This document shows, one piece after another, positions 1 through 64,000 of a stretch of 64,000 nt of DNA. How positions within the stretch are numbered: the first letter of the stretch is position 1; each line of letters opens with the position of its first letter. Position numbers and translations under genes: made by a program. Source of the DNA: Streptomyces sp. Q6 (GTDB taxonomy: Bacteria; Actinomycetota; Actinomycetes; Streptomycetales; Streptomycetaceae). Under the pieces are notes generated by a model. That model saw nothing but the letters and a program-made list of their open reading frames with translations. It had not been told where the DNA came from and did no database searches. The stretch spans positions 7,440,001-7,504,000 of the forward strand of contig NZ_CP146022.1 in assembly GCF_036967205.1 (NCBI RefSeq), given 5' to 3'.

Positions 1-476
1 TGCTGGCCTGCGCCTCCTCCATCGGCGCGGTCCTCGGCGGCGCCGACGACGCCACCGCCGACGCCCTGGAGACGTACGGCTACCACCTGGGCCTCGCCTT
101 CCAGGCCGTCGACGACCTGCTCGGCATCTGGGGTGACCCGCAGTCCACCGGCAAGCAGACGTGGAGCGACCTGCGCCAGCGCAAGAAGTCACTGCCCGTC
201 GTCGCCGCGCTCGCCGCGGGCGGCCCGGCCTCCGAGCGGCTCGGCGACCTCCTCGCCGCCGACGCCAAGAACAACGACTTCGACAACTTCTCCGAGGCGG
301 AGTTCGCCGCCCGCGCCGCCCTCATCGAAGAGGCCGGCGGGCGCGAGTGGACGGCCCAGGAAGCCCGGCGCCAGCACACGATCGCCATCGAAGCCCTGGA
401 CACCGTCCAGATGCCAGACCAGGTGCGGGCCCAGTTCGTGGCGCTCGCCGACTTCGTCGTCGTACGAAAGAGATGA
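1..476 (+). CDS. Polyprenyl synthetase family protein (5' end missing)
   Basis: C-terminal part of a trans-isoprenyl diphosphate synthase; the reading frame is open from base 3 to the TGA at 474-476. Such enzymes chain isopentenyl diphosphate onto allylic diphosphates in the cytoplasm. The second aspartate-rich motif is visible (VDDLLGIWGD) and is followed by a basic stretch (RQRKKSLPVV) typical of the family; the first DDxxD motif lies outside the window. It stands just upstream of the hopene cyclase on the same strand, so it most likely supplies farnesyl diphosphate for squalene in the hopanoid operon. A longer-chain product cannot be excluded from this fragment. Family assignment is firm, product chain length is not. 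Confidence 0.9.
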   Translation, partial: LACASSIGAVLGGADDATADALETYGYHLGLAFQAVDDLLGIWGDPQSTGKQTWSDLRQRKKSLPVVAALAAGGPASERLGDLLAADAKNNDFDNFSEAEFAARAALIEEAGGREWTAQEARRQHTIAIEALDTVQMPDQVRAQFVALADFVVVRKR

Positions 477-507
477 TCACTATCGGCCGCATATGACTCG
501 CAGTCGC

Positions 508-536
508 CGGCCGATGTCCATCCAGGGCATCGGCCG
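508..536 (+). repeat. Inverted repeat in the gap before the hopene cyclase
   Basis: Two perfect 9-base arms, CGGCCGATG and CATCGGCCG, are separated by 11 bases in the 103-base gap between the polyprenyl synthetase and the cyclase. A further copy of the half-site (ATCGGCCG) lies at about 482-489. No T-run follows, so it is more likely an operator or an mRNA processing/attenuation hairpin than an intrinsic terminator. Its role is inferred. Confidence 0.45.
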
Positions 537-579
537 ACGGTTACCCAGCAGAGATGATCCACTGCATGAAGGGATAGCC

Positions 580-2586
580 ATGACAGCGACGACCGACGGA
601 AGCTCCGGGGCCCCGGCCCCACAGGCGACCTCGGCCACCACTGCCCCACCGACCGACACGACCCCGCAGGCGGCCGGGACGCACGGCGCCGCCGGCCGAG
701 CCATACACCGCGCCACGGACTTCCTGCTCGCCCGGCAGGACTCCGAGGGCTGGTGGAAGGGCGACCTCGACACGAACGTGACGATGGATGCCGAGGATCT
801 GCTGCTGCGCCAGTTCCTGGGCATCCGCGATCAGGCGACCACCGACGCCTCCGCCCTGTTCATCAGGGGGGAGCAGCGCGAGGACGGCACCTGGGCCACC
901 TTCTACGGCGGACCGGGCGAACTCTCCACGACCATCGAGGCGTACGTCGCCCTGCGGCTGGCCGGCGACGCCCCGGACGCTCCGCACATGGCCAGGGCCT
1001 CCGCGTGGATCCGTGAACGCGGCGGCATCGCCGAGGCGCGGGTCTTCACCCGGATCTGGCTTGCCCTGTTCGGCTGGTGGAAGTGGGACGACCTTCCCGA
1101 ACTCCCGCCCGAGCTCATCTACTTCCCCAAGTGGATGCCGCTCAACATCTACGACTTCGGATGCTGGGCGCGGCAGACCATCGTGCCGCTCACCATCGTG
1201 TCCGCGAAACGACCGGTGCGGCCCGCGCCGTTCCCGCTCGACGAGCTGCACACTGACGCCAGGAACCCCAACCCCGCCAAACCCCTTGCCCCGGTGGCGA
1301 GTTGGGACGGCGCGTTCCAGCGGCTCGACAAGATCATGCACGGCTACCACCGGATGGCCCTGAAGCCGCTGCGCAAGGCCGCCATCAACTCGGCCGCGCG
1401 CTGGATCATCGAGCGGCAGGAGAACGACGGCTGCTGGGGCGGCATCCAGCCGCCCGCCGTGTACTCCGTCATCGCCCTGCACCTGCTCGGCTACGACCTC
1501 CAACACCCGGTCCTCAAGGCCGGGTTGGAGTCCCTCGACCGGTTCGCCGTGTGGCGCGAGGACGGGGCCCGGATGATCGAGGCCTGTCAGTCCCCCGTGT
1601 GGGACACCTGCCTGGCGATCATCGCGCTGGCCGACGCGGGGGTGCCCGGCGACCACCCCGCGCTGGTGAAGGCCGCCGACTGGATGATCACCGAGCAGAT
1701 CGACCGGCCCGGCGACTGGTCGGTGCGCAAGCCCCGCCTGGAGCCCGGCGGTTGGGCGTTCGAGTTCCACAACGACAACTACCCCGACATCGACGACACC
1801 GCCGAGGTCGTGCTCGCGCTGCGCCGTGTGCGGCACCCCGACACGGCACGCCTGGAGAGGGCCATCGACCGGGGCGTGCGCTGGAACCTCGGTATGCAGT
1901 CGAAGAACGGCGCGTGGGCCGCCTTCGACGTCGACAACACCAGCCCGTTCCCCAACCGGCTGCCGTTCTGTGACTTCGGCGAGGTCATCGACCCACCGTC
2001 CGCCGACGTCACCGGGCACGTCGTGGAGATGCTCGCCGTCGAGGGCATGTCCCACGATCCGCGCACCCGGCGCGGCATCGAGTGGCTGCTCGCCGAACAG
2101 GAGGCGAACGGCGCCTGGTTCGGCCGCTGGGGCGTCAACTACGTCTACGGAACCGGGTCGGTGGTGCCCGCGCTCGTCGCGGCCGGCCTCCCCACCTCCC
2201 ATCCGGCGGTCCGGCGGGCGGTCAGCTGGCTGGAGTCGGTCCAGAACGAGGACGGCGGCTGGGGCGAGGACCTGCGCTCCTACCGCTACGAGGACTGGAA
2301 GGGGCAGGGCGCCTCCACCGCCTCGCAGACCGGGTGGGCGCTGATGGCGCTGCTCTCGGCCGGCGAGCGGGAGTCCAAGGCGGTCGAGCGGGGCGTCACG
2401 TACCTCGCCGAGACCCAGACCGAGGACGGCACCTGGGACGAGCCGTACTTCACCGGGACCGGCTTCCCCTGGGACTTCTCGATCAACTACCACCTGTACC
2501 GGCACGTCTTCCCGCTGACCGCGCTCGGCCGGTACGTCCACGGCGAGCCCTTCGAAGCCCGGTCCGCCGCGGCCGAGGAGAGCTGA
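580..2586 (+). CDS. shc: Squalene-hopene cyclase
   Basis: 668-residue prenyltransferase-fold enzyme that cyclises squalene to hopene/hopanol, normally as a monotopic membrane protein. The catalytic aspartate motif DIDDTA is at residues 403-408, and several QW repeats are present (for example QNEDGGWGED near the C-terminus and QDSEGWWKGD near residue 50). Length fits the family. The ATG at 580 is chosen because GAAGGG lies 7 bases upstream and the protein then begins just before the family's conserved region; the frame is open further upstream, but that segment overlaps the previous gene and looks non-coding. The first 40 residues are Ala/Thr/Pro rich and probably disordered. The stop codon overlaps the next start by one base, so translation is coupled to hpnG. 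Confidence 0.97.
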   Translation: MTATTDGSSGAPAPQATSATTAPPTDTTPQAAGTHGAAGRAIHRATDFLLARQDSEGWWKGDLDTNVTMDAEDLLLRQFLGIRDQATTDASALFIRGEQREDGTWATFYGGPGELSTTIEAYVALRLAGDAPDAPHMARASAWIRERGGIAEARVFTRIWLALFGWWKWDDLPELPPELIYFPKWMPLNIYDFGCWARQTIVPLTIVSAKRPVRPAPFPLDELHTDARNPNPAKPLAPVASWDGAFQRLDKIMHGYHRMALKPLRKAAINSAARWIIERQENDGCWGGIQPPAVYSVIALHLLGYDLQHPVLKAGLESLDRFAVWREDGARMIEACQSPVWDTCLAIIALADAGVPGDHPALVKAADWMITEQIDRPGDWSVRKPRLEPGGWAFEFHNDNYPDIDDTAEVVLALRRVRHPDTARLERAIDRGVRWNLGMQSKNGAWAAFDVDNTSPFPNRLPFCDFGEVIDPPSADVTGHVVEMLAVEGMSHDPRTRRGIEWLLAEQEANGAWFGRWGVNYVYGTGSVVPALVAAGLPTSHPAVRRAVSWLESVQNEDGGWGEDLRSYRYEDWKGQGASTASQTGWALMALLSAGERESKAVERGVTYLAETQTEDGTWDEPYFTGTGFPWDFSINYHLYRHVFPLTALGRYVHGEPFEARSAAAEES

Positions 2587-3245
2587 TGACCGGCGACCCG
2601 GCGGTGAAAGGACCGCCGGACACCACGCCGCTGCTCGTCGCCTGCGCGCTCGGCATCGAGCACCTCGCCCTGCGCACCGGCAGCCGGGCCGGGGCGACCA
2701 CCCCCGTGACCGTGCTGCGTACGGGCATGGGGCCCAAGGCCGCGGAGCGAGCCCTGACCCGCGCCCTCGGCGACCGCGCCCTCAGCGGCGCCGCCGTCGT
2801 GGCCACCGGGTTCTGCGCGGGGCTCGCCCCCGGTATGCACCCCGGTGACCTGGTCGTGGCCGAGGAGACGCGCGACGCGCACGGCAGCACGCCGTGCGCG
2901 GGCACGGACCTGCTGGTCGAGGAGCTGGTCAGGGCGGTGCCCGGAAGGACCGTGCACACCGGCCCGCTCACCGGTTCCGACCACGTCGTGCGCGGTCACG
3001 AGCGGGGCGACCTGCTCGCCACCGGCGCGATCGCGGTCGACATGGAGTCCGCGGCGACGCTGCGCACGGCCGCGAGAGCCGACGGCCGCCCGGTTGCCGC
3101 CGTCCGGGTGGTCGTGGACGCCCCGGAACATGAACTCGTCAGGATCGGCACGGTGCGCGGTGGACTATCTGCTTTCCGCGTCCTTCGTTCCGTTCTTCCC
3201 GCTTTTTTCGAATGGCACCGTTCTTTGCTGCTCCCTCGGAGGTGA
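2586..3245 (+). CDS. hpnG: Nucleoside phosphorylase-like hopanoid enzyme HpnG
   Basis: 219-residue protein of the purine nucleoside phosphorylase / MTA-SAH nucleosidase superfamily. In hopanoid clusters this family removes adenine from adenosylhopane to give ribosylhopane. The family's ribose-binding signature is seen as VDMESAATLR from residue 151, and a glycine-rich core FCAGLAPGMHPGDLVVAEE lies around residues 76-94. The start overlaps the cyclase stop (TGATG). The last codons contain the GGAGG ribosome-binding site of hpnH, so the genes are closely coupled. Function rests on family plus position between shc and hpnH. Confidence 0.9.
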   Translation: MTGDPAVKGPPDTTPLLVACALGIEHLALRTGSRAGATTPVTVLRTGMGPKAAERALTRALGDRALSGAAVVATGFCAGLAPGMHPGDLVVAEETRDAHGSTPCAGTDLLVEELVRAVPGRTVHTGPLTGSDHVVRGHERGDLLATGAIAVDMESAATLRTAARADGRPVAAVRVVVDAPEHELVRIGTVRGGLSAFRVLRSVLPAFFEWHRSLLLPRR

Positions 3246-3250
3246 GCCAG

Positions 3251-4273
3251 ATGGCCATGCCGCTTCGTCAGTCCATCAAGGTTGCGACGTATCTCGCCGA
3301 ACAGAAGATCCGCAAGCGGGACAAGTTCCCGCTGATTGTCGAACTCGAGCCGCTCTTCGCCTGCAACCTCAAGTGCGAGGGCTGCGGAAAGATCCAGCAC
3401 CCGGCCGGGGTGCTGAAGCAGCGGATGCCCGTCGCGCAGGCCGTCGGCGCCGTGCTCGAATCGGGCGCGCCGATGGTGTCCATCGCCGGCGGCGAACCCC
3501 TGATGCACCCTCAGATCGATGAGATCGTGCGGCAGTTGGTGGCCAAGAAGAAGTACGTCTTCCTGTGCACCAACGCCATGCTGCTGCGCAAGAAGATGGA
3601 CAAGTTCACGCCCTCGCCGTACTTCGCGTTCGCGGTGCACATCGACGGGCTGCGCGAGCGGCACGACGAGTCCGTCGCGAAGGAGGGCGTCTTCGACGAG
3701 GCCGTCGAGGCGATCAAGGAGGCCAAGCGGCGCGGCTTCCGGGTCACGACGAACTCGACCTTCTTCAACACGGACACCCCGCAGACCATCATCGAGGTGC
3801 TCAACTTCCTCAACGACGACCTCAAGGTCGACGAGATGATGATCTCGCCCGCGTACGCCTACGAGAAGGCCCCCGACCAGGAGCACTTCCTCGGCGTCAC
3901 CCAGACCCGCGAACTGTTCAAGAAGGCCTTCGCGGGCGGCAACCGGCGGCGCTGGCGGCTCAACCACTCGCCCCTGTTCCTCGACTTCCTCGAGGGCAAG
4001 GTCGACTTCCCGTGCACCGCGTGGGCCATCCCCAACTACTCCCTCTTCGGCTGGCAGAAGCCCTGCTACCTGATGAGCGACGGGTACGTGACCACGTACA
4101 AGGAGCTCATCGAGAAGACCGACTGGGACGCGTACGGGCGCGGCAAGGACGAGCGCTGCGCCAACTGCATGGCGCACTGCGGGTACGAGCCGACCGCGGT
4201 CCTCGCCACCATGGGCTCCCTCAAGGAGTCCCTGCGGGCCATGACCGAGACCGTCGCCGGGAATCGTGGGTGA
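3251..4273 (+). CDS. hpnH: Adenosyl-hopene transferase HpnH (radical SAM)
   Basis: 340-residue radical SAM enzyme that joins a 5'-deoxyadenosyl group to diploptene, the first step in making extended C35 hopanoids. The [4Fe-4S] site CNLKCEGC gives C38, C42 and C45. A cysteine-containing C-terminal region (residues about 275-325, CYLMSDG ... [12 protein letters not shown]) matches the DUF3463 domain of HpnH. ATG 3251 is preferred over the in-frame ATG at 3212 because a GGAGG lies 9 bases upstream of it and the protein then begins [11 protein letters not shown], a usual HpnH N-terminus. The 3' end overlaps the possible GTG start of ispG at 4266. Confidence 0.95.
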
Positions 4274-4280
4274 CGACGCC

Positions 4281-5447
4281 ATGAGTTCCGGAGAGCCTGT
4301 CTCACTGGGCCTCCCCGAGGTGCCGGTCCGACCGATCGCCGAGCGGCGCGTCAGCCGCCGGATCCAGGTCGGACCGGTGGCCGTGGGAGGCGGCGCGCCG
4401 GTGTCCGTGCAGTCGATGACGACGACACGGACGTCGGACATCGGGGCCACGCTGCAACAGATCGCCGAACTGACCGCCTCCGGCTGTCAGATCGTGCGGG
4501 TGGCGTGCCCCACGCAGGACGACGCCGACGCGCTCGCGACCATCGCGCGCAAGTCGCAGATCCCCGTCATCGCGGACATCCACTTCCAGCCGAAGTACGT
4601 GTTCGCCGCCATCGACGCCGGGTGTGCGGCGGTCCGTGTGAACCCGGGCAACATCAAGAAGTTCGACGACCAGGTGAAGCAGATCGCGCGGGCCGCCTCG
4701 GACGCGGGCACGCCGATCCGGATCGGGGTCAACGCGGGGTCGCTCGACCCCCGGCTGCTCCAGAAGTACGGCAGGGCGACACCGGAGGCGCTCGTCGAGT
4801 CCGCGCTGTGGGAGGCGTCGCTCTTCGAGGAGCACGGTTTCCGCGACATCAAGATCTCCGTGAAGCACAACGACCCCGTGGTGATGGTGAACGCCTACCG
4901 GCAGCTCGCCGCGGCGTGCGACTACCCCCTGCACCTCGGGGTCACGGAGGCGGGCCCCGCCTTCCAGGGCACCATCAAGTCCGCCGTCGCCTTCGGAGCG
5001 CTGCTCAGCGAGGGTATCGGCGACACCATCCGCGTCTCGCTGTCCGCGCCGCCCGCCGAGGAGTGCAAGGTGGGCATCCAGATCCTGGAGTCGCTCGGGC
5101 TGCGGCAGCGGCGCCTGGAGATCGTGTCCTGTCCGTCGTGCGGACGGGCCCAGGTCGACGTGTACAAGCTCGCCGACGAGGTGAGCGCCGGGCTCGACGG
5201 CATGGAGGTGCCGCTGCGCGTCGCCGTCATGGGATGCGTGGTGAACGGCCCCGGCGAGGCGCGCGAGGCGGATCTCGGCGTCGCGTCCGGCAACGGCAAG
5301 GGTCAGATCTTCGTGAAGGGCGAGGTCATCAAGACCGTCCCGGAGTCGAAGATCGTGGAGACGCTCATCGAGGAGGCGATGAAGATCGCCGAACAGATGG
5401 AGCAGGACGGCGTCGCGTCGGGGGCTCCCGACGTCACCGTGAGCTGA
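4281..5447 (+). CDS. ispG: 4-hydroxy-3-methylbut-2-en-1-yl diphosphate synthase IspG
   Basis: 388-residue MEP-pathway enzyme that reduces MEcPP to HMBPP using a [4Fe-4S] cluster. The cluster ligands are visible as C284 and C287 (SCPSCGR) and C319 ([10 protein letters not shown]). The N-terminal TIM-barrel signature [12 protein letters not shown] is intact. ATG 4281 is used; GTG 4266, overlapping hpnH by 8 bases, is a possible alternative. Placement in the hopanoid operon suggests a dedicated second copy raising isoprenoid precursor flux; streptomycetes often carry another ispG elsewhere, which cannot be checked here. Confidence 0.95.
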
Positions 5448-5480
5448 GTTCTGAAGTCCGAACGGGAAGGGGGCTCGAGC

Positions 5481-7406
5481 GTGACGATTCTGGAATCCAT
5501 CCGGGGGCCGCGCGACCTGAAGTCGTTGAGCGAGGAGGAGCTCGGTGAACTGGCCGCTGAGATCAGGGAGTTCCTGATCCACGCGGTCGCCAGGACGGGC
5601 GGCCACCTCGGGCCCAACCTGGGCGTGGTGGAACTCTCCATCGCGCTGCACCGGGTCTTCGAGTCGCCGGTCGACCGGATCGTCTGGGACACCGGTCACC
5701 AGAGCTATGTGCACAAGATGTTGACGGGCCGTCAGGACTTTTCGAAGCTGCGCGGCAAGGGCGGCCTGTCCGGCTATCCGTCGCGCGAGGAGTCCGAGCA
5801 CGACATCGTCGAGAACAGCCATGCCTCCACCGCCCTGGGATGGGCGGACGGCCTCGCCAAGGCGCGGCAGGTGCAGGGGGAGCGTGGGCACGTCGTCGCC
5901 GTCATCGGTGACGGTGCGCTGACCGGCGGCATGGCCTGGGAGGCGCTCAACAACATCGCGGCCGCCAAGGACCGCCCGCTGATCATCGTCGTCAACGACA
6001 ACGAACGCTCCTACGCGCCGACCATCGGCGGCCTCGCCAACCACCTGGCGACGCTGCGCACCACCGACTCGTACGAGAAGGTGCTCGCCTGGGGCAAGGA
6101 CGTGCTGCTCAGGACGCCGATCGTCGGGCACACCGTGTACGAGTCGCTGCACGGCGCCAAGAAGGGCTTCAAGGACGCGTTCGCACCGCAGGGCATGTTC
6201 GAGGATCTCGGCCTGAAGTACGTGGGGCCGATCGACGGACACGACATGGGCGCCATGGAGTCCGCGCTGCGCCGCGCGAAACGCTTCCACGGGCCGGTCC
6301 TCGTGCACTGCCTGACCGAGAAGGGGCGCGGCTACGAGCCGGCGCTCGCCGACGAGGCCGACCGGTTCCACACCGTCGGCGTCATGGACCCGCTGACCTG
6401 CGAACCGCTCGCACCGTCCAACGGGCCGTCCTGGACGTCCGTGTTCGGCGACGAGATCGTCCGGATCGGGCGCGAGCGGGACGACGTCGTCGCCATCACG
6501 GCGGCGATGCTGCACCCGGTGGGCCTGACCAGGTTCGCCGAGGAGTTCCCCGGGCGGGTCTGGGACGTCGGGATCGCGGAGCAGCACGCCGCCGTCTCCG
6601 CCGCGGGCCTCGCGACGGGCGGACTGCATCCGGTCGTCGCCGTCTACGCGACCTTCCTCAACCGCGCCTTCGACCAACTGCTCATGGACGTCGCGCTGCA
6701 CAAGTGCGGGGTGACGTTCGTGCTCGACCGGGCCGGGGTCACCGGCGTCGACGGGGCCTCGCACAACGGCATGTGGGACATGTCCGTGCTCCAGGTCGTG
6801 CCCGGACTGCGCATCGCGGCGCCCCGGGACGCCGACCAACTCCGCTCGCAGCTGCGGGAAGCCGTCGCCGTGGACGACGCGCCGACCATGCTGCGGTTCC
6901 CCAAGGAGTCCGTGGGGCCCGAGATCCCGGCGGTCGACCGGGTGGGCGGCGTCGACGTCCTGCACCGGTCGGACGACGCGCGCGTCCTGCTCGTCTCCGT
7001 CGGCGTCATGGCGCCGGTCTGCCTCCAGGTCGCCGAACTGCTCGCCGCGCGCGGCATCAACTCCACCGTGGTGGACCCCCGTTGGGTGAAACCCGTCGAT
7101 CCCGCACTCGCGCCGCTGGCCGCCGATCATGAGCTGGTCGCCGTCGTCGAGGACAACAGCCGGGCGGCGGGCGTCGGTTCGGCCGTCGCCCTCGCGCTCG
7201 GGGACGCCGAGGTGGACGTGCCCGTACGGCGGTTCGGGATCCCCGAGCAGTTCCTCGCGCACGCCAAGCGGGGCGAGGTGCTCGCCGACATCGGTCTGAC
7301 ACCGGTGGAGATCGCGGGACGGATCGGCGCCTCCCTCAGTCTGAAATCCGATCTCGGTCCGACGCCGGGTGACGGTCCGGAATCCGGCAAGGAGAACGAC
7401 GTATGA
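5481..7406 (+). CDS. dxs: 1-deoxy-D-xylulose-5-phosphate synthase
   Basis: 641-residue ThDP enzyme that condenses pyruvate with glyceraldehyde-3-phosphate, the committed MEP step. The ThDP-binding motif starts GDG at residues 143-145 and runs to the ND of VVNDN; the catalytic glutamate is E367 in [17 protein letters not shown] start at 5481 follows GAAGGGGG. The ATGA overlap at 7403-7406 couples it to the aminotransferase gene. Together with ispG it brings two MEP enzymes under hopanoid control. Confidence 0.97.
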
Positions 7407-8788
7407 GCAAGGAGTTCGACCTCGGCACGCTGCTCGCCGAGCGCGGCGCCGAACGGTACGAGCTGCACGCCAAGTACCTCAACCACCAGCTGCCGAAGAT
7501 GCTGCACACCATCGGCTTCGACAAGGTCTACGAGCGGGCCGAGGGCGCGCACTTCTGGGACGGCGACGGCAACGACTACCTGGACATGCTCGCCGGCTTC
7601 GGCGTCATGGGCCTCGGCCGGCACCACCCCGTCGTACGGAAGGCGCTGCACGACGTCCTCGACGCCTCGCTCGCCGACCTGACCCGGTTCGACTGCCAGC
7701 CGCTGCCGGGCCTGCTCGCCGAGAAGCTGATCGCGCACAGCCCGCACCTGGACCGGGTGTTCTTCGGCAACAGCGGCACGGAGGCCGTGGAGACCGCACT
7801 CAAGTTCGCGCGGTACGCCACCGGAAAGCCGCGCGTCCTGTACTGCGCGCACGCCTTCCACGGCCTGACGACCGGCTCCCTGTCGGTCAACGGCGAGGAC
7901 GGCTTCCGTGACGGGTTCGCCCCGCTGCTGCCCGACACGGCCGTCCCGCTCGGTGATCTCGACGCGCTGGCACGGGAGTTGAAGAAGGGCGACGTCGCCG
8001 CGCTCATCGTCGAGCCCATCCAGGGCAAGGGCGTGCACGAGTCGCCGCCCGGCTATCTGCGGGCCGCGCAGGACCTCCTGCACCAGCACAAGGCACTGCT
8101 CATCGCCGACGAGGTGCAGACCGGGCTCGGCCGGACCGGCGACTTCTACGCGTACCAGCACGAGGACGGCGTCGAGCCGGACCTCGTGTGCGTGGCGAAG
8201 GCGCTGTCGGGCGGCTATGTCCCGGTCGGCGCGACGCTCGGCAAGGACTGGATCTTCAAGAAGGTCTACTCGTCCATGGACCGCGTCCTGGTCCACTCGG
8301 CGAGCTTCGGGTCCAACGCCCAGGCCATGGCCGCCGGGCTCGCCGTCCTGTCGGTCATGGAGGACGAGCAGACCGTCGCGAACGCCCGCGCCATGGGCGA
8401 CCTCCTCGCGTCCCGGCTCACCGCGCTCATCGACCGCTACGAACTCCTCAGTGACGTGCGCGGGCGCGGGCTGATGATCGGCATCGAGTTCGGCAGGCCC
8501 AAGTCCCTGAAGCTGCGCAGCCGTTGGACGATGCTCCAGGCCGCGCGCAAGGGCCTGTTCGCGCAGATGGTCGTGGTGCCGCTGCTCCAGAAGCACCGGA
8601 TCCTCACCCAGGTCTCCGGCGACCACCTCGAAGTGATCAAGCTGATCCCGCCGCTGGTCGTGGACGAGGCCGACGTGGACCGGTTCGTCGACGCGTTCAC
8701 CGCCGTCATGGACGACGCGCACAGCGGCGGCGGCCTGATGTGGGACTTCGGCAAGACCCTCGTCAAGCAGGCGGTGGCCAACCGCTGA
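7403..8788 (+). CDS. hpnO: Class III PLP aminotransferase, HpnO-type hopanoid enzyme
   Basis: 461-residue class III aminotransferase. The PLP lysine is K266 in [15 protein letters not shown]; the dinucleotide-loop equivalents [14 protein letters not shown] and the metal/PLP aspartate in [15 protein letters not shown] are present. In this context it most likely aminates the ribosyl-derived side chain to give aminobacteriohopanetriol, the role of HpnO. The class is broad (ornithine, acetylornithine and diaminobutyrate enzymes share it), so substrate is inferred from the operon. It is the last gene of the hopanoid run. Confidence 0.88.
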
Positions 8789-8812
8789 GCCCCTGCCGGG
8801 CGCCTTTCCGGG

Positions 8813-8838
8813 TTTGCCTCTGAGGCAAAGAATTTGCC
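8813..8838 (+). promoter_or_regulatory. Triple half-site operator upstream of the XRE/cupin gene
   Basis: Three half-sites lie in alternating orientation: TTTGCC (8813-8818), GGCAAA (8824-8829) and TTTGCC (8833-8838). The first pair forms a perfect 8-base-arm palindrome (TTTGCCTC / GAGGCAAA around a single T), and the second pair a 6-base-arm palindrome with a 3-base spacer. The site ends 31 bases before the regulator's ATG, a position suited to autorepression. Binding by the neighbouring XRE protein is inference. Confidence 0.6.
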
Positions 8839-8869
8839 GCCGGGGCAGGGCTCTGGCTCAATCGACAGC

Positions 8870-9496
8870 ATGAGTCCTGCCCTCCCGGAGGAGGTTCCGG
8901 AGCCCCCGGAGCTGCCCGCCGTAGCGCCCCAGCTGCGCGCCCTGCGGCGCCGCGCCTCCTTCACGCTGGAGACCGCGGCCCGCTCGGCCGGCCTGTCACC
9001 GGCCCATCTCTCACGCCTGGAGACCGGACAGCGCCAGCCGTCGCTGCCGATGCTGCTCGCCCTCGCCCGTACCTACGGTACGACGGTCTCCGAACTGCTC
9101 GGCGAGACCCCCGCCGACCGCGACGCCGTCGTACGGGCCGGCGCCATGGAACCCACCGAGGCCGGCGGCTGGGTGTACCGGCAGGCAGGCGCCGCCGGGC
9201 GCGGCATGCAGGCGCTGCGGGTCCACATCCCGTACGGCAGCCAGGGCGACATCGTCCGGGTCCACCCCGGCGAGGAATGGCTCTACGTCCTCGAAGGGCG
9301 ACTGCGGCTGCGGCTCGGGGACACTTCCCACCGGCTGGGTCCCGGTGACAGCGCCCACTTCGACTCCCTCACCCCGCACCGGCTCGCCGCGGCGGACCAG
9401 GGCGGGGCCGAGCTCCTCTTCGTCCACACCCTGTTGCAGAGCCCGACCGCCGCGCTGTGCCTCGGCCCCGCGGCCGGTCCGATCCGGGAGGTCTGA
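8870..9496 (+). CDS. XRE-family transcriptional regulator with cupin domain
   Basis: 208-residue regulator: an N-terminal helix-turn-helix (about residues 25-80, AARSAGLSPAHLSRLETGQRQPS) and a C-terminal cupin_2 fold (about 110-195, IVRVHPGEEWLYVLEGRLRLRLG ... GDSAHFDS). This PuuR-like architecture senses a small ligand. ATG 8870 is used; upstream in-frame codons lie within the operator. It is followed two bases after its stop by a DUF6126 micro-protein gene, a common pairing in streptomycetes. It may control itself, that small gene and possibly the hopanoid genes upstream; the last point is speculative because those genes run toward it. Confidence 0.9.
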   Translation: MSPALPEEVPEPPELPAVAPQLRALRRRASFTLETAARSAGLSPAHLSRLETGQRQPSLPMLLALARTYGTTVSELLGETPADRDAVVRAGAMEPTEAGGWVYRQAGAAGRGMQALRVHIPYGSQGDIVRVHPGEEWLYVLEGRLRLRLGDTSHRLGPGDSAHFDSLTPHRLAAADQGGAELLFVHTLLQSPTAALCLGPAAGPIREV

Positions 9497-9497
9497 C

Positions 9498-9644
9498 ATG
9501 AGCGACACCGAGCGGCCCGCGGGCCGCGACATCGAGGACAAGCTGCCGCGCGGCATCTGGGTGCGGGTGCTCGTGTACGTCTTCGCCGGGCACGCCCTGG
9601 CCGCCTTCATCTACCTGCTGTTCACGCTGGGCGGCGGCCAGTAG
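9498..9644 (+). CDS. DUF6126 family small membrane protein
   Basis: 48-residue protein with one clear transmembrane helix (VRVLVYVFAGHALAAFIYLLFTLG, about residues 22-45) behind a charged N-terminus ending in DKLPRGIW. It begins one base after the XRE/cupin stop, so both are on one transcript. The family (DUF6126) is short, actinobacterial and typically adjacent to this kind of XRE regulator. Function is unknown; it may be a membrane partner or the regulated product. Confidence 0.85.
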   Translation: MSDTERPAGRDIEDKLPRGIWVRVLVYVFAGHALAAFIYLLFTLGGGQ

Positions 9645-9658
9645 GCGCGCGGCGGACC

Positions 9659-10456
9659 TCAGTCCAGCAGGCGCTCCCGCAGCCGCTCGCGGTCGGCGGC
9701 GCTGAGCTTCAGGCCCTCTTCGAGGTAGCGGTCCGTGCTGCCCCAGGTCTCCTCGACCGTCTCGAAGGCCGCGTGCAGGTACTCGGCGCGGGCGTCGAAG
9801 AGGGGGCTGAGCAGCTCCATGACCTCGGGGGAGTACGTGTCCGCCGAGGTGCCGCTGCGGCGCACCTTGTAGCGGCGGTGCTTCGCGTTCGACTCCAGGT
9901 AGTCCGCCTCGATGGCGTCGCGCTCCACGCCGACCGCGAGCAGCGTCACCGCGATCGACAGGCCCGCGCGGTCCTTGCCCGCGGCGCAGTGCATCAGCGC
10001 CGGGACGCTGTCCTCGGCCATCGCGTGCAGGACTCGGCTGTGCTCGCCGGTGCGCTGCGTGATGATCGAGCGGTACGACGTGATCATGCGGTTCGCGGCG
10101 CGGCCCTCGTCGAGCAGGGTGCGCAGCTGTTCTATGTCGCCGTCGCGGACCATCTGCCAGAACTCGGCGCCGTCGGCGGGGTCGGACAGCGGCAGGTTCA
10201 CATTGCGCACACCGGGCAGCTCGACGTCGGCGCCCTCGAGGCGCTGGTCCGCCGCGTTGCGGAAGTCGAAGACCGTGTGCAGGCCGAGCCCCGCGAGGAA
10301 CGCCGCGTCCTCGGCGGTGGCGTGGGCGAGATGTCCGCTGCGGTAGAGCACGCCCTGGCGCACGCGCCGGCCGTCCACGGTCGGGAGGCCGCCGACGTCC
10401 CGGAAGTTGCGTACTCCGGTCAGCTCGGGCTCGGTGGACGGGGCGTGCTGCGTCAC
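9659..10456 (-). CDS. Tyrosine-protein phosphatase (DSP/PtpB-like)
   Basis: 265-residue cytoplasmic phosphatase of the Y_phosphatase3 type. The P-loop HCAAGKDRAG carries the nucleophile C157 and the invariant arginine of CxxGKDR. The N-terminal motif GVRNFRDVGGL is characteristic of the group. The GTG start at 10456 is preferred because GGGAGGAG lies just upstream; longer in-frame starts reach only a basic, non-conserved extension. It is convergent with the DUF6126 gene (14 bases between stops). Substrate may be phosphotyrosine or phosphoinositide; not decidable here. Confidence 0.92.
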   Translation of the reverse strand: MTQHAPSTEPELTGVRNFRDVGGLPTVDGRRVRQGVLYRSGHLAHATAEDAAFLAGLGLHTVFDFRNAADQRLEGADVELPGVRNVNLPLSDPADGAEFWQMVRDGDIEQLRTLLDEGRAANRMITSYRSIITQRTGEHSRVLHAMAEDSVPALMHCAAGKDRAGLSIAVTLLAVGVERDAIEADYLESNAKHRRYKVRRSGTSADTYSPEVMELLSPLFDARAEYLHAAFETVEETWGSTDRYLEEGLKLSAADRERLRERLLD

Positions 10457-10799
10457 GGGGGCTCCTCCCGGTCGGTGCACCGACGTTGCTCGCCGGTGGA
10501 TCGCGCTCCTGACGATACGACATGGTTCCCCAGGCAACCGTCTGTCCGTTTTGAGGGCTTTACGTGGTAACTGTCCCCCGTAGGGCGGGTGTTGTGGGGG
10601 TGCGCGTGAGCAGGCTCATAGCCGTGACGTTCCGTGGTGGATTCCCGAGGGGGGCCGCAGAGAAATTGCTACGGGTAAGGCGTTGGCAAAGTGAAAAGGT
10701 CGCGGAGGGTGACACAGGAATCTCTCAGGCGATCAAGAAAGGGCCCGCGGAAGTGAATTCGGCGCTTGTCGCCGCCTTTCTCCCTGCCTTACGGTCACC
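10457..10799. other. Intergenic region without a supported gene
   Basis: About 340 bases between the phosphatase start and the riboswitch. A plus-strand reading frame crosses it (10564-10926) but runs into the conserved riboswitch, has no family resemblance and no ribosome-binding site. The stretch should hold the phosphatase promoter (minus strand) and the promoter of the riboswitch-controlled hydrolase (plus strand); no confident -10/-35 pair was picked out. Confidence 0.5.
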
Positions 10800-10998
10800 A
10801 CTCAATCCGGTCGGAACGCCTAGTCCTGCCGCCGCCCCGGATTCCGAACGACGACCCGTGACGGCAGGAGCGGGGGACCCACAGGCAGTACGCCGCCCAG
10901 GGAATTCCCCATGCGGCTCGGGGTGAAGTCGCGTCCGTGACCCGGGTGCGGCCGGACATCTCCCGTCCGAACCCGACAGCTCACCTCGCAGGCGACGG
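10800..10998 (+). ncRNA. ydaO/yuaA-type cyclic di-AMP riboswitch
   Basis: The 5' leader of the LysM/M23 gene contains the conserved blocks of the ydaO class in the right order: GGGGGACCCA near 10873-10882, GGGGTGAAGTCG near 10920-10931, CCGAACCCGACAGCTCACC near 10967-10985 and CGCAGGCGA after it. In streptomycetes this riboswitch class precedes cell-wall hydrolase genes and lowers their expression when c-di-AMP is high. The 5' boundary is approximate; the 3' boundary is set by the last conserved block, about 15 bases before the start codon. Confidence 0.85.
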
Positions 10999-11012
10999 AG
11001 AGGAAAATCGGC

Positions 11013-11759
11013 ATGCCCGCACAGGGAAAGCACCGCCGCCCGAAGTCCCACCGCGTCACCCGCGCCGCCGCTGTCGCCTCCGCCGGAGGTGCCGCGCTCG
11101 CCCTGCCGCTGATCGGCGCCACCGGCGCGCACGCCGCCACGGCCGAGGCGAAGACGTACACGGTCAAGGCCGGGGACACGCTCTCGAAGATCGCCGCGGC
11201 GCAGGACGTCGACGGCGGCTGGCAGCAGCTCTACCAGGCCAACAAGGCCGCCATCGGCTCCGACGCCGCGCTCATCAAGCCCGGCACGAAGCTCACCCTC
11301 GACGGCGCGGCCAAGGCCGCCACCACCGCGACGCAGGCGAGCGCCACCACCACGGCCGCCTACGTGAAGCCCGTCGACGCCTCCACCGGCACGCCGTACC
11401 ACCAGACCGGCTCCATGTGGTCCAGCGGCTACCACACCGGCACCGACTTCACGGTCGCCACGGGCACCTCCATCAAGGCGATCGCCGCCGGTACCGTCGT
11501 CTCGGCGGGCTGGGACGGCAGCTACGGCAACGAGGTCGTCATCAAGCACGCCGACGGCCGCTACTCGCAGTACGCCCACATGTCCTCGGTCGGCGTCTCG
11601 GCCGGGCAGGCCGTCACCGCGGGCCGGCAGATCGGACTCTCCGGGGCGACCGGCAACGTCACCGGTCCGCACCTGCACTTCGAGATCCGTACGTCCCCGA
11701 ACTACGGCTCCGACCTCGACCCGCTCGCCTACCTCCGCGAGCACGGTGTGAACGTCTGA
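11013..11759 (+). CDS. Secreted LysM and M23-family peptidoglycan endopeptidase
   Basis: 248 residues. An N-terminal signal peptide (basic n-region, hydrophobic AAAVASAGGAALALPLIGA, cleavage near AHA at about residue 41) is followed by one LysM domain (about 48-95, YTVKAGDTLSKIA) that binds peptidoglycan, then an M23 peptidase domain (about 125-240). Zinc ligands are H141 and D145 (HTGTDF) and H222 in HLHFE, with H189 as a likely catalytic histidine. Expression is probably governed by the c-di-AMP riboswitch in its leader. A strong hairpin follows the stop. A role in wall remodelling during growth or spore germination is likely from the family. Confidence 0.95.
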   Translation: MPAQGKHRRPKSHRVTRAAAVASAGGAALALPLIGATGAHAATAEAKTYTVKAGDTLSKIAAAQDVDGGWQQLYQANKAAIGSDAALIKPGTKLTLDGAAKAATTATQASATTTAAYVKPVDASTGTPYHQTGSMWSSGYHTGTDFTVATGTSIKAIAAGTVVSAGWDGSYGNEVVIKHADGRYSQYAHMSSVGVSAGQAVTAGRQIGLSGATGNVTGPHLHFEIRTSPNYGSDLDPLAYLREHGVNV

Positions 11760-11769
11760 CGCGCGCGAT

Positions 11770-11808
11770 CCACTCGGCCCACCGGGATATTCCCGGTGGG
11801 CCGAGTGG
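11770..11808 (+). terminator. Strong hairpin after the M23 peptidase gene
   Basis: Two perfect 18-base arms (CCACTCGGCCCACCGGGA and its complement) around a 3-base loop, 10 bases after the stop. There is no T-tract, as is usual for streptomycete terminators. It also separates this unit from the SGNH hydrolase gene. Confidence 0.85.
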
Positions 11809-11873
11809 GCTATCTCACCACCCGTCAACCCCTGGCTACGGTCGCGTAGGTCACATCCCAGGGTGAAAGATGT

Positions 11874-12698
11874 GTGGTCGTGGCAAACGAATCGAGATCA
11901 CTCAGCGGCGGCACGATTCGGTCCTACGCGGCGGTGGGGGACAGCTTCACCGAAGGCGTCGGGGACCCCGGGCCCGACGGGAGCTTCGTCGGGTGGGCGG
12001 ATCGGCTCGCCGTCCTCCTGGACGACCGCGTCCCCGAGGACACCTTCCAGTACGCGAACCTCGCCGTGCGCGGCAAACTCATCGACCAGATCGTCGAGGA
12101 CCAGCTCCCGCGGGCCGTCGAGCTCGCCCCGGACCTGGTGACCCTCGTCGCCGGCGGCAACGACATCATCCGTCCCGGCACCGACCCGGATGACGTGGCC
12201 GAACGCTTCGAGAAGGCCGTCGTCCGGCTCTCCGAGGCCGCGGGGACCGTCATGGTCGCCACCGGCTTCGACACCCGCGACGTGGCCGTGCTCAAGCATC
12301 TGCGCGGCAAGATCGCCACGTACAACATGCACGTCAGGGCCATCGCCGACCGGCACGGCTGCGCGATGCTCGACCTGTGGTCCCTGAAGTCCCTGCATGA
12401 CCGCAGGGCCTGGGACGAGGACCGGCTCCACCTCTCGGCCGAGGGGCACACCCGGGTCGCCCTGCGCGCCGCGCAGGCGCTCGGCGTCGAGGTCCCGGCC
12501 GACCCGGAGCAGCCCTGGCCGCTGCTGCCGCCCCGCGGCACGTTCGAGGTGCGGCGCGACGACATCCACTGGGCCAGGGAGTTCCTCGTGCCGTGGATCG
12601 GGCGACGTTTGCGCGGCGAGTCCTCCGGTGACCGGGTGCAGGCCAAGGGGTTCATCGACCCGCACGCGATCAAGGCGCACCTGGAGTCGGCGTCCTGA
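11874..12698 (+). CDS. SGNH/GDSL hydrolase
   Basis: 274-residue esterase/lipase-type hydrolase. Block I is AVGDSFTEG (catalytic serine), block III is VAGGNDI and block V is DRLHLSAEGH with the Asp/His pair. No signal peptide is visible, so it is probably cytoplasmic. GTG at 11874 is used; GTG at 11880 is equally possible. A Streptomyces-like -10 (CTACGGT, around 11836-11841) stands upstream. A C-terminal extension of about 70 residues (LPPRGTFEVRRDD ...) follows the catalytic fold. Substrate is unknown. Confidence 0.9.
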   Translation: MVVANESRSLSGGTIRSYAAVGDSFTEGVGDPGPDGSFVGWADRLAVLLDDRVPEDTFQYANLAVRGKLIDQIVEDQLPRAVELAPDLVTLVAGGNDIIRPGTDPDDVAERFEKAVVRLSEAAGTVMVATGFDTRDVAVLKHLRGKIATYNMHVRAIADRHGCAMLDLWSLKSLHDRRAWDEDRLHLSAEGHTRVALRAAQALGVEVPADPEQPWPLLPPRGTFEVRRDDIHWAREFLVPWIGRRLRGESSGDRVQAKGFIDPHAIKAHLESAS

Positions 12699-12832
12699 CC
12701 GCCACCCACGGACGGCCCCGCTGAGCCGGTGAGGTGACCGGGCGGAGTGGCGTGGCCGGGCGGGCCGGCGCGGGTGCTGGGATGTCGGCTGCCCGCCGTC
12801 CGGCCGGGCCCGACCGGGAAGGACCCCGTCCC

Positions 12833-13585
12833 ATGCCTGTAAGCACCCGCCACTGCGCCGCGCTCGCCGCCGCCCTGCTCGCCGTCGGGCTGCCCGCGGT
12901 CCCCGCGGTCGCGGCCCAGCAGGCCCCGGCCGCCGTTACCGCGCCGGCCCCCAAGCCCACCACTCTGACCGTCACCGGCGAGGGCCGGGCCACTGCCGCA
13001 CCCGACATGGCGACCGTCACGGCGGGCGTCGAGGTCTCCGGCACCACCACGCAGGAGGTGCTGGCCGCTCAGAGCCGCGCCGCGAACGCGCTGCTCGGCG
13101 CCGTGCGCGAGGCCGGTGTCGCCGACCGGGACGTACGTACCGAGAGCCTCACGCTGACCGCCGTGTACGCGAACGGGCCCGAGCCCGACGCGACCCCGAA
13201 ACTGACCGGGTACCAGGCCTCCCAGACGTTCTCCGTGAAGGTCCGCGACCTGGCGCGCACCGGCGCCGTCATCCAGGCGATGGCGGACGCGGCGGGCGAC
13301 GCGGTCCGGGTCGACGCGGTCGCCTTCGACGTCGCCGACCCCGGCGCCCTGCGCGCCGAGGCCCGCGCGGCCGCCCACGCCGACGCCCACGCGAAGGCCG
13401 TGCAGTACGCCGCGCTGACCGGGCGCAAGCTCGGTCGGCTGGTGTCGCTCGAAGAGAGCGCGAGCGGTCGGCCGCGCCCGGTCGCGGTCTCGGCGGTCGC
13501 CTTCGACGAGGCGGAGAAGGTTCCGGTGGCGCCGGGCGAGATCGAGGACGAGGTGAGCCTCACGGCGGTGTACGAGCTGCGGTGA
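12833..13585 (+). CDS. SIMPL domain-containing secreted protein
   Basis: 250 residues with a signal peptide (CAALAAALLAVGLPAVPAVA, cleavage about residue 28) and a SIMPL/DUF541 domain from about 45 to 250 (TLTVTGEGRATAAPDMATVTAGVEV ... GRLVSLEE). The family forms periplasmic or surface oligomers of unclear function. ATG 12833 is chosen because GGGAAGGA precedes it and the signal peptide begins there; earlier in-frame starts add a basic non-conserved leader. Its last codons form the first unit of a 41-bp tandem repeat that continues beyond the stop. Confidence 0.88.
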   Translation: MPVSTRHCAALAAALLAVGLPAVPAVAAQQAPAAVTAPAPKPTTLTVTGEGRATAAPDMATVTAGVEVSGTTTQEVLAAQSRAANALLGAVREAGVADRDVRTESLTLTAVYANGPEPDATPKLTGYQASQTFSVKVRDLARTGAVIQAMADAAGDAVRVDAVAFDVADPGALRAEARAAAHADAHAKAVQYAALTGRKLGRLVSLEESASGRPRPVAVSAVAFDEAEKVPVAPGEIEDEVSLTAVYELR

Positions 13586-13717
13586 GGCATGGGGTGAGCC
13601 TCACGGGGGCTGTGAGCCGCGGTGAGTGATGGGGCGGGCATCGCGGCGGTGTACGGGCTGCGGTGAGTGACGAGGCGAGTGTCGCGGCGCTGTGCGAGTG
13701 GCCGTGAGTCTTGGGGT
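13555..13717 (+). repeat. Four degenerate 41-bp tandem repeats spanning a stop codon
   Basis: Units at 13555-13595, 13596-13635, 13636-13676 and 13677-13717 share the pattern GAGYSTCRCGGCGGTGTACGRG followed by CTGCGGTGAGTGA and a G-rich end. Unit 1 encodes the last ten codons and stop of the SIMPL protein; units 2-4 are non-coding copies decayed by point changes (unit 2 has lost one base). It looks like successive tandem duplication of the gene's 3' end. Confidence 0.75.
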
Positions 13718-13782
13718 AACGCGGGAGGTGTGCCTGAGCGTGCGCGGGGAGGCGCGTCCGAGCGTGTGGTGGAGGTGGCGGG

Positions 13783-14403
13783 CTACCGGCCCGCCGCCGT
13801 CAACTCCGCCCGTTCCAGGCCCAGTTCACGCGCCAGCGCCTCGTCCGCCCACTCCTGCGTGCGGGCCCGCGACACCGCGCCGTCGTACGCCGTCATCTGC
13901 ACGGCGAGTCCGTCGAGCAGGGCTGTCAGGCGCAGCGCCGTCGCCGACGGGTCGGGGCAGCTGAACTCGCCCGCGGCGACGCCTTCCGCGATGACGTCCG
14001 CGAGCGCCGCCTTCCACCGCTTGTCGAGGTCGCGGGCGACCTCGCGCAGCGCGGGCTCGCGCAGGGACGCGGCCCAGCCCTCGATCCACAGCCGCCAGCC
14101 CTTGGCCTGCCCGGTCGGCGCGTACCAGCGCACCGCCGCCCGCAGTCGTTTGAGGGCCGACGTGCGACGCCCGAGCAGCTTGCGCAGATGCGCCAGGTCG
14201 CCCTCGGCGGCGTAGGTGAACGCGGCCGCGACGAGCTTCTCCTTCGTCGAGAAGTGGTACAGCACCAGCGCGTTGCTCACGCCGAGCGCCGATGCCACGT
14301 CGGCGATGCGCACGGCGGCGACACCGCGCGCCTCGATCTGTTCGATGGCGGCGCGCAGCAGCTCTTCGCGCCGCTCTGCCACGCTCAACCGGACTCTGGC
14401 CAC
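13783..14403 (-). CDS. TetR/AcrR family transcriptional regulator (BetI-like)
   Basis: 206 residues. The N-terminal helix-turn-helix spans about residues 10-55 (IADVASALGVSNALVLYHFSTKEKL), followed by an all-helical ligand domain with the BetI-type C-terminal signature (LTALLDGLAVQMTAYDG). GTG start at 14403. It is divergent from the APC permease gene, with a palindromic site in the 205-base gap, so it probably represses the permease and perhaps itself. The same kind of site occurs in front of the acyl-CoA dehydrogenase operon 9 kb away. Confidence 0.92.
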   Translation of the reverse strand: MARVRLSVAERREELLRAAIEQIEARGVAAVRIADVASALGVSNALVLYHFSTKEKLVAAAFTYAAEGDLAHLRKLLGRRTSALKRLRAAVRWYAPTGQAKGWRLWIEGWAASLREPALREVARDLDKRWKAALADVIAEGVAAGEFSCPDPSATALRLTALLDGLAVQMTAYDGAVSRARTQEWADEALARELGLERAELTAAGR

Positions 14404-14532
14404 GCGGTCACCCTAGTTGTTCCTGTCGGCGGACGGCAGCGGGGGAGGTCCGTACGCGGGCGCGGGCCGCGGCTTCGTGCACGACTCTTGACACCCTCCT
14501 GACGGGCACGCCACAGTCCCACTACTTTCCCT

Positions 14533-14553
14533 TACTGACTGGCCATTCAGTCA
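14533..14553 (+). promoter_or_regulatory. Candidate TetR operator before the APC permease
   Basis: Perfect inverted repeat TGACTG-N6-CAGTCA (14536-14553), which also reads as TACTGA-N8-TCAGTC (14533-14552). It lies between the divergent TetR and permease genes, 55 bases before the permease start. TetR-family proteins bind repeats of this size; that the adjacent TetR binds here is inference. Confidence 0.55.
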
Positions 14554-14608
14554 ATAGGGGTCGGTCGTCCCCCCGTCGGAGCAGTCCTGTCGCCGCCAGG
14601 AGCACCTC

Positions 14609-16225
14609 GTGACCCAAGCGCCGCCCATTCCGCCGACCCAGCCCCCAGCGGGCGCCCCCGACCTCTCGGAAGGCTGGGGCGAACAGCGTTCCCGGCTGCG
14701 CAAGGACCTGCGCCGGCTCGATGTGCTGTTCTTCCTGATCTGCACGCTCGTCGGCCTCGACACCATCGGTTCGGTCGCGGCGCAGGGCCCGCAGGGGATC
14801 ACCTGGATGGCGATCCTCGCCCTCGCGTTCTTCCTGCCGTACGGGCTGCTCGTCGCCGAACTCGGCTCCGCCTTCCCCGTGCAGGGCGGCCCGTACGTGT
14901 GGACGCGGCTCGCCTTCGGCCGGCTCGTCGCCGGTGTCAACCAGCTCCTCTACTGGATATCCAACCCGGTGTGGGTGGGCGGCAGCCTGTGCATCATCGC
15001 GCTCACCACCTGGGAGGAGTTCTTCACGCCGCTGCCCGGCCTCTGGAAGTACCTCGCCGGTCTCGTCTTCATCTGGGGCGGCGCGCTCGCGGTCGTCCAG
15101 TCCGTGCGCATCGGCAAGTGGGTGCCCATCGCCGGCGCCGTCGCACGGATCGTGCTGCTCGGCTTCTTCCTCGTCTCCGTCGTGGTCTTCGCCGCCGAAC
15201 ACGGTGTGCACACACTGCCCGCCGGCGAGTTCACCCCGACGTACGCCGGATTCGTGGCACTGGTCCCCGTCCTCATCTTCAACTACGTGGGCTTCGAACT
15301 GCCCAGCTCCGCCGCCGAGGAGATGAAGAACCCGCGCCGCGACATCCCCCTGTCGATCCTGCGCTCGGGACTCGCCGCCGTGCTGCTCTACGGAGGGCCC
15401 ATCCTCGGCATCCTGTTCGTCCTGCCGAGCCAGGAGATCGGCAGCCTCGGCGGCTTCATCGACGCGTGCAAGGCCGTGTTCACGGTCTACGGAGGGTCGA
15501 TCGCCGCCGACGGAACCGTCACGCTCACCGGACTCGGCTCCGTGTTCGGCGGGGTCGCCGCCGCGGGGCTCATCATCGGCCTGCTCACGTCCGGTGTCAC
15601 CTGGGCGATGGGCGCCCACCGCGCGCAGGCCGTGGCGTGCGCGGACGGCGCGGGGCCCGCGTGGCTCGGCCGGATCTCCGAGAAGCACGGCACGCCGGTA
15701 CGGGTCAACTTCCTGTCCGCCGTGCTCGGCACCGTCTTCTTCGTCGTCGCCCTGAACCTCACCGGGGGCAACGGCGAGAAGTACTTCGCGGCCGGCCTCG
15801 GCCTGACGATCTGCACCACCTTCATCTCGTACGTCATCACGTTCCCGAGCCTCGCCGTCCTGCGCCGCAAGTACCCAAACCAGCCGCGCCCGTACGCCGT
15901 GCCGGGCGGACGCGCCGGCGCCCGGATCGTCAGCCTGCTGGCCACCGGGTTCGTGGCGTTCACCGTGGTCGTGCTGGTCTGGCCGGGGTTCGGCGTCGGC
16001 TGGTTCGGCACGGCGGGCAGCGCAGCGGACTCGCTCCCCGCCTCGTTCGCCGGGGAGCGGCTCCAGTACACCCTCAGCCAGGTCCTGCCGCTGCTGCTGT
16101 TCATCGGGATCGGGTTGGCGTTCTACGCGTCAGGGGCGGGAGCCCGGCGGCGGGGCCGGGCCCGCGCCGAGGGCGCAACAGGCACGGCCGGCGTCACAGG
16201 GCCGGGAACTGATAGTCGCGGGTGA
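14609..16225 (+). CDS. APC-superfamily amino acid permease
   Basis: 538-residue integral membrane transporter of the amino acid-polyamine-organocation superfamily, with about 12 hydrophobic segments (the first LDVLFFLICTLVGLDTIGSVAA near residue 37) and the conserved region NYVGFELPSSAAEEMKNPRRDIP between the central helices. Start GTG 14609 follows CCAGGAG. The C-terminal tail is basic and Gly/Ala rich. Its 3' end overlaps the convergent NTF2-like gene by 32 bases. Regulation by the divergent TetR is likely. Substrate cannot be read from sequence; glutamate/GABA-type or polyamine transport are possibilities. Confidence 0.92.
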   Translation: MTQAPPIPPTQPPAGAPDLSEGWGEQRSRLRKDLRRLDVLFFLICTLVGLDTIGSVAAQGPQGITWMAILALAFFLPYGLLVAELGSAFPVQGGPYVWTRLAFGRLVAGVNQLLYWISNPVWVGGSLCIIALTTWEEFFTPLPGLWKYLAGLVFIWGGALAVVQSVRIGKWVPIAGAVARIVLLGFFLVSVVVFAAEHGVHTLPAGEFTPTYAGFVALVPVLIFNYVGFELPSSAAEEMKNPRRDIPLSILRSGLAAVLLYGGPILGILFVLPSQEIGSLGGFIDACKAVFTVYGGSIAADGTVTLTGLGSVFGGVAAAGLIIGLLTSGVTWAMGAHRAQAVACADGAGPAWLGRISEKHGTPVRVNFLSAVLGTVFFVVALNLTGGNGEKYFAAGLGLTICTTFISYVITFPSLAVLRRKYPNQPRPYAVPGGRAGARIVSLLATGFVAFTVVVLVWPGFGVGWFGTAGSAADSLPASFAGERLQYTLSQVLPLLLFIGIGLAFYASGAGARRRGRARAEGATGTAGVTGPGTDSRG

Positions 16226-16619
16226 TCCGGCCGTCCTCGTCGACGGTCACGAACTCCAGGCCGCCACCCGTCACTTCACCGGACGCCACGCGCACCGACT
16301 GCCAGCGGAACGTGACGACGTCCTCCAGGGCGGCCGCGGCGTCCGGCGCGGCACGGAAGGTGAACTCGCCGGACGCTACGAACTCCTCGTGGGCGCGCGC
16401 CACCCGGGCCGTCAGCTCGGTGTGGCCGCGCGCCACGAGCACCGCGTCGGCGAACCCGAGCCGGCCCGCCTCCGCACGCATCTCCTGCGGCGGCCGCAGG
16501 ACATGGACCCCGTCCCGCGCCCACAGGTCCTCCACGGCCTTGCGGCGCAGGCCGGGGTCCGGCTCGTTCCAGACGGCGGCGTAGCGGTCGGCCAGATCCT
16601 GTGCGTCGATGTGCGCCAT
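16194..16619 (-). CDS. NTF2-like / SnoaL-like protein
   Basis: 141 residues with the alpha+beta barrel pattern of the SnoaL/NTF2 superfamily (begins MAHIDAQDLADRYAAVWNEPD; a central RVARAHEEFVASGEFTF, then LEDVVTFRW). ATG 16619 is chosen for AGGAG just upstream; longer frames read into the divergent regulator's control region. It is divergent from an XRE/MmyB regulator, which likely controls it. Such proteins are isomerases, hydrolases or ligand binders; no activity can be assigned. Confidence 0.85.
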   Translation of the reverse strand: MAHIDAQDLADRYAAVWNEPDPGLRRKAVEDLWARDGVHVLRPPQEMRAEAGRLGFADAVLVARGHTELTARVARAHEEFVASGEFTFRAAPDAAAALEDVVTFRWQSVRVASGEVTGGGLEFVTVDEDGRITRDYQFPAL

Positions 16620-16701
16620 GGTGACTCCTAGGGTTGCCGGGGCGTCGAGGTGGTCGGCGATCGCCTGCGACGACTGTGCGGCGCGAGCGGGAATGACCTC
16701 A

Positions 16702-16717
16702 ATTCCCGGCAGGGAAT
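16702..16717 (+). promoter_or_regulatory. Candidate operator between the NTF2-like and XRE/MmyB genes
   Basis: Perfect inverted repeat ATTCCC-GGCA-GGGAAT, with a further GGAATG and CAATTCCC directly to its left. It is placed between two divergent starts (16619 minus and 16753 plus), as expected for an MmyB-type XRE repressor/activator site. Confidence 0.45.
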
Positions 16718-16752
16718 GGCCGATCGGCGGTTCCTCGGGTAGACACGGGCCC

Positions 16753-17595
16753 GTGACGACGGAGACGGCACGGGGCGGGGAACTGGGCGAGGCGCTGCGC
16801 GGATGGCGGACGCGCCGCAGGATCAGCCAGCTGGAACTCGCCGCACGCGCGGGCACCACGCAACGCCACGTGAGCTTCATCGAGAGCGGCCGTTCCACAC
16901 CCGGCCGCACCATGGTCGTACGGCTCGCGGAGGCCATGAACGTGCCGCTGCGTGAGCGCAACGCGCTCCTCCTTGCCGCGGGGTACGCGCCCGCCTACAG
17001 GGAGACCGGTTTCGCCGATCCACACCTGGGTGCCGTCCGCAAGGCGCTGGAACGCGTCATGGAGGCGCATCACCCGTACCCGGCAGTGATCATCGACCGG
17101 GGCGCGGATCTCGTCACCGCGAACGGCGCCTTCCATGCGCTGATCGACGGCGTGGAAGCGTCTCTCCTGGAGGCGCCGGTGAACGTCGCGCGCGTGCTGC
17201 TGCACCCGCGCGGTCTCGCCCCGCGCATCGAGAACCTCGACGAATGGGCGTGGCACGTCGTCGACGCCCTGCGGGACGAGGCCGCGCGCAACCCTCACCG
17301 GCGTACGGCCCGGCTCCTCACGGAGCTGGAGGGGCTCGTGCCGGACCGGCCTCGGCGGGTCGGGCCCGAGCACCTCGGGTTCGCCGTGCCGCTGCGGCTG
17401 CGCTCCCGCGTCGGTGAGCTGCGTCTGCTGAGCACGCTCACGCACTTCGGGACGGCGGTCGACGTGACCCTCGCCGAGCTGCGGCTCGAAGCGTTCCTGC
17501 CGCTCGACGAGGAGACCGCCGACCGCCTCAGCGCGCTGGCACCCCGTGCGCGTCCAGGGCGATCGCCCCGCCCGGATGGACCAGCAGCGGATTGA
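16753..17595 (+). CDS. XRE-family regulator with MmyB-like ligand-binding domain
   Basis: 280 residues: helix-turn-helix at about 10-65 (ISQLELAARAGTTQRHVSFIESGRSTPGR) and a C-terminal PAS-like MmyB domain (about 105-270, PAVIIDRGADLVTANGAFHALIDGV ... HFGTAVDVTLAELRLEAFLP). MmyB regulators typically control a divergent oxidoreductase or small enzyme; here the divergent gene is the NTF2-like protein. GTG 16753 has only a weak upstream AG-rich site. The 3' end overlaps the convergent acyl-CoA synthetase gene by 68 bases. Confidence 0.88.
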   Translation: MTTETARGGELGEALRGWRTRRRISQLELAARAGTTQRHVSFIESGRSTPGRTMVVRLAEAMNVPLRERNALLLAAGYAPAYRETGFADPHLGAVRKALERVMEAHHPYPAVIIDRGADLVTANGAFHALIDGVEASLLEAPVNVARVLLHPRGLAPRIENLDEWAWHVVDALRDEAARNPHRRTARLLTELEGLVPDRPRRVGPEHLGFAVPLRLRSRVGELRLLSTLTHFGTAVDVTLAELRLEAFLPLDEETADRLSALAPRARPGRSPRPDGPAAD

Positions 17596-19585
17596 CCTCC
17601 AGGTCGGCCAGTTCGGGGTGGTCCGCCGCGGCCCGCGCCACGGCGCACACGGCGGCCGCGGCCGCCTCCAGATGAACGGGCGGGGCACCGCGCCAGCCCG
17701 TGAGCAGCGGGGCGTGCCGCAGTTCGAGGAGCAGGGCACGCGCGCGTGCCGGGGTGAGCGGGGCGAGGGCCAGCGCCGTGTCGGCGTGCAGCTCGGCCGT
17801 GACACCGCCCGCGCCGACCATGACGACCGGGCCGAACGAGGCGTCCCGCCGCACGCCGACGATGAGCTCGCGCGCGTACGGGGGTGCGACCATCGCCTCG
17901 ACCGCGTAGCGCCGCACGCCCGTGGCCTCCCGCATGCGGGCGAAGGCCGTGCGCAGGGCCGCCTCGTCGGCGATGCCGAGGGCGACTCCGCCGGCCTCCG
18001 TCTTGTGCGCGAGCCCCATCGCCTTGAGCACCAACGGGTAGCCCGTCCGGTGCGCGGCCTCGACGGCCGCGTCCGCGTCCGTCACGAACTCGGCCACGGG
18101 GAAGGCGAGACCGTAGGAGGCGAGCAGGTCACGCACGCGCTCGTAGCCGCCGTCCTCAAGGGCGTACGCCGCCGGAGACGTGCTCTGCGGATCCGGGAGG
18201 CAGGGTGCCGTGCCGGCCAGGCGCGCGGCACCCGCGAGGGCGGTCGCCGCCTGCTCGATGCGCTCGTAGACGGGGACGCCACGCTCCCTGAGGACGGTCA
18301 GCGCCGGGGTGTCACGGGCCATCGTGTGGACGACGAGCGGTCGGCCCGCGGCGACGGAGGCGTCGGCGAGCGCGTGCGCGACGGCGCACTCCGTGTCGCT
18401 CTGCGCCGGATTGGCGGTCGCGTAGTCGCCGAAGTAGCCGGTGAGGACGACCGCGTCGGCGTCGCCGCCGTGCAGCAGACCGCCCGCCACGCGCGCGTAG
18501 TTCGCGAGATCGGCCTCGCCCGCCCCGGCCAGGTCGACCGGGTTGGCCGCTCCCGCGCCGGGCGGCAGATGGCCGGACACGGCGGCCACGGTGTCCGCGG
18601 ACAGCGGGGGCACATCGAGGCCATGCGCCGTGCACACGTCGGCGGCGAGGGCGCCCTGGCCGCCGCTGTCGCCGATGACGGCGACGCGCCGACCCGGCGT
18701 GCGCGCCCGCCGGATGCCGGCCGCCATCAAGTACACGGCGGTGTCCACCAGCTCACCGGCCGAGTCGAGGAGCAGCGCGCCCGCGTCGCGGCACACCGCG
18801 GCGACCGTGGCGTGCGGGCTGACGAGCGCGCCGGTGTGCGACGCCGCGGCACGGCCCGACGCCGCGCTGCGGCCCACGCTCAGCAGCAGCACCGGCTTCC
18901 CAGCGGCGTGAGCTGCCGCCAGGACCCCCGCCAGGCGGCGGCCGTCCCGGAAGTCCTCCACGTACGCGGCGATCGCCCGCGTGGGCTCGTGCGCGATCAG
19001 CGACGCGAGGGCGTCGGCGGCGTCGATGTCGCGCTGGTTGCCGAGGGAGACGAACCGCGAGAAACCCTCACCGGCGCGCGCGAGATGCCTGCCGATCTCC
19101 AGGGCGAGATTGCCGCTCTGCGAGACCAGGCCGAGACCACCCCGCGGGAAGTCGCCCCAGCTGAGCCGCAGCTGACTGGTCGTGTCGACGACGCCCATGC
19201 AGTTCGGGCCGAGGAGCCGCGCGCCGTTCGAGGTGGCCAGCTCCGCCAGGGCCCGCTCCTCGGCGGCGCCCGCACCGCCCGACGTGATGACCGTGAAGCA
19301 GCGCGCCCCCGCCGTGATCCCCTCGGCGACGACGGAACGCACCTGCCGGGGCGGCACCGCGACCACCACGTGTTCCGGCGCGGTCGGCACGGCCGCCAGG
19401 TCCGGCAGGAAAGGCTCGCCCTCCAGCTGGCCGCCCCTGCGGTTGACCAGGTGGACGGCGCGCCGGGCGCGGCCGCTCAGGGCGCCGGTGGCCAGCCAGT
19501 AGCCCCACTTCTCGGGGTTGTCGGAAGCGCCCACCACCGCGACCGAGGCGGGATCGAAGAGCGTGTCCAGGGTGCTCGTGGTCAC
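17528..19585 (-). CDS. Acetate/acyl-CoA ligase, ADP-forming (fused subunits)
   Basis: 685-residue single-chain ACD-type enzyme converting acyl-CoA + ADP + Pi to acid + ATP + CoA, or the reverse. An N-terminal CoA-binding domain (ASVAVVGASDNPEKWGYWL, about residues 12-130) and a ligase domain with the phospho-histidine motif SHTGAL (H250) precede a C-terminal ATP-grasp domain (about 465-685, LVLKAMGLAHKTEAGGVALGI). The GTG start overlaps the upstream dehydrogenase stop (GTGA). Last gene of the four-gene minus-strand operon; here it could harvest energy from the acyl-CoA made upstream. A protein-acetyltransferase variant is excluded because no GNAT domain is present. Confidence 0.9.
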   Translation of the reverse strand: MTTSTLDTLFDPASVAVVGASDNPEKWGYWLATGALSGRARRAVHLVNRRGGQLEGEPFLPDLAAVPTAPEHVVVAVPPRQVRSVVAEGITAGARCFTVITSGGAGAAEERALAELATSNGARLLGPNCMGVVDTTSQLRLSWGDFPRGGLGLVSQSGNLALEIGRHLARAGEGFSRFVSLGNQRDIDAADALASLIAHEPTRAIAAYVEDFRDGRRLAGVLAAAHAAGKPVLLLSVGRSAASGRAAASHTGALVSPHATVAAVCRDAGALLLDSAGELVDTAVYLMAAGIRRARTPGRRVAVIGDSGGQGALAADVCTAHGLDVPPLSADTVAAVSGHLPPGAGAANPVDLAGAGEADLANYARVAGGLLHGGDADAVVLTGYFGDYATANPAQSDTECAVAHALADASVAAGRPLVVHTMARDTPALTVLRERGVPVYERIEQAATALAGAARLAGTAPCLPDPQSTSPAAYALEDGGYERVRDLLASYGLAFPVAEFVTDADAAVEAAHRTGYPLVLKAMGLAHKTEAGGVALGIADEAALRTAFARMREATGVRRYAVEAMVAPPYARELIVGVRRDASFGPVVMVGAGGVTAELHADTALALAPLTPARARALLLELRHAPLLTGWRGAPPVHLEAAAAAVCAVARAAADHPELADLEVNPLLVHPGGAIALDAHGVPAR

Positions 19586-20769
19586 CTGTACCACCCGAAA
19601 CGTTCCGCGATGACGGGCAGCCGGTCGGCGACGATGGCGTGCGCGGCGGCCCGCGGCGTCGTCCCGTCGGCCTCCGCGCGGGCCAGCATCTGGTCGATCA
19701 GCGCCCGCATGGAACGCCGCGTGTAGGCGAACGCCTCGTCCGCGTCGGCGCCGATGTCGCCGAACAGGGTCCACCACCACCAGGCGTTCGTACCGGAGTT
19801 GACGACCACGTCCGGCAGGACCGTGATGCCGCGCCGCGCGAGGAGCTCCTCCGCCTCCGCGACGACCGGCATGTTGGCCGCCTCCACGATCCAGCGGGCC
19901 GTGATCCGGTCCTCGTTGGAGGCGTCGATCGCGTACGAGACCGCGGCCGGTACGAGCACGTCGGCGTCGGCCGACAGCCAGGCGTCGCCCGGCAGTTCAC
20001 GGTCCTCGGGGCGCAGCGCGGCGCGCTCCACCGTGCCGTACGCGTCGCGGGCGGCGAGCAGCGCCTCCACGTCGAGCCCGTCGGCGTTCGCGATCGTGCC
20101 CTTCAAGTCGGCGACCGCGACGACCTTCAGGCCCGCGCGGGCGAGGAAGCGGGCCGTGGCACCGCCCATGGTGCCGAGGCCCTGGAGCGCGACACGGGTG
20201 CCCTCGTGGGCGATGCCCGCGCGGTCGAGCGCGGCGAGCACCGACTCGGCGACACCGCAGCCGCCGACGAGTTCGTCGAGGCCGATCCCGTCGACGTCGA
20301 GCGCGAACGCGTCGGCGAGCCGCGCGCGGGCGGCCTGCTCGTCGTCGAGCAGCGGGTAGACCGCCTGGATGGACGAGACGAGACCCGCCTCGGCGGCCGC
20401 CTTGTCGACCAGGTCCTGGGTGAGGCCGAGATCCTCGCCCGTCGTCCAGAAGGACTCGATGTACGGGCGCATGGCGCGCAGGTAGCGCACGAGGACGCCG
20501 TACGCCTCAGGGGAGCGCGGGTCGCAGTCGATGCCGCCCTTGGCACCGCCGAGGGGGATGTAGCGCCCTTCGGGGTTGTAATGCAGGGCCTCCTTCATCG
20601 TCATGCCCCGCGCGAGTCCGGCGACCTCCTCGACGGTGCAGCCGGGACGCATGCGCAGGCCACCGCTGGAGACGCCGCGGACCAGGCGGTCGACCACCAG
20701 ATGGCCGGTGCGGCCGGTGACATGGTCGGTCCAGGTGAGCTGGAACAGCGGGGCCGTGGGGGTGGTCAT
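19582..20769 (-). CDS. Glu/Leu/Phe/Val dehydrogenase family protein
   Basis: 395-residue NAD(P)-dependent amino-acid dehydrogenase (oxidative deamination to a 2-keto acid). Substrate-site lysines are visible as K59 (MTMKEAL) and K77 (GGAKGGIDCDP), and the Rossmann motif as GLGTMGGATARFLA. The ATG overlaps the stop of the ThDP enzyme gene (ATGA) and its own stop overlaps the next start (GTGA). Length is nearer to glutamate-type dehydrogenases than to the shorter Leu/Val enzymes. The operon (keto-acid handling and acyl-CoA dehydrogenase) suggests an amino acid other than glutamate as substrate; that is inference. Confidence 0.9.
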   Translation of the reverse strand: MTTPTAPLFQLTWTDHVTGRTGHLVVDRLVRGVSSGGLRMRPGCTVEEVAGLARGMTMKEALHYNPEGRYIPLGGAKGGIDCDPRSPEAYGVLVRYLRAMRPYIESFWTTGEDLGLTQDLVDKAAAEAGLVSSIQAVYPLLDDEQAARARLADAFALDVDGIGLDELVGGCGVAESVLAALDRAGIAHEGTRVALQGLGTMGGATARFLARAGLKVVAVADLKGTIANADGLDVEALLAARDAYGTVERAALRPEDRELPGDAWLSADADVLVPAAVSYAIDASNEDRITARWIVEAANMPVVAEAEELLARRGITVLPDVVVNSGTNAWWWWTLFGDIGADADEAFAYTRRSMRALIDQMLARAEADGTTPRAAAHAIVADRLPVIAERFGWYR

Positions 20770-22364
20770 GCGGTCTCCTCGGGGACGGTGATCAGAGTGG
20801 GGCCCGCGGTGGTGAGGGCACGGGCCAGGAGGGTCGCCAGCTCGTCGGGGGAGTGGGCGACGGCGCCGTGGCCCCCGTAGGCGCGGGCGAGCGCGGGCAG
20901 GTCCACGCGCGCGTGGTCGACGGCCACGGGGGTGTCGCCGCGGGCCGCCATCTCGTCGCGGATCTCCCCGTAGCCCGCGTTGTCGAACACGACGACGGGG
21001 AGCGGCAGTCGCAGCTCGGCGGCCGTGGCCAGCTCTTGGACGGTGAACTGGAGGCCACCGTCGCCGCTCAGCGCCACGACCTGCCGGTCCGGGTGGGCGG
21101 CCTTGGCACCGATCGCGGCGGGCAGGGCGTAACCGAGGGTGCCGAAGCCGGTCGGGTGCAGATAGCGGGCCCGCGGGCCGAGGAGGAGGTGCGGCAGGGC
21201 GCCGTAGTAGCAGCACTGGGCGCTGTCGGAGGTGACGATCGCGTCCGGGGCGAGTGTCGCGCCGATCACCTCCAGGTACGGGACCCATGCGGCGTCCCGC
21301 ACGCGGGTCTCGTCGTCACGCGTGGCGCGCAGCGTCGCCGCCTCTTCGTGGATGAGGTCAGGGGCGCCACCACCGACGACCTTCAGGGCGTCCAGCGTGG
21401 CGGCCGCGTCACCTACCAGCGCGACGTCCGCCGGAATGCCCGCATACATCTGCGCCGGATCGAGATCGACGCGGATCAACTTCCCTTGGAGAGGCGGCAG
21501 ATCGGCCCACAGGTCCGACTCCGCGAGCTCCGTGCCGACGGCCAGGACCACGTCCCGGTCGGCCAGCCACCGGTGGACCGCCGGGCTGTGCAGGGACACA
21601 CCCAGCGACAGCGGATGGCGCTCGTCCACCACCGCCTTGCCGTTCGCCGTGGTCACCACCGGCGCGCCCCACTGCTCGGCCAGCGCCAGGCACACGGGGC
21701 CCGCACCGCGCGCGCCGCCGCCGAGGACCAGGGCCGGACGCTCGGCACGCGCCATCAGGTCGGCCGCCGCCGCGAGCGCCCGCGCGTCGGGCACGGCCGG
21801 GGCGGTGGGCGGGGCCAGCCGTACCGGGCCCGCCGGTTCCGCCGCCTCCAGGAGGTCGAGCGGCACTTCTATGTGCACCGGACGCGGCCGCTCCGTACGG
21901 AACAGAGTGAAGGCACGCGCCACCGCCGCCCCGATCTCCTCCACGGAGGAGACCCGGTGGCTGAACGCGGCCACGTTGCGCAGCGCCTCGCTCTGACTGC
22001 GCGTCTCGTGCAGCAGGCCCGTCGACTGGCGCGGGTGGCGCAGCGGCATGCCGGGCGAGATCACCAGCAGTGGCACGCTGTCGGAGTACGCCTGGCCGAC
22101 GGCGGCCGTGATGTTCAGCAGGGCCGGGCCCGTCGTGGTGATCGCGACGCCCGCGGTGCCCGTCACGCGCGCGTGGGCGTCCGCCGCGTACCCCGCGCCC
22201 TGTTCGTGGCGCGGGGCCACGTGCGCGATGCCGTACGCCGTCAGATGGCGGTAGATCTCCAGGTTGTGGGTGCCGGGGATGCCGAAGGCGCGGGTCACGC
22301 CGTGCGCGGCGAGGGCGCGTACGACGGCCTCGCCGCCGGTCAGCCGCACCGGCTCGGCCGTCAC
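20766..22364 (-). CDS. Thiamine diphosphate-binding enzyme (acetolactate synthase/keto-acid decarboxylase family)
   Basis: 532 residues with the three-domain layout of ThDP decarboxylases: N-terminal PYR domain with catalytic glutamate E54 (APRHEQGAGYAADAHARVTG), central DHS-like domain (about 190-330) and C-terminal PP domain with the ThDP motif GDGGLQFTVQEL ... VVVFDN. The GTG start overlaps the acyl-CoA dehydrogenase stop. The family includes acetolactate synthase, benzoylformate decarboxylase and sulfopyruvate/oxalyl-CoA enzymes. Because it sits next to an amino-acid dehydrogenase, decarboxylation of a 2-keto acid is the simplest guess. Confidence 0.88.
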   Translation of the reverse strand: MTAEPVRLTGGEAVVRALAAHGVTRAFGIPGTHNLEIYRHLTAYGIAHVAPRHEQGAGYAADAHARVTGTAGVAITTTGPALLNITAAVGQAYSDSVPLLVISPGMPLRHPRQSTGLLHETRSQSEALRNVAAFSHRVSSVEEIGAAVARAFTLFRTERPRPVHIEVPLDLLEAAEPAGPVRLAPPTAPAVPDARALAAAADLMARAERPALVLGGGARGAGPVCLALAEQWGAPVVTTANGKAVVDERHPLSLGVSLHSPAVHRWLADRDVVLAVGTELAESDLWADLPPLQGKLIRVDLDPAQMYAGIPADVALVGDAAATLDALKVVGGGAPDLIHEEAATLRATRDDETRVRDAAWVPYLEVIGATLAPDAIVTSDSAQCCYYGALPHLLLGPRARYLHPTGFGTLGYALPAAIGAKAAHPDRQVVALSGDGGLQFTVQELATAAELRLPLPVVVFDNAGYGEIRDEMAARGDTPVAVDHARVDLPALARAYGGHGAVAHSPDELATLLARALTTAGPTLITVPEETA

Positions 22365-23518
22365 AGCGACCTCGAGATGACCAGGCGCATGATGTCGGAG
22401 GTGCCCTCCTCGATCTCCTCCAACTTGGCGTCCCGCATCCACTGTTCGACCGGGAACTCGCGTGAGTAGCCCCAGCCGCCCAGCGTCTGCACCGCCGCCC
22501 AGGTACAGAAGGCGGCCGTCTCCGACGCCGTGAGCTTCGCCATGGCCGCTTCGGCGGTGGCGTCCAGGCCCGCGTCCAGACGGCGGGCCGCGCGCCACGT
22601 CATGAGCCGGGACTGCTCGATCCGGGTGCGCATGTCCGCGAGGCGGAAGGCGACCGCCTGGTGCTCGATGATCGGCTTGCCGAACTGCACGCGCGTGCGC
22701 GCGTAGTCGCGTGCGTACTCGTAGGCGGCGCGGGCCACGCCGGTGGCCGCCGCGCCCAGCACCGCGCGGGAGATGTCGAAGGTGCGCATCAGACCGGCGA
22801 AGCCCTGGCCCTCGTCGCCGAGCCGGTTCTCCTCGGGGACGAACGCGTCGGAGAAGAACATCTCGCGGCACACGATGGCGCGCTGGCCCATCTTGCGCAT
22901 CGGCTCACCGAAGGTGAGCCCCTCGGTCTCCTTCGGCAACAAGAAGGCGCTCACTCCGTGCGAGCGCCGCGTCGGATCGGTCTTGGCGAACACCACGTAC
23001 TGGCCGGCCTCGCCCGCGTTCGAGATCCACGCCTTCTGGCCGTTCAGCAGATAGCCGCCGGCCGTGCGGATCGCCGCCGTCGTGATGGAGGCGGCGTCCG
23101 AGCCGGCGCCCGGCTCGGTGGTCGCGAGCGAGGTCATGGGGGAGTCGGGGCCGGTCAGCGGGGTCAGCCAGGCGCGCTTCTGCTCCTCGGAGCCGAGCGC
23201 GAGCACCGGGTCGGCGAAGAAGCCGTTGGAGCAGAGCAGGTTGCCGATGCCCAGGTCGCCGACGCACAGCTCCTCCTGGACGAGCACCTGTGTGAAGACG
23301 TCGGTGAAGCCTCCGCCCCCGTACTCCTGCGGAAGCATGAACCCCGTGATGCCGACCTTGGCGGCCTTGTGCCACAGGTCCCAGGGCGTCTCGATGTCCG
23401 CCTCGTCGACGGCACGCGCGCGCGGGCGTATCTCGTCGGCGGCGAACGACCGCGCGAGCTCCACGACGGCGCGCTGCTCGGGGGTGAGCGGGACCAGCTC
23501 GGTGGGGAGTTCCGACAT
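22361..23518 (-). CDS. Acyl-CoA dehydrogenase
   Basis: 385-residue FAD flavoprotein of the standard three-domain ACAD fold. Seen are the FAD/substrate signatures TTEPGAGSDAASI and GQKAWISNAG, the DYARTRVQFGKPI segment, the QTLGGWGYSREFPVEQWMRDAK region and the catalytic base E371 in EGTSDIMRL. A clear GGAGG precedes ATG 23518. First gene of the four-gene operon, with two TetR-like repeats 19-93 bases upstream. Short/branched-chain substrates fit the amino-acid catabolic setting. Confidence 0.93.
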   Translation of the reverse strand: MSELPTELVPLTPEQRAVVELARSFAADEIRPRARAVDEADIETPWDLWHKAAKVGITGFMLPQEYGGGGFTDVFTQVLVQEELCVGDLGIGNLLCSNGFFADPVLALGSEEQKRAWLTPLTGPDSPMTSLATTEPGAGSDAASITTAAIRTAGGYLLNGQKAWISNAGEAGQYVVFAKTDPTRRSHGVSAFLLPKETEGLTFGEPMRKMGQRAIVCREMFFSDAFVPEENRLGDEGQGFAGLMRTFDISRAVLGAAATGVARAAYEYARDYARTRVQFGKPIIEHQAVAFRLADMRTRIEQSRLMTWRAARRLDAGLDATAEAAMAKLTASETAAFCTWAAVQTLGGWGYSREFPVEQWMRDAKLEEIEEGTSDIMRLVISRSL

Positions 23519-23536
23519 GGTGCCTCCAAGTGGCTT

Positions 23537-23556
23537 TACTGAATCGTCGGTCAGTA
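23537..23556 (-). promoter_or_regulatory. Candidate TetR operator 1 before the acyl-CoA dehydrogenase operon
   Basis: Perfect inverted repeat TACTGA-N8-TCAGTA, 19 bases upstream of the start codon, so a bound repressor would block initiation. It matches the second site nearby and resembles the one in front of the APC permease. Confidence 0.6.
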
Positions 23557-23591
23557 TCCGGACCCTTGGAGAGCCCTGTCAATGGAGCGGC

Positions 23592-23611
23592 TACTGAATG
23601 ATGGATCAGTT
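23592..23611 (-). promoter_or_regulatory. Candidate TetR operator 2 before the acyl-CoA dehydrogenase operon
   Basis: TACTGA-N8-TCAGTT, the same half-sites and spacing as site 1 with one mismatch, 55 bases farther upstream. The two sites flank the probable promoter. It could also influence the divergent metallo-hydrolase gene at 23734. Confidence 0.55.
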
Positions 23612-23733
23612 CAGGGCGGGCGGGGCGCGCGGTGCCCCGGAGCCGCGCGGCCGGTGCCCCGCGAGGGCGGGCGGCGCGTTGTCGGTGGGGCCGCCCATAA
23701 TGGAAATCCCTGATCGATCAAACGGGAGGCGCC

Positions 23734-24969
23734 GTGTCACGTTCCCTGAGTTCCGGACTGCGTTCGTTGCAGCCCGCCGCCTTCGGCGCCGAGTCGACGG
23801 GCGCCCGCCTGGAGCGCATTCACAAGTCGCCGAACTTCTCGGACGGCGCCTTCCAGAACCCGCAGGCGGCGAAGATCCGGCCGGACGGCTCCATGGTCGA
23901 CTTCGCGAAGGTCTTCTTCCGCAAGGAGGAGCGCGCCCTGCGCGCCCCCGTGGGCACCGTCCCGGTGCACGCCACGACCCTCGCCGACCTGTCGAAGCCC
24001 TCCGTCGACGGGCTCCGGATCACCTGGATGGGGCACTCCAGCGTGCTCGCCGAGATCGACGGCGTGCGGGTGCTCTTCGACCCGGTGTGGGGCGAGCGGT
24101 GCTCCCCCTTCTCCTTCGCGGGCCCCAAGCGGCTGCACCCCGCGCCGCTGCCGCTCGCCGCGCTCGGCCCCGTCGACGTGGTCGTCATCTCCCACGACCA
24201 CTACGACCACCTGGACATGCCCACGATCAAGGAGCTGGCCGGCACGGACACCCTGTTCGCCGTGCCGCTCGGCGTCGGCGCCCACCTGGAGCACTGGGGT
24301 GTCCCGGCCGACCGGCTGCGCGAGCTCGACTGGCACGAGTCGGCCGAGGTCGGGGGAGTGACCCTCACGGCGACGCCCGCCCGCCACTTCTGCGGCCGCG
24401 GCATGCGCAACCCACAGCACACCCTGTGGGCGTCGTGGGTCGTGGCGGGGCCCGAGCACCGGATCTACCACAGCGGTGACACCGGCTACTTCCCGGGCTT
24501 CAAAGACATCGGCGCCGAGCACGGCCCGTTCGACCTGACCATGATCCAGATCGGCGCGTACTCCAACCACTGGCGGGACGGCCACACCGGGCGCACCCCG
24601 CTGCCCGGCGCGTGGCCCGACATCCACATGACGCCCGCCGAAGGTGTGCGGGCCCACCTCGACCTCCAGGGTGGCACGCCGCACGGCGTCCTGATGCCGA
24701 TCCACTGGGGCACCTTCAACCTGTCGCTCCACCCCTGGGCCGAGCCGGGCGAGTGGACGGCGGACGCGGCGCGGGAAGCGGAGCAGGTGCTCGCCGTCCC
24801 GCGCCCCGGAGAGCCCTTCGAACCGGCCGGGCGAATCCCGACGGATCGGTGGTGGCGAGCGGTGTCCGCGCCCCTCGCGCATCCCTGGCGTCCGCGCGAG
24901 GGCGACGAGAAGGGGGCTCTGGCGGCGAAGCCGGTCGAGGGCGAGCTGGATCTGGCGGGGGATCGCTGA
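23734..24969 (+). CDS. MBL-fold metal-dependent hydrolase (NAPE-PLD-like)
   Basis: 411 residues. Metallo-beta-lactamase fold with the metal motif SHDHYDHLD (H154, H156, D158, H159), later ligands in TPARHFCGRG and YHSGDTGYFPGF, and the NAPE-PLD-like ending MPIHWGTFNLSLHPWAEP. A Streptomyces-common N-terminal extension (SGLRSLQPAAFGAES) precedes the fold. GTG 23734 follows a GGGAGG. Members hydrolyse N-acyl phospholipids or related esters, or act as putative L-ascorbate-6-P lactonase homologues; the substrate here is unknown. Confidence 0.9.
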   Translation: MSRSLSSGLRSLQPAAFGAESTGARLERIHKSPNFSDGAFQNPQAAKIRPDGSMVDFAKVFFRKEERALRAPVGTVPVHATTLADLSKPSVDGLRITWMGHSSVLAEIDGVRVLFDPVWGERCSPFSFAGPKRLHPAPLPLAALGPVDVVVISHDHYDHLDMPTIKELAGTDTLFAVPLGVGAHLEHWGVPADRLRELDWHESAEVGGVTLTATPARHFCGRGMRNPQHTLWASWVVAGPEHRIYHSGDTGYFPGFKDIGAEHGPFDLTMIQIGAYSNHWRDGHTGRTPLPGAWPDIHMTPAEGVRAHLDLQGGTPHGVLMPIHWGTFNLSLHPWAEPGEWTADAAREAEQVLAVPRPGEPFEPAGRIPTDRWWRAVSAPLAHPWRPREGDEKGALAAKPVEGELDLAGDR

Positions 24970-25017
24970 CGGGCTGGGGGCAGGTGTGGGGCTGCGAGCT
25001 GGTGGCGACGGGTGGGT

Positions 25018-25068
25018 GGGTCCGGCCGGTGGATGGGTCCGTTCGGTGGGTGGGTCCGCCCGGTGTGT
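25018..25068 (+). repeat. 17-bp tandem repeat, three units
   Basis: Units GGGTCCGGCCGGTGGAT, GGGTCCGTTCGGTGGGT and GGGTCCGCCCGGTGTGT lie head to tail, with a decayed fourth copy following. They start about 50 bases after the metallo-hydrolase stop. Confidence 0.7.
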
Positions 25069-25165
25069 GGGCCCGTCGGTGATCGCGGTCTCCGGTTCTG
25101 AGCCATCCCGGGTTCCGAGTGATCTCGGACCCGGAGCGATCCCGTACCCGGGGCGGCCTTGAGCC

Positions 25166-25293
25166 GCGAGAGATCCCGGGTCCGGGGGTGGCCCCGGGCC
25201 ACGAGAGATCCCGGGTCCGGGGGTGGCCCCGGGCCGCGAGAGATCCCGGGCCCGGAGATGCCCTGGGCCGCGAGAGATCCCCGGCCCAGGGCC
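25166..25293 (+). repeat. 35-bp tandem repeat block
   Basis: Two units of 35 bp (25166-25200 and 25201-25235) differ by a single base; a 34-bp variant and a 24-bp truncated copy follow. Each begins GCGAGAGATCCCGGG (ACGAG in unit 2) and ends GGGCC. Decayed copies are recognisable on both sides (about 25090-25165 and 25294-25320). Each unit contains CCCGGG and CCCCGGGG palindromes, so the array could fold into serial hairpins. Confidence 0.75.
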
Positions 25294-25623
25294 GCGACTG
25301 ATCTGGGGCTCGGACGGCATCCGGACGTGAAGGCGCCCTTGGGCCGTACTTCGCGGTGCCGCTGACGCCTAGGTCGTCCCGGAGACGGACCGGCCGGGAG
25401 GCGCGGAGACGCTGCCCCGATGGCGGCGCTGCTGCGCAGGCCCAACGCCGCGCAGGCCCGGCCCGCCGCCACCAGGCCCGGCGCCCGCCGCCCCGTGCCC
25501 GGCCGCGCGCCCAGCCGTCCCTGCGCTCCTCCACAAGGACCCTGCCGTCCGCCCGCCGGTCCGGCTCCTCCACGATCCGCGCCCAGCGATCCCGGGCCGG
25601 CCGCGCCCTGGTACCCGTACATC

Positions 25624-25658
25624 GATGGCCGATGGCCGATGGCCGATGGCCGATGGCC
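25624..25658 (+). repeat. Microsatellite (GATGGCC)x5
   Basis: Five perfect head-to-tail copies of GATGGCC. A 7-bp unit shifts frame with each copy, so it is a candidate slippage/phase-variation tract, but no gene covers it. More likely it is neutral intergenic sequence. Confidence 0.8.
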
Positions 25659-26222
25659 GGTGGTTGATAGCCGGTGTGCAGCCGGCTCCTCGCCGTCCCC
25701 AGCCCGCACTCCGCCAGGATCGAAAGCCGCCGCCGTGCCCCCTCCGGCGAACACAGGCCGGCGCCGCTGTCCCCTCCCGCTCCGTAGTCCCGTACCCTCC
25801 GCGTCCTCCTCGCCACCGGCGGCCCGCACGACGCGAGCGGCGTCTCGCGCGACGTGAACGGCGCGGGCGGGGGCTCGTCCCCGTCACCCCGCGCCGTCAC
25901 CGTGCGCCGTCCTCCAGAAGCCGGCGAGCAGCGGCGCGTCCGGGCGGTCGAGCATGCGGTCGAATCCGGTCCTCGTGGAGCCGACCGTACGAGAGGCTGC
26001 CGTCGCCCCCGCCTGGGCGAACACCTGTCCGTAGGGGTAATCGGACTGGCGTTTGGCGGCTCATACCAGAGCAGGACGTCGGCCGCCGGAGTTTGGCAAC
26101 TGCCCACCGCACATGAGGCGTTGACGACTACCGTGAGTGCCCGCCGTGCGACGCCCGGTCGCGTCGGCTGCCGTCGTGACCCGCCGACCGACGCCCCGAG
26201 AGAACCGAGGACGAGGACCCGT

Positions 26223-27926
26223 ATGTCTCAGCTTCGCCAGCCGGCCGCCCGCGCAGAGCGCCGCGAAGGCGGTCGGCACGGCAGGCCGGCCGGGCGGGCC
26301 GCCGCGCCGCACCCGGCCGAGACCCACATACGCCCTCAGTTGCTGCGTGTCGCCGTGCTGCCACCGCTCGCGGTGGCCCTCAGCGCCTGCGCGGCCGTGC
26401 TGTTCGTCATCCGCTCCACGGGCGTCCGCCCGAGCCCCGCGCTGTGGGCCGTCCTCGCCGGGGCCTGTCTCGTCACGGCCGCGGCCATCGTGATCGCCGC
26501 CGTGGCCGCGGACCGCGCGGCCACGACCGTGCACGACCGGGTCGTCGGGCTGCGCCGCACCAGCGCCCGCGGTCAGGCCGAGCTCCGCGGACTCGTCGAG
26601 AAGTTGCGCAAGGGCGAAGGGCCGCCGCCGCGCCGGCCGCACGCCCCGGCGGCGTCGGGCTCCGACGACTTCGACAAACTCGCCGCCGACCTCGCGCGCT
26701 CCCACGACGTCGCCGTCACCGCCGTCGTCCAGGCCACGCAGCTCTCCAGCCAGGCGGGCAGCCAGCAGAAGGTCGAGGTCTTCGTGAACCTCGCGCGGCG
26801 CCTCCAGTCCTTGGTGCACCGCGAGATCTCCATCCTGGACGACCTGGAGAACGAGGTGGAGGATCCCGACCTCCTCAAGGGCCTCTTCCATGTCGACCAC
26901 CTCGCCACCCGCATCCGCCGGCACGCCGAGAACCTCGCGGTGCTCGGCGGCGCTGTCTCCCGCCGCCAGTGGAGTCACCCCGTCTCCATGACCGAGGTGA
27001 TGCGCTCCGCCATCGCCGAGGTCGAGCAGTACTCGCGGGTCAAGCTCGTGCCGCCGATCGACGGCACGCTGCGCGGGCACGCCGTCGCCGACTGCATCCA
27101 CCTCCTCGCCGAACTCGTCGAGAACGCCACGGTGTTCTCCGCCCCGCACACCCAGGTACTGCTCCGCGCCAACGTGGTGACCGCCGGAGTCGCCGTCGAG
27201 GTCGAGGACCGCGGCCTCGGTATGCCGGTCACCGAGCAGAACAAGATGAACGCGCTGCTGGCCGACCCCGACCAGGTCAACGTCGCGAGCCTGCTCCAGG
27301 ACGGGCGCATCGGCCTGTTCGTGGTCTCGCAGCTCGCGCGGCGGCACGGCATCACCGTACGACTTCAGACCAACATCTACGGAGGCGTACAGGCCGTTCT
27401 CGTCCTGCCGCAGGCACTGCTCGGCACCGACCGGGACGACGGCGTCGAGCGGACCCCGCACGTACGCCGGGCCGCGGCCGCCGCGACCGCCGACAGCGTG
27501 CTCGGCCCGCAGGCCGCCGCCGCGAACGGGCGGAGCGCGGCCGCGGTCCCCGTGGCGGTGCCACCAGAGGCCCCGACGCCGCTCGCACGCCCTGTCCGGG
27601 CCACGCCGCACGCCGGGGTGACCGCCGTGCCCCGGCCGCCGCGCCCCGAAGCCCCGCCCGGCGTGACACCCCTGCCGCAGCGCACCACCGGCGATCCGCG
27701 GCCCACCCCCGCCGACGCCCTGCCCGGCATCCGCCCCGAGGACCGGCAGGCCGCGCAGGAGCACACGGTGGCGCCGCCGACCCCGCTCGGCGGCCCGGTC
27801 CGCGGCACCATGGGCCGGCCCCAACTGCCCCGGCGCAGAGCACAGGAGCACCTCGCCCCCAGCTGCGCGGCGGCCCCGCGCAGCGCCCCGACGACGACCC
27901 TCCGGTCGGTCACGACCCCGGACTGA
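26223..27926 (+). CDS. Conservon sensor histidine kinase (CvnA-type), 3' end frameshifted
   Basis: 567 residues as read. Two N-terminal membrane helices (about 41-63 and 72-96) are followed by a dimerisation region and a HATPase_c domain: N-box LLAELVENATVFSAPH near residue 295, G1 VEDRGLGMP and G2 DGRIGLFVVSQLARRHGI. A Pro/Ala-rich tail follows. At a C5 run (27856-27860) the frame appears to have lost one base: the shifted frame continues into QLRGGPAQRP ... GHDPGLMAAFQRGI, the normal C-terminus of these kinases, and ends at 28030. So the intact gene was probably 26223-28030. It heads the usual kinase-roadblock-DUF742-GTPase set that signals at the membrane. Confidence 0.88.
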   Translation: MSQLRQPAARAERREGGRHGRPAGRAAAPHPAETHIRPQLLRVAVLPPLAVALSACAAVLFVIRSTGVRPSPALWAVLAGACLVTAAAIVIAAVAADRAATTVHDRVVGLRRTSARGQAELRGLVEKLRKGEGPPPRRPHAPAASGSDDFDKLAADLARSHDVAVTAVVQATQLSSQAGSQQKVEVFVNLARRLQSLVHREISILDDLENEVEDPDLLKGLFHVDHLATRIRRHAENLAVLGGAVSRRQWSHPVSMTEVMRSAIAEVEQYSRVKLVPPIDGTLRGHAVADCIHLLAELVENATVFSAPHTQVLLRANVVTAGVAVEVEDRGLGMPVTEQNKMNALLADPDQVNVASLLQDGRIGLFVVSQLARRHGITVRLQTNIYGGVQAVLVLPQALLGTDRDDGVERTPHVRRAAAAATADSVLGPQAAAANGRSAAAVPVAVPPEAPTPLARPVRATPHAGVTAVPRPPRPEAPPGVTPLPQRTTGDPRPTPADALPGIRPEDRQAAQEHTVAPPTPLGGPVRGTMGRPQLPRRRAQEHLAPSCAAAPRSAPTTTLRSVTTPD

Positions 27927-28137
27927 TGGCGGCGTTCCAGCGCGGCATCACCCTCGCCGAGGCGGCCGAGCCGCGCGAGCTGTCGCGCGAGGCACCGCCC
28001 CGTGACGACGCGGGTGGGAGCAGCGCATGACCACCGCCGCGACGGCCCCGCACCGCGGGGCGATACCCGCCGGTCCCCTCTCCGCCCCCCACCCGACCAG
28101 CACCACCCCCAGCTGTCCGACAAGGAGTCGATCCCCC

Positions 28138-28572
28138 ATGGCGAGCGATGTGCCGACGGGTCATGTGTCCGATCTCGACTGGCTGATGAGCGGCCTCGTC
28201 CAGCGCGTTCCCCACACCAACAGCGCCGTGCTCCTCTCCTCCGACGGCCTCGTCAAGTCCGTGCACGGACTCGACGCCGACAGCGCCGACCACATGGCGG
28301 CCCTCGCGTCGGGCCTGTACTCGCTCGGCCGTAGCGCCGGAGTCCGGTTCGGCGACGGCGGCGACGTACGGCAGGTGGTGGTGGAGCTGGACTCCACCCT
28401 GCTGTTCGTGTCCACCGCGGGCTCCGGCACCTGCCTCGCCGTGCTGGCCGGCCGGGAGGCCGACGCCGCCGTGCTCGGCTACGAGATGGCCATGCTCGTC
28501 AAGAGTGTGCGTCCCTACCTGGTGACGGCGCCGCGGCAGCCCGCGGCCGAGCCCTCGGCGATGAGGAATTGA
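28138..28572 (+). CDS. Roadblock/LC7 domain protein (CvnB-type)
   Basis: 144 residues, almost all a roadblock/LC7 fold (DLDWLMSGLVQRVPHTNSAVLLSSDGLVKSVHGLDADSADHMAALASG). In conservons this protein regulates the partner GTPase. ATG 28138 is preferred because AAGGAG lies about 10 bases upstream; an in-frame ATG at 28027, which would overlap the repaired kinase stop, gives a low-complexity 37-residue extension and is the alternative. Confidence 0.92.
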   Translation: MASDVPTGHVSDLDWLMSGLVQRVPHTNSAVLLSSDGLVKSVHGLDADSADHMAALASGLYSLGRSAGVRFGDGGDVRQVVVELDSTLLFVSTAGSGTCLAVLAGREADAAVLGYEMAMLVKSVRPYLVTAPRQPAAEPSAMRN

Positions 28573-28574
28573 GG

Positions 28575-28946
28575 GTGGCGGCCCCGCAGGACGGGCCGTG
28601 GCTCGACGGCGCGGCCGGCCGCCTCGTTCGCCCCTACACGGTCAGCAACGGGCGCACCCGGCCGAGCATGTCGATGGATCTGCTGTCCCTGGTCATGGCC
28701 ACGGGGGCGACCCCCCTCGGCTATCTGGGACCCGAACACAGCCAGGCGCTCGACCTGTGTGCCCAGCCGACATCGGTCGCGGAGATCGCCGGCCACCTCA
28801 AGCTCCCCGCAGTCGTCACCAAGGTCCTTCTCTCGGACCTCGTCGACTGCGGGGCGATCACCACCAAGCCCCCCACGTTCCACGAAAACCCCACTGACCG
28901 GTCCCTACTGGAGGCAGTGCTCGATGGACTACGACGACAGCTCTGA
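28575..28946 (+). CDS. DUF742 protein (CvnC-type)
   Basis: 123 residues: a DUF742 domain beginning RLVRPYTVSNGRTRPS and ending LVDCGAITTKPP. The fold is predicted to be winged-helix-like and links kinase and GTPase in conservons. GTG 28575 lies two bases after the roadblock stop, with GAGGA upstream; TTG 28569 is an alternative. The 3' end overlaps the GTPase gene by 23 bases. Confidence 0.92.
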   Translation: MAAPQDGPWLDGAAGRLVRPYTVSNGRTRPSMSMDLLSLVMATGATPLGYLGPEHSQALDLCAQPTSVAEIAGHLKLPAVVTKVLLSDLVDCGAITTKPPTFHENPTDRSLLEAVLDGLRRQL

Positions 28947-29523
28947 GCTGTTCCCCACTGCGCTGAAGATCTTGGTGGCGGGCGGGTTCGGCGTCGGGAA
29001 GACGACCTTTGTCGGGGCGGTCAGCGAGATCGCACCGCTCAGCACGGAAGAGCTGCTCACCACTGTCAGCGCGGCGACCGACGATCTCGAGGGCATCGAG
29101 AACAAGGTCGAGACGACGGTCGCGATGGACTTCGGCCGGATCACACTGGACCCGGAGCATGTGCTGTACCTGTTCGGCACCCCCGGGCAGGAACGCTTCT
29201 GGTTCATGTGGGACGAGCTCTCCGAAGGCGCCCTGGGAGCGGTCATCCTGGCCGACACCCGGCGTCTGGAGGACTGCTTCGCCGCCGTCGACTTCTTCGA
29301 GGAGCGCGGCATGGGCTTCATCGTGGCGGTCAACGAGTTCGACGGGGCGTACCGCTACGAACCGGAGGAGGTGCGCGCCGCCATCGACCTCGACCCGCAG
29401 GTTCCGGTGGTCCGCTGCGACGCGCGCATCTCCAGCTCCGGAATCCAGACCCTGCTCACCCTGGTCCGGCACCTGCTCGCGCACGCCGCGCCCGCGGAGC
29501 CCAGCTTCGGAGCCCACACGTGA
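28924..29523 (+). CDS. Conservon GTP-binding protein (CvnD-type)
   Basis: 199-residue small Ras-like GTPase. P-loop GGFGVGKTT at residues 20-28, switch/G3 GTPGQERFWF and an NEFD motif in place of NKxD (FIVAVNEFDGAY), all typical of the family. ATG 28924 gives a compact protein with the P-loop close to the N-terminus. It is thought to act as the output of the kinase-roadblock complex. The stop overlaps the following GAF gene (GTGA). Confidence 0.95.
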   Translation: MDYDDSSELFPTALKILVAGGFGVGKTTFVGAVSEIAPLSTEELLTTVSAATDDLEGIENKVETTVAMDFGRITLDPEHVLYLFGTPGQERFWFMWDELSEGALGAVILADTRRLEDCFAAVDFFEERGMGFIVAVNEFDGAYRYEPEEVRAAIDLDPQVPVVRCDARISSSGIQTLLTLVRHLLAHAAPAEPSFGAHT

Positions 29524-30101
29524 CATACGACGCGGCCGGGCGTCTGCTGCTCACCCCGGTCGACAAGGAAGGTCCGGAACGGGCACAGCGGCTGTTCCGG
29601 CTCGGCCTCGGCCGGCGCCCCGAGCCGGCCTTCGACCTGTTCGCGGACCGGCTCGCGGGCGTGACCGGCGCGCCGTACGCGATGGTCAACTTCATCGACG
29701 AGAACCGGCAGTTCTTCGCCGGACTGCACACGCCCGACGGCGACCACCGGGGCGGCGCGCTCGGCGCGGTCGCGGCCCGGTCGGCCGACGGCTCCGCGAG
29801 CCGCTACTTGACGCGCGATCACGGATACTGCCCTCATGTAGTCGTGCGCCGCAAAGCGCTCGTCCTTGAAGACATGTGCGACTACCCGCGGTTCGCGGGC
29901 AACCCTGTGGTCGACGAGATCGGCATCCGCTCCTATCTGGGCGCCCCGCTGATCGACGACCGTACGGGGCTCGCGCTCGGCACCGTATGCGTGGTCGACA
30001 CCGCACCGCGGCCCTGGGGGCGGGCCGGACTCGCCACCATCAAGGCGATGGCGGGCGAAGTGATGGACATGATCCGGGTACGGGGCGACACCCTGCTGTG
30101 A
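29520..30101 (+). CDS. GAF domain-containing protein
   Basis: 193 residues forming one GAF domain (DLFADRLAGVTGAPYAMVNFIDENRQFFAG ... IRSYLGAPLIDDRTGLALGTVCVVDTAPRPWG). No kinase or DNA-binding domain is fused. The GTGA overlap with the GTPase gene puts it in the same operon, so it is probably a fifth conservon component that senses a small molecule. Cysteine-containing segment CPHVVVRRKALVLEDMCDYPRF is seen, but no known ligand motif can be claimed. Confidence 0.9.
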   Translation: MTYDAAGRLLLTPVDKEGPERAQRLFRLGLGRRPEPAFDLFADRLAGVTGAPYAMVNFIDENRQFFAGLHTPDGDHRGGALGAVAARSADGSASRYLTRDHGYCPHVVVRRKALVLEDMCDYPRFAGNPVVDEIGIRSYLGAPLIDDRTGLALGTVCVVDTAPRPWGRAGLATIKAMAGEVMDMIRVRGDTLL

Positions 30102-30135
30102 CGGATCCGCCACTGTGCCTGACGGGGCGCGGGAG

Positions 30136-32040
30136 CTACACGGTCACCGTCTCGCCCTCCGGGAAGGTGATCCTGACCTCCCCCGACGCCTCCACCGTGC
30201 AGGCGATCGACTCCCGCAGCGCCCGGGGATGCACGACGTCACGGGTCAGAGCCACCAGCGTGACGTGAACGCTCGCGCCGCCCGCGGGCCGCGCGGCGCG
30301 GAGGTACGGGGTGGCCGAATGCGGTCCGTGGGCGTTGGCCTCGACCTCACGGGCGACGCCGGTCTCCTCGGCCCAGCCGTACAGGGCCACCACCGCGCTC
30401 GTCAGCCCCGACTCCGTGCGCGTCAGGGCCCAGCCAGGCCCCCGCTCGGCGTGCGGCCGGGCGGTGTCGGCGACCGCGTGGCCGCCCTCGCGTACGGTCA
30501 CACCCGCCGGGGCCTGCACGCGGTGCACCCGTACCTCCCACGGCCCGTGCAGCACGCTCGTCGAGACGATCGGGAACTCCTCGTCACTGCCCGGGAGTTG
30601 AGCGTCGTGACGGGAAGAGGCGCGACGTCCCTCGCAGGTGAGCGGGTGGATGCGGAGCCGACGCGACGGGGTGCCGTCGGCGGCGAGCAGCGCGACGTGA
30701 TTGTCGACCGTGCGCGCCCAGGCGTGCGGCGCGGACTCGGGGGCGGTCGCCGTGGAGTAGGCGAGTTTGGCGTAGTGCGGGTCGTCCTCGGCCGGGCCCT
30801 GCGGCGGGTTGTGGTCGCTGCCGTGGTTGATCAGCCGCACGATGCCGTCGTGCGGGGTGCCGTGCAGCAGCCAGCCCGGAGCGGGCAGCGCCGTGTACTG
30901 CTCGGACTCCTCGACGGGCAGCGGGAGTTCGCGCTCCGTCCACACCGGGTGATCGGCGGGCAGCAGCAGCCCCAGAAAGCCCTTGCTCGCCCAGTACGGT
31001 GACGCGGGCCCCGAGTACGGCTGGGTCGCGGGCAGGAACGTGTCGTACCAGCCCAGCGGCAGCAGCCCCCGCTCGTCCGGCACCCCGCGCTCCACGAAGT
31101 GCCGGGCCGCGCCGGACGCGAGGCGCCGGGTCAGACCGGGCGCGAGCGGCGTGCAGTCGGCGAGGGCGCCCAGCCACACGGGTGCCGTCGCCGCGAACCG
31201 GTACGTCAGCGACCGCCCCTGGTGCACCGAGGCTCCGTCCCCGCCGAAGAACTGCGGATACGTGGTGAGGAACCGGCCGAGCCGCTCGCGGTACACCTTC
31301 GTGCGGCCCGAGTCGGGGTCCTCGCCGGCGATCCGGGACCACAGCAGCGGATACAGGTGCAGGGCCCAGCCGATGTAGTAGTCGAAGTTGCGGCCGTCGC
31401 CGTCGGTGTACCAGCCGTCGCCGACGTACCAGTCCTCGATCCGGTCCAGTCCGCCGTCGATGTCGCTCTGGCTGTACGGGGCGCCGACGGACGCCAGGAA
31501 CTGCTCCGACACCACCTGGAAGAGGCGCCAGTTGTTGTCCCAGGTGCGCCCGCCGACGAACCCGGAGAGCCAGTCGACGACCCGCTCCCGCACCCGGGCG
31601 TCCAGCCGGTCCCAGATCCAGGGGCGCGTCTCGTGCAGGGCGACGGCGATCGAGGCGGCCTCCACCATCTGCTGCGAGCAGTCGGTGAGTTCGGGCCAGG
31701 CCTCACCGCTGTCACGGTCCGTGCCCGTTGTCAGACCCTCCGTATACCTTTCGATCAGGTGGGAGACGACGGTCGAGCCGGGATCGTCGCTCCCGCCCGC
31801 GCCCGCGATCCGGAAGGAGGCCAGCAGAAATGTCCGAGCGAACCCTTCGAGCCCGTCCGAGACGACCCCGGACCAACTGGCCCGCCCCGGCAGCCGGTAC
31901 TGCGCGAACCCCGGGGTCGCGTACGGGACGAGCGCGTCCAACTGCCGGTCGGCCAGGGCCTCCCAGTGCGCCCGCGTCCAGCCCGTCCGGGGGGAGCGGA
32001 CACGGTCGGTGGGCGGCAGGGAGAAGTACGGGGCGGGCAT
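30136..32040 (-). CDS. DUF2264 domain-containing protein
   Basis: 634 residues with the DUF2264 domain (alpha/alpha-toroid-like N-terminal half: GFARTFLLASFRIAG ... WDNNWRLFQVVSEQFL ... DGWYTDGDGRNFDYYIGWALHLYP) and a beta-rich C-terminal half. No signal peptide, so probably cytoplasmic. DUF2264 proteins cluster with polysaccharide lyases and are thought to act on unsaturated oligosaccharides. It lies 43 bases downstream of the PL8 lyase on the same strand, which supports a role in processing its imported products. Biochemical activity is not known for certain. Confidence 0.88.
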   Translation of the reverse strand: MPAPYFSLPPTDRVRSPRTGWTRAHWEALADRQLDALVPYATPGFAQYRLPGRASWSGVVSDGLEGFARTFLLASFRIAGAGGSDDPGSTVVSHLIERYTEGLTTGTDRDSGEAWPELTDCSQQMVEAASIAVALHETRPWIWDRLDARVRERVVDWLSGFVGGRTWDNNWRLFQVVSEQFLASVGAPYSQSDIDGGLDRIEDWYVGDGWYTDGDGRNFDYYIGWALHLYPLLWSRIAGEDPDSGRTKVYRERLGRFLTTYPQFFGGDGASVHQGRSLTYRFAATAPVWLGALADCTPLAPGLTRRLASGAARHFVERGVPDERGLLPLGWYDTFLPATQPYSGPASPYWASKGFLGLLLPADHPVWTERELPLPVEESEQYTALPAPGWLLHGTPHDGIVRLINHGSDHNPPQGPAEDDPHYAKLAYSTATAPESAPHAWARTVDNHVALLAADGTPSRRLRIHPLTCEGRRASSRHDAQLPGSDEEFPIVSTSVLHGPWEVRVHRVQAPAGVTVREGGHAVADTARPHAERGPGWALTRTESGLTSAVVALYGWAEETGVAREVEANAHGPHSATPYLRAARPAGGASVHVTLVALTRDVVHPRALRESIACTVEASGEVRITFPEGETVTV

Positions 32041-32083
32041 GGCGGTTCGTCGGCTCCTCGGTTCGGGCCTGTCGGGCGGCGGA

Positions 32084-34540
32084 TCAGGCGAGTTCGGCAG
32101 CGTGCGTATGGCCGCGCGAGCCCGCGACGCGGACGGTGAGCACCGGGCGGCGACCCGGCGCGACCTCGACCGTGTCGTCGGCGCGCACCACCTGGCGCAC
32201 GGGGAAGGGGAGGCGGACCGTGGCCGTCGTCGCGGTGCGGCCCGGATCGGCGACCGCCACCGAGATCCCGTCGTCGCGGCGGCGCACCAGGACGGTGCAG
32301 GGACCGTCCGCGCGCAGCCCGCCGACCGCGCCCGCTGCCCAGAAGTGCGCGGCGAGCAGCCCGAGCCGGGGCGACTCGACCGCCTGGACGGTGGCGTCGT
32401 TGGCGACGATGCGCACCGGCCGGGACCGGGACCAGGCGCCCGTCGTCGCGGCAGTGGCGCCCGGTAGCAGGACGTAGGCGTAGGAAGCGGATGTGGGGGA
32501 GGGGCCGTGGTCGAACCAGAGAGTGGCGTAGCGGCGGGTGACCGGGGTGGTGCTGCCGCCCGTGTCGGCGCCGGTGTTGAGGGCGCGCCAGGTACCGGTG
32601 CGTTCCTCGCGGAGCGCGTGGAGCGGACCGCCGGTGGGGAAGACGTAGCCGCCCGTGCCGTCCAGGTGGGCCCAGGAGGCGTCGGTCAGGGGCGCCGACC
32701 AGCCCTGTCGCGCGGGCTGCGGGTGCCCGTCGACGATGAGCCGCGGAGCGCCCTCGGCGTGCAGGTTCCGGTTCTCCACGATCGTCTCGACGGTGCGGCC
32801 GTCGCTCGCCGTGATGCCGGCGCCGAGCGCGACGACCGCGTTGTCCACGAAGAACCACGCCTTCTTGGCGCGCAGCGTCGACCCGTCGGCGATCAGTTCC
32901 ATCGCCGCCGCGCCGTACCGGGCGTCGAGGACGGCGCCGCCCGCGACCGTGTTCTTCGGCCGCAGGGTGCTCGTCCCGCCGCCGGTCCCGAGATCGGCCC
33001 GCGCGCGCGTGTCGACCGTCGTCCCCGGCAGGCGGTACGGATCGACGGTCGGCCAGAAGCCGTCCCCGAAGGCGTCGAGGTCGTCGCCGTCGTACAGGTA
33101 CGTCATACCGTCGCCGGTGTACCAGCCGTGCAGGTTCTCGCCGTTGCCCGCCTCGTACGCGGCGATGCGCTTCGAGGACAGCGACAGGGCGCAGGCCCAG
33201 CCGGGCCTTCGATGCGCGACCCGGTCCATGTCGGCGAGGACGAAGTGCCCGGTGAGCCGCTCGGCGGGCCGCACCGCCGGATCGTCGAGGACCGCCTTGG
33301 CGCGGGCGAGCGCGGGGATCCCGACGAGCGTCGCGTACGGCGTCTCCCGGTTCCGCAGGATCCAGCCCTTGGCGGCAGCGCGCCAGCGGTCCGCGTACGA
33401 CGGGGGTGCTCCGTCGGCGAGCTGGAGGACGTACGAGACGGTGACGGCGCCGTCGGTGTGGTCGCGGGCCCGCTCGCGGGAGATCGCCCGGCCGCGCACC
33501 GCGTCCATCATGAGGCCGTCGAGGACGACCGGCGCGAAGGTCCGGTCGACGGCGTCGTAGAGCACGGAGACGGCCGGGTCGGTGACCGCGTGCGCGGACC
33601 CGGCGAGCAGCGCGATCAGCTGCCCCGCGCTGCCCAGCAGGACACTCCCGTACGTGCCCGTGTAGGCGACGGAGTCGTGCTGGACGAACGAGCCGTCCGG
33701 GTAGAACCCGTCACCCGAGGTGGCGTACCGGAACAGGCTGTTGCGGCCCTGGTCGCGGACGTCGGAGAGACCGTCGCGGGCCAGCGCGAGCACCCCGGCG
33801 TCCCGGGCGAGCAGGCCGCGCAGCGCGACGATGACGGCCTTGTCGGCGCGGTTGGCGCCGGTCTCGGCGAGCGTGGGGGAGTTGGTGCGCCGGTCCGGGT
33901 TCGGGACGAACCGGGCGACCGTCCTCAGGTACGCGTCGAGGTCCTCGGCCGGAAGCGCGGCGCGCAGCAGGACACAGGTGTCCATCAGCGCCCGGGGCGC
34001 GCCTATCTCCCAGAACCACCAGTTCCCGGACTCGGACCGGGCCGGGTTGTAGCCGGTGGTGTGCAGGAGGCGCAGCGCGTCGAGCAGCCCGGCGAGCACG
34101 GTGGCGTCGCCGGTCAGCGACGTGCCGGGGGTGGCCCATGCCGTGGCGAGGGTGCGCAGCCGCTGGTAGCTCTGGCCGAACATGGCGGGGTCGGAGGCGG
34201 GGGACAGGTCCGCCCAGAGCGCCTTGCTCCCGGTCGCCACGTCGATCTGTCGCCACCAGGCCGCGGCCTGCGTGTCCAGTGCCGCCAGCGCGGCGGCGAA
34301 GTCGGCGTCGTCCGGATCGAAGGCGCCGCCGGTGAGCTGCCGCGCGGCCCGCGCGAGCAGCGGCTCGTAGGGATCGTCGGCGGCGACGGCCTGCGGGTCG
34401 TCTGCCGCGGCGGCGCTGCCCGCGAGGGAGCAGGGGAGTACCACCGCGGCGGCCCCCGCTCCGGCCAGCGAGAGGGTCTGACGTCGGCTGAGGTCCGCGC
34501 TCGGTCCGCTGAGCCGTGTGATCGGTCGTCTGAGGTCCAT
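32084..34540 (-). CDS. Secreted polysaccharide lyase family 8 (hyaluronate/chondroitin/xanthan lyase type)
   Basis: 818 residues. A Tat signal (SRRQTLSLAGAGAAAVVLP) is followed by an alpha-toroid catalytic domain with the PL8 triad pattern N230 (TGANRADK), H288 and Y297 (QHDSVAYTGTYG), aromatic patch NWWFWEIG at 173-180, and a C-terminal beta-sandwich from about residue 420. The enzyme cleaves uronic-acid polysaccharides by beta-elimination outside the cell. Which one (hyaluronan, chondroitin or xanthan) cannot be told by eye. It forms a transcription unit with DUF2264 and perhaps with the M60-like peptidase upstream. Confidence 0.93.
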   Translation of the reverse strand: MDLRRPITRLSGPSADLSRRQTLSLAGAGAAAVVLPCSLAGSAAAADDPQAVAADDPYEPLLARAARQLTGGAFDPDDADFAAALAALDTQAAAWWRQIDVATGSKALWADLSPASDPAMFGQSYQRLRTLATAWATPGTSLTGDATVLAGLLDALRLLHTTGYNPARSESGNWWFWEIGAPRALMDTCVLLRAALPAEDLDAYLRTVARFVPNPDRRTNSPTLAETGANRADKAVIVALRGLLARDAGVLALARDGLSDVRDQGRNSLFRYATSGDGFYPDGSFVQHDSVAYTGTYGSVLLGSAGQLIALLAGSAHAVTDPAVSVLYDAVDRTFAPVVLDGLMMDAVRGRAISRERARDHTDGAVTVSYVLQLADGAPPSYADRWRAAAKGWILRNRETPYATLVGIPALARAKAVLDDPAVRPAERLTGHFVLADMDRVAHRRPGWACALSLSSKRIAAYEAGNGENLHGWYTGDGMTYLYDGDDLDAFGDGFWPTVDPYRLPGTTVDTRARADLGTGGGTSTLRPKNTVAGGAVLDARYGAAAMELIADGSTLRAKKAWFFVDNAVVALGAGITASDGRTVETIVENRNLHAEGAPRLIVDGHPQPARQGWSAPLTDASWAHLDGTGGYVFPTGGPLHALREERTGTWRALNTGADTGGSTTPVTRRYATLWFDHGPSPTSASYAYVLLPGATAATTGAWSRSRPVRIVANDATVQAVESPRLGLLAAHFWAAGAVGGLRADGPCTVLVRRRDDGISVAVADPGRTATTATVRLPFPVRQVVRADDTVEVAPGRRPVLTVRVAGSRGHTHAAELA

Positions 34541-34561
34541 GGTCGGTCGTCGCCCTCCCGG

Positions 34562-35890
34562 TCAGTCGCTCAGGGTGGCCGGGTCGACGTCCGGCTTCGG
34601 CAGATGGAGTGCGGCCAGTTCGGCGCGGCCCTGCGCGTCGATGGGGAAGGCCCAGGTGGTGACGAAGAAGTCCGTGAGGTCGCGCTCGGCGACGCGGCTG
34701 GCGTACGTGGCCAGGGCCCGGTAGCGCTTGTCGGTCTCGGTGGAGGACGACTGCGGGTTCTCCTCGCGCACCAGCCGGTGCATCCGAGGCCAGAAGTCGT
34801 CCCCGAACGCGAGCTCCAACTGCCGCAGCGGCACGAGCTTCTCGTACGCGCCGAACGACTTCTCGTACGTGAGTCCCGCCGTGCCGAACTTGGCCCGTGC
34901 GGACTGGAAGTAGTTCAGCCCGGTCGCCGGCGTGACGGTCAGCAGGTTCGACGGCTGGCCCAGGGCGCGCTGCACCGCCAGCGAGTAGATGTTCACCGTG
35001 ACCTCGGTGAGGCCGCCCGGCTTGTACGCGAACTGCTGATGCAGATGGCCCAGTTCGTGGTACAGCCCCCAGCCCCGGGTCGTCAGGCCGGTCACCGTGG
35101 TGGCCCGGTCGAGGTAGGCGCGAGGGAAGCCGTTGTAGCCGTGGGTGGCGTACGCGCCGACGCCGGACGGCACGACCGACACCTCGGTGAAGTGGTAGCC
35201 GCCCGCCTTGGGCCGGTGCACCGGCTTGGACGCGTCGAGCCCGCTGATGTCGGACTCGGCGTCGATGATCCGCTCCAGGAGCCGCAGCAGCGCCGCGTGG
35301 TCCTCGTCGCGGTGGAGCAGCGCGCCGTCCCGGCTGAGCGTCACGATGGACCGGGGACCGTGCAGTTCGACGACCGGCACGTCGGTGTACGTGTCCAACT
35401 GACCCTGGTAGTCGGCCTCTTGGGTGGATCCCAGGGTGAAGACGGGCATCGGGACGGAGCCGCTCCTGAGCTTGACCGCCGCCCGCTCCCCGTCGCCCGT
35501 GAGCGAGAAGTAGACGGGGCCGCCGTGCGGGTCGGTGACCGTGTTCGCGCCCGCCTTGAGCTGATAACTGCGGGGCGCGGTGATCGTGCCGTAGTAGTCC
35601 CACTGCCCGATCCAGAGCGTCGGCACCACGTCGTCGTACGGCAGCACGTCAAGGCGGAGCGCGGTGCCCGGCGCGACGTACCGGCCCGTGGCCTGGAACT
35701 CGGAGGCGCGCAGGGCCTGTCCGAGGCGCAGGCGCTCGGCCTCCGCGGACGGGCGGGCTCTGAGCGGGACGGTCACGGCGTCGGCGGCGTACGCGGCCGG
35801 ACCCGAGCCGAGGCCGACGGCGAGGGCGGCACCGGTGGCCGCTGCGGTGGTGAGGACGGTACGGCGGGACGGGGCTTCGGGGATACGCAT
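34562..35890 (-). CDS. Secreted M60-family (enhancin/mucinase-like) metallopeptidase
   Basis: 442 residues. A Tat signal (SRRTVLTTAAATGAALAVG) precedes a beta-rich accessory region and a peptidase M60 domain whose zinc motif HELGHLHQQ is at 278-286, with E296 as probable third ligand. M60 peptidases attack heavily O-glycosylated proteins such as mucins. ATG 35890 is chosen for the AAGGAG upstream and the immediate Tat signal. A LacI-type box stands 115-128 bases upstream. It sits 22 bases before the PL8 gene, so one secreted unit may attack both glycan and protein parts of a substrate. Confidence 0.9.
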   Translation of the reverse strand: MRIPEAPSRRTVLTTAAATGAALAVGLGSGPAAYAADAVTVPLRARPSAEAERLRLGQALRASEFQATGRYVAPGTALRLDVLPYDDVVPTLWIGQWDYYGTITAPRSYQLKAGANTVTDPHGGPVYFSLTGDGERAAVKLRSGSVPMPVFTLGSTQEADYQGQLDTYTDVPVVELHGPRSIVTLSRDGALLHRDEDHAALLRLLERIIDAESDISGLDASKPVHRPKAGGYHFTEVSVVPSGVGAYATHGYNGFPRAYLDRATTVTGLTTRGWGLYHELGHLHQQFAYKPGGLTEVTVNIYSLAVQRALGQPSNLLTVTPATGLNYFQSARAKFGTAGLTYEKSFGAYEKLVPLRQLELAFGDDFWPRMHRLVREENPQSSSTETDKRYRALATYASRVAERDLTDFFVTTWAFPIDAQGRAELAALHLPKPDVDPATLSD

Positions 35891-36004
35891 GCGGAGTCGT
35901 CTCCTTGCGGTCGTCCGTACGGGGAGGGGGTTCAACGACAGGCGCCGAGGCAGGACGGTGCGGTGAGGACCGGACGCGGGGCGCGTGCGTCGCGCCGCCA
36001 GCAT

Positions 36005-36018
36005 GTAAGCGTTTGCTA
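36005..36018 (-). promoter_or_regulatory. Candidate LacI-type operator upstream of the M60/PL8/DUF2264 unit
   Basis: GTAAGCGTTTGCTA, a near-palindrome (TAGCAAACGCTTAC on the coding strand) with the central CG typical of LacI-family sites. Two similar boxes occur in front of the hydroxyacid dehydrogenase and the ABC importer. Confidence 0.6.
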
Positions 36019-36063
36019 TCCGTCCGCAAGAGGCTCTGCGGAGTTTCTGTTCGTTACTACGTC

Positions 36064-36084
36064 AAGCAGCCCTGCTTCAAGCAG
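36064..36084 (+). repeat. Alternating AAGCAG/CTGCTT inverted repeats
   Basis: Three half-sites AAGCAG, CTGCTT, AAGCAG (36064-36069, 36072-36077, 36079-36084) form two overlapping palindromes in the gap between the M60 gene and lacI-type gene. They could be a second operator or two mutually exclusive hairpins. The remaining gap (35891-36244) shows no gene. Confidence 0.45.
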
Positions 36085-36244
36085 AATCGAGCAGCGAAGG
36101 GCGTCCGGGTGCGCTGAAGCCCGCACGCGCTCGCAGCCGAACTCGCCCGAGCGTGAGCCCGAACCCGCGTCCCCGCCCCGAGCCCGCGGCGAGCGGCACC
36201 CGTCCCGCACCCTGGGCCCGCGACGAGAGCCGGACCGCGGACGC

Positions 36245-37360
36245 TCAGCCTTGGCGTCGCCCCACCCGGGGCGGAGCCACCGAATCCCGCACCACGATGT
36301 GCGTCCCGAGGCGCAGCGTGCCGGTCGTCGGGGCGCGCCAGTCGTCCTCGTCGCCGCCGGTGAGCGCGACCCGGACCGCCTGCCGGCCCATCTCCTCCAG
36401 CGGGATCCGGACCGTGGTGAGGCGGGGGCGCAGTTCCTGGGCCACCGGGATGTCGTCGTAGCCGACCAGCGACATGTCCTGCGGGACGCGCACCCCGGCC
36501 TCCTCCAGGGCCTGGGCCGCACCGGCCGCCACGATGTCGTTCGCGGCGAAGACGGCGGTGAAGTCGGTTCCCTCGCGCAGGAGTTCGGCCATGCGCCGGT
36601 ACCCGAAGGCGCGGCTGAACGCGCCGGGCTGCTCCAGCGCCGGGTCGCGCTCGATGCCGCGCAGTTCGAGGGCGCGCCGGTGCCCGGCCAGCCGGTCGCG
36701 GGCCGTCGACAGGCCGGGCGGACCGCCGAGGTAGAGGATCCGCCGGTGCCCTTGGGTGATCAGGTGGTCGGTGAGGGCGAAGGCGCCGCCCTCGTTGTCG
36801 TACTCCACGCCGACCGTGGGCACGTCGTCGCCGAGCGAGGGGCGCCCGCACAGCACCAGCTTCGAGCCGCCCGCGTCCAACTCCCTCGCCCGGCGTGCCA
36901 GTTCGGCCTTGTATGTGCGGTCCTCGACGCTTCCGCCGACGAGTACCACGGCGTCCGCGCGCCGTTCGTGCATCAGCTCGATGAAGGCCAGCTCCCGCTG
37001 GGGATCGCCCTGGGTGCAGCAGACGAGGCACAGCCGGTCGCCGTCGGTCGCCTCGCGTTCGACGCCGCGCGCGATGTACGCGTAGAAGGGGTCGATCAGT
37101 TCGCTCACGATGATGCCGACCGTGCGGCCGGAGACACCGGCGAGCGCGCGGGCGTGGGCGTTGACCACATAGCCGAGGGAGCGCATCGCCTCCTCGACGC
37201 GTTCGCGGGTGGCGGCGGCGACCGGATAGTTGCGGTTCATCACGCGCGACACGGTCGCCGTGGACACGCCCGCGAGCGCGGCCACGTCCACGACGGTCGC
37301 GCGGCGCTGCCCGCCTGCCGTGCCGCTCGCGCCGGACGCCGTCGAACTCTGCCGGGACAT
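36245..37360 (-). CDS. LacI-family transcriptional regulator
   Basis: 371 residues: N-terminal LacI helix-turn-helix (about 20-70, ATVVDVAALAGVSTATVSRVMNRNYPV) and a periplasmic-binding-protein-like sensor domain (about 82-345, GRTVGIIVSELIDPFYAYIARGVE ... GYDDIPVAQELRPRLTTVRIP). ATG 37360 gives a short Ser/Gly-rich leader before the HTH. It sits inside the glycan locus, between the secreted enzymes and the importer, and is the natural candidate to bind the three LacI-type boxes in the region, with an oligosaccharide as inducer. Confidence 0.93.
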   Translation of the reverse strand: MSRQSSTASGASGTAGGQRRATVVDVAALAGVSTATVSRVMNRNYPVAAATRERVEEAMRSLGYVVNAHARALAGVSGRTVGIIVSELIDPFYAYIARGVEREATDGDRLCLVCCTQGDPQRELAFIELMHERRADAVVLVGGSVEDRTYKAELARRARELDAGGSKLVLCGRPSLGDDVPTVGVEYDNEGGAFALTDHLITQGHRRILYLGGPPGLSTARDRLAGHRRALELRGIERDPALEQPGAFSRAFGYRRMAELLREGTDFTAVFAANDIVAAGAAQALEEAGVRVPQDMSLVGYDDIPVAQELRPRLTTVRIPLEEMGRQAVRVALTGGDEDDWRAPTTGTLRLGTHIVVRDSVAPPRVGRRQG

Positions 37361-37449
37361 CCGGCCCACCCCCTGATGGTCGTGCTGTGCCGGCCGCGCC
37401 GTCTGTGCGCCGCCCGGACCAGAGCCTAGGGCGTGCGGTGCGGGCCCGG

Positions 37450-38520
37450 TCACGCGATCCGCTCCAGATCCTCCAGGAGCACCGGATGGTTGAGCGGTAC
37501 CCCGCGGGCGTACCGGGCGAGTTCGTCGACGGCGAGCGCGCCGAGCCGCCCGACCTCGTTGCCCTGGGCGCCCGCCATGTGCGGGGTGATGAAGACGTTG
37601 GGCAGGTCCCACAGCGGGTGGTCCGCGGGCAGCGGTTCGGGGTCCGTGACATCGAGGACGGCGTCGATCCGGCCGCTGACCAGGTGCCCGGTCAGCGCGG
37701 CGGTGTCCACGAGCGGGCCCCGCGCGGTGTTCACGAGCAGGGTGCCCGGCCGCATCAGATCGAGCCGCCGCGCGTCGAGGAGCCGCCGGGTCTCGGCGGT
37801 GTCGGGCGCGTGCAGGGTCACCACATCGCTGGTCGCGACCAGGGTGTCCAGATCGGTGCGGGTCGCGCCGAGCAGTTCGGCCTCGGCGTCGCTCACGTAC
37901 GGGTCGTAGAGCAGGACCTCGGCGTCGAGGGGGCGCAGGAGCCGGACGACGCGGCGGCCGATGTGCGAGGCCCCGACGACACCGACGGTGAGGCCGCGCG
38001 TGCCGAGCCAGTGGTGCCGGTCCAGGTCGTCGGCGGTGCGGTGGGTGCGCCGGGTGCGGAAGAGGTGGGAGAGGGGGAAGGCGCGTTTGGCGCCCAGGAT
38101 GATCGCGGCGAGGGTGAACTCGGCCACCGGTACCGCGTTGGCCGCGGCCGCCGAGGAGACCGTGATCCCGCGCTCGTAGGCGTCCCGGCTCAGGAACGTT
38201 TTCACCGTGCCGGCTGCGTGGATCACCGCGCGCAGCCGGGGTGCCTGGTCGAGCACGGCCCTGTCGATGGGCGGGCAGCCCCAGCCGGTCAGCAGGACCT
38301 CGCACTCGGCGAGCGCGGAGTGCGCCTCGCGGCTGGTGAACTCGCCTATGACGGCGGGGGGTTGAATGTCGGCGGTCTCCTCGAGGCGGGCCCGGACCGA
38401 CGGCGGGAAGACGTCGTCGACGACCGAGGAGTCCATCGCGAGAACCGTACGGGGCCGCCGCGGGGGCGGTGTGGCGTCGGCGGCCGTGGCCTCGACCGGC
38501 GCCTCGTCAGTGGTACGCAC
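37450..38520 (-). CDS. D-isomer-specific 2-hydroxyacid dehydrogenase family protein
   Basis: 356 residues with the NAD-binding Rossmann motif VGVVGASHIGRRVVRLL, the active-site arginine in VNTARGPLVDTAAL and the Asp/His pair in DVTDPEPLPADHPLWDLPNVFITPHMAG. GTG 38520 follows GGAGG. It lies divergent from the ABC importer genes with a LacI-type box 15 bases upstream of its start. In this setting it may reduce or oxidise a sugar-derived acid, such as a product of lyase-made unsaturated uronate; the substrate is not readable. Confidence 0.9.
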   Translation of the reverse strand: MRTTDEAPVEATAADATPPPRRPRTVLAMDSSVVDDVFPPSVRARLEETADIQPPAVIGEFTSREAHSALAECEVLLTGWGCPPIDRAVLDQAPRLRAVIHAAGTVKTFLSRDAYERGITVSSAAAANAVPVAEFTLAAIILGAKRAFPLSHLFRTRRTHRTADDLDRHHWLGTRGLTVGVVGASHIGRRVVRLLRPLDAEVLLYDPYVSDAEAELLGATRTDLDTLVATSDVVTLHAPDTAETRRLLDARRLDLMRPGTLLVNTARGPLVDTAALTGHLVSGRIDAVLDVTDPEPLPADHPLWDLPNVFITPHMAGAQGNEVGRLGALAVDELARYARGVPLNHPVLLEDLERIA

Positions 38521-38534
38521 CCTGCCTCCGGACA

Positions 38535-38548
38535 GTAAACGTGTTCTA
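38535..38548 (-). promoter_or_regulatory. Candidate LacI-type operator upstream of the hydroxyacid dehydrogenase
   Basis: GTAAACGTGTTCTA, similar to the boxes at 36005 (GTAAGCGTTTGCTA) and 38707, within 15 bases of the dehydrogenase start where binding would block expression. Confidence 0.5.
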
Positions 38549-38696
38549 TGGCGTTACCGAAAACTAGGGAGCAGGATGCGTGACCGTCAAGGTCAACCAC
38601 CGCTCCACACTGACAAGTTGCCAGCAATACAACCGAAATGCCCGGTCAATCGCAGGGCTTGAGAGCGATACGTAACGCAGGCGTTGCCCGCATCTC

Positions 38697-38726
38697 TTGA
38701 CGGCAGGGTTAACCGCTTACTAACTT
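38697..38726 (+). promoter_or_regulatory. Promoter with embedded LacI-type operator for the ABC importer operon
   Basis: A -35-like TTGACG (38697-38702) and a -10-like TAACTT (38721-38726, 18-base spacing) flank GGTTAACCGCTTACTAAC (38707-38724), whose reverse reads GTTAGTAAGCGGTTAACC and shares GTAAGCG-TT with the box at 36005. A repressor here would occlude RNA polymerase. Promoter elements are a visual call. Confidence 0.5.
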
Positions 38727-38782
38727 GCCGCCGCAGCAGGAGAGTTACCGCATCGCGCCACTCGGCCGAACAGGACCACCCC

Positions 38783-39751
38783 ATGACTGTTCCCGCACCA
38801 CCGACCGTTCCCGCACCACCGTCCGCCGTACCCCGCACGACCTTCTGGCAGCGTCTCCGGCGCGACAAGGTGATGTTGCTGCTGTGCCTGCCGGGCTTCC
38901 TGTACTTCGTGGTGTTCCACTACGTGCCGCTGCTCGGCTACATGGTGGCGTTCCAGGACTACCAGCCCTACCTCGGCTACCTGCACAGCGCCTGGACCGG
39001 CCTCGCGAACTTCAGCGCCGCCTTCGCCGACCCCGACTTCTGGTCGGCGACCGGCAACACACTGACGATCGCGCTCGTCCAGCTCATCCTGTTCTTCCCC
39101 GTGCCGATCGGGCTCGCTCTGCTGCTCAACAGCATCGTCAGCGACAAGCTGCGCCGCTTCGTGCAGAGCGTCGTCTACCTGCCGCACTTCATCGGCTGGG
39201 TCATCATCGTCTCGATCTTCCAGCAGATCCTCGGCGGCGCCGGCGTCGTCCCCGACCTGCTCGAAAGCCTCGGTCTACCGCGCTACGACATGATGACCGA
39301 CCCCGACGCGTTCCCCTTGCTGCTCGCGCTCCAGGTCATGTGGAAGGACGCCGGCTGGGGCACCATCATCATCCTCGCCGCGCTGCTCTCCGTGGACCGC
39401 GGCCTGTACGAGGCGGCGGCCATGGACGGAGCCGGCCGGACGCGCCGCTTCTGGCACGTCACCCTGCCCGGTCTCTCCCCGGTCCTGGTGCTGCTGCTGA
39501 TCCTCAACCTCGGCAACATCCTGACCGTCGGCTTCGAGCAGATCCTGCTCCAGCGCGACGCCGTCGGCCCCGGCAGCGGCGAAGTCCTGGACACGTACGT
39601 CTACTTCCACGGGATCAAGGACAACCAGTGGGGCACGGCGGCCGCGGTCGGCCTCGTCAAAGCCGTGATCGGCACCGTCCTCGTCATCGGCGCGAACAAG
39701 TTCGCCCACCGGCTCGGCCACGAAGGGGTGTACCGCGGTGCTGACCGCTGA
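38783..39751 (+). CDS. ABC transporter permease, LplB/CUT1 type
   Basis: 322-residue inner-membrane permease with six predicted helices (the first MLLLCLPGFLYFVVFHYVPLLGYMVAFQDY) and the EAA loop EAAAMDGAGRTRRFWHVTLPGL that contacts the ATPase. The LplB-YtcP-YtcQ type imports oligosaccharides and works with a shared ATPase such as MsiK, which agrees with no ATPase gene here. ATG 38783 is used; the N-terminus carries an 18-base direct repeat (VPAPPTVPAPPS). The 3' end overlaps the second permease gene by 14 bases. Confidence 0.93.
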   Translation: MTVPAPPTVPAPPSAVPRTTFWQRLRRDKVMLLLCLPGFLYFVVFHYVPLLGYMVAFQDYQPYLGYLHSAWTGLANFSAAFADPDFWSATGNTLTIALVQLILFFPVPIGLALLLNSIVSDKLRRFVQSVVYLPHFIGWVIIVSIFQQILGGAGVVPDLLESLGLPRYDMMTDPDAFPLLLALQVMWKDAGWGTIIILAALLSVDRGLYEAAAMDGAGRTRRFWHVTLPGLSPVLVLLLILNLGNILTVGFEQILLQRDAVGPGSGEVLDTYVYFHGIKDNQWGTAAAVGLVKAVIGTVLVIGANKFAHRLGHEGVYRGADR

Positions 39752-40697
39752 GACGACCGCCGTCCGGACCCGGAACCACTCCGAAAGAGCGCCCCGGACA
39801 CAGGAGTTGCGCCCGTCCGGTGCCCGCCCGCCCTGGATGGAGAAGCCCACCAGGACCGGCCTGGTCCTCAAGGGCCTCGCCCTCGTCATCGTCGTCGGGC
39901 TCGTCGCGTACCCGCTGCTCGGCGTGATCGGGACCAGCTTCGCGTCGCAGAGCGACATCATCCGTTCCAACGGTCTCGTCCTGTGGCCCGACCACCCCAA
40001 CCTCGACGCCTACCGCACCGCGTTCACCGGCGGCCGCGTCACGCGCGCCCTGTTCGTCAGCATCGGTGTCACCACCCTCGGCACCGCGTGCAGTCTGCTG
40101 GCCACCATCGGCATGGCGTACGGACTCTCGCGGCGCGGCATCGTCGGCGGCCGGTTCATCCTCATGACGGCCCTGTTCACGATGCTGTTCAACGCGGGCG
40201 TCATCCCCAACTTCCTGCTGGTGAAGGAGCTCGGCCTTTACAACACCTTCGCCGCGCTCGTCCTGCCCACGATGGTCAGCGCGTTCAACCTCGTCGTGAT
40301 GCGCGCCTTCTTCATGAATCTTCCGGAGGAGCTGTACGACGCCGCGAAGGTCGACGGCGCGGGCGACTTCCGCACCCTGATCCAGGTCGTGCTGCCGCTG
40401 TCGAAGGCGGTCGTCGCCGTCGTCGGACTCTTCTACGCGGTCGCGTACTGGAACGCCTACTTCAACGCCCTGCTGTACCTCGGCGACAACGACAAGTGGC
40501 CGCTGCCGATGGTGCTGCGCACCTTCATCCTCCAGGGGCAGGCCCTCGACTCCGGCGCGGTCGGCGAGGCCGTGGCGCCGCAGCAGGCCGTGCAGATGGC
40601 CGTCCTCGTGATCGCGGTCGTTCCGATCCTGCTCGTCTACCCCTTCCTCCAGCGGTACTTCACGAAGGGCGTGCTCACCGGAGCCGTCAAGGGCTGA
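39738..40697 (+). CDS. ABC transporter permease, YtcP/CUT1 type
   Basis: 319-residue second permease of the importer, about six helices (LVLKGLALVIVVGLVAYPLLGVIGTSF first) and an EAA-type loop ELYDAAKVDGAGDFRTLIQVVLPLS. It starts with GTG 39738 inside the end of the preceding gene, so the two subunits are translationally coupled. The C-terminus YPFLQRYFTKGVLTGAVKG is typical of carbohydrate permeases of this class. Confidence 0.93.
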   Translation: MLTAETTAVRTRNHSERAPRTQELRPSGARPPWMEKPTRTGLVLKGLALVIVVGLVAYPLLGVIGTSFASQSDIIRSNGLVLWPDHPNLDAYRTAFTGGRVTRALFVSIGVTTLGTACSLLATIGMAYGLSRRGIVGGRFILMTALFTMLFNAGVIPNFLLVKELGLYNTFAALVLPTMVSAFNLVVMRAFFMNLPEELYDAAKVDGAGDFRTLIQVVLPLSKAVVAVVGLFYAVAYWNAYFNALLYLGDNDKWPLPMVLRTFILQGQALDSGAVGEAVAPQQAVQMAVLVIAVVPILLVYPFLQRYFTKGVLTGAVKG

Positions 40698-40791
40698 CCG
40701 CCGCACCCCTTCCCGCAGAACAGTCATCCCCCCGCGCAGGACGCACCCCCCGCGACTTCCCTCGTATCCCCTCCCGGTGAGGAGTTCCCCG

Positions 40792-42468
40792 ATGTCCGGC
40801 ACTCTCCCTGTCAACCGACGCACCTTGTTCCGCTGGGGCGCGGGCCTCGGCCTCGGTGTCGCGGCCGCCCCGCTGCTCGCCGCGTGCGGCGACGGCGGCA
40901 CCGCGGCGAAGGCCGACGCGATCGGCGGCAAGCTGCTGCCGACCACGACGGTCCGCTCGCTCGGTATCAACGCCGATCTGCCCGGCACCGCGGCCGGTGT
41001 CCCGAACGCCTTCGTGAAGTACCCGACGGAGTTGATCAGGGCGACGAAGGGCACCCCCCTCAAGGGCGCCAAGAAGATCACGGCCGTCACCGAGACCTTC
41101 GCGCCGCTGCCGACCGAACGCGGCAAGAACGCCGCCTGGCAGGCCATCGAGAAGCTCCTCGGCGCCGAGGTGGACTTCACGGCCGTGCCCGCCGACGACT
41201 ACCCGGCGAAGTTCTCCACCATGGTCGCGGGCGACCAGCTCCCGGACATCTTCATGTACCCGGAGACCGGCGGCGTCGACAACATGGCCTCCTTCCTCCA
41301 GGCCAAGTGCGTCGACCTCGGCCCGTACCTGTCCGGCGACAAAGTCAAGGACTACCCGAACCTGGCGGCCATCCCCGAGTACGGCTGGCGTGACGCGGTC
41401 AAGGGCGGAAAGCTCTACGGCATCCCGATCGCCCGGAACGGCAGCGCGGGCGCCGGCTTCTACCGCGCCGACCTGTTCGCACAGGCGGGCGTCACGAGCC
41501 TCGACCAGATCGACAGCATCGAGCGCCTCGTCGACCTCGCGAAGGACCTCAGCGACTCCCGGAAGAAGCAGTACTTCTTCACCGGCGGCGGTGTGAACCT
41601 GCTCGCCATGTCGGCCGGCGCCCAGCACCTGTGGAAGCGGAACCACAAGACGGGCGAGTGGACCTACCAGATCGAGGACGAGAAGTACCGGTACGCCATC
41701 GAGACCGCCGCCAAGCTCTACAAGGCCGGCTGCTACTACCCGGGCACCGTCCAGATGTCCGGCGCGCAGAAGGCCGAGTACACGAACCTCTTCAAGAACG
41801 GCAAGGCCGCGTACGTGTACGACGGCATGCCGTCGTACCTGGCGCCCGGCGCCGGCTACGTGGACTCCATGGCCGCCATCGACAAGTCCTTCGACGTCCG
41901 GCCGATCGTCCCGGTCGGCAAGGACGCGGTGGCCTGGACCGACAACGTCTCGCTGGAGAACTGCTACATCACCAAGGCGAGCGACGCCCGCGTCAAGGAG
42001 ATCCTGCGCCTCGCCGACTTCGCGGCCTCGCCGTTCGGCTCCCTCGAATACACGCTCATCACGTACGGCGTCGAGGGCACCGACTACACGCGCGACAAGA
42101 ACGGCACCCCCGTCCTCACCAAGCAGGGCACCCAGGACATCACCGTGCCCTGGTCGAAGCTGGCCTCGGCGGCACCCGCGTTCTTCAGCGCGACCGATCC
42201 GGACGCGGCCCAGCACGTCCACGAGGCGTACACGAAGATCATTCCGATGCTCATCGAGGACCCGACCCAGGGCTACTCCTCGCCCACCTGGGACTCCAAG
42301 GGCCTCGGCAGCCTCTACACCATCCACGTCGACGGCATGAAGGACTTCGTCACCGGACGCAAGCCGCTGTCCGCCTACGACTCCTGGGTCAAGAAGTGGC
42401 GCAACGCCGGCGGCGACACCTGTCGCGCCGAGTTCGAGCAGGCTTCCGGGAAGAAGGGCTCCAAGTGA
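40792..42468 (+). CDS. Extracellular solute-binding lipoprotein
   Basis: 558-residue family 1-like sugar-binding protein of the LplA/YtcQ type, longer than ordinary CUT1 binders. A Tat-type lipoprotein signal is seen (NRRTLFRWG then LLAAC, lipidated cysteine C32). Mature protein shows the aromatic-rich pattern of a carbohydrate binder (DIFMYPETGGVDNMASFLQ, GYSSPTWDSKGLGSLY). GAGG precedes ATG 40792. Its stop overlaps the M1 peptidase start (GTGA), tying capture and secreted peptidase in one transcript. Confidence 0.93.
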   Translation: MSGTLPVNRRTLFRWGAGLGLGVAAAPLLAACGDGGTAAKADAIGGKLLPTTTVRSLGINADLPGTAAGVPNAFVKYPTELIRATKGTPLKGAKKITAVTETFAPLPTERGKNAAWQAIEKLLGAEVDFTAVPADDYPAKFSTMVAGDQLPDIFMYPETGGVDNMASFLQAKCVDLGPYLSGDKVKDYPNLAAIPEYGWRDAVKGGKLYGIPIARNGSAGAGFYRADLFAQAGVTSLDQIDSIERLVDLAKDLSDSRKKQYFFTGGGVNLLAMSAGAQHLWKRNHKTGEWTYQIEDEKYRYAIETAAKLYKAGCYYPGTVQMSGAQKAEYTNLFKNGKAAYVYDGMPSYLAPGAGYVDSMAAIDKSFDVRPIVPVGKDAVAWTDNVSLENCYITKASDARVKEILRLADFAASPFGSLEYTLITYGVEGTDYTRDKNGTPVLTKQGTQDITVPWSKLASAAPAFFSATDPDAAQHVHEAYTKIIPMLIEDPTQGYSSPTWDSKGLGSLYTIHVDGMKDFVTGRKPLSAYDSWVKKWRNAGGDTCRAEFEQASGKKGSK

Positions 42469-43925
42469 CCACCACCAGACGCGCGTTCCTCGGACAGGCC
42501 GCCGTGGCCGCGGCCGTCACGGTCCCGGTGTTCGGCGCACCCGCCGTCGCCGCCGACGGCTTCGATCCCCGCCCCGGCTCCGACGGCGTCGGCGACCCGC
42601 TCTTCCCGACCCTCGGCAACGGCGGATACCAGGTCGTCCACTACGACCTGACCTTCGACTTCACCCCCGTGACCTACGACTTCACGGCCGTGGTCCGGAT
42701 GAACGCGCAGGCCACGCAGGACCTGTCCGCGTTCAACCTCGACACCGACGGCCACACCATCGACGCCGTCACGGTGAACGGCCGCACGGCCCCCTTCGCG
42801 CTGTCCCTGGGCAAGTCGGGGCAGGAACTGACGGTCACCCCCGCCGCCCCGCTCCACAAAGGGACCCCGTTCACCGTCGCCGTCACCTACCGCGGCAACG
42901 GCAAGGCACCCCGTGCGGGCCTGTCCGGCTGGAAGTTCGGCGCGGACGGCGGCTTCGCGTCCGCCGTGCAGTCGTCACGCGCCGACACGTTCCTGCCCTG
43001 CAACGACACCCCCTCCGACAAGGCCACCTGGACCTTCCACCTCTCCGCACCCGAGGGATATGTGGCCGCAGCCAACGGCGAGTTGACCGGCAAGGACCGG
43101 CGCGCCGACGGCTCCACCGTCTGGCACTTCGCGCTGCGCGAGCGCATGCCCACCGAGCTGCTCGGCATCGCCGTCGTCAAGGGCACGTACCTGTACGGGA
43201 CATCCCGCACGGGCCTCCCGCTGCGCCACGTCGTCCCCCAGGGCGAGGAGGACACGTACGCGCCGATCGTGGCACGCACCCCCGACCATCTCGCCTGGCT
43301 GGAGGCGAAGTTCGGCCGGTACCCCTTCTCCGTGTACGGCCTGCACATCTACGGCGGCTACACCGACGCCCTGGAGAACTCCACGCTCACCCTGATGGGC
43401 ACCAACTGGTTCAAGCTCAACGCCGACGGCAATCCCACGTACGAGAACACGATGGTGCACGAGCTGACCCACCAGTGGTTCGGCGACTGTGTCACCCCGC
43501 ACGACTGGCAGCAGGCCTGGCTCAACGAAGGGCCCGCCGTGTACTACGCCGCCCTCTACAGCGAGGAGCGCGGCTGGTCGCGGATGGCCGACAAGATGAA
43601 GGCGACGTACGGGAAACTCGACGCGATCCGCGCGAGCGACGGACCCCCCGGCCTGCCCAGGGGACTGGGCGGCACCAACATCTACGACGGCGGCGCACTC
43701 GTCCTGTACGCACTCCAACTCCAGGTCGGGCAGCGGAAGTTCGATCGCATCATGGGTCAGTGGCCGCGCCGCTTCAAGGACCGCACGGTCACCAGCGAGG
43801 ACTTCATCGGCCACGCCGTCGACGTCACCGGCGACCGCTCGCTCGACCCGTTCCTGCGCGACTGGCTGTTCGGCGCGGTGAATCCACCGATGCCCGGTCA
43901 CCCCGACTGGACGGCCACGGCATGA
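42465..43925 (+). CDS. Secreted M1-family metallopeptidase
   Basis: 486 residues. Tat signal (TTTRRAFLGQAAVAAAVTVP), an N-terminal beta-sandwich and a thermolysin-like domain with HELTHQWFG (H332, E333, H336) and the third ligand E355 (LNEGPAVYY) 18 residues after H336. The exopeptidase GxMEN motif is altered to ALENST. It lacks the large C-terminal helical domain of full aminopeptidase N (about 850 residues), as in short actinobacterial M1 enzymes. Position in the importer operon suggests degradation of the peptide part of a glycoprotein. Confidence 0.92.
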   Translation: MTTTRRAFLGQAAVAAAVTVPVFGAPAVAADGFDPRPGSDGVGDPLFPTLGNGGYQVVHYDLTFDFTPVTYDFTAVVRMNAQATQDLSAFNLDTDGHTIDAVTVNGRTAPFALSLGKSGQELTVTPAAPLHKGTPFTVAVTYRGNGKAPRAGLSGWKFGADGGFASAVQSSRADTFLPCNDTPSDKATWTFHLSAPEGYVAAANGELTGKDRRADGSTVWHFALRERMPTELLGIAVVKGTYLYGTSRTGLPLRHVVPQGEEDTYAPIVARTPDHLAWLEAKFGRYPFSVYGLHIYGGYTDALENSTLTLMGTNWFKLNADGNPTYENTMVHELTHQWFGDCVTPHDWQQAWLNEGPAVYYAALYSEERGWSRMADKMKATYGKLDAIRASDGPPGLPRGLGGTNIYDGGALVLYALQLQVGQRKFDRIMGQWPRRFKDRTVTSEDFIGHAVDVTGDRSLDPFLRDWLFGAVNPPMPGHPDWTATA

Positions 43926-46174
43926 GGGGGCACAGCATGACGGGCCACAGCATGAGGGGGCACAACAGGATGCGCACCGCGACGGCCGCGCTCGTCACCG
44001 CGGCCACCCTCGCCCTGGCCTCGCTGCCCGCCACCGCCGAGGCGGCCGCCGCGCCGAAGGTTCTGTACGCGGCCCCGCACGGCTCGGGCGACGCCTGCAC
44101 CGCGGGACGGCCGTGCTCGGTGACCGGCGCCCGCGACGCCGCCCGCGCCGTCTCCGGCCGTGACGTACGCGTCGAACTCGCCGACGGTACCTACGCGTTG
44201 CGTACGCCGCTGACGCTCGGCCCCGACGACTCCGGCGTCACCTGGTCCGCGGCGCCCGGCGCCGATCCCGTCCTCTCCGGCGGCCGCGCTCTCACCGGCT
44301 GGTCGGCGAACGCCGACGGGACCTGGTCCGCGAAGGTCCCCGACGGTGTCACCCCGCGTCAGCTGTTCGTCGACGGCGAGCGAGCCGTCCGAGCCCGCGG
44401 CGCGTCCTGCGCCGCCGCCGTCTGCGACGCCACCAAGACCGGGATGACCGGCGCCGAGAAGACCGGCATCGCCGACTGGGCCAGGCCCACCGACGCCGAG
44501 GCCGTCATCCGCGTCCGCTGGCGCAACTACCACTGCCGGATCGCGTCCGTCAGCGGCGACCTCATGACGTTCGCCCAGCCCTGCTGGACCAACTCCGCGT
44601 CCGGCACCGACCGCACCGGCCCCGCCTGGGACTCGACCACCGTCGACTCCAGCCGCTACGCCAAGGTCGCCTTCTTCGAGAACGCCCCCGAACTCCTGGA
44701 CCGGCCGGGCGAGTTCGTCTGGGACTCGGCCGCGCGCACCGTCACGTACCTGCCGCGCGCGGGCGAGAACCCGCGCCGCTTCCACGCGGTCACCCCGGTC
44801 ACCGAGAACCTCCTCGTCGTCGACGGCGCGCACGACGTCCGCGTCACCGGCCTCACCTTCGCGTACGCCGCCTACCGGCAGCCGTCCACCGACGAGGGAT
44901 ACGCCGGAACGCAGGCGGGCCTGACCCTGACCGGCGCCACCGGACCCGTCGACCACGCGGGCCGCTTCTACACCAAGCCCGCCGCCGCCCTCACCGTCCG
45001 CGGCGGCCGGCACGTGGTCGTCGACCACGCGGTGTTCACCCGGCTCGGCGGCGCGGGCGCCGTGTTCGAGCACGGCACCCAGGACTCCACCCTCACCCGC
45101 TCCCGCTTCACCGACCTGTCCTCCGGCGCCGCGTACATCGGCGACACCGAACCCCAGCCGGAGCCCGCACTCGCGGGAGCCCGCAACACGGTCTCCTACA
45201 ACACCGTCCGCCGGACCGGAGCCGAGTACACGGACGCCGTCGGCATCTGGGCCGGCTACGAGGCGCAGACCGTCATCGACCACAACACCCTCGACGACCT
45301 GCCGTACTCGGCCGTCTCCGTCGGCTGGGGCTGGAACCAGCCCGAGGCGCAGCGGTCCGTCCTGCGCGACAACCGGATCACGAACAACCGGATCACGAAC
45401 GTCATGCGCGTCGAGCACGAACAGCACGACGGCGGCGCCATCTACACGCAGGGCGCCCAGCCCGGCACCGTGATCTCCGGCAACTACATCAACCGCAGCG
45501 CGTACGGGAACACCGAGCGCGACGGCAACGGCGTCTACCTCGACGAACAGTCCAGCCACATCGCCGTCACCGGCAACGTGATCACCCGCGTCGGCTACAA
45601 GTGGGTCTCCAACTGGGCCGACTACGGCATCGACAACCACGCCACCGGGAACTGGACCGACACGGACGCCCCCGCCCTCGCGGGCACCGGCTCGACCATG
45701 AGCGACAACCGCACCAGGCTCGACACGCTCCCGGCCGAGGCCCTCGAGGTCGCCGAGGCGGCGGGCGCCGACGGGCGCGGCCGCGTCGAACAGCTCCGCC
45801 CCGACCTGGCCCGTACCGGCACGGCCACGCAGTCCACGACGGACGGCACGAACGCGGCGGCCCGCGCCGTCGACGGCGACACCTCCACCGACAGCCGCAC
45901 CCTCGCCGGGGCCGGCGCCTGGTGGCAGGTCGACCTGGGCGCCGCCCACCACCTCGGCCAGGTGGAGATCTGGAACGACACCTCCATGACGACGGCGGAC
46001 TTCGACGTCCAGCTCGCCACGGACGCCGACTTCACCGACGCCACCACCGTCCACGTCACGGGCAAGGCCCTGCGCCCCACCGTGCTCGACACGGACACGC
46101 AGGCCCGCTACGTACGCGTACGACTGACCGGAACCGGGCGCGTCGGGCTCGCCCACGTCCTCGTGCACCCGTAA
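43922..46174 (+). CDS. Secreted right-handed beta-helix protein with C-terminal F5/8-type (discoidin) domain
   Basis: 750 residues: signal peptide (TATAALVTAATLALASLPATAEA), a parallel beta-helix region (about 290-600, with rungs such as VVVDHAVFTRLGGAGAVFEHGTQDSTLTRSRFTD) and a carbohydrate-binding F5/8 domain (about 625-750, AARAVDGDTSTDSRT ... WWQVDLGAAHHLGQVEIWND). Probably a surface or free glycoside hydrolase/lyase. The start is uncertain: ATG 43922 overlaps the peptidase stop, but ATGs at 43937, 43952 and 43970 follow in a repeated MRGHSMTGHSMRGH leader, and only 43970 gives a normal signal peptide. Confidence 0.9.
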   Translation: MRGHSMTGHSMRGHNRMRTATAALVTAATLALASLPATAEAAAAPKVLYAAPHGSGDACTAGRPCSVTGARDAARAVSGRDVRVELADGTYALRTPLTLGPDDSGVTWSAAPGADPVLSGGRALTGWSANADGTWSAKVPDGVTPRQLFVDGERAVRARGASCAAAVCDATKTGMTGAEKTGIADWARPTDAEAVIRVRWRNYHCRIASVSGDLMTFAQPCWTNSASGTDRTGPAWDSTTVDSSRYAKVAFFENAPELLDRPGEFVWDSAARTVTYLPRAGENPRRFHAVTPVTENLLVVDGAHDVRVTGLTFAYAAYRQPSTDEGYAGTQAGLTLTGATGPVDHAGRFYTKPAAALTVRGGRHVVVDHAVFTRLGGAGAVFEHGTQDSTLTRSRFTDLSSGAAYIGDTEPQPEPALAGARNTVSYNTVRRTGAEYTDAVGIWAGYEAQTVIDHNTLDDLPYSAVSVGWGWNQPEAQRSVLRDNRITNNRITNVMRVEHEQHDGGAIYTQGAQPGTVISGNYINRSAYGNTERDGNGVYLDEQSSHIAVTGNVITRVGYKWVSNWADYGIDNHATGNWTDTDAPALAGTGSTMSDNRTRLDTLPAEALEVAEAAGADGRGRVEQLRPDLARTGTATQSTTDGTNAAARAVDGDTSTDSRTLAGAGAWWQVDLGAAHHLGQVEIWNDTSMTTADFDVQLATDADFTDATTVHVTGKALRPTVLDTDTQARYVRVRLTGTGRVGLAHVLVHP

Positions 46175-46240
46175 GCGGCCGTCCCCGGGAAGGTTCCCCG
46201 CTGCTGCTTCAACGCCCCTTATAGGAAAGGCGGTTGATCC

Positions 46241-47464
46241 ATGACCGACTCCCCGTCCGGTGATCTCGGGCTCGGCGTCCTCGGCTACGGGCTGCGCGGC
46301 TCGATCGCCCGCACCGCGCACCGGCCGGGGGCCGGTTCCCGGGTCACCGCGCTCGCCGACCACGACGCGGCGGCGCGCACGGAAGCCGCCCTCGCGTTTC
46401 CCGGCGCACTCGTCTCCAGCGACCACAGGAAGGTGATCGACGACCCGGACGTCGACGCGATCGTCGTCCTCACCCCCGACCACACCCACGCCGACCTCGC
46501 CTGCGAGGCACTCAAGGCGGGCAAGCCGGTCTTCGTCGAGAAACCTCTCGACATCACCATCGAGCGCTGCGACGAGATCCTGCGCACCGCCCACGCGACC
46601 GGGACCCGGCTGTACGTGGGCCACAACATGCGGCACATGCCGGTCGTCCGCCTGATGCGCGACATCATCGCGCGCGGCGAGATCGGCGAGGTCAGAACGG
46701 TGTGGGTGCGCCACTTCGTCGGCTACGGCGGCGACTGGTACTTCAAGGACTGGCACGCCGAACGGCGGTACACGACAGGCCTGTTGCTCCAGAAGGCCGC
46801 CCACGACATCGACGTGCTGCACTGGCTCGGACACGGCTACACGCGGCAGGTGCAGGCCCTCGGCGACCTCATGGTCTACGGCGACAACCCGCACCGGCGC
46901 GCGCCCGGCGAACCCAAGCCCGACGACTGGTACACCAAGGACGGCCACTGGCCGCCGCACACCCAGCGCGGGCTCAACCCGGTCATCGACGTCGAGGACG
47001 TCTCGATGGTCAACATGCGCCTGGACAACGGGGTGCTGGCCGCCTACCAGCAATGCCACTTCACCCCCGACTACTGGCGCAACTACACCGTCATCGGCGA
47101 CGCGGGCCGCCTGGAGAACTTCGGCGACGGACCCGGGGGAGTGGTCAAGGTGTGGAACGCGCGCCGCTCCACGTACCGGGCCGAGGCCGACGCCACGTAT
47201 CCCGTGCCGGACGCCGAGGACAACGCCGGGCACGGCGGGGCCGACCCGCTCCTGATCGACGAGTTCGTCCGGTTCGCGCGCGCCGGCGGCACCACCGACA
47301 CCTCGCCCGTCGCCGCGCGGATGGCCGTCGCGGCGGGCGTGCGGGCGACCGAGTCGCTGCGGGACGGCGGTACACCCCGCGCGGTCCCGGACCTCGACCC
47401 CGCCCTCGTCGCGTACTTCGAGCGGGGGCAGGTCCGCGCGGCACCGGACGAACACGGCCTGTAG
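46241..47464 (+). CDS. Gfo/Idh/MocA family oxidoreductase
   Basis: 407 residues with the NAD-binding motif GLGVLGYGLRGS, the catalytic E100-K101-P102 of the family, a second lysine-rich segment and the alpha/beta C-terminal domain (LQKAAHDIDVLHWLGHG ... DVSMVNMRLDNGVLAAYQQCHFTPDYWRNY). RBS AGGAAAGG upstream. It ends the glycan locus and probably oxidises a sugar released by the secreted enzymes; a glycosidase-type NAD-dependent member is also possible. Confidence 0.92.
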   Translation: MTDSPSGDLGLGVLGYGLRGSIARTAHRPGAGSRVTALADHDAAARTEAALAFPGALVSSDHRKVIDDPDVDAIVVLTPDHTHADLACEALKAGKPVFVEKPLDITIERCDEILRTAHATGTRLYVGHNMRHMPVVRLMRDIIARGEIGEVRTVWVRHFVGYGGDWYFKDWHAERRYTTGLLLQKAAHDIDVLHWLGHGYTRQVQALGDLMVYGDNPHRRAPGEPKPDDWYTKDGHWPPHTQRGLNPVIDVEDVSMVNMRLDNGVLAAYQQCHFTPDYWRNYTVIGDAGRLENFGDGPGGVVKVWNARRSTYRAEADATYPVPDAEDNAGHGGADPLLIDEFVRFARAGGTTDTSPVAARMAVAAGVRATESLRDGGTPRAVPDLDPALVAYFERGQVRAAPDEHGL

Positions 47465-47530
47465 GAAAGCTGCGGCGGCGCTTAAGAAATCCTCGATGGA
47501 CCCGGGGCCCCGCCGTAGGGAAGAGTCCGG

Positions 47531-47554
47531 GGTGGCGGCCACCTCGCCGCCACC
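47531..47554 (+). promoter_or_regulatory. Leader hairpin upstream of tdh
   Basis: Perfect 9-base arms GGTGGCGGC / GCCGCCACC with a 6-base loop, about 70 bases before the TTG start, in a 159-base gap. It could end readthrough from the Gfo/Idh gene or act as an attenuator in the tdh leader; no T-run is present. Confidence 0.45.
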
Positions 47555-47623
47555 TCCACCCACTCTTCCTCGTACGCGGGCCGCTGCGCGCTGCCCGCGT
47601 GCGCGACGACAGGAGCCGATCCG

Positions 47624-48652
47624 TTGAAGGCGCTGGTCAAGGAGAAGGCCGAACCGGGACTGTGGCTGACGGACGTCCCTGAGCCGTCCATCGGCCCCGG
47701 TGACGTACTGATCAAGGTGCTGCGGACCGGGATCTGCGGCACCGACCTGCACATCCGCAACTGGGACGGCTGGGCGCAGTCCACGATCAGCGCGCCGCTC
47801 GTCGTCGGCCACGAGTTCGCCGGCGAGGTCGTCGAGACCGGCCGCGACGTGTCGGACATCGCCGTCGGGGACCTGGTCAGCGGCGAGGGCCACCTCGTCT
47901 GCGGCAAGTGCCGCAACTGTCTCGCCGGGCGCCGCCACCTGTGCCGGGCCACCGTCGGCCTCGGCGTCGGCCGCGACGGCGCGTTCGCCGAGTACGTCGC
48001 CCTGCCCGCGGCCAATGTGTGGGTGCACCGCGTGCCGGTGGACCTGGACGTCGCGGCGATCTTCGACCCGTTCGGCAACGCCGTGCACACCGCGCTGTCC
48101 TTCCCGCTCGTCGGCGAGGACGTCCTGATCACCGGCGCCGGACCGATCGGCCTGATGGCCGCGGCCGTCGCCCAGCACGCCGGCGCCCGCAACGTCGTCA
48201 TCACCGACGTCAGCGAGGAGCGCCTGGAGCTCGCCCGCAAGGTCGGCGTGAGCCTCGCCCTGAACGTCGCGCGGTCCACCATCGCCGACGGCCAGCGCAC
48301 GCTCGGCCTGCGCGAGGGATTCGACGTCGGCCTGGAGATGTCCGGCAACCCCACCGCGATGCGCGACATGCTCGCCAACATGACCCACGGCGGCAAGATC
48401 GCCATGCTCGGCCTCCCGTCGCAGGAGTTCGCCGTCGACTGGGCCCGCGTCGTCACGTCGATGATCACGATCAAGGGCATCTACGGCCGCGAGATGTTCG
48501 AGACGTGGTACGCGATGTCGGTGCTGCTCGAAGGCGGCCTCGACCTGGCCCCCGTCATCACCGGCCGCTACGCGCACACCGACTTCGACGCGGCCTTCGA
48601 CGACGCGGCGAGCGGCCGCGGCGGCAAGGTCATCCTGGACTGGACTTCCTGA
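47624..48652 (+). CDS. tdh: L-threonine 3-dehydrogenase
   Basis: 342-residue zinc-dependent medium-chain dehydrogenase that oxidises threonine to 2-amino-3-oxobutyrate. Catalytic zinc ligand C38 (TGICGTDLH), the GHEFAGEV box, structural zinc cysteines [15 protein letters not shown] and the NAD motif [13 protein letters not shown] are all present. Start is TTG 47624 with CAGGAG upstream; no other start gives a normal N-terminus, so translation initiation may be deliberately weak. It is directly followed by kbl, which completes the route to glycine and acetyl-CoA. Confidence 0.96.
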
Positions 48653-48680
48653 ACTCCCCCCGCTGACAAGGACTTACGGC

Positions 48681-49877
48681 ATGTTCGACAACGTACGCGA
48701 AGACCTCCAGGCCACTCTCGACGAGATCGTCGCCGCCGGCCTGCACAAGCCCGAGCGGGTCATCGGCACCCCGCAGTCCGCCACCGTCGGCGTGACGGCG
48801 GGCGGCCGCCCCGGCGAGGTGCTGAACTTCTGCGCCAACAACTACCTGGGTCTCGCCGACCATCCCGAGGTCATCGCCGCGGGCCACGCGGCCCTCGACC
48901 GCTGGGGCTACGGCATGGCCTCCGTCCGCTTCATCTGCGGCACGCAGGAGGTCCACAAGGAACTGGAGGCGCGACTGTCCTCCTTCCTCGGCCAGGAGGA
49001 CACGATCCTCTACTCGTCCTGCTTCGACGCCAACGGCGGCGTCTTCGAGACGCTCCTCGGCGCCGAGGACGCGGTCATCTCCGACGCCCTCAACCACGCC
49101 TCGATCATCGACGGCATCCGGCTCAGCAAGGCCAAGCGCTTCCGGTACGCCAACCGCGACATGGCCGACCTCGAGGCCCAGCTCAAGGCCGCGACCGAAG
49201 CGGGCGCCCGCCGCAAGCTGATCGTCACCGACGGCGTCTTCTCCATGGACGGCTACGTGGCGCCCCTCGGCGACATCTGCGACCTCGCCGAGCGCTACGA
49301 CGCCATGGTCATGGTCGACGACTCGCACGCCGTCGGCTTCGTCGGCCCCGGCGGCCGCGGCACCCCCGAGCTGCACGGCGTCATGGACCGCGTCGACATC
49401 ATCACCGGCACCCTCGGCAAGGCCCTCGGCGGCGCCTCCGGCGGCTACGTCGCGGCCCGCGCCGAGATCGTCGCCCTGCTCCGCCAGCGCTCGCGCCCGT
49501 ACCTCTTCTCGAACAGCCTCGCCCCGGTCATCGCGGCCGCGTCCCTGAAGGTCATCGACCTCCTGGAGTCGGCCGGCGACCTGCGCGAACAGCTCGCGGC
49601 CAACACCGAGCTCTTCCGTACGCGGATGACGCAGGAGGGCTTCGACGTGCTGCCCGGCGACCACGCCATCGCGCCCGTGATGTTCGGCGACGCCACTGTC
49701 GCGGGCCGGATGGCCGAGCTGCTCCTGGAGCGCGGCGTGTACGTGATCGGCTTCTCCTACCCGGTCGTGCCGCAGGGCCAGGCCCGCATCCGCGTCCAGC
49801 TGTCCGCCGCGCACTCGACGCAGGACGTGAACCGGGCCGTGGACGCGTTCGTCGACGCCCGCGCGCAGCTCGGCTGA
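48681..49877 (+). CDS. kbl: Glycine C-acetyltransferase (2-amino-3-ketobutyrate CoA ligase)
   Basis: 398-residue PLP enzyme of the alpha-oxoamine synthase family that splits 2-amino-3-oxobutyrate with CoA into glycine and acetyl-CoA. PLP lysine K247 lies in [10 protein letters not shown]; the segments [12 protein letters not shown] and [10 protein letters not shown] are conserved. It begins 28 bases after tdh; the pair is the classic threonine degradation operon. Confidence 0.97.
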
Positions 49878-49899
49878 CCGGTTTGCGACAATCGGGGAC

Positions 49900-50799
49900 A
49901 TGATCGAAGCGCGGCGACTGCACATCCTCCGGGCGGTGGCCGACCACCGTACGGTCACGGCCGCGGCCGCCGCGCTGTACCTGACCCCGTCCGCGGTGTC
50001 CCAGCAGCTCACCGCCCTGGAGCAGGAGACGGGGCACAAGCTGGTCGAGCGGGGCGCGCGCGGCGTCCGCCTCACCCCGGCCGGCGAGATCCTGCTCACG
50101 CACACGAACGCCGTCCTCGCCCAGCTGGAGCGGGCCGAGGCCGAGCTCGCCGCGTACAGCACGGGCGAGGCCGGGACGGTGACCCTCGCGTCCTTCGCCA
50201 CGGGCATCGGCCTGGTCGTCGGCCCGGCCCTCGCGCGTCTGTCGCGGTCCGCGCCCGGCATCCGGGTCCGGGTCCGCGACGCCGAGGGCGACGCGAGTCT
50301 GCCGCTGCTGCTCGACCGGCAGATCGATGTCGCGGTCGCCGTCGAGTACCGGGGCGCGCCCGGCGCCGACGACGACCGGATCACCCGGCTGCCGCTGTAC
50401 GCGGAGCCGTTCGACGCGGTGCTGCCGGTCGCGCACCGCCTGGTCGCCGCCGAGCGGGTCCCGGTCGCCGACCTCGCGAAGGACACGTGGATCGGTCCGT
50501 ACCCCGGCAACCCGTGCCACGACGTGGTCGTCCTGGCCTGTGAGCACGCCGGATTCTCCCCGCAGTTCGAGCATTCCTCGGACGACTTCCGGGCGGTGGT
50601 CGCGCTCGCCACGGCGGGCGCGGGCGTGGCTCTCGTCCCCCGCTCGGCGCTGGTCGGCATGGACCTGACGGAGGTGGTCGTCCGCCCGATCGACGGGGTG
50701 GCCCCCACCCGCAAGGTCTTCGCGGCGGTCCGCCACGGAGCGGAGACGCATCCGCTGATCCGCCCGGTCCTCGCGGCGCTGGGCGAAGCGGCGGCCTGA
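49900..50799 (+). CDS. LysR-family transcriptional regulator
   Basis: 299 residues: winged helix-turn-helix at about 1-60 (HILRAVADHRTVTAAAAALYLTPSAVSQQLTALEQETG) and a LysR substrate-binding domain (about 90-295). It follows kbl by 22 bases on the same strand and could regulate threonine catabolism, though LysR genes usually sit divergent to their targets. The effector is unknown. Confidence 0.92.
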   Translation: MIEARRLHILRAVADHRTVTAAAAALYLTPSAVSQQLTALEQETGHKLVERGARGVRLTPAGEILLTHTNAVLAQLERAEAELAAYSTGEAGTVTLASFATGIGLVVGPALARLSRSAPGIRVRVRDAEGDASLPLLLDRQIDVAVAVEYRGAPGADDDRITRLPLYAEPFDAVLPVAHRLVAAERVPVADLAKDTWIGPYPGNPCHDVVVLACEHAGFSPQFEHSSDDFRAVVALATAGAGVALVPRSALVGMDLTEVVVRPIDGVAPTRKVFAAVRHGAETHPLIRPVLAALGEAAA

Positions 50800-50875
50800 C
50801 GCCGGGGGCTCCCGCGGCCTCTTCGTCGACCTGTCTTCACGTCGACCGCGGTCTTTCCGTCAACCTCGCTGTTTC

Positions 50876-50888
50876 ATATCTGGGATAT
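50876..50888 (+). promoter_or_regulatory. Palindrome/-10 region directly before an XRE gene
   Basis: ATATC-TGG-GATAT, nested in a wider TCATAT (50874-50879) / ATATGA (50897-50902) repeat that reaches into the first codons. GGATAT or CATATC can serve as a -10, placing the transcript start at or next to the start codon, consistent with a leaderless, autoregulated gene. Confidence 0.5.
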
Positions 50889-50898
50889 CGTGCCGAAT

Positions 50899-51501
50899 AT
50901 GAGACACGAGAGTGATGCTCCGACGACCCTGAACGAGGGGCCGGCCGATCCCGTCGACGCCCGGCTCGGCGCTCGCCTGGCCGAGCTGCGGGCCGAGCAC
51001 GGCTGGTCCCTCGGCGACGTCGCGGACCGCAGCGGCGTGAGCAGGTCCACCCTGTCACGCGCCGAGCGCGCCGAGATCAGCCCGACGGCCGCCCTCCTCA
51101 ACCGCCTGTGCGCCGTCTACGGGCGGACCATGTCGCAGCTCCTGAGCGAGGTCGAGTCCGCCCCGGCCCAGGTCGTGCGCGCCGCCGACCAGCCCGTGTG
51201 GCGCGACGACGCGTCGGGCTTCGTGCGACGCTCCGTGTCACCGCCGCTCGCCGGACTGCGCGCCGAGGTCGTCGAGGGCAGCCTCGAACCGTACGCCGAC
51301 ATCGCCTACGACCGTCCGCCCGTCCCCGGCCTCGAACAGCACATCTGGATCCTCGACGGCCGCCTCGACCTGACCGTGCAGGGCGTCACCCACACCCTCG
51401 GCGCCGGCGACTGCCTGCGCTTCCGCCTCTGGGGTCCGACCCACTTCCACTGCCCGGGCCCCGAGTCCGTCCGGTACGCGCTCGTGGTGGTCCTGCCGTG
51501 A
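50899..51501 (+). CDS. XRE-family regulator with cupin domain
   Basis: 200 residues: helix-turn-helix at about 22-78 (WSLGDVADRSGVSRSTLSRAERAEISPTA) and a C-terminal cupin (about 105-195, LEQHIWILDGRLDLTVQGVTHTLGAGDCLRFRLWGPTHFH). GTG 50890 is an alternative start. No ribosome-binding site is visible, which fits leaderless translation. The GNAT gene starts inside its stop (GTGA); regulator-acetyltransferase pairs of this type are common in streptomycetes. Confidence 0.9.
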   Translation: MRHESDAPTTLNEGPADPVDARLGARLAELRAEHGWSLGDVADRSGVSRSTLSRAERAEISPTAALLNRLCAVYGRTMSQLLSEVESAPAQVVRAADQPVWRDDASGFVRRSVSPPLAGLRAEVVEGSLEPYADIAYDRPPVPGLEQHIWILDGRLDLTVQGVTHTLGAGDCLRFRLWGPTHFHCPGPESVRYALVVVLP

Positions 51502-52057
51502 GCGTCGACATCGTCCGTATGACGCCCGATCAGTTCACTTCCTGCGCAAACGAGTTGGGCGCCCTGCTCGCCGACGTCGTGGCCGGCGGCAGCTCGGTCG
51601 GATTCCTGTCCGGACTCACGCCCGGCGACGCCGCCGCGTGGTGGCGCGAGCGCACCCCCGCCGTGACCGACGGCAGCCTCGCGGTCTGGGTCGCCCGCGA
51701 CGCGGCGGGCCGCTGCGTCGGCACCGTCTCGCTCGCCTTCACCCCTGGTCCAACGGGCGGCACCGCGCCGAGATCGTCAAACTGATGGTGCGCGGGTCGG
51801 CCCGAGGCCAGGGCCTCGGCCGCACCCTGCTCGCCACCGCCGAACGAGCCGCCGCGGCGGCGGGCATCACCCTCCTGGTCCTCGACACGGAGACCGGCAG
51901 CCCCGCCGAGCCCCTGTACCGCACGGCGGGCTGGACCGAGGTCGGCGTCATCCCCGACTACGCCCTCGACCCCGCCGGCGTCCCGCGCCCCACGACGCTC
52001 TTCTACAAGGTCGCACCCACCCGGCCAGGCATGGAGGCCGCGGGAAAGGGGAGGTGA
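51498..52057 (+). pseudogene. GNAT-family N-acetyltransferase, frameshifted
   Basis: The first half reads VDIVRMTPDQF ... GRCVGTVSLAF, a GNAT N-terminus. It then leaves the family after TPGPTGGT and stops at 51785, while the +2 frame picks up SNGRHRAEIVKLMVRGSARGQGLGRTLLATAE (the acetyl-CoA-binding motif) and runs to 52057. One base seems to be missing near 51740-51750. Either the gene is inactive or this is a sequencing error. Intact, it would be about 186 residues and coupled to the XRE/cupin gene by a GTGA overlap. Confidence 0.8.
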
Positions 52058-52092
52058 ACAGGGTTGCCGCCCCGCCAGGACAGGAGCACCCC

Positions 52093-53046
52093 ATGACCGA
52101 CACCCCCGCGTACACCACGAGCGCCCTGAGCACCGGCGACGGCGCGGCCGTGGCCACGTACACCTGGCTCCCGGACGGCGGCAGGCCCCGCGCGTTCGTG
52201 CAGATCGCCCATGGCGCGGCCGAGCACGCCCTGCGCTACGACCGGTTCGCCCGCCACCTCACCGCACACGGCTACGGCGTCATCGCCTCCGACCACCGCG
52301 GCCACGGCGCCACCGCTCAGTCCACCGGCGGCTACGGCGTCACCGACGACGCCGAGCCCGGCACCGTCGACGCGTGGGTGTCGATCGTCGAGGATCTCAA
52401 GGCCATCGGCGACCAGGTGCGGGCCCTGCACCCCGACATCCCCTTCGTCCTCCTCGGCCACAGCCTCGGCTCGCTGCTCGCGCGCGACTACGCGCAGCGC
52501 TACGCCGACGACCTCGTCGGCCTGATCCTCTCCGGCACCTTCCGCTCCCTCCCCGGCGCCGACATCGAGGGCTCGATCGCCCGCCTGGAGGCGGAGATCG
52601 CCCGTGACGGCCGCGCGGCCCTCTCCTCCTACGTCCCCGACCTCTTCGCCTCCTTCAACGACCCGTACGAGCACCGCACTGGCTTCGAGTGGCTCTCGCG
52701 CGACGAGGCGGAGGTCGACACGTACGTCGCCGACGAGCGCTGCGGCTTCCCCTTCTCGGCGGGCCTGTCCCTGGACTGGGTCCGCGCCGTGCGCCGCATC
52801 AACGACCCGGCGAACCTCGCCCGCGTCCCCGCCGACCTGCCCCTGCACATCGCGGTCGGCACGGAGGACCCCTGCAACCAGCACATGACCCTCGTCCACG
52901 AACTCCTGGAGGACTTCCGGTACGTGGGCGTGCAGGACCTCACCTGGAAGGGCTACGAGGGCGCCCGCCACGAGATCCTCAACGAGACCAACCGCGACGA
53001 GGTCCAGGCCGACCTCACGGCCTGGCTGGACAAGCGCGTGCCGTGA
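52093..53046 (+). CDS. Alpha/beta hydrolase (serine aminopeptidase S33/monoacylglycerol lipase-like)
   Basis: 317 residues. Oxyanion segment QIAHGAAEHALRYDRFARHL, nucleophile S124 in GHSLGS, and a C-terminal histidine in GARHEILNE mark the Hydrolase_4 family. No signal peptide. ATG 52093 is chosen for AGGAG immediately upstream; GTG 52054 is in frame but overlaps the GNAT remnant. Likely a lysophospholipase or monoacylglycerol lipase; substrate is unproven. Confidence 0.92.
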   Translation: MTDTPAYTTSALSTGDGAAVATYTWLPDGGRPRAFVQIAHGAAEHALRYDRFARHLTAHGYGVIASDHRGHGATAQSTGGYGVTDDAEPGTVDAWVSIVEDLKAIGDQVRALHPDIPFVLLGHSLGSLLARDYAQRYADDLVGLILSGTFRSLPGADIEGSIARLEAEIARDGRAALSSYVPDLFASFNDPYEHRTGFEWLSRDEAEVDTYVADERCGFPFSAGLSLDWVRAVRRINDPANLARVPADLPLHIAVGTEDPCNQHMTLVHELLEDFRYVGVQDLTWKGYEGARHEILNETNRDEVQADLTAWLDKRVP

Positions 53047-53099
53047 CCGCCCGACGGCGCTGACCAGCCGTTGTCAGTGGCCTTGGCTACGGTTTCCCC

Positions 53100-53459
53100 A
53101 TGCTGGACGCCGAGGATGTACGCACCATCGCCCTGTCGCTGCCGGAGACGACGGAGAAGATCGCCTGGAGCATGCCCACGTTCCGGGTCGCGGGAAAGAT
53201 GTTCGCCACGCTGCCCGAGGAAGAGACGTCGATCGCCGTGCGCTGCCCCAAGGAGGAGCGCGACGAACTGGTCCTGGCGGAGCCGAAGAAGTTCTGGATC
53301 GCCGACCACGAGGCGTCCTTCGCCTGGGTACGCGCCAGACTCGCGGCCCTCGACGACGCGGACGAGCTGCGCGCCGTCCTCGCGGACTCCTGGCGCCAGG
53401 CCGCCCCGACCCGACTCCTGGAATCGCACCCGGAGTTGGGCCTCCCGTCCACGGGCTGA
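53100..53459 (+). CDS. MmcQ/YjbR family protein
   Basis: 119 residues covering the whole MmcQ/YjbR fold (VRTIALSLPETTEKIAWSMPTFRVAGKMFATL ... HEASFAWVRARLAALDDADELRAVLADSWRQAAP). The double-wing fold suggests nucleic-acid binding, but the function is not established. It is a stand-alone small gene preceding the MFS exporter by about 100 bases. Confidence 0.9.
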   Translation: MLDAEDVRTIALSLPETTEKIAWSMPTFRVAGKMFATLPEEETSIAVRCPKEERDELVLAEPKKFWIADHEASFAWVRARLAALDDADELRAVLADSWRQAAPTRLLESHPELGLPSTG

Positions 53460-53561
53460 AAATACGTGGGGCGTGCACGGTACTCCGTGGCATCATCCGC
53501 CTCACAGGGGTGGACGATGCGGCGCCGCCGAGCCGGGGGGCCGGGAGGAGACGGGGCGGGT

Positions 53562-54914
53562 ATGCGCGAGCGGGCACCACGGAGTCCGAAGGAACCGCGG
53601 GGTCGCTTCCCGCGATCGCGAGGATCCCGGGAAGCGCGAAGGTCCCGGAGCATCTGGTCCCGCGACTTCGGCCTCTTCTTCGTCGCGCGGGCCATCGCCA
53701 AACTCGGCGACACCATGCTGCCCGTGGCCCTGGCCGCGGGTCTCCTCCAGTACGGGTACGGCGCCGGAGCCGTCGGCCTCGCCATGGCCGCGTCCGTCGG
53801 CTGCTTCGCCGGACTCGTCATCTTCGGCGGCGTCTTCGCGGACCGGTTCAGCACCCGCCTGCTGATGATCGGCGCCGACGCCACGCGCCTGGTCAGCCAG
53901 TCGCTCGCCGCCGTCATGTTCTTCACCGGGCACGTCGTGCTCTGGGAGATCTGCGTCATCGGCGCCGTCAACGGCGCGGCCTCCGCGATCTTCCAGCCCG
54001 GCGTCGCCAGCACCGTCCCCCGCCTCGCCGCCGACGTCCAGGCGGCGAACGGCGCGATCCGGGTCGCCGAGTCGGGCTCCCAGCTCGCGGGCCCCGCGGT
54101 CGCGGGACTCCTCGTCGCCTTCGCCTCGCCGGGCCTGGTCTTCGCCGCGCACGCGGGCACGTACGCGCTGAGCGCCCTGTGTCTGATCCTCCTGCGCCTG
54201 CCCCCGGCGGCTCCCGGCACCCAGGCCGTCCGTACCCGTTTCCGCACCGAACTGGTCGACGGCTGGAAGGAGTTCAGAGCCCGGCAGTGGCTCTGGGGCG
54301 TCATCGCCGTCTGGTGCGTCCTCCAGATCGGCGCCTCCGGACCCGCCGTCCCGCTCATCGCGACCGAGATCACCCAGGAGCACGGCCCGCGCGCCTACGG
54401 CCTGGTCAACTCCGCCCTCGGCGCCGGCACCGTCATCGGGGGCCTCGTCGCGCTCCGTCTGCGCCCCCGCCGCATGCTGCGCGCCGGCTCCCTCGCCCTG
54501 TTCGCGTTCGCTCTGTTCCCGGCGGTGGTCGGCGCGGGCCTCGACGTCCCGTGGATGATGGCGGGCTGCCTCGTCGCCGGCACCGGAATGTCGTTCTGGG
54601 GCGTGATGTGGGCGACCAGCGTGCAGACCCAGGTCCCGCACGAGGTGCTCAACCGCATCCACGCCTACGACGTCGCCGGCTCCCTCGCCATGGCCCCGGT
54701 CGGCCAGGCCCTCGCGGGCCCCGCGTCCGGCGCCTTCGGGACCCGGCACGTCCTGCTCGCGGGCGGCGTCGTCACGCTCCTGTCGGCCACCGCCCTGCTC
54801 GCGATCCCCGGCGTACGCAACCTCGTACGCGCCGACGCGAGGCCCACGCCCGCCACCCTGCCGGTGCCTAGGCCGGAACAGGAACCGGCGCGTCCCGGTA
54901 CAAGAAACCGCTGA
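53562..54914 (+). CDS. MFS transporter (EntS-like drug/siderophore exporter type)
   Basis: 450 residues with about 12 helices (FGLFFVARAIAKLGDTMLPVALAAGLL as TM1). The MFS_3/EntS pattern shows in GGVFADRFSTRLLMIGADATRLVSQ between TM2 and TM3 and in AANGAIRVAESGSQLAGPAVAGLL. ATG 53562 is chosen after GGGAGGAG; longer starts add an arginine-rich leader. The final 47 bases overlap the convergent transketolase subunit gene. Export of a drug or siderophore is the family norm; no substrate evidence here. Confidence 0.9.
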   Translation: MRERAPRSPKEPRGRFPRSRGSREARRSRSIWSRDFGLFFVARAIAKLGDTMLPVALAAGLLQYGYGAGAVGLAMAASVGCFAGLVIFGGVFADRFSTRLLMIGADATRLVSQSLAAVMFFTGHVVLWEICVIGAVNGAASAIFQPGVASTVPRLAADVQAANGAIRVAESGSQLAGPAVAGLLVAFASPGLVFAAHAGTYALSALCLILLRLPPAAPGTQAVRTRFRTELVDGWKEFRARQWLWGVIAVWCVLQIGASGPAVPLIATEITQEHGPRAYGLVNSALGAGTVIGGLVALRLRPRRMLRAGSLALFAFALFPAVVGAGLDVPWMMAGCLVAGTGMSFWGVMWATSVQTQVPHEVLNRIHAYDVAGSLAMAPVGQALAGPASGAFGTRHVLLAGGVVTLLSATALLAIPGVRNLVRADARPTPATLPVPRPEQEPARPGTRNR

Positions 54915-55821
54915 TCCGCTCCCGCAGCGAGGCGGCGTCGAGCCCGTGCGCGGCGACGTGCTCGGCGACCCGCCCGTACCGTCGCAGCTCCCGACGGCCC
55001 ACGCCGAGCCCGAGCACCCGGTGCGGCACATCGGCGAGCGCGTCGTTCGCCGCGCCGGTGGAGGTGCCCGCGAGATAGGGCTCGACGAGGACGACATCGG
55101 CCGCGTCGGTGGCTCCCACGGCCTGCCGCAGCGCCCGCCCGTCGAACGGCCGCACGGTCGTCGCGTACAGCACGCTCACATCGAGCGCCTCGGTCGCGGC
55201 GAGCACGTTGTCGAGCATCGGCCCGACGGCGACGACGACCCCCCGCCGCCCCTCCCGCACCCGGAGGAAACGCTCCCCGTCGACGGCGAGCCCCTCCCGG
55301 TTGGCCTGCACCGACAGCCGCACGTACACCCGCTCGTCCCCGGCACCGACCGCGTGCCGCAGCAGCGTCTCTGCCTCGTCCGGATGCCCCGGCACGTGCA
55401 CGGTCCACCCGTCGAGCGTGTCGAGCAGCGCGACGTCCCCGGGTGCCATGTGCGTGAATCCGCCGGCCGACACGTCGTACGACCCGCCGGCGCTCACCAG
55501 CACCCCGCCGAGCCCCTGATGCCCGAAGTCCAGCTTGACCTGCTCGAACGGCCGCTCCACGAGAAAGCTCGCGAAGGTGTGCAGGACCGGCCGCAGCCCG
55601 GCGAGCGCGAGCCCGGCCCCGGCTCCGACGAGCAACTGCTCCCTGATCCCGACGTTGATCACCCGCTGCGGATGCCGGCGCGCGGCCTCCGCGAACGGCG
55701 CGAGCCCGATCTCGGCGAGCACGACGGCGACGCGGGGGTCCTCGTCGAGCAGCCGGGAGACGACAGGAGCGAAACGGTCACGCATGGTGTCCGTGGTGTC
55801 CACCGTGTTCATGGTGTTCAT
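54868..55821 (-). CDS. Transketolase C-terminal subunit
   Basis: 317 residues with the transketolase PYR domain (VINVGIREQLLVGAGAGLALAGLRPVLHTFASFLVERPFEQVKLDF) and the C-terminal domain (VVVAVGPMLDNVLAATEALDVSVLYATTVRPFD). It is half of a split transketolase; the other half is the next gene upstream on the same strand. The E in GIREQ corresponds to the catalytic glutamate. The start region holds repeated MNTMNTVDTTDTM codons, so alternative ATGs at 55812 and 55785 are possible. Confidence 0.9.
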   Translation of the reverse strand: MNTMNTVDTTDTMRDRFAPVVSRLLDEDPRVAVVLAEIGLAPFAEAARRHPQRVINVGIREQLLVGAGAGLALAGLRPVLHTFASFLVERPFEQVKLDFGHQGLGGVLVSAGGSYDVSAGGFTHMAPGDVALLDTLDGWTVHVPGHPDEAETLLRHAVGAGDERVYVRLSVQANREGLAVDGERFLRVREGRRGVVVAVGPMLDNVLAATEALDVSVLYATTVRPFDGRALRQAVGATDAADVVLVEPYLAGTSTGAANDALADVPHRVLGLGVGRRELRRYGRVAEHVAAHGLDAASLRERISGFLYRDAPVPVPA

Positions 55822-55902
55822 GAGAGAGGTCCTTCCGAGGCGGTACAGGGCGTACAGGGGCGGTACGAGGAGGGGCGGGAACGATGGCCCGGCGTGACCG
55901 GA

Positions 55903-56601
55903 TCAGAACTTCGGCTCGACGCGGGCGACGACCACGTGCGGACGCCCGGCGTGCGCGGCGGTGAAGGCCTCGTACAGCGCGGCATGGTCGCGCCCGTCGA
56001 CGGTCGCCGTCGACCAGCCCGCCGCCTCGAAACGGGCCGCGATCCCTCCGGCCCTGCCGTACGTGGCGCTGAGGTTGTCGATCACCACCGTGTGCAGCCG
56101 CTCCAGGCCGATGGCCCCGGCGAACGCGATGGCCTCGTGATTGCTTCCCTCGTCGAGCTCGGCGTCGCCGACCAGCGTCCAGACGGCGGCTTCGTCGAGC
56201 CCCCGCGCCCCGAGCCCGAGCGCGGTGCCGACGGCGAGGGGCAGCCCGTGCCCCAGCGACCCGCTGCCGATCTCCACGCCGGGCACGAGCACCCGGTCGG
56301 GGTGGTGCCCGAGCCGCGAGGTGAACTCCCCGAACCCGCTCAGCCACTCCACCGGCACGAAACCCTTCGCGGCGAGCACCGCGTAGTAGGCCATCGGCCC
56401 GTGCCCCTTGGACAGCAGAAACCGATCCCGTCCCGGATCGTCCACGCTGCCGGGCCCGACCCGCAGCACCCGGTCGTAGAGCACCCACAGCACATCGAGG
56501 GTGGAGGTCGCGGCGGACCCGTGCTTCTCGTCCCCGGTCATCACGCTCATCAGCCGGGGCAGGTCGCTGTATCCGTACGTACGTCGCGCTGTCGTCGTCA
56601 T
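55903..56601 (-). CDS. Transketolase N-terminal subunit
   Basis: 232 residues forming the ThDP (PP) domain: RFLLSKGHGPMAYYAVLAAKG, GSLGHGLPLAVG and the ThDP motif GDAELDEGSNHEA ... DN. It pairs with the downstream C-terminal subunit to make one ThDP-dependent ketol-transfer enzyme, used in secondary or sugar metabolism rather than in the housekeeping pentose pathway. ATG 56601 is used; GTG 56610 is possible. A MerR/SoxR-type palindrome lies 16 bases upstream, suggesting control by an effector or redox signal. Confidence 0.92.
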   Translation of the reverse strand: MTTTARRTYGYSDLPRLMSVMTGDEKHGSAATSTLDVLWVLYDRVLRVGPGSVDDPGRDRFLLSKGHGPMAYYAVLAAKGFVPVEWLSGFGEFTSRLGHHPDRVLVPGVEIGSGSLGHGLPLAVGTALGLGARGLDEAAVWTLVGDAELDEGSNHEAIAFAGAIGLERLHTVVIDNLSATYGRAGGIAARFEAAGWSTATVDGRDHAALYEAFTAAHAGRPHVVVARVEPKF

Positions 56602-56616
56602 GACAGCCACCCTGCA

Positions 56617-56639
56617 ACCTCAACCAAACTTGAGGTCAA
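56617..56639 (-). promoter_or_regulatory. MerR/SoxR-type operator overlapping the transketolase promoter
   Basis: Perfect inverted repeat ACCTCAA-N6-TTGAGGT (56617-56636) matches the SoxR core CCTCAA-N6-TTGAGG. On the minus strand it directly follows a -35-like TTGACC (56634-56639), the arrangement of MerR-family promoters in which the dyad sits in a long spacer. The regulator gene is not in this window. Confidence 0.6.
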
Positions 56640-56736
56640 CTGTTCCCCGCCGCGAAACGGATGCACGACCACGGCCCCGAGTGCGGTATGGTTTCCGTGC
56701 ACGTTCGGCCAGGGGAAAGCCCAGGTCAGCGAGCGC

Positions 56737-56810
<74 letters not shown>

Positions 56811-56839
56811 CTAGTTCGAGACATCGAACGTCGCAGGTG

Positions 56840-56863
56840 AAGGGCCGTTTTCGAACGGCCCTT
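56840..56863 (+). terminator. Intrinsic terminator after tRNA-Pro
   Basis: Hairpin AAGGGCCGTT-TTCG-AACGGCCCTT with perfect 10-base arms followed by TTT, 30 bases after the tRNA. This is a classical intrinsic terminator. Confidence 0.92.
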
Positions 56864-57607
56864 TTTCTGTTGTTCCGGTCGCTCCCAGAGGGAACGGGGG
56901 AGTGGGAGCGCACTCCCAGTGTCCCCATGGCTATTTGTGCCCACTTTGAGTGCTGCGCACATATTCGATTCCTTGCGCGGATGTTCACGTTCGTGCCCGT
57001 TTTATGACCTGTGGCTCCCCGTCGTATGGGTGGCGTTCCGGGTATGGGCTTGCGCTCTTTGTGCTGGTGGGGGTTGCTCCCAGTGGGAGTGGGGTCGGGG
57101 GCGGTGTCCCCTTGGCTGGAGTCTGGGTTATGGGTGCGTGCGAAATCTTGACCGCATTTCCGATTCAGGTTGGGCGGTATGCGGCTTTTGGGTGATGGCC
57201 GTTGGGGGATGCATGGAGATATTTAACGCGGGTGGGAGCGGTTCGGGCGCTTTCGTGCGGCTTGAGGGAATGCGAGGGTCGTTGCTGTGGTGGGGGCGGG
57301 AGCTGGCAGCAGTTGTGGGGGTGTGGAGCCCTCTTCGCCTCTACTCGATGCGGGCTTGCAGACGGGCAGTAGCTGGATCCGGGCTGAGATGCTCCGGGCT
57401 GAATCGCTTGCGCTACCGCTCTGGAGCTGAGCAAGCGCTCCGCCCTGGATCACAGATCGCGGTCGTGTCTGCCTCGTCGCATTCACGAAGCGTGCACCGA
57501 TCATGTCGTCCATTGCCGGTGAAGTGCTGGGCACTTGAGGCCAGGGGGACTTCATCTACACCACCCCGCCCTCGCTGCCATCGACCGCCCCGGGCAAGAT
57601 CCAGGGC
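56864..57607. other. Gene-poor junction downstream of tRNA-Pro
   Basis: About 740 bases, visibly less G+C-rich than the surroundings. Open frames on both strands show no conserved pattern. It holds two palindromes related in sequence: TGGGAG-CGCA-CTCCCA near 56903-56918 and CTCCCAGTGGGAG near 57075-57087. The stretch looks like a decayed insertion region. Confidence 0.5.
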
Positions 57608-57910
57608 ATGCGCATTCTCCTCCTCGGCGGCACCTGGTTCCTCGGAAAGTCGGTTGCTGGCATCGCGCTTGAGCGCGGATGGCAGGTGATTGCCTTCAAC
57701 CGCGGGCGCAGTGGCCGCGGCCTGCCGGGCGTCGACACGGTGCACGGTGACCGCACCTCGGCCGATGACCTGGCGCGCCTAGCCGGCCATGGCTCGTGGG
57801 ATGTGGTGGTCGATACGTCCGCTTCCGACATGGCCCCTCAAGATGTACTCGCCGGTGCCCGTGTACTTGCGCAGCGCGTGGGCCGGTACGTGGTCGTCGG
57901 GAGCTCGCGG
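57608..57910 (+). pseudogene. NAD-dependent epimerase/dehydratase, 5' fragment
   Basis: Starts MRILLLGGTWFLGKSVAGIALERGWQVIAFNRGRSG, a Rossmann nucleotide-sugar epimerase N-terminus, and keeps family character through WDVVVDTSA ... VGRYVVVGSS. After about 57910 the frame becomes the antisense of the next gene and loses resemblance. Only about 100 of the usual 320-350 residues remain, so the gene is broken, apparently by recombination with the Mrr-like gene on the other strand. Confidence 0.75.
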
Positions 57911-58812
57911 CGCCGTGCCCCGGACCGGAGTCGTCCTGCCGCGCCGGACAACTCGGCGGAATCGACACCGTCAGCCCTGGAAACCGGCGTCGTCTCCGAC
58001 GGGGCCTCAGTGACGGCGCTGCGAGCGATCCTGGAGAGCTGGCTCGGTCCGTCCTCGTCGGGCTCGGCGCCCGCGACGATCAGGGCGATGACGCTGTCCT
58101 GCGTGCCTTCGGTGAAGGGTGGGACCGACAGCAGCCCCGCCTCGTCGAGATCGCGTCGAATCCGGGCCACCGTGGCACGGTCGCGACGCTCGGCGCCCCA
58201 TAGTTCGAGGAGCCTGCGCACGGTGAGGGTCACGGGCTCCTGAGTGTCACTGTCGTGATCCCGTGCACGCTCGATGAGAACGCGTCGCCCTGTGAGAGAG
58301 GCTCCGGGTTCACCGTCGTCCGGCCGTCCCGGGTCGTCACTTCCTTCAGCTACCAGGGCGAGTCGCTGCGCCGCGTCGAATCGGCGTAGCTCGAAGACGG
58401 TGAGCAGCGAGCCAAGGGACTGCAGGAGATCCGGGCGGAACGTCTCGCGCGGTACCTCCGTCCTGCTCCAGTCGACGGACCGGATGTGCCGCATCCCGTC
58501 CTCGGTATCGGACCGGTAGGCGTACTCCCCGGTGATGTGGCCGATCGCGTACTGGCCGTTCATCCGGGGCAACACGACGAGGTCGCCGACGGCTATCTTG
58601 TGCCGGAAGCAGAAGAGTTGACTCGTCCAGTTTCGGAGGGTGTAGTCGTTCTCATCCGGGTACGTGGCTTCCACGATGCCGCGAATGTCGGCGCGGTCCA
58701 TGCAGTTGGATAGGTCCGAGTTCCCCGTCCAACCAGCGATGACGAGACCTTGCTGCAGAACTTCACTCTCGCGTTCACCCTGCCGGCCCGCTCTGACCAC
58801 CCATGCACGCAT
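57838..58812 (-). CDS. Mrr-like restriction-system protein, apparently C-terminally truncated
   Basis: 324 residues. The N-terminal domain (about 1-160: AWVVRAGRQGERESEVLQQG ... GDLVVLPRMNGQYAIGHITGEYAYR ... VDWSRTEVPRETF) resembles the N-terminal domain of actinobacterial Mrr-type restriction proteins. A middle segment (about 195-245, LTVRRLLELWGAERRDRATVARIRRDLDEAGL) is helical. No Mrr nuclease motif (D-(Q/E)-x-K type) is seen, and the last 25 residues are antisense of the epimerase fragment, so the catalytic domain seems lost. It is the first restriction-related gene next to the candidate defence system to the right. Confidence 0.6.
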   Translation of the reverse strand: MRAWVVRAGRQGERESEVLQQGLVIAGWTGNSDLSNCMDRADIRGIVEATYPDENDYTLRNWTSQLFCFRHKIAVGDLVVLPRMNGQYAIGHITGEYAYRSDTEDGMRHIRSVDWSRTEVPRETFRPDLLQSLGSLLTVFELRRFDAAQRLALVAEGSDDPGRPDDGEPGASLTGRRVLIERARDHDSDTQEPVTLTVRRLLELWGAERRDRATVARIRRDLDEAGLLSVPPFTEGTQDSVIALIVAGAEPDEDGPSQLSRIARSAVTEAPSETTPVSRADGVDSAELSGAAGRLRSGARRRELPTTTYRPTRCASTRAPASTS

Positions 58813-59081
58813 GCCGACGCCCCCGTCTTGAGCCTCGGTATAGACGTAGATCCTGTCAATTCATGGCCTGGTAGAGCAAGTTGAACCTACAGGCGATCTA
58901 CTGACGCGAGAGCATTCGCTTTGCCACGGACAACGGGATCGAGTGGGCGGGGCGGTGTCAGCAGACTTCCCGTCCTGGAGAGCGGTCCACCAAGGGAGCC
59001 GTCGGCGATGCCATGTCTGGGCAAAGGCGGCGGACTCCACGTGAGCGTCGACGCAGGGATGTTGCCCGTCGTGATCGCCGA

Positions 59082-59774
59082 TCAGCGGGCCGATTTCCTC
59101 CCGTATCGCCACTCGAAGCCGAATCCGTAGGCGGTGTCGATCTGTTGCTGGTGAGTGCGGAACAGGTGGGGGGTGAACCACACGACCTCTCGCCGCAGGT
59201 CCAGGGACCTGTCCCCCGGCGTGAGCATGGCGATGGCGCACGCGGTGGCGCCCTTCGGGGAATCATCGAGGCGAATGTGCCACTCGCCGTCCGGGGCGGT
59301 GACCGTGACCACGCCGCGGAGATGGCGGAAGTCAACTGCTCCTTCGTAGACGTACACGTAGACGAGCAGTTTGGAGAACTTATTTCGGTGCTCCAGGCTG
59401 ACTCTCAGGGTCTCGCCGTCGGATGACGATCCAGTGCGGTCGTCCTGGTCGAGGCTGACATAGGGCCACTCGGTGAGTGAACCGAAGGCCTCGCCCAGGG
59501 GCTGTATCGCGGTGCCCCGGCCGTCACGGGTCCGTACCAGGCAACCGAGATCAAGATCCGCGTGGGAAGCCGCCGACCAGTTGAGGTTGACCTGCAGTGC
59601 TCCCCTGCTCGTGATCCGGGCTGCCGGGGTGGACCTGGTCAGCTCCACCGTGCGGCGTGCGGCGACGCCCTCGTTCCGGGGCGTCTCCACCGTGCCCGAC
59701 GCTTCACGTAACCGTGGCCCTGCTGCACCTGCTCCCAGCCGAATGACCCCGCGTTGCCGCCCGTCGCCGCTCAT
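59082..59774 (-). CDS. TerD-domain protein
   Basis: 230 residues. After about 55 variable residues comes a TerD-like beta-sandwich: VNLNWSAASHADLDLGCLVRTRDGRG, then DQDDRTGSSSDGETLRVSLEHRN with the acidic calcium-binding loop, FSKLLVYVYVYEGAVDFRHLRGVVTVTAPDGEWHIRLDD and a terminal YGFGFEWRYGRK. TerD proteins bind Ca2+ and belong to tellurite/stress systems near the membrane. The ATG at 59774 is divergent from the two-TM coiled-coil gene 138 bases away, and the pair probably shares a control region. Confidence 0.8.
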   Translation of the reverse strand: MSGDGRQRGVIRLGAGAAGPRLREASGTVETPRNEGVAARRTVELTRSTPAARITSRGALQVNLNWSAASHADLDLGCLVRTRDGRGTAIQPLGEAFGSLTEWPYVSLDQDDRTGSSSDGETLRVSLEHRNKFSKLLVYVYVYEGAVDFRHLRGVVTVTAPDGEWHIRLDDSPKGATACAIAMLTPGDRSLDLRREVVWFTPHLFRTHQQQIDTAYGFGFEWRYGRKSAR

Positions 59775-59827
59775 GCTCGGCCCCCTGAACTCACGTGAAC
59801 GCCACGCTTACCGATGGGAATGTGGTC

Positions 59828-59833
59828 TATTAT
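59828..59833 (+). promoter_or_regulatory. -10 element of the membrane-sensor/TerY-P operon
   Basis: TATTAT in an A+T-rich pocket (GGTCTATTATTGTG) of the 138-base gap between the divergent TerD and two-TM genes, about 80 bases before the chosen start at 59913. A convincing -35 was not found (CGCTTA or TTACCG nearby). It is a visual call. Confidence 0.4.
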
Positions 59834-59912
59834 TGTGCCCCCAGTGAAAGAGTTGTGAACTTCGCTGATTGTGGAGACAACGGGACGGCGCTCTGCCGGA
59901 CCAGGGCGGGGA

Positions 59913-61319
59913 ATGTCCGTGGGGGGACCTCTCGACAAAAAGGTGACGGCTCGTCACCTCGAAGACCTGGCGCAAGAAGGGGTGTTGGCGCCGTGCGCCG
60001 ATGGCCTGCATGGATTGGCAGACGCTTTCGACTCCGATGAGGAGAGCGCACTCGACTCCTGGGCTGACCTGGACCTGTTACAGCACTTCGCCAGGGCCGA
60101 GTGTGTGGCGGCGGCCGAGCCTGACCAGCAGGCGCGTCGTACGGCCCTGCTCGACGGGGTCCTCGGAGGCCTGGTCTTTCTGCCGCTGTTGTTCACCTGG
60201 ACCGGCCTGGCGAAGGCATCCCTTGCGTACGAGGCGCTCACCGACGCGGACCCGAAGGCGTCCGCCCGGCCCTTCCTCCAATTGTGGCAATCCGGCTTCC
60301 AGGGGAACCTCAGCGGGGTCTTCCGCTTCGGACATGTGGCGATCGCCGGTTCGATCGCGCTCGGAGCACTGCTCGTGCTCACCCTCGTACACAGCTGGTT
60401 GCGCCATGCCGCCGAGCGGCGTGAGGAGGAGGCCCAGGAACGCACCCGCGCGACTCTCGCTCGACTGGTACCCGTCCTCACAAGTGCCCAACTCCTGCTG
60501 AATGCACACAGGTTCGCCTCCCCCCAGCGCTTCGCCGCCGAACTCAACTCGGCGGCCGGCCGGATCCAACGCATGCACACGAAGGCGATTGCTACGCAGG
60601 AACTGCTGGTGCGCGCGGCCGAAACGGTGGGGGAGACCGTGGACCGGGCCGATCGGCGCTTGGAGCAGGCCGACGCGGCCGTGCAGCCGCTGAAGGAACT
60701 TCTCGCGGACATCGAGGCTTCGGTCGCGAACAGTGGCACGACGATCCGTGCCGCCGTACGGGAACTCGACGCGCCGCTCTCGGAGGCCGGTCGTCAGCTC
60801 ACCGACGCGATCAGCGGTCAGCGGAAGTCCATGGACAAGGCCTTTGAGGATCTCCGGACGGCCGGCGACGGCATGCGTGACGCACTCGTCCGCACGACGT
60901 CGAAGCTCGAGGTGGCGATCACGGGCAATGGGGACGGACTGCGTTCCGCCGTCTCCGACGTCGCCCAGCGGATCGAGGACTCCGTGACCGGACTGGCGGC
61001 GACGCAGCGGGAATTCACCACAGGGCTCGAGGTCGTCTCCGACGTCAACGGCCGGTTGATCGTCGAGTTGGGGGAGGCAGCCCAACGGACCGGCGATGCT
61101 GTGGATGCCTCACGAGTAGCCGTCGACGGCATCGCGGCCCGCAATCAGGCGCTGCACGACGCCGCCGAACGATTCACAGCAGCGGCCGAGGCTCTGGAGC
61201 GAGCCGTGCTCGCCGCCAAGCCCGTCCAGACAGGCGTCGAGCGGGACAGGACCCTTCCGGATACGGCATCGAGGCAGGTCGACGACGACTCTCGGGTAGT
61301 GATCGGTCCGGGCCGGTGA
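59913..61319 (+). CDS. Two-TM protein with long coiled-coil tail (MotA/ZorA-like architecture)
   Basis: 468 residues. Cytoplasmic N-terminus (about 1-77), TM1 about 78-98 (LLDGVLGGLVFLPLLFTWTGL), a 40-residue loop with FLQLWQSGFQGNLSG, TM2 about 139-162, then about 280 residues of heptad-rich helix (ERREEEAQERTRATLARL ... LEQADAAVQPLKELLADIEASV ... AAERFTAAAEALERAVLA). This resembles ZorA/MotA-type stator subunits with a long intracellular tail, though the classical MotA/ExbB signature is not obvious, so homology is tentative. It overlaps the next, MotB-like gene by GTGA. ATG 59913 follows GGGCGGGGA; GTG 59871 is an alternative. Confidence 0.75.
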   Translation: MSVGGPLDKKVTARHLEDLAQEGVLAPCADGLHGLADAFDSDEESALDSWADLDLLQHFARAECVAAAEPDQQARRTALLDGVLGGLVFLPLLFTWTGLAKASLAYEALTDADPKASARPFLQLWQSGFQGNLSGVFRFGHVAIAGSIALGALLVLTLVHSWLRHAAERREEEAQERTRATLARLVPVLTSAQLLLNAHRFASPQRFAAELNSAAGRIQRMHTKAIATQELLVRAAETVGETVDRADRRLEQADAAVQPLKELLADIEASVANSGTTIRAAVRELDAPLSEAGRQLTDAISGQRKSMDKAFEDLRTAGDGMRDALVRTTSKLEVAITGNGDGLRSAVSDVAQRIEDSVTGLAATQREFTTGLEVVSDVNGRLIVELGEAAQRTGDAVDASRVAVDGIAARNQALHDAAERFTAAAEALERAVLAAKPVQTGVERDRTLPDTASRQVDDDSRVVIGPGR

Positions 61320-61804
61320 GGCGCGCTCCCCGTAAGCGGTTCAGGTTCAATCCTGTGCACCTGGCCGGTTGGCTCTTCGCGGACATGCTCCTGGTGCTGG
61401 CCCTGGTTTCCATGGGTGACAGGGGCGACCCATTGGCAGTCACGGCGACAGGGCCGACGCCCCAGGCGTCCGCCTCGTCTCCGAAGCCCACCCCGACGCC
61501 AACCGGTCCGCGCTCCGTCGAACGCAAGCCGGTGAAGATGGACGTGACCGCCGCAGGAGCCGACGACGCCGTGGTGACTCAGCTCAGGCAGAAGACGCGG
61601 CGGTACGAGGGACGTACAGCGGCCTTCGTCCTCACCTTCGGCAGTGCCCCGGAGACCGTGGCCGGCCAGGCCTACGCCAATGAGATCAACAAGGCGCTGA
61701 AGGCCGCCCGGCCCGATATGTTCCGCGGCGCGACGACGCGCGACTTCTGGCAGAACGGCCCAGCAGGATCTGCCGCCCTCGAGATCTACTTCTTCACCAG
61801 CTGA
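61316..61804 (+). CDS. One-TM protein with MotB/ZorB-like aspartate helix
   Basis: 162 residues: basic N-terminus (RRAPRKRFRF), one TM helix about 14-33 (LAGWLFADMLLVLALVSMG) with a buried aspartate D23 placed as in MotB/ExbD/ZorB proton-binding helices, a Pro/Thr/Ser linker (about 45-68) and a 95-residue C-terminal domain (FVLTFGSAPETVAGQAYANEINKALKAARPDMF ... SAALEIYFFTS). That domain has the alpha/beta order of a reduced OmpA-like fold without its peptidoglycan-binding residues; this is a guess. The GTG start overlaps the stop of the two-TM gene, as for stator pairs. Probably the second channel subunit. Confidence 0.7.
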   Translation: MRRAPRKRFRFNPVHLAGWLFADMLLVLALVSMGDRGDPLAVTATGPTPQASASSPKPTPTPTGPRSVERKPVKMDVTAAGADDAVVTQLRQKTRRYEGRTAAFVLTFGSAPETVAGQAYANEINKALKAARPDMFRGATTRDFWQNGPAGSAALEIYFFTS

Positions 61805-61840
61805 CGGCCCGACCGGCCCGCTTTCCTACTTGGAGTATCC

Positions 61841-62515
61841 ATGCAGATTCTGCCCTTCTACCTGGTGTGCGACGAGTCCGCGTCCATGTCCGGCGAGGCC
61901 GTGGAGACCATCAATCAGGCGCTGCCCGAACTGCACCAGGAAATCAGCGAGAACCCGACGGTGGCGGACAAAACCCGGTTCGCCCTGATCGGCTTCTCTG
62001 ACAGAGCGGCGGTGCTGCAGCCACTCTCCGACCTGAGCGAGTTGACATCCCTGCCCTCGCTGTCCGCAGGCGGAATGACCTCCTTCACTTCCGCCTTCCG
62101 GGTGCTGCGAGACTCCATCGAGAAGGACGTCACCGCGCTGAAGGCCGAGGGCCACGAGGTCTACCGGCCGGTGGTGTTCTTCCTCTCCGACGGCCTGCCC
62201 ACCGACTTCGACTGGGAGTCCGCCCTGGACGACCTGAAGGACCAGTCGAAGTTCCGCTACGCCCCGAAAATCATCGCGTTCGGTATCAGCGACGCCGACC
62301 CCGCGATCATCGCCCGGGTCGCTAACTTCCGGGCGTTCATGCAGAACAAGGACTCGGTCTCGCCCGCCTCCGCGCTGCGTGAATTCGCCAAGAGCCTGAC
62401 CCGGTCCATCGTCACCTCGGCAACAAGCATGGCGGCCCAGGGGGACAACGGCTTCGACCTCCAAGTGGAGGAGAAGATCCCGGACTTCACCACGCTCTCC
62501 CTCGACAAACTGTGA
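61841..62515 (+). CDS. vWA domain protein (TerY-type)
   Basis: 224 residues, a single von Willebrand A domain with a complete MIDAS: D11-E-S13-A-S15 (DESASMSG), T80 (GGMTSF) and D117 (FFLSDGLPT). The start MQILPFYLVCDESASMSGE matches TerY, the vWA partner of the TerY-P triad (vWA, PP2C, kinase). ATG 61841 follows TTGGAG. The stop overlaps the phosphatase start (GTGA). Likely a metal-dependent scaffold that relays the membrane signal. Confidence 0.9.
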   Translation: MQILPFYLVCDESASMSGEAVETINQALPELHQEISENPTVADKTRFALIGFSDRAAVLQPLSDLSELTSLPSLSAGGMTSFTSAFRVLRDSIEKDVTALKAEGHEVYRPVVFFLSDGLPTDFDWESALDDLKDQSKFRYAPKIIAFGISDADPAIIARVANFRAFMQNKDSVSPASALREFAKSLTRSIVTSATSMAAQGDNGFDLQVEEKIPDFTTLSLDKL

Positions 62516-63591
62516 GCGAGTCGATGTACGGAACGGAGATGTCCGGCCGGGAGTCGCACATGGAGTCGGCGCCAATGCTCCCGGAGCAGGCGAAGGAGAC
62601 CCCTTCGGCGGACCCCGCAGCCGACCTCAAACAGTCCGTCGATATCGGCGGGCCCCGCCACCCGTTCGCCGGTCTTGGGGCGCCCCCGCACACCGGGAAG
62701 CGTCCACCGCGCTACCCGCCGCGCCCACTGCGGACGCCGTCCTTGCACGACGGCGACGAGTTCGCGGCGTTCACTCCTCACGTCCTCCTGGACGGCTGCG
62801 AACAGGGACGCCTCGTGGTGCGTGCCACCTCCATACGAGGTGACTCGCACAACTGGGAGGGCACGTGCCGGCAGGACGCGATGCTGGTCACTCGGATCGG
62901 CCCGCCGGAAGCGGAGATGCTGCTGCTCGCAGTGGCGGACGGGGTCGGATCGGCGGCGTACTCGCACATTGGCTCCTACCGGATGTCCCGGTTGGCGGCC
63001 GTGCACTTGGAGCGTGACGCGACGAGCCTGTTCAGTGCGCTGTGCGCAGGCGACTCCGCGGAGCTCGGGGCTCTCGCGAACAAGGCTGTGGCCAGTGCGG
63101 TTTCCAAACTGCGGTCGATGCGGGAGAGGAAGGCGGACAATGTTGAGCGCGCCTACTTGGACGCCGACTACGCCACCACCCTCCACGTGCTGCTCGTCCC
63201 CACCGACCCCGCCGTGCGGGAACGGGTCCTGTTCGGGGTCGGCGATGGCGGTCTGTTCCTGCATCACGCGGGGCAGTGGCTGTCGGTCGACGCCGCCGAG
63301 CCCCCCGCCGAGGGAGTCCTCGATACCCGGACCGAGGCGCTGCCGCACGCCTACCGCACGGTCAGGACCCGTCTGATCCGGACCGTACCGAGCGACGTCC
63401 TGCTCCTCGGCACCGACGGGATCACCAATCCCCTGACCCAGAAGGACCCCGAGTTCGCGCAACTCCTCGCCGGCGCTTGGTGCCGCGGCGAGATCCCCTC
63501 GATGTCGGACTTCCTGTGGCAGGCGCAGACGCGCGCGATGTCCTACGACGACGATCGGACCGTGATCTGTCTCTGGGAGGAGACGGCATGA
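62512..63591 (+). CDS. PP2C-family serine/threonine phosphatase
   Basis: 359 residues. A disordered Pro-rich N-terminus of about 80 residues precedes a PP2C domain: motif with D122 (CRQDAML), D143-G144 (VADGVGSAAYSHIGSYRMS), FGVGDGGLFLHHAGQW, LLLGTDGITNP and the terminal DDDRTVICLW. These aspartates bind Mn2+/Mg2+. It is the second member of the TerY-P triad and overlaps the kinase start (ATGA), so phosphatase and kinase are made together and probably oppose each other. Confidence 0.93.
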   Translation: MSESMYGTEMSGRESHMESAPMLPEQAKETPSADPAADLKQSVDIGGPRHPFAGLGAPPHTGKRPPRYPPRPLRTPSLHDGDEFAAFTPHVLLDGCEQGRLVVRATSIRGDSHNWEGTCRQDAMLVTRIGPPEAEMLLLAVADGVGSAAYSHIGSYRMSRLAAVHLERDATSLFSALCAGDSAELGALANKAVASAVSKLRSMRERKADNVERAYLDADYATTLHVLLVPTDPAVRERVLFGVGDGGLFLHHAGQWLSVDAAEPPAEGVLDTRTEALPHAYRTVRTRLIRTVPSDVLLLGTDGITNPLTQKDPEFAQLLAGAWCRGEIPSMSDFLWQAQTRAMSYDDDRTVICLWEETA

Positions 63592-64000
63592 CAACCGCGG
63601 ACGGCAGCGACGTCGAACATTCCTCGCTGGCGGTCGGCGGCCGACTGGCCAGCGGGGGCCAGGGAGAGGTGTTCCCCGTCGGCGACGGGGCGCTTCTGTT
63701 CAAGGAGTACAAGAAACCTTCGGAGGTCGACGGGGCCGCGCTCACGGGCCTGGTCGACTTCCGGCAGGCGCTCTCGGCCACCGACCGGGAGCGGCTCGAC
63801 GAGTTGGCCGCGTGGCCGTTGTGCCGGGTCGTGCACGGCGGACGCCCGGTGGGTTTCCTGATGCGGCGCGCGCCGAGCCGGATGACCTGGATGAACTCGG
63901 CCGGAAACAGGAGACTGTTGGAGATGCAGTTTCTGCTCCGAGCCGCGAAGCCAGGCTGGAGGCAGGTCGTCCAGCCACTCCCGGAGCAGCGCAAGGACCT
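63588..64000 (+). CDS. Protein kinase of the TerY-P triad (3' end outside window)
   Basis: The first 137 codons of a kinase-like protein. The glycine loop is GRLASGGQGEVFPV (about 18-31) and the ATP lysine is K39 in LLFKEYKKP. The segment LCRVVHGGRPVGFLMRRAPSRMTW agrees with the STK-HhH kinases that accompany TerY and PP2C. The catalytic loop and any helix-hairpin-helix domain lie beyond the window. The start overlaps the PP2C stop. Confidence 0.82.
   Translation, partial: MTTADGSDVEHSSLAVGGRLASGGQGEVFPVGDGALLFKEYKKPSEVDGAALTGLVDFRQALSATDRERLDELAAWPLCRVVHGGRPVGFLMRRAPSRMTWMNSAGNRRLLEMQFLLRAAKPGWRQVVQPLPEQRKD

Follow-up and report, generated by a model that had tools for sequence, protein, structure and literature searches.

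A conserved five-gene operon of Streptomyces joining a membrane pair of stator-like appearance to a vWA, PP2C, and kinase set

Organization of the locus

The locus lies at the end of the window, by which we mean the whole 64,000-nucleotide stretch of Streptomyces sp. Q6 DNA that was analyzed. Specifically, its six open reading frames occupy positions 59082–64000 and a further 541 bp past the window end. A TerA/TerD-type gene on the minus strand (59082..59774, 230 aa) is divergent from an operon on the plus strand, and the region separating them (59775..59912, assigned by position alone) holds a single sigma-70-like match, a weak one at 59859–59832 of the minus strand. The operon opens with a gene for a coiled-coil protein with two transmembrane (TM) helices (59913..61319, 468 aa from the ATG, with an alternative GTG start at 59871), followed by a one-TM gene (61316..61804, 162 aa), a TerY-like vWA gene (61841..62515), a PP2C phosphatase gene (62512..63591), and a Ser/Thr-kinase-like gene (63588..64541, 317 aa), of which 63588..64000 falls inside the window and the last 541 bp outside. 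The two-TM and one-TM genes overlap at a GTGA (61316), the vWA and PP2C genes at a second GTGA (62512), and the PP2C and kinase genes at an ATGA (63588). As the remaining one-TM/vWA junction is a 36-bp gap, the overlaps at three of four junctions that an earlier note on this DNA had claimed are exact, and the divergent layout it described is equally real, all frames being open. Genes were called with a home-made program whose start positions are uncertain, and which failed to call the vWA and kinase genes annotated in one related locus (L109) as well as genes of another (L093).

Conservation of the five-gene unit

Class A loci, in which a vWA gene follows the membrane pair, form one clade in the tree (39 of 39, support 0.995). 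The five genes stand in one order in all 37 fully visible class A loci, the window's own included, and L093, from Actinopolymorpha, contains a complete class A operon followed by a second kinase-like gene. Counting L093, there are 62 loci, 40 of them class A, but it stands outside the 37-locus, 39-locus, 24/39, tree, residue, flank, and GAP1 counts; seven duplicate loci were left out, and L082 and L086 are truncated. Since the order holds in all 37 loci and in L093, the gene arrangement is not due to chance. The survey of homologous loci that the earlier note had called for thus finds membrane pair and triad in conserved order in 38 of 38 complete operons, and the five-gene order is a conserved operon unit in Streptomyces and some relatives. 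The four-base kinase/PP2C overlap recurs in 36 of the 37 loci, which fall in 15 gene contexts, and pairwise distances correlate with r of 0.83–0.94, indicating correlated evolution. Occurrence is patchy, class A being present in 7 of 150 family genomes, the Q6 genome included. The earlier note had held that a membrane pair unlinked to TerY-P would speak against a composite system; this is seen in part, as the pair stands without a visible triad in 4 of the 62 loci (L033, L036, L037, and L038), and a longer view of L037 (L095) contains a PP2C match (3.7e-11) further downstream. We found no published description of the five-gene arrangement in the literature searched, which agrees with the note, where it was not recognized as a named defense system.

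The Ter gene is a less constant neighbor. Its product had no Pfam or NCBIfam match, and a PDB sequence search gave nothing useful; its Ter-type label was settled by tblastn against plasmids, which matched Ter genes at 34–39% identity over 80–89% of the protein among the matches listed (15 of 2609, best E 2e-36). Most of these are annotated as TerD family or tellurium resistance, and one is named TerA (35.8%). By tblastn, a Ter relative was found in 24 of the 39 class A loci, the window's included, and not in the other 15, such that the gene, which the earlier note had included in its composite system, is optional. Several Ter genes of related loci appear partial or broken.

The membrane pair

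Assignment of the one-TM protein, labeled 'ZorB-like', draws on AlphaFold2, Foldseek, and the conservation of Asp23. In the model (mean pLDDT 84.7), a predicted helix at residues 14–34 that includes Asp23 is followed by a proline-rich linker and an outer domain (73–160) with a predicted beta-alpha-beta-alpha-beta-beta fold. The best Foldseek match of this domain was the SiiA peptidoglycan-binding domain (6qvp) at a borderline E of 1.2e-3, with OprF next; nothing appeared at E≤0.001, and the list mixes OmpA-like with unrelated folds. Asp23 is present in 15 of 15 rows reached via the other subunit and in 47 of 47 rows of a larger alignment, of which only the 15 are unconditioned, because the later locus scan used a pattern that contained the Asp. 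The 16th match of the initial scan (L039) showed no one-TM gene. Pfam returned no stator family for this protein, its alignment had no match among PDB sequences, and in 396 genomes of the phylum the alignment matched only the Q6 protein and one weak candidate. Carriage by viruses or plasmids was considered and rejected, as no one-TM relative turned up in viral_contigs or plasmids.

For the 'ZorA-like' two-TM protein, the AlphaFold2 model (mean pLDDT 76) comprises N-terminal helices, a helix at 90–112, and a helix from 139, the latter two read as TM by eye. The predicted helices of its long cytoplasmic tail run from 139 to 439, with low confidence past approximately residue 300. The loop between the TM helices contains RPFLQLWQSGF, and Thr95 is Thr in 53 and Ser in 1 of 54 aligned rows. 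A Pfam search gave no stator family, Foldseek gave no significant match (helical noise, with ExbB at ranks 31 and 37, E ~0.9), and among the PDB sequence matches listed (60 of 73) all lie in the helical tail. Homology to ZorA was rejected, the PADLOC, NCBIfam (E 0.0045), and PDB (8vvn, E 3.4) matches being confined to the coiled-coil tail; the coiled-coil region of one ZorA model is also matched in 7 of 100 actinobacterial genomes, that of Q6 not among them.

Taken together, the membrane pair looks stator-like, with an invariant TM Asp, a Thr/Ser in the partner helix, a borderline MotB-type outer fold, and a long tail; the combination of the Asp with a position 95 restricted to Thr or Ser resembles a stator core. 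Profile comparison with actinobacterial MotA/MotB families (using 24 of the 27 MotA-type loci retrieved and all 25 MotB-type loci) gave probabilities under 3% (0.4% for MotA), and a profile link was rejected. Because no search ties the membrane part to ZorAB or MotAB, membership in Zorya fails, while the statement that the pair works like such systems stands: what survives of the 'ZorAB-like pair' is its anatomy (Asp23, Thr95, the predicted outer fold, and the tail), and what falls is homology to ZorAB by Pfam, PADLOC, NCBIfam, PDB, and Foldseek. A likeness to the SiiA/SiiB motor is suggested by the borderline fold match of the predicted outer domain. That motor is not known to have a kinase switch. 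SiiA/SiiB is named for type I secretion in the available part of PMC12204202. With Zorya ZorAB (PMC11890865), the pair shares a one-TM protein with a buried Asp and a predicted outer domain that may be of the wall-binding type, and a partner with a long predicted cytoplasmic helical tail. It differs in that homology is undetectable (the profiles compared being actinobacterial MotA/MotB), in the two TM helices read here, whereas the Zorya paper speaks of ZorA TM helices 2 and 3, and in having no ZorC/D/E match; a PADLOC scan of the window's ZorB-like, vWA, PP2C, and Ter proteins gave no match, and no adjacent ZorC/D or ZorE.

The vWA, PP2C, and kinase-like proteins

The earlier note's TerY-P-type triad holds up. 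The vWA protein is recognized by Pfam (VWA, 7.2e-9) and by similarity to an annotated TerY (31%), and its MIDAS-type residues D11, S13, S15, T80, and D117 are kept in 35–36 of 37 rows, the rest being gapped there. The PP2C protein matches PP2C_2 at 8.3e-21, and Asp122, Asp143, Asp302, and Asp348 are kept in 36–37 of 37 rows, with one gapped. The kinase-like protein of the window has no Pfam match, and its assignment as a Ser/Thr kinase comes from motif residues and alignment: Lys39, Asn163, and Asp180 are kept in 37 of 37 rows, Asp158 in 36 (L027 has Asn), and the G-loop is also kept. It aligns at 24–25% with class B kinases, of which that of L031 has a Pkinase match at 5.6e-15.

In the available part of PMC11090510, the TerY-P triad consists of a vWA protein, a PP2C phosphatase, and a kinase with a C-terminal zinc ribbon or OB fold. 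By that description, the operon shares the same three protein kinds in a single operon, with a TerY-like vWA, and differs in the kinase and in the joining of the triad to a two-gene membrane module. None of the 7 class A kinases aligned has a zinc ribbon, OB fold, or HhH extension at its C-terminus, and the window's kinase ends at 317 aa.

Proposed function and alternatives

We tentatively read the conserved gene set, its linkage, and its conserved catalytic and membrane residues as a self-contained envelope-to-cytoplasm signaling operon, in which a wall-touching, probably ion-driven sensor controls a Ser/Thr phospho-switch (probability roughly 0.45). Two-TM subunits, probably five, would form a ring around two one-TM subunits, and the predicted OmpA/MotB-type outer domains of the latter may touch the cell wall. 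A change in the wall would let ions pass Asp23 and Thr95, or move the assembly otherwise, and the movement could travel down the long cytoplasmic tail to switch a vWA-scaffolded kinase/PP2C pair. Such a switch would therefore act by phosphorylating proteins of the cell, and the TerA-type protein, where present, could be its partner or target. The operon may represent a new kind of envelope-to-cytoplasm alarm. If so, motors of the 5:2 type would double as signal inputs in Gram-positive bacteria, with cell-wall tension, or ion flow there, as a testable trigger of TerY-P phospho-systems.

The leading alternative, to which we give less weight, is an operon dedicated to anti-phage defense along Zorya lines: the membrane pair would sense damage done to the wall by phage, and the kinase would itself be the effector, shutting down the cell through phosphorylation. 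The window's copy does lie in a defense-rich stretch, with PADLOC PDC-S02 upstream and, downstream, matches to methyltransferase, DpdE, DrmMI-like, and DruE/PD-T4-6. For 13 loci from scattered contexts, the 130 flanking proteins matched 131 PADLOC families at E≤1e-15 (each of the 25 families listed matches 2–3 proteins, with overlap), and the patchy distribution of class A points the same way. Against this, 14 of the 37 loci, which fall within one clade of 20, are linked by other, shared flanking genes, and among the 128 proteins that flank 11 of them a single protein matched a single PADLOC family, which leaves a defense role unproven. No effector gene after the kinase is common to the 37 loci either. 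The earlier note would have counted an unrelated gene set there against its proposal, and this is partly what is seen, with IS remnants directly after the window's kinase and varying contents among the 37. A defense system is what one might infer from some strains, where the operon sits among anti-phage genes; elsewhere it does not. A search between 57000 and 102400 found no sequence of at least 15 bases repeating the tRNA-Pro region.

Shared flanks in those 14 loci, together with six others that share flanks and form a clade of their own, would also suit a resident operon for cell-wall or development signaling, whose membrane scaffold would be passive (without ion flow) and which would at times be carried into islands. 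The absence of a common effector gene fits as well, and the invariant Asp could be structural. We nonetheless regard this reading as unlikely, given the resemblance of the one-TM Asp and Thr95 to a stator core and the defense neighbors in the window's clade. A Ter-type tellurite or metal resistance locus, suggested by the TerA/TerD-type and TerY-like proteins, is very improbable with 15 of 39 loci lacking a Ter gene by tblastn.

A sister clade in GAP1 loci

The envelope-to-cytoplasm signaling reading can be widened, although we hold the wider form with considerable doubt, to a 'motor-to-kinase' receptor of monoderm bacteria. This would be a stator-type, ion-powered, and wall-tethered assembly that, instead of performing mechanical work outside the cell, feeds a Ser/Thr kinase/phosphatase switch of eukaryote type. 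Its two-TM lineage would be independent or extremely diverged, and the assembly would have been put to use in two gene systems or more, some with a GAP1 module and some lacking it. If the signaling reading is right, Zorya-like sensing, Ter proteins, and GAP1 conflict systems would be tied into one modular logic, set in genomes (that of Q6 and two others of the genus, among those listed) where PF01618 and PF13677 searches matched no MotA/ExbB or MotB.

The relevant comparison is with the third theme of the GAP1-N2 GTPase-centric conflict systems (Kaur et al. 2020, PMC7159879), which, in the available part of that text, includes an actinobacterial kinase/PP2C/vWA set; the same part makes no mention of TolQ, MotA, ExbB, Zorya, ZorB, TolR, ExbD, or MotB. 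The class A loci differ from these systems, as a search of 39 gave neither a GAP1 nor an FnIII-like match; the 'FnIII-like' label comes from the paper's description, and Pfam gave no FnIII in three proteins tested. The likeness lies in the sister clade of the membrane pair, which sits in GAP1-type conflict loci and combines this pair with a different kinase/PP2C/vWA set, the kinase being seen in 16 and the vWA in 15 of 20 loci.

Conservation of the operon

Overall, the five genes studied here, which encode a two-TM/coiled-coil protein, a one-TM protein with a buried Asp (Asp23), a TerY-like vWA, a PP2C and a kinase-like protein, form a closely conserved set. A search with the two-TM protein gave matches in 16 of 150 family genomes (own included), and a scan of genome contigs with an alignment of the one-TM protein gave 54 loci. 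With duplicates removed, the pair of membrane proteins is present in 61 loci, which we divided into three classes, the labels being our own: class A (39 loci, including that of Streptomyces sp. Q6), where the pair is followed by the vWA; class B (20 loci), where it is followed by an FnIII-like protein; and class C (two loci), where it is followed by dynamin-like and Hsp70-like genes. Each of the larger classes is monophyletic, with 39/39 class A loci in one clade (support 0.995) and 20/20 class B loci in another (0.975). The survey of homologous loci proposed in an earlier note on this DNA revealed the identical five genes in identical order in all 37 class A loci with the whole operon visible (contig ends truncate L055 and L067), as well as in a further class A operon found in a later check, that of Actinopolymorpha rutila (L093:8781-14203), where a second kinase-like gene directly follows the first. 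The 37 loci fall in 15 gene contexts, loci with two or more flanking gene families in common being placed in one context, and their pairwise protein distances correlate at 0.83-0.94 for all gene pairs. The overlaps reported previously at three of the four operon junctions (GTGA, GTGA and ATGA) were likewise recovered.

No description of the operon was found in the literature searched, a set with few subscription papers; within that scope, the earlier view that this is not a named defence system is supported. The text of PMC12839542 contains no Zor, TerD, PP2C, TerY or ExbB.

The membrane pair as a possible stator

With regard to the earlier comparison of the membrane pair with ZorAB, the MotAB-like stator of Zorya (features as given in PMC11890865), the pair looks stator-like in anatomy, but homology with ZorAB is not supported. 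Asp23 is kept in 47/47 rows, although the scan pattern required this Asp for loci from the genome-contig scan; it is also kept in 15/15 rows not selected through it. In the AlphaFold2 prediction, Asp23 lies within a helix, accompanied by a beta-alpha-beta-alpha-beta-beta domain (block means at least 91 over residues 71-160). For this outer domain, the top Foldseek match was the SiiA peptidoglycan-binding domain, followed by OprF, with other OmpA-like domains at lower ranks interspersed with unrelated folds, and no match reached E 0.001. SiiAB is counted among the pentamer:dimer motors in PMC12204202.

With respect to the two-TM protein, Thr95 is conserved (Thr in 53 of 54 rows, Ser in one), but neither its sequence nor its profile links it to any stator, and no fold match to one is significant. 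Its matches to ZorA were rejected, as all lie in the coiled coil. The predicted structure contains a helix at 90-112 and another from 139 that continues into the tail, with low confidence past ~300. In MotA, two helices line the channel together with the B helix (PMC12505986); by analogy, the two-TM protein could therefore be a version keeping just those two.

The proposed phospho-switch

The vWA shares 31% identity with an annotated TerY and keeps MIDAS-type residues, bearing out its earlier assignment as TerY-type, and the PP2C keeps its Asp residues. In the kinase, Lys39, Asn163 and Asp180 are kept in 37/37 loci and Asp158 in 36/37. The exception, L027:12504-13469, has Asn in place of the catalytic Asp158, and this kinase is possibly inactive. 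Unlike the TerY-P kinases described in PMC11090510, the kinase studied here has no extra C-terminal domain.

The vWA/PP2C/kinase set is a module, since it is present without a recognized membrane pair on a Streptomyces plasmid, whose kinase is annotated as hypothetical, and in Nonomuraea (L111:5082-8011). The Nonomuraea PP2C and kinase each contain a hydrophobic stretch. A Rhodococcus opacus plasmid (L110:5016-8296) carries genes for a DUF4407 protein, a small protein and a relative of the kinase studied here (2.5e-33), with GIY-YIG and DUF3883 genes after them. This could be a parallel pairing of membrane protein and kinase.

Sister arrangements

In class B, the pair and the ~700-aa protein after it face a kinase/PP2C/vWA/GAP1 block (GAP1 being supported by Pfam in L031, 3.7e-22). 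The kinase was found in 16/20 loci and the vWA in 15/20; L082 and L086 are incomplete, and neither gene was seen in L033 and L036, even in six frames. These loci fit theme three of the GAP1-N2 systems of PMC7159879, the accessible text of which lacks TolQ, MotA, ExbB, Zorya, ZorB, TolR, ExbD and MotB. The GAP1 and FnIII-like proteins of those systems have no match in class A (0/39 loci). In class C (L037 and L038), the membrane pair is a diverged version, and the genes after it encode a dynamin-like GTPase (Pfam 2e-7) and, by eye, an Hsp70-like protein. A gene that by eye is CHAT/TPR-like lies divergently nearby; a longer view of L037 (L095) contains a PP2C match further on.

Output and genomic surroundings

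The Streptomyces sp. Q6 genome is 8.95 Mb (the window being 7440001-7504000 of its contig), and its nearest named relatives in the scan of genome contigs are Streptomyces. Past a tRNA-Pro (56737-56811), GC content drops from ~0.73 to 0.65. The TerA/TerD-type gene, from 59082, points left, opposite to the five rightward genes, the last of which ends at 64541, outside the window. The earlier note proposed looking for effectors in the DNA beyond this kinase. What follows directly are IS3-type and IS110-type transposase remnants (64829-66634 in window numbering, by eye) and then DNA dense in defence matches, and no gene after the kinase is common to all 37 loci. In 19/37 loci the first gene 3' of the kinase has the same orientation, and in 8/37 it also lies within 100 bp. 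A Ter gene was found in 24/39 class A loci, three through short matches only. Taken together, these observations make the operon look self-contained, and so it should act through phosphorylation or through something encoded at another site.

For the group to which the window's operon belongs, a defence role is likely. This operon and its eleven near relatives make up one clade, spread over eight contexts, and PADLOC matched 131 families at E<=1e-15 from 130 flanking proteins (120-1300 aa) of 13 scattered-context loci, two of which (L064 and L069) lie outside this clade; the families overlap, and these figures are not protein counts. Such a role is doubtful for a linked group of 14 class A loci with common flanking genes, where PADLOC matched one family in one protein among 128 flanking proteins (of 175 in the same size range) from 11 of the 14. 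By eye, the flanks in two of the 14 (L060 and L063) include sugar-nucleotide dehydrogenase, acyl-CoA dehydrogenase and LCP-type genes. Six further class A loci, two named Kitasatospora, have another context in common.

Between the tRNA-Pro and the operon lies a strong PADLOC match (6e-52) to the candidate defence protein PDC-S02 (57838-58812, minus strand). An overlapping ORF (57608-58243, plus strand) looks by eye like the beginning of an NAD-dependent epimerase and may be a gene cut short at the edge of the island. Further on, a 2097-aa protein (91740-98033 in window numbering; L108:9241-15534, minus strand) has an N-terminal match to PD-T4-6-type kinases followed by one to DruE helicases, making it a kinase-helicase fusion; its gene is next to two others, one matching DpdE (1641 bits) and one DrmMI-like.
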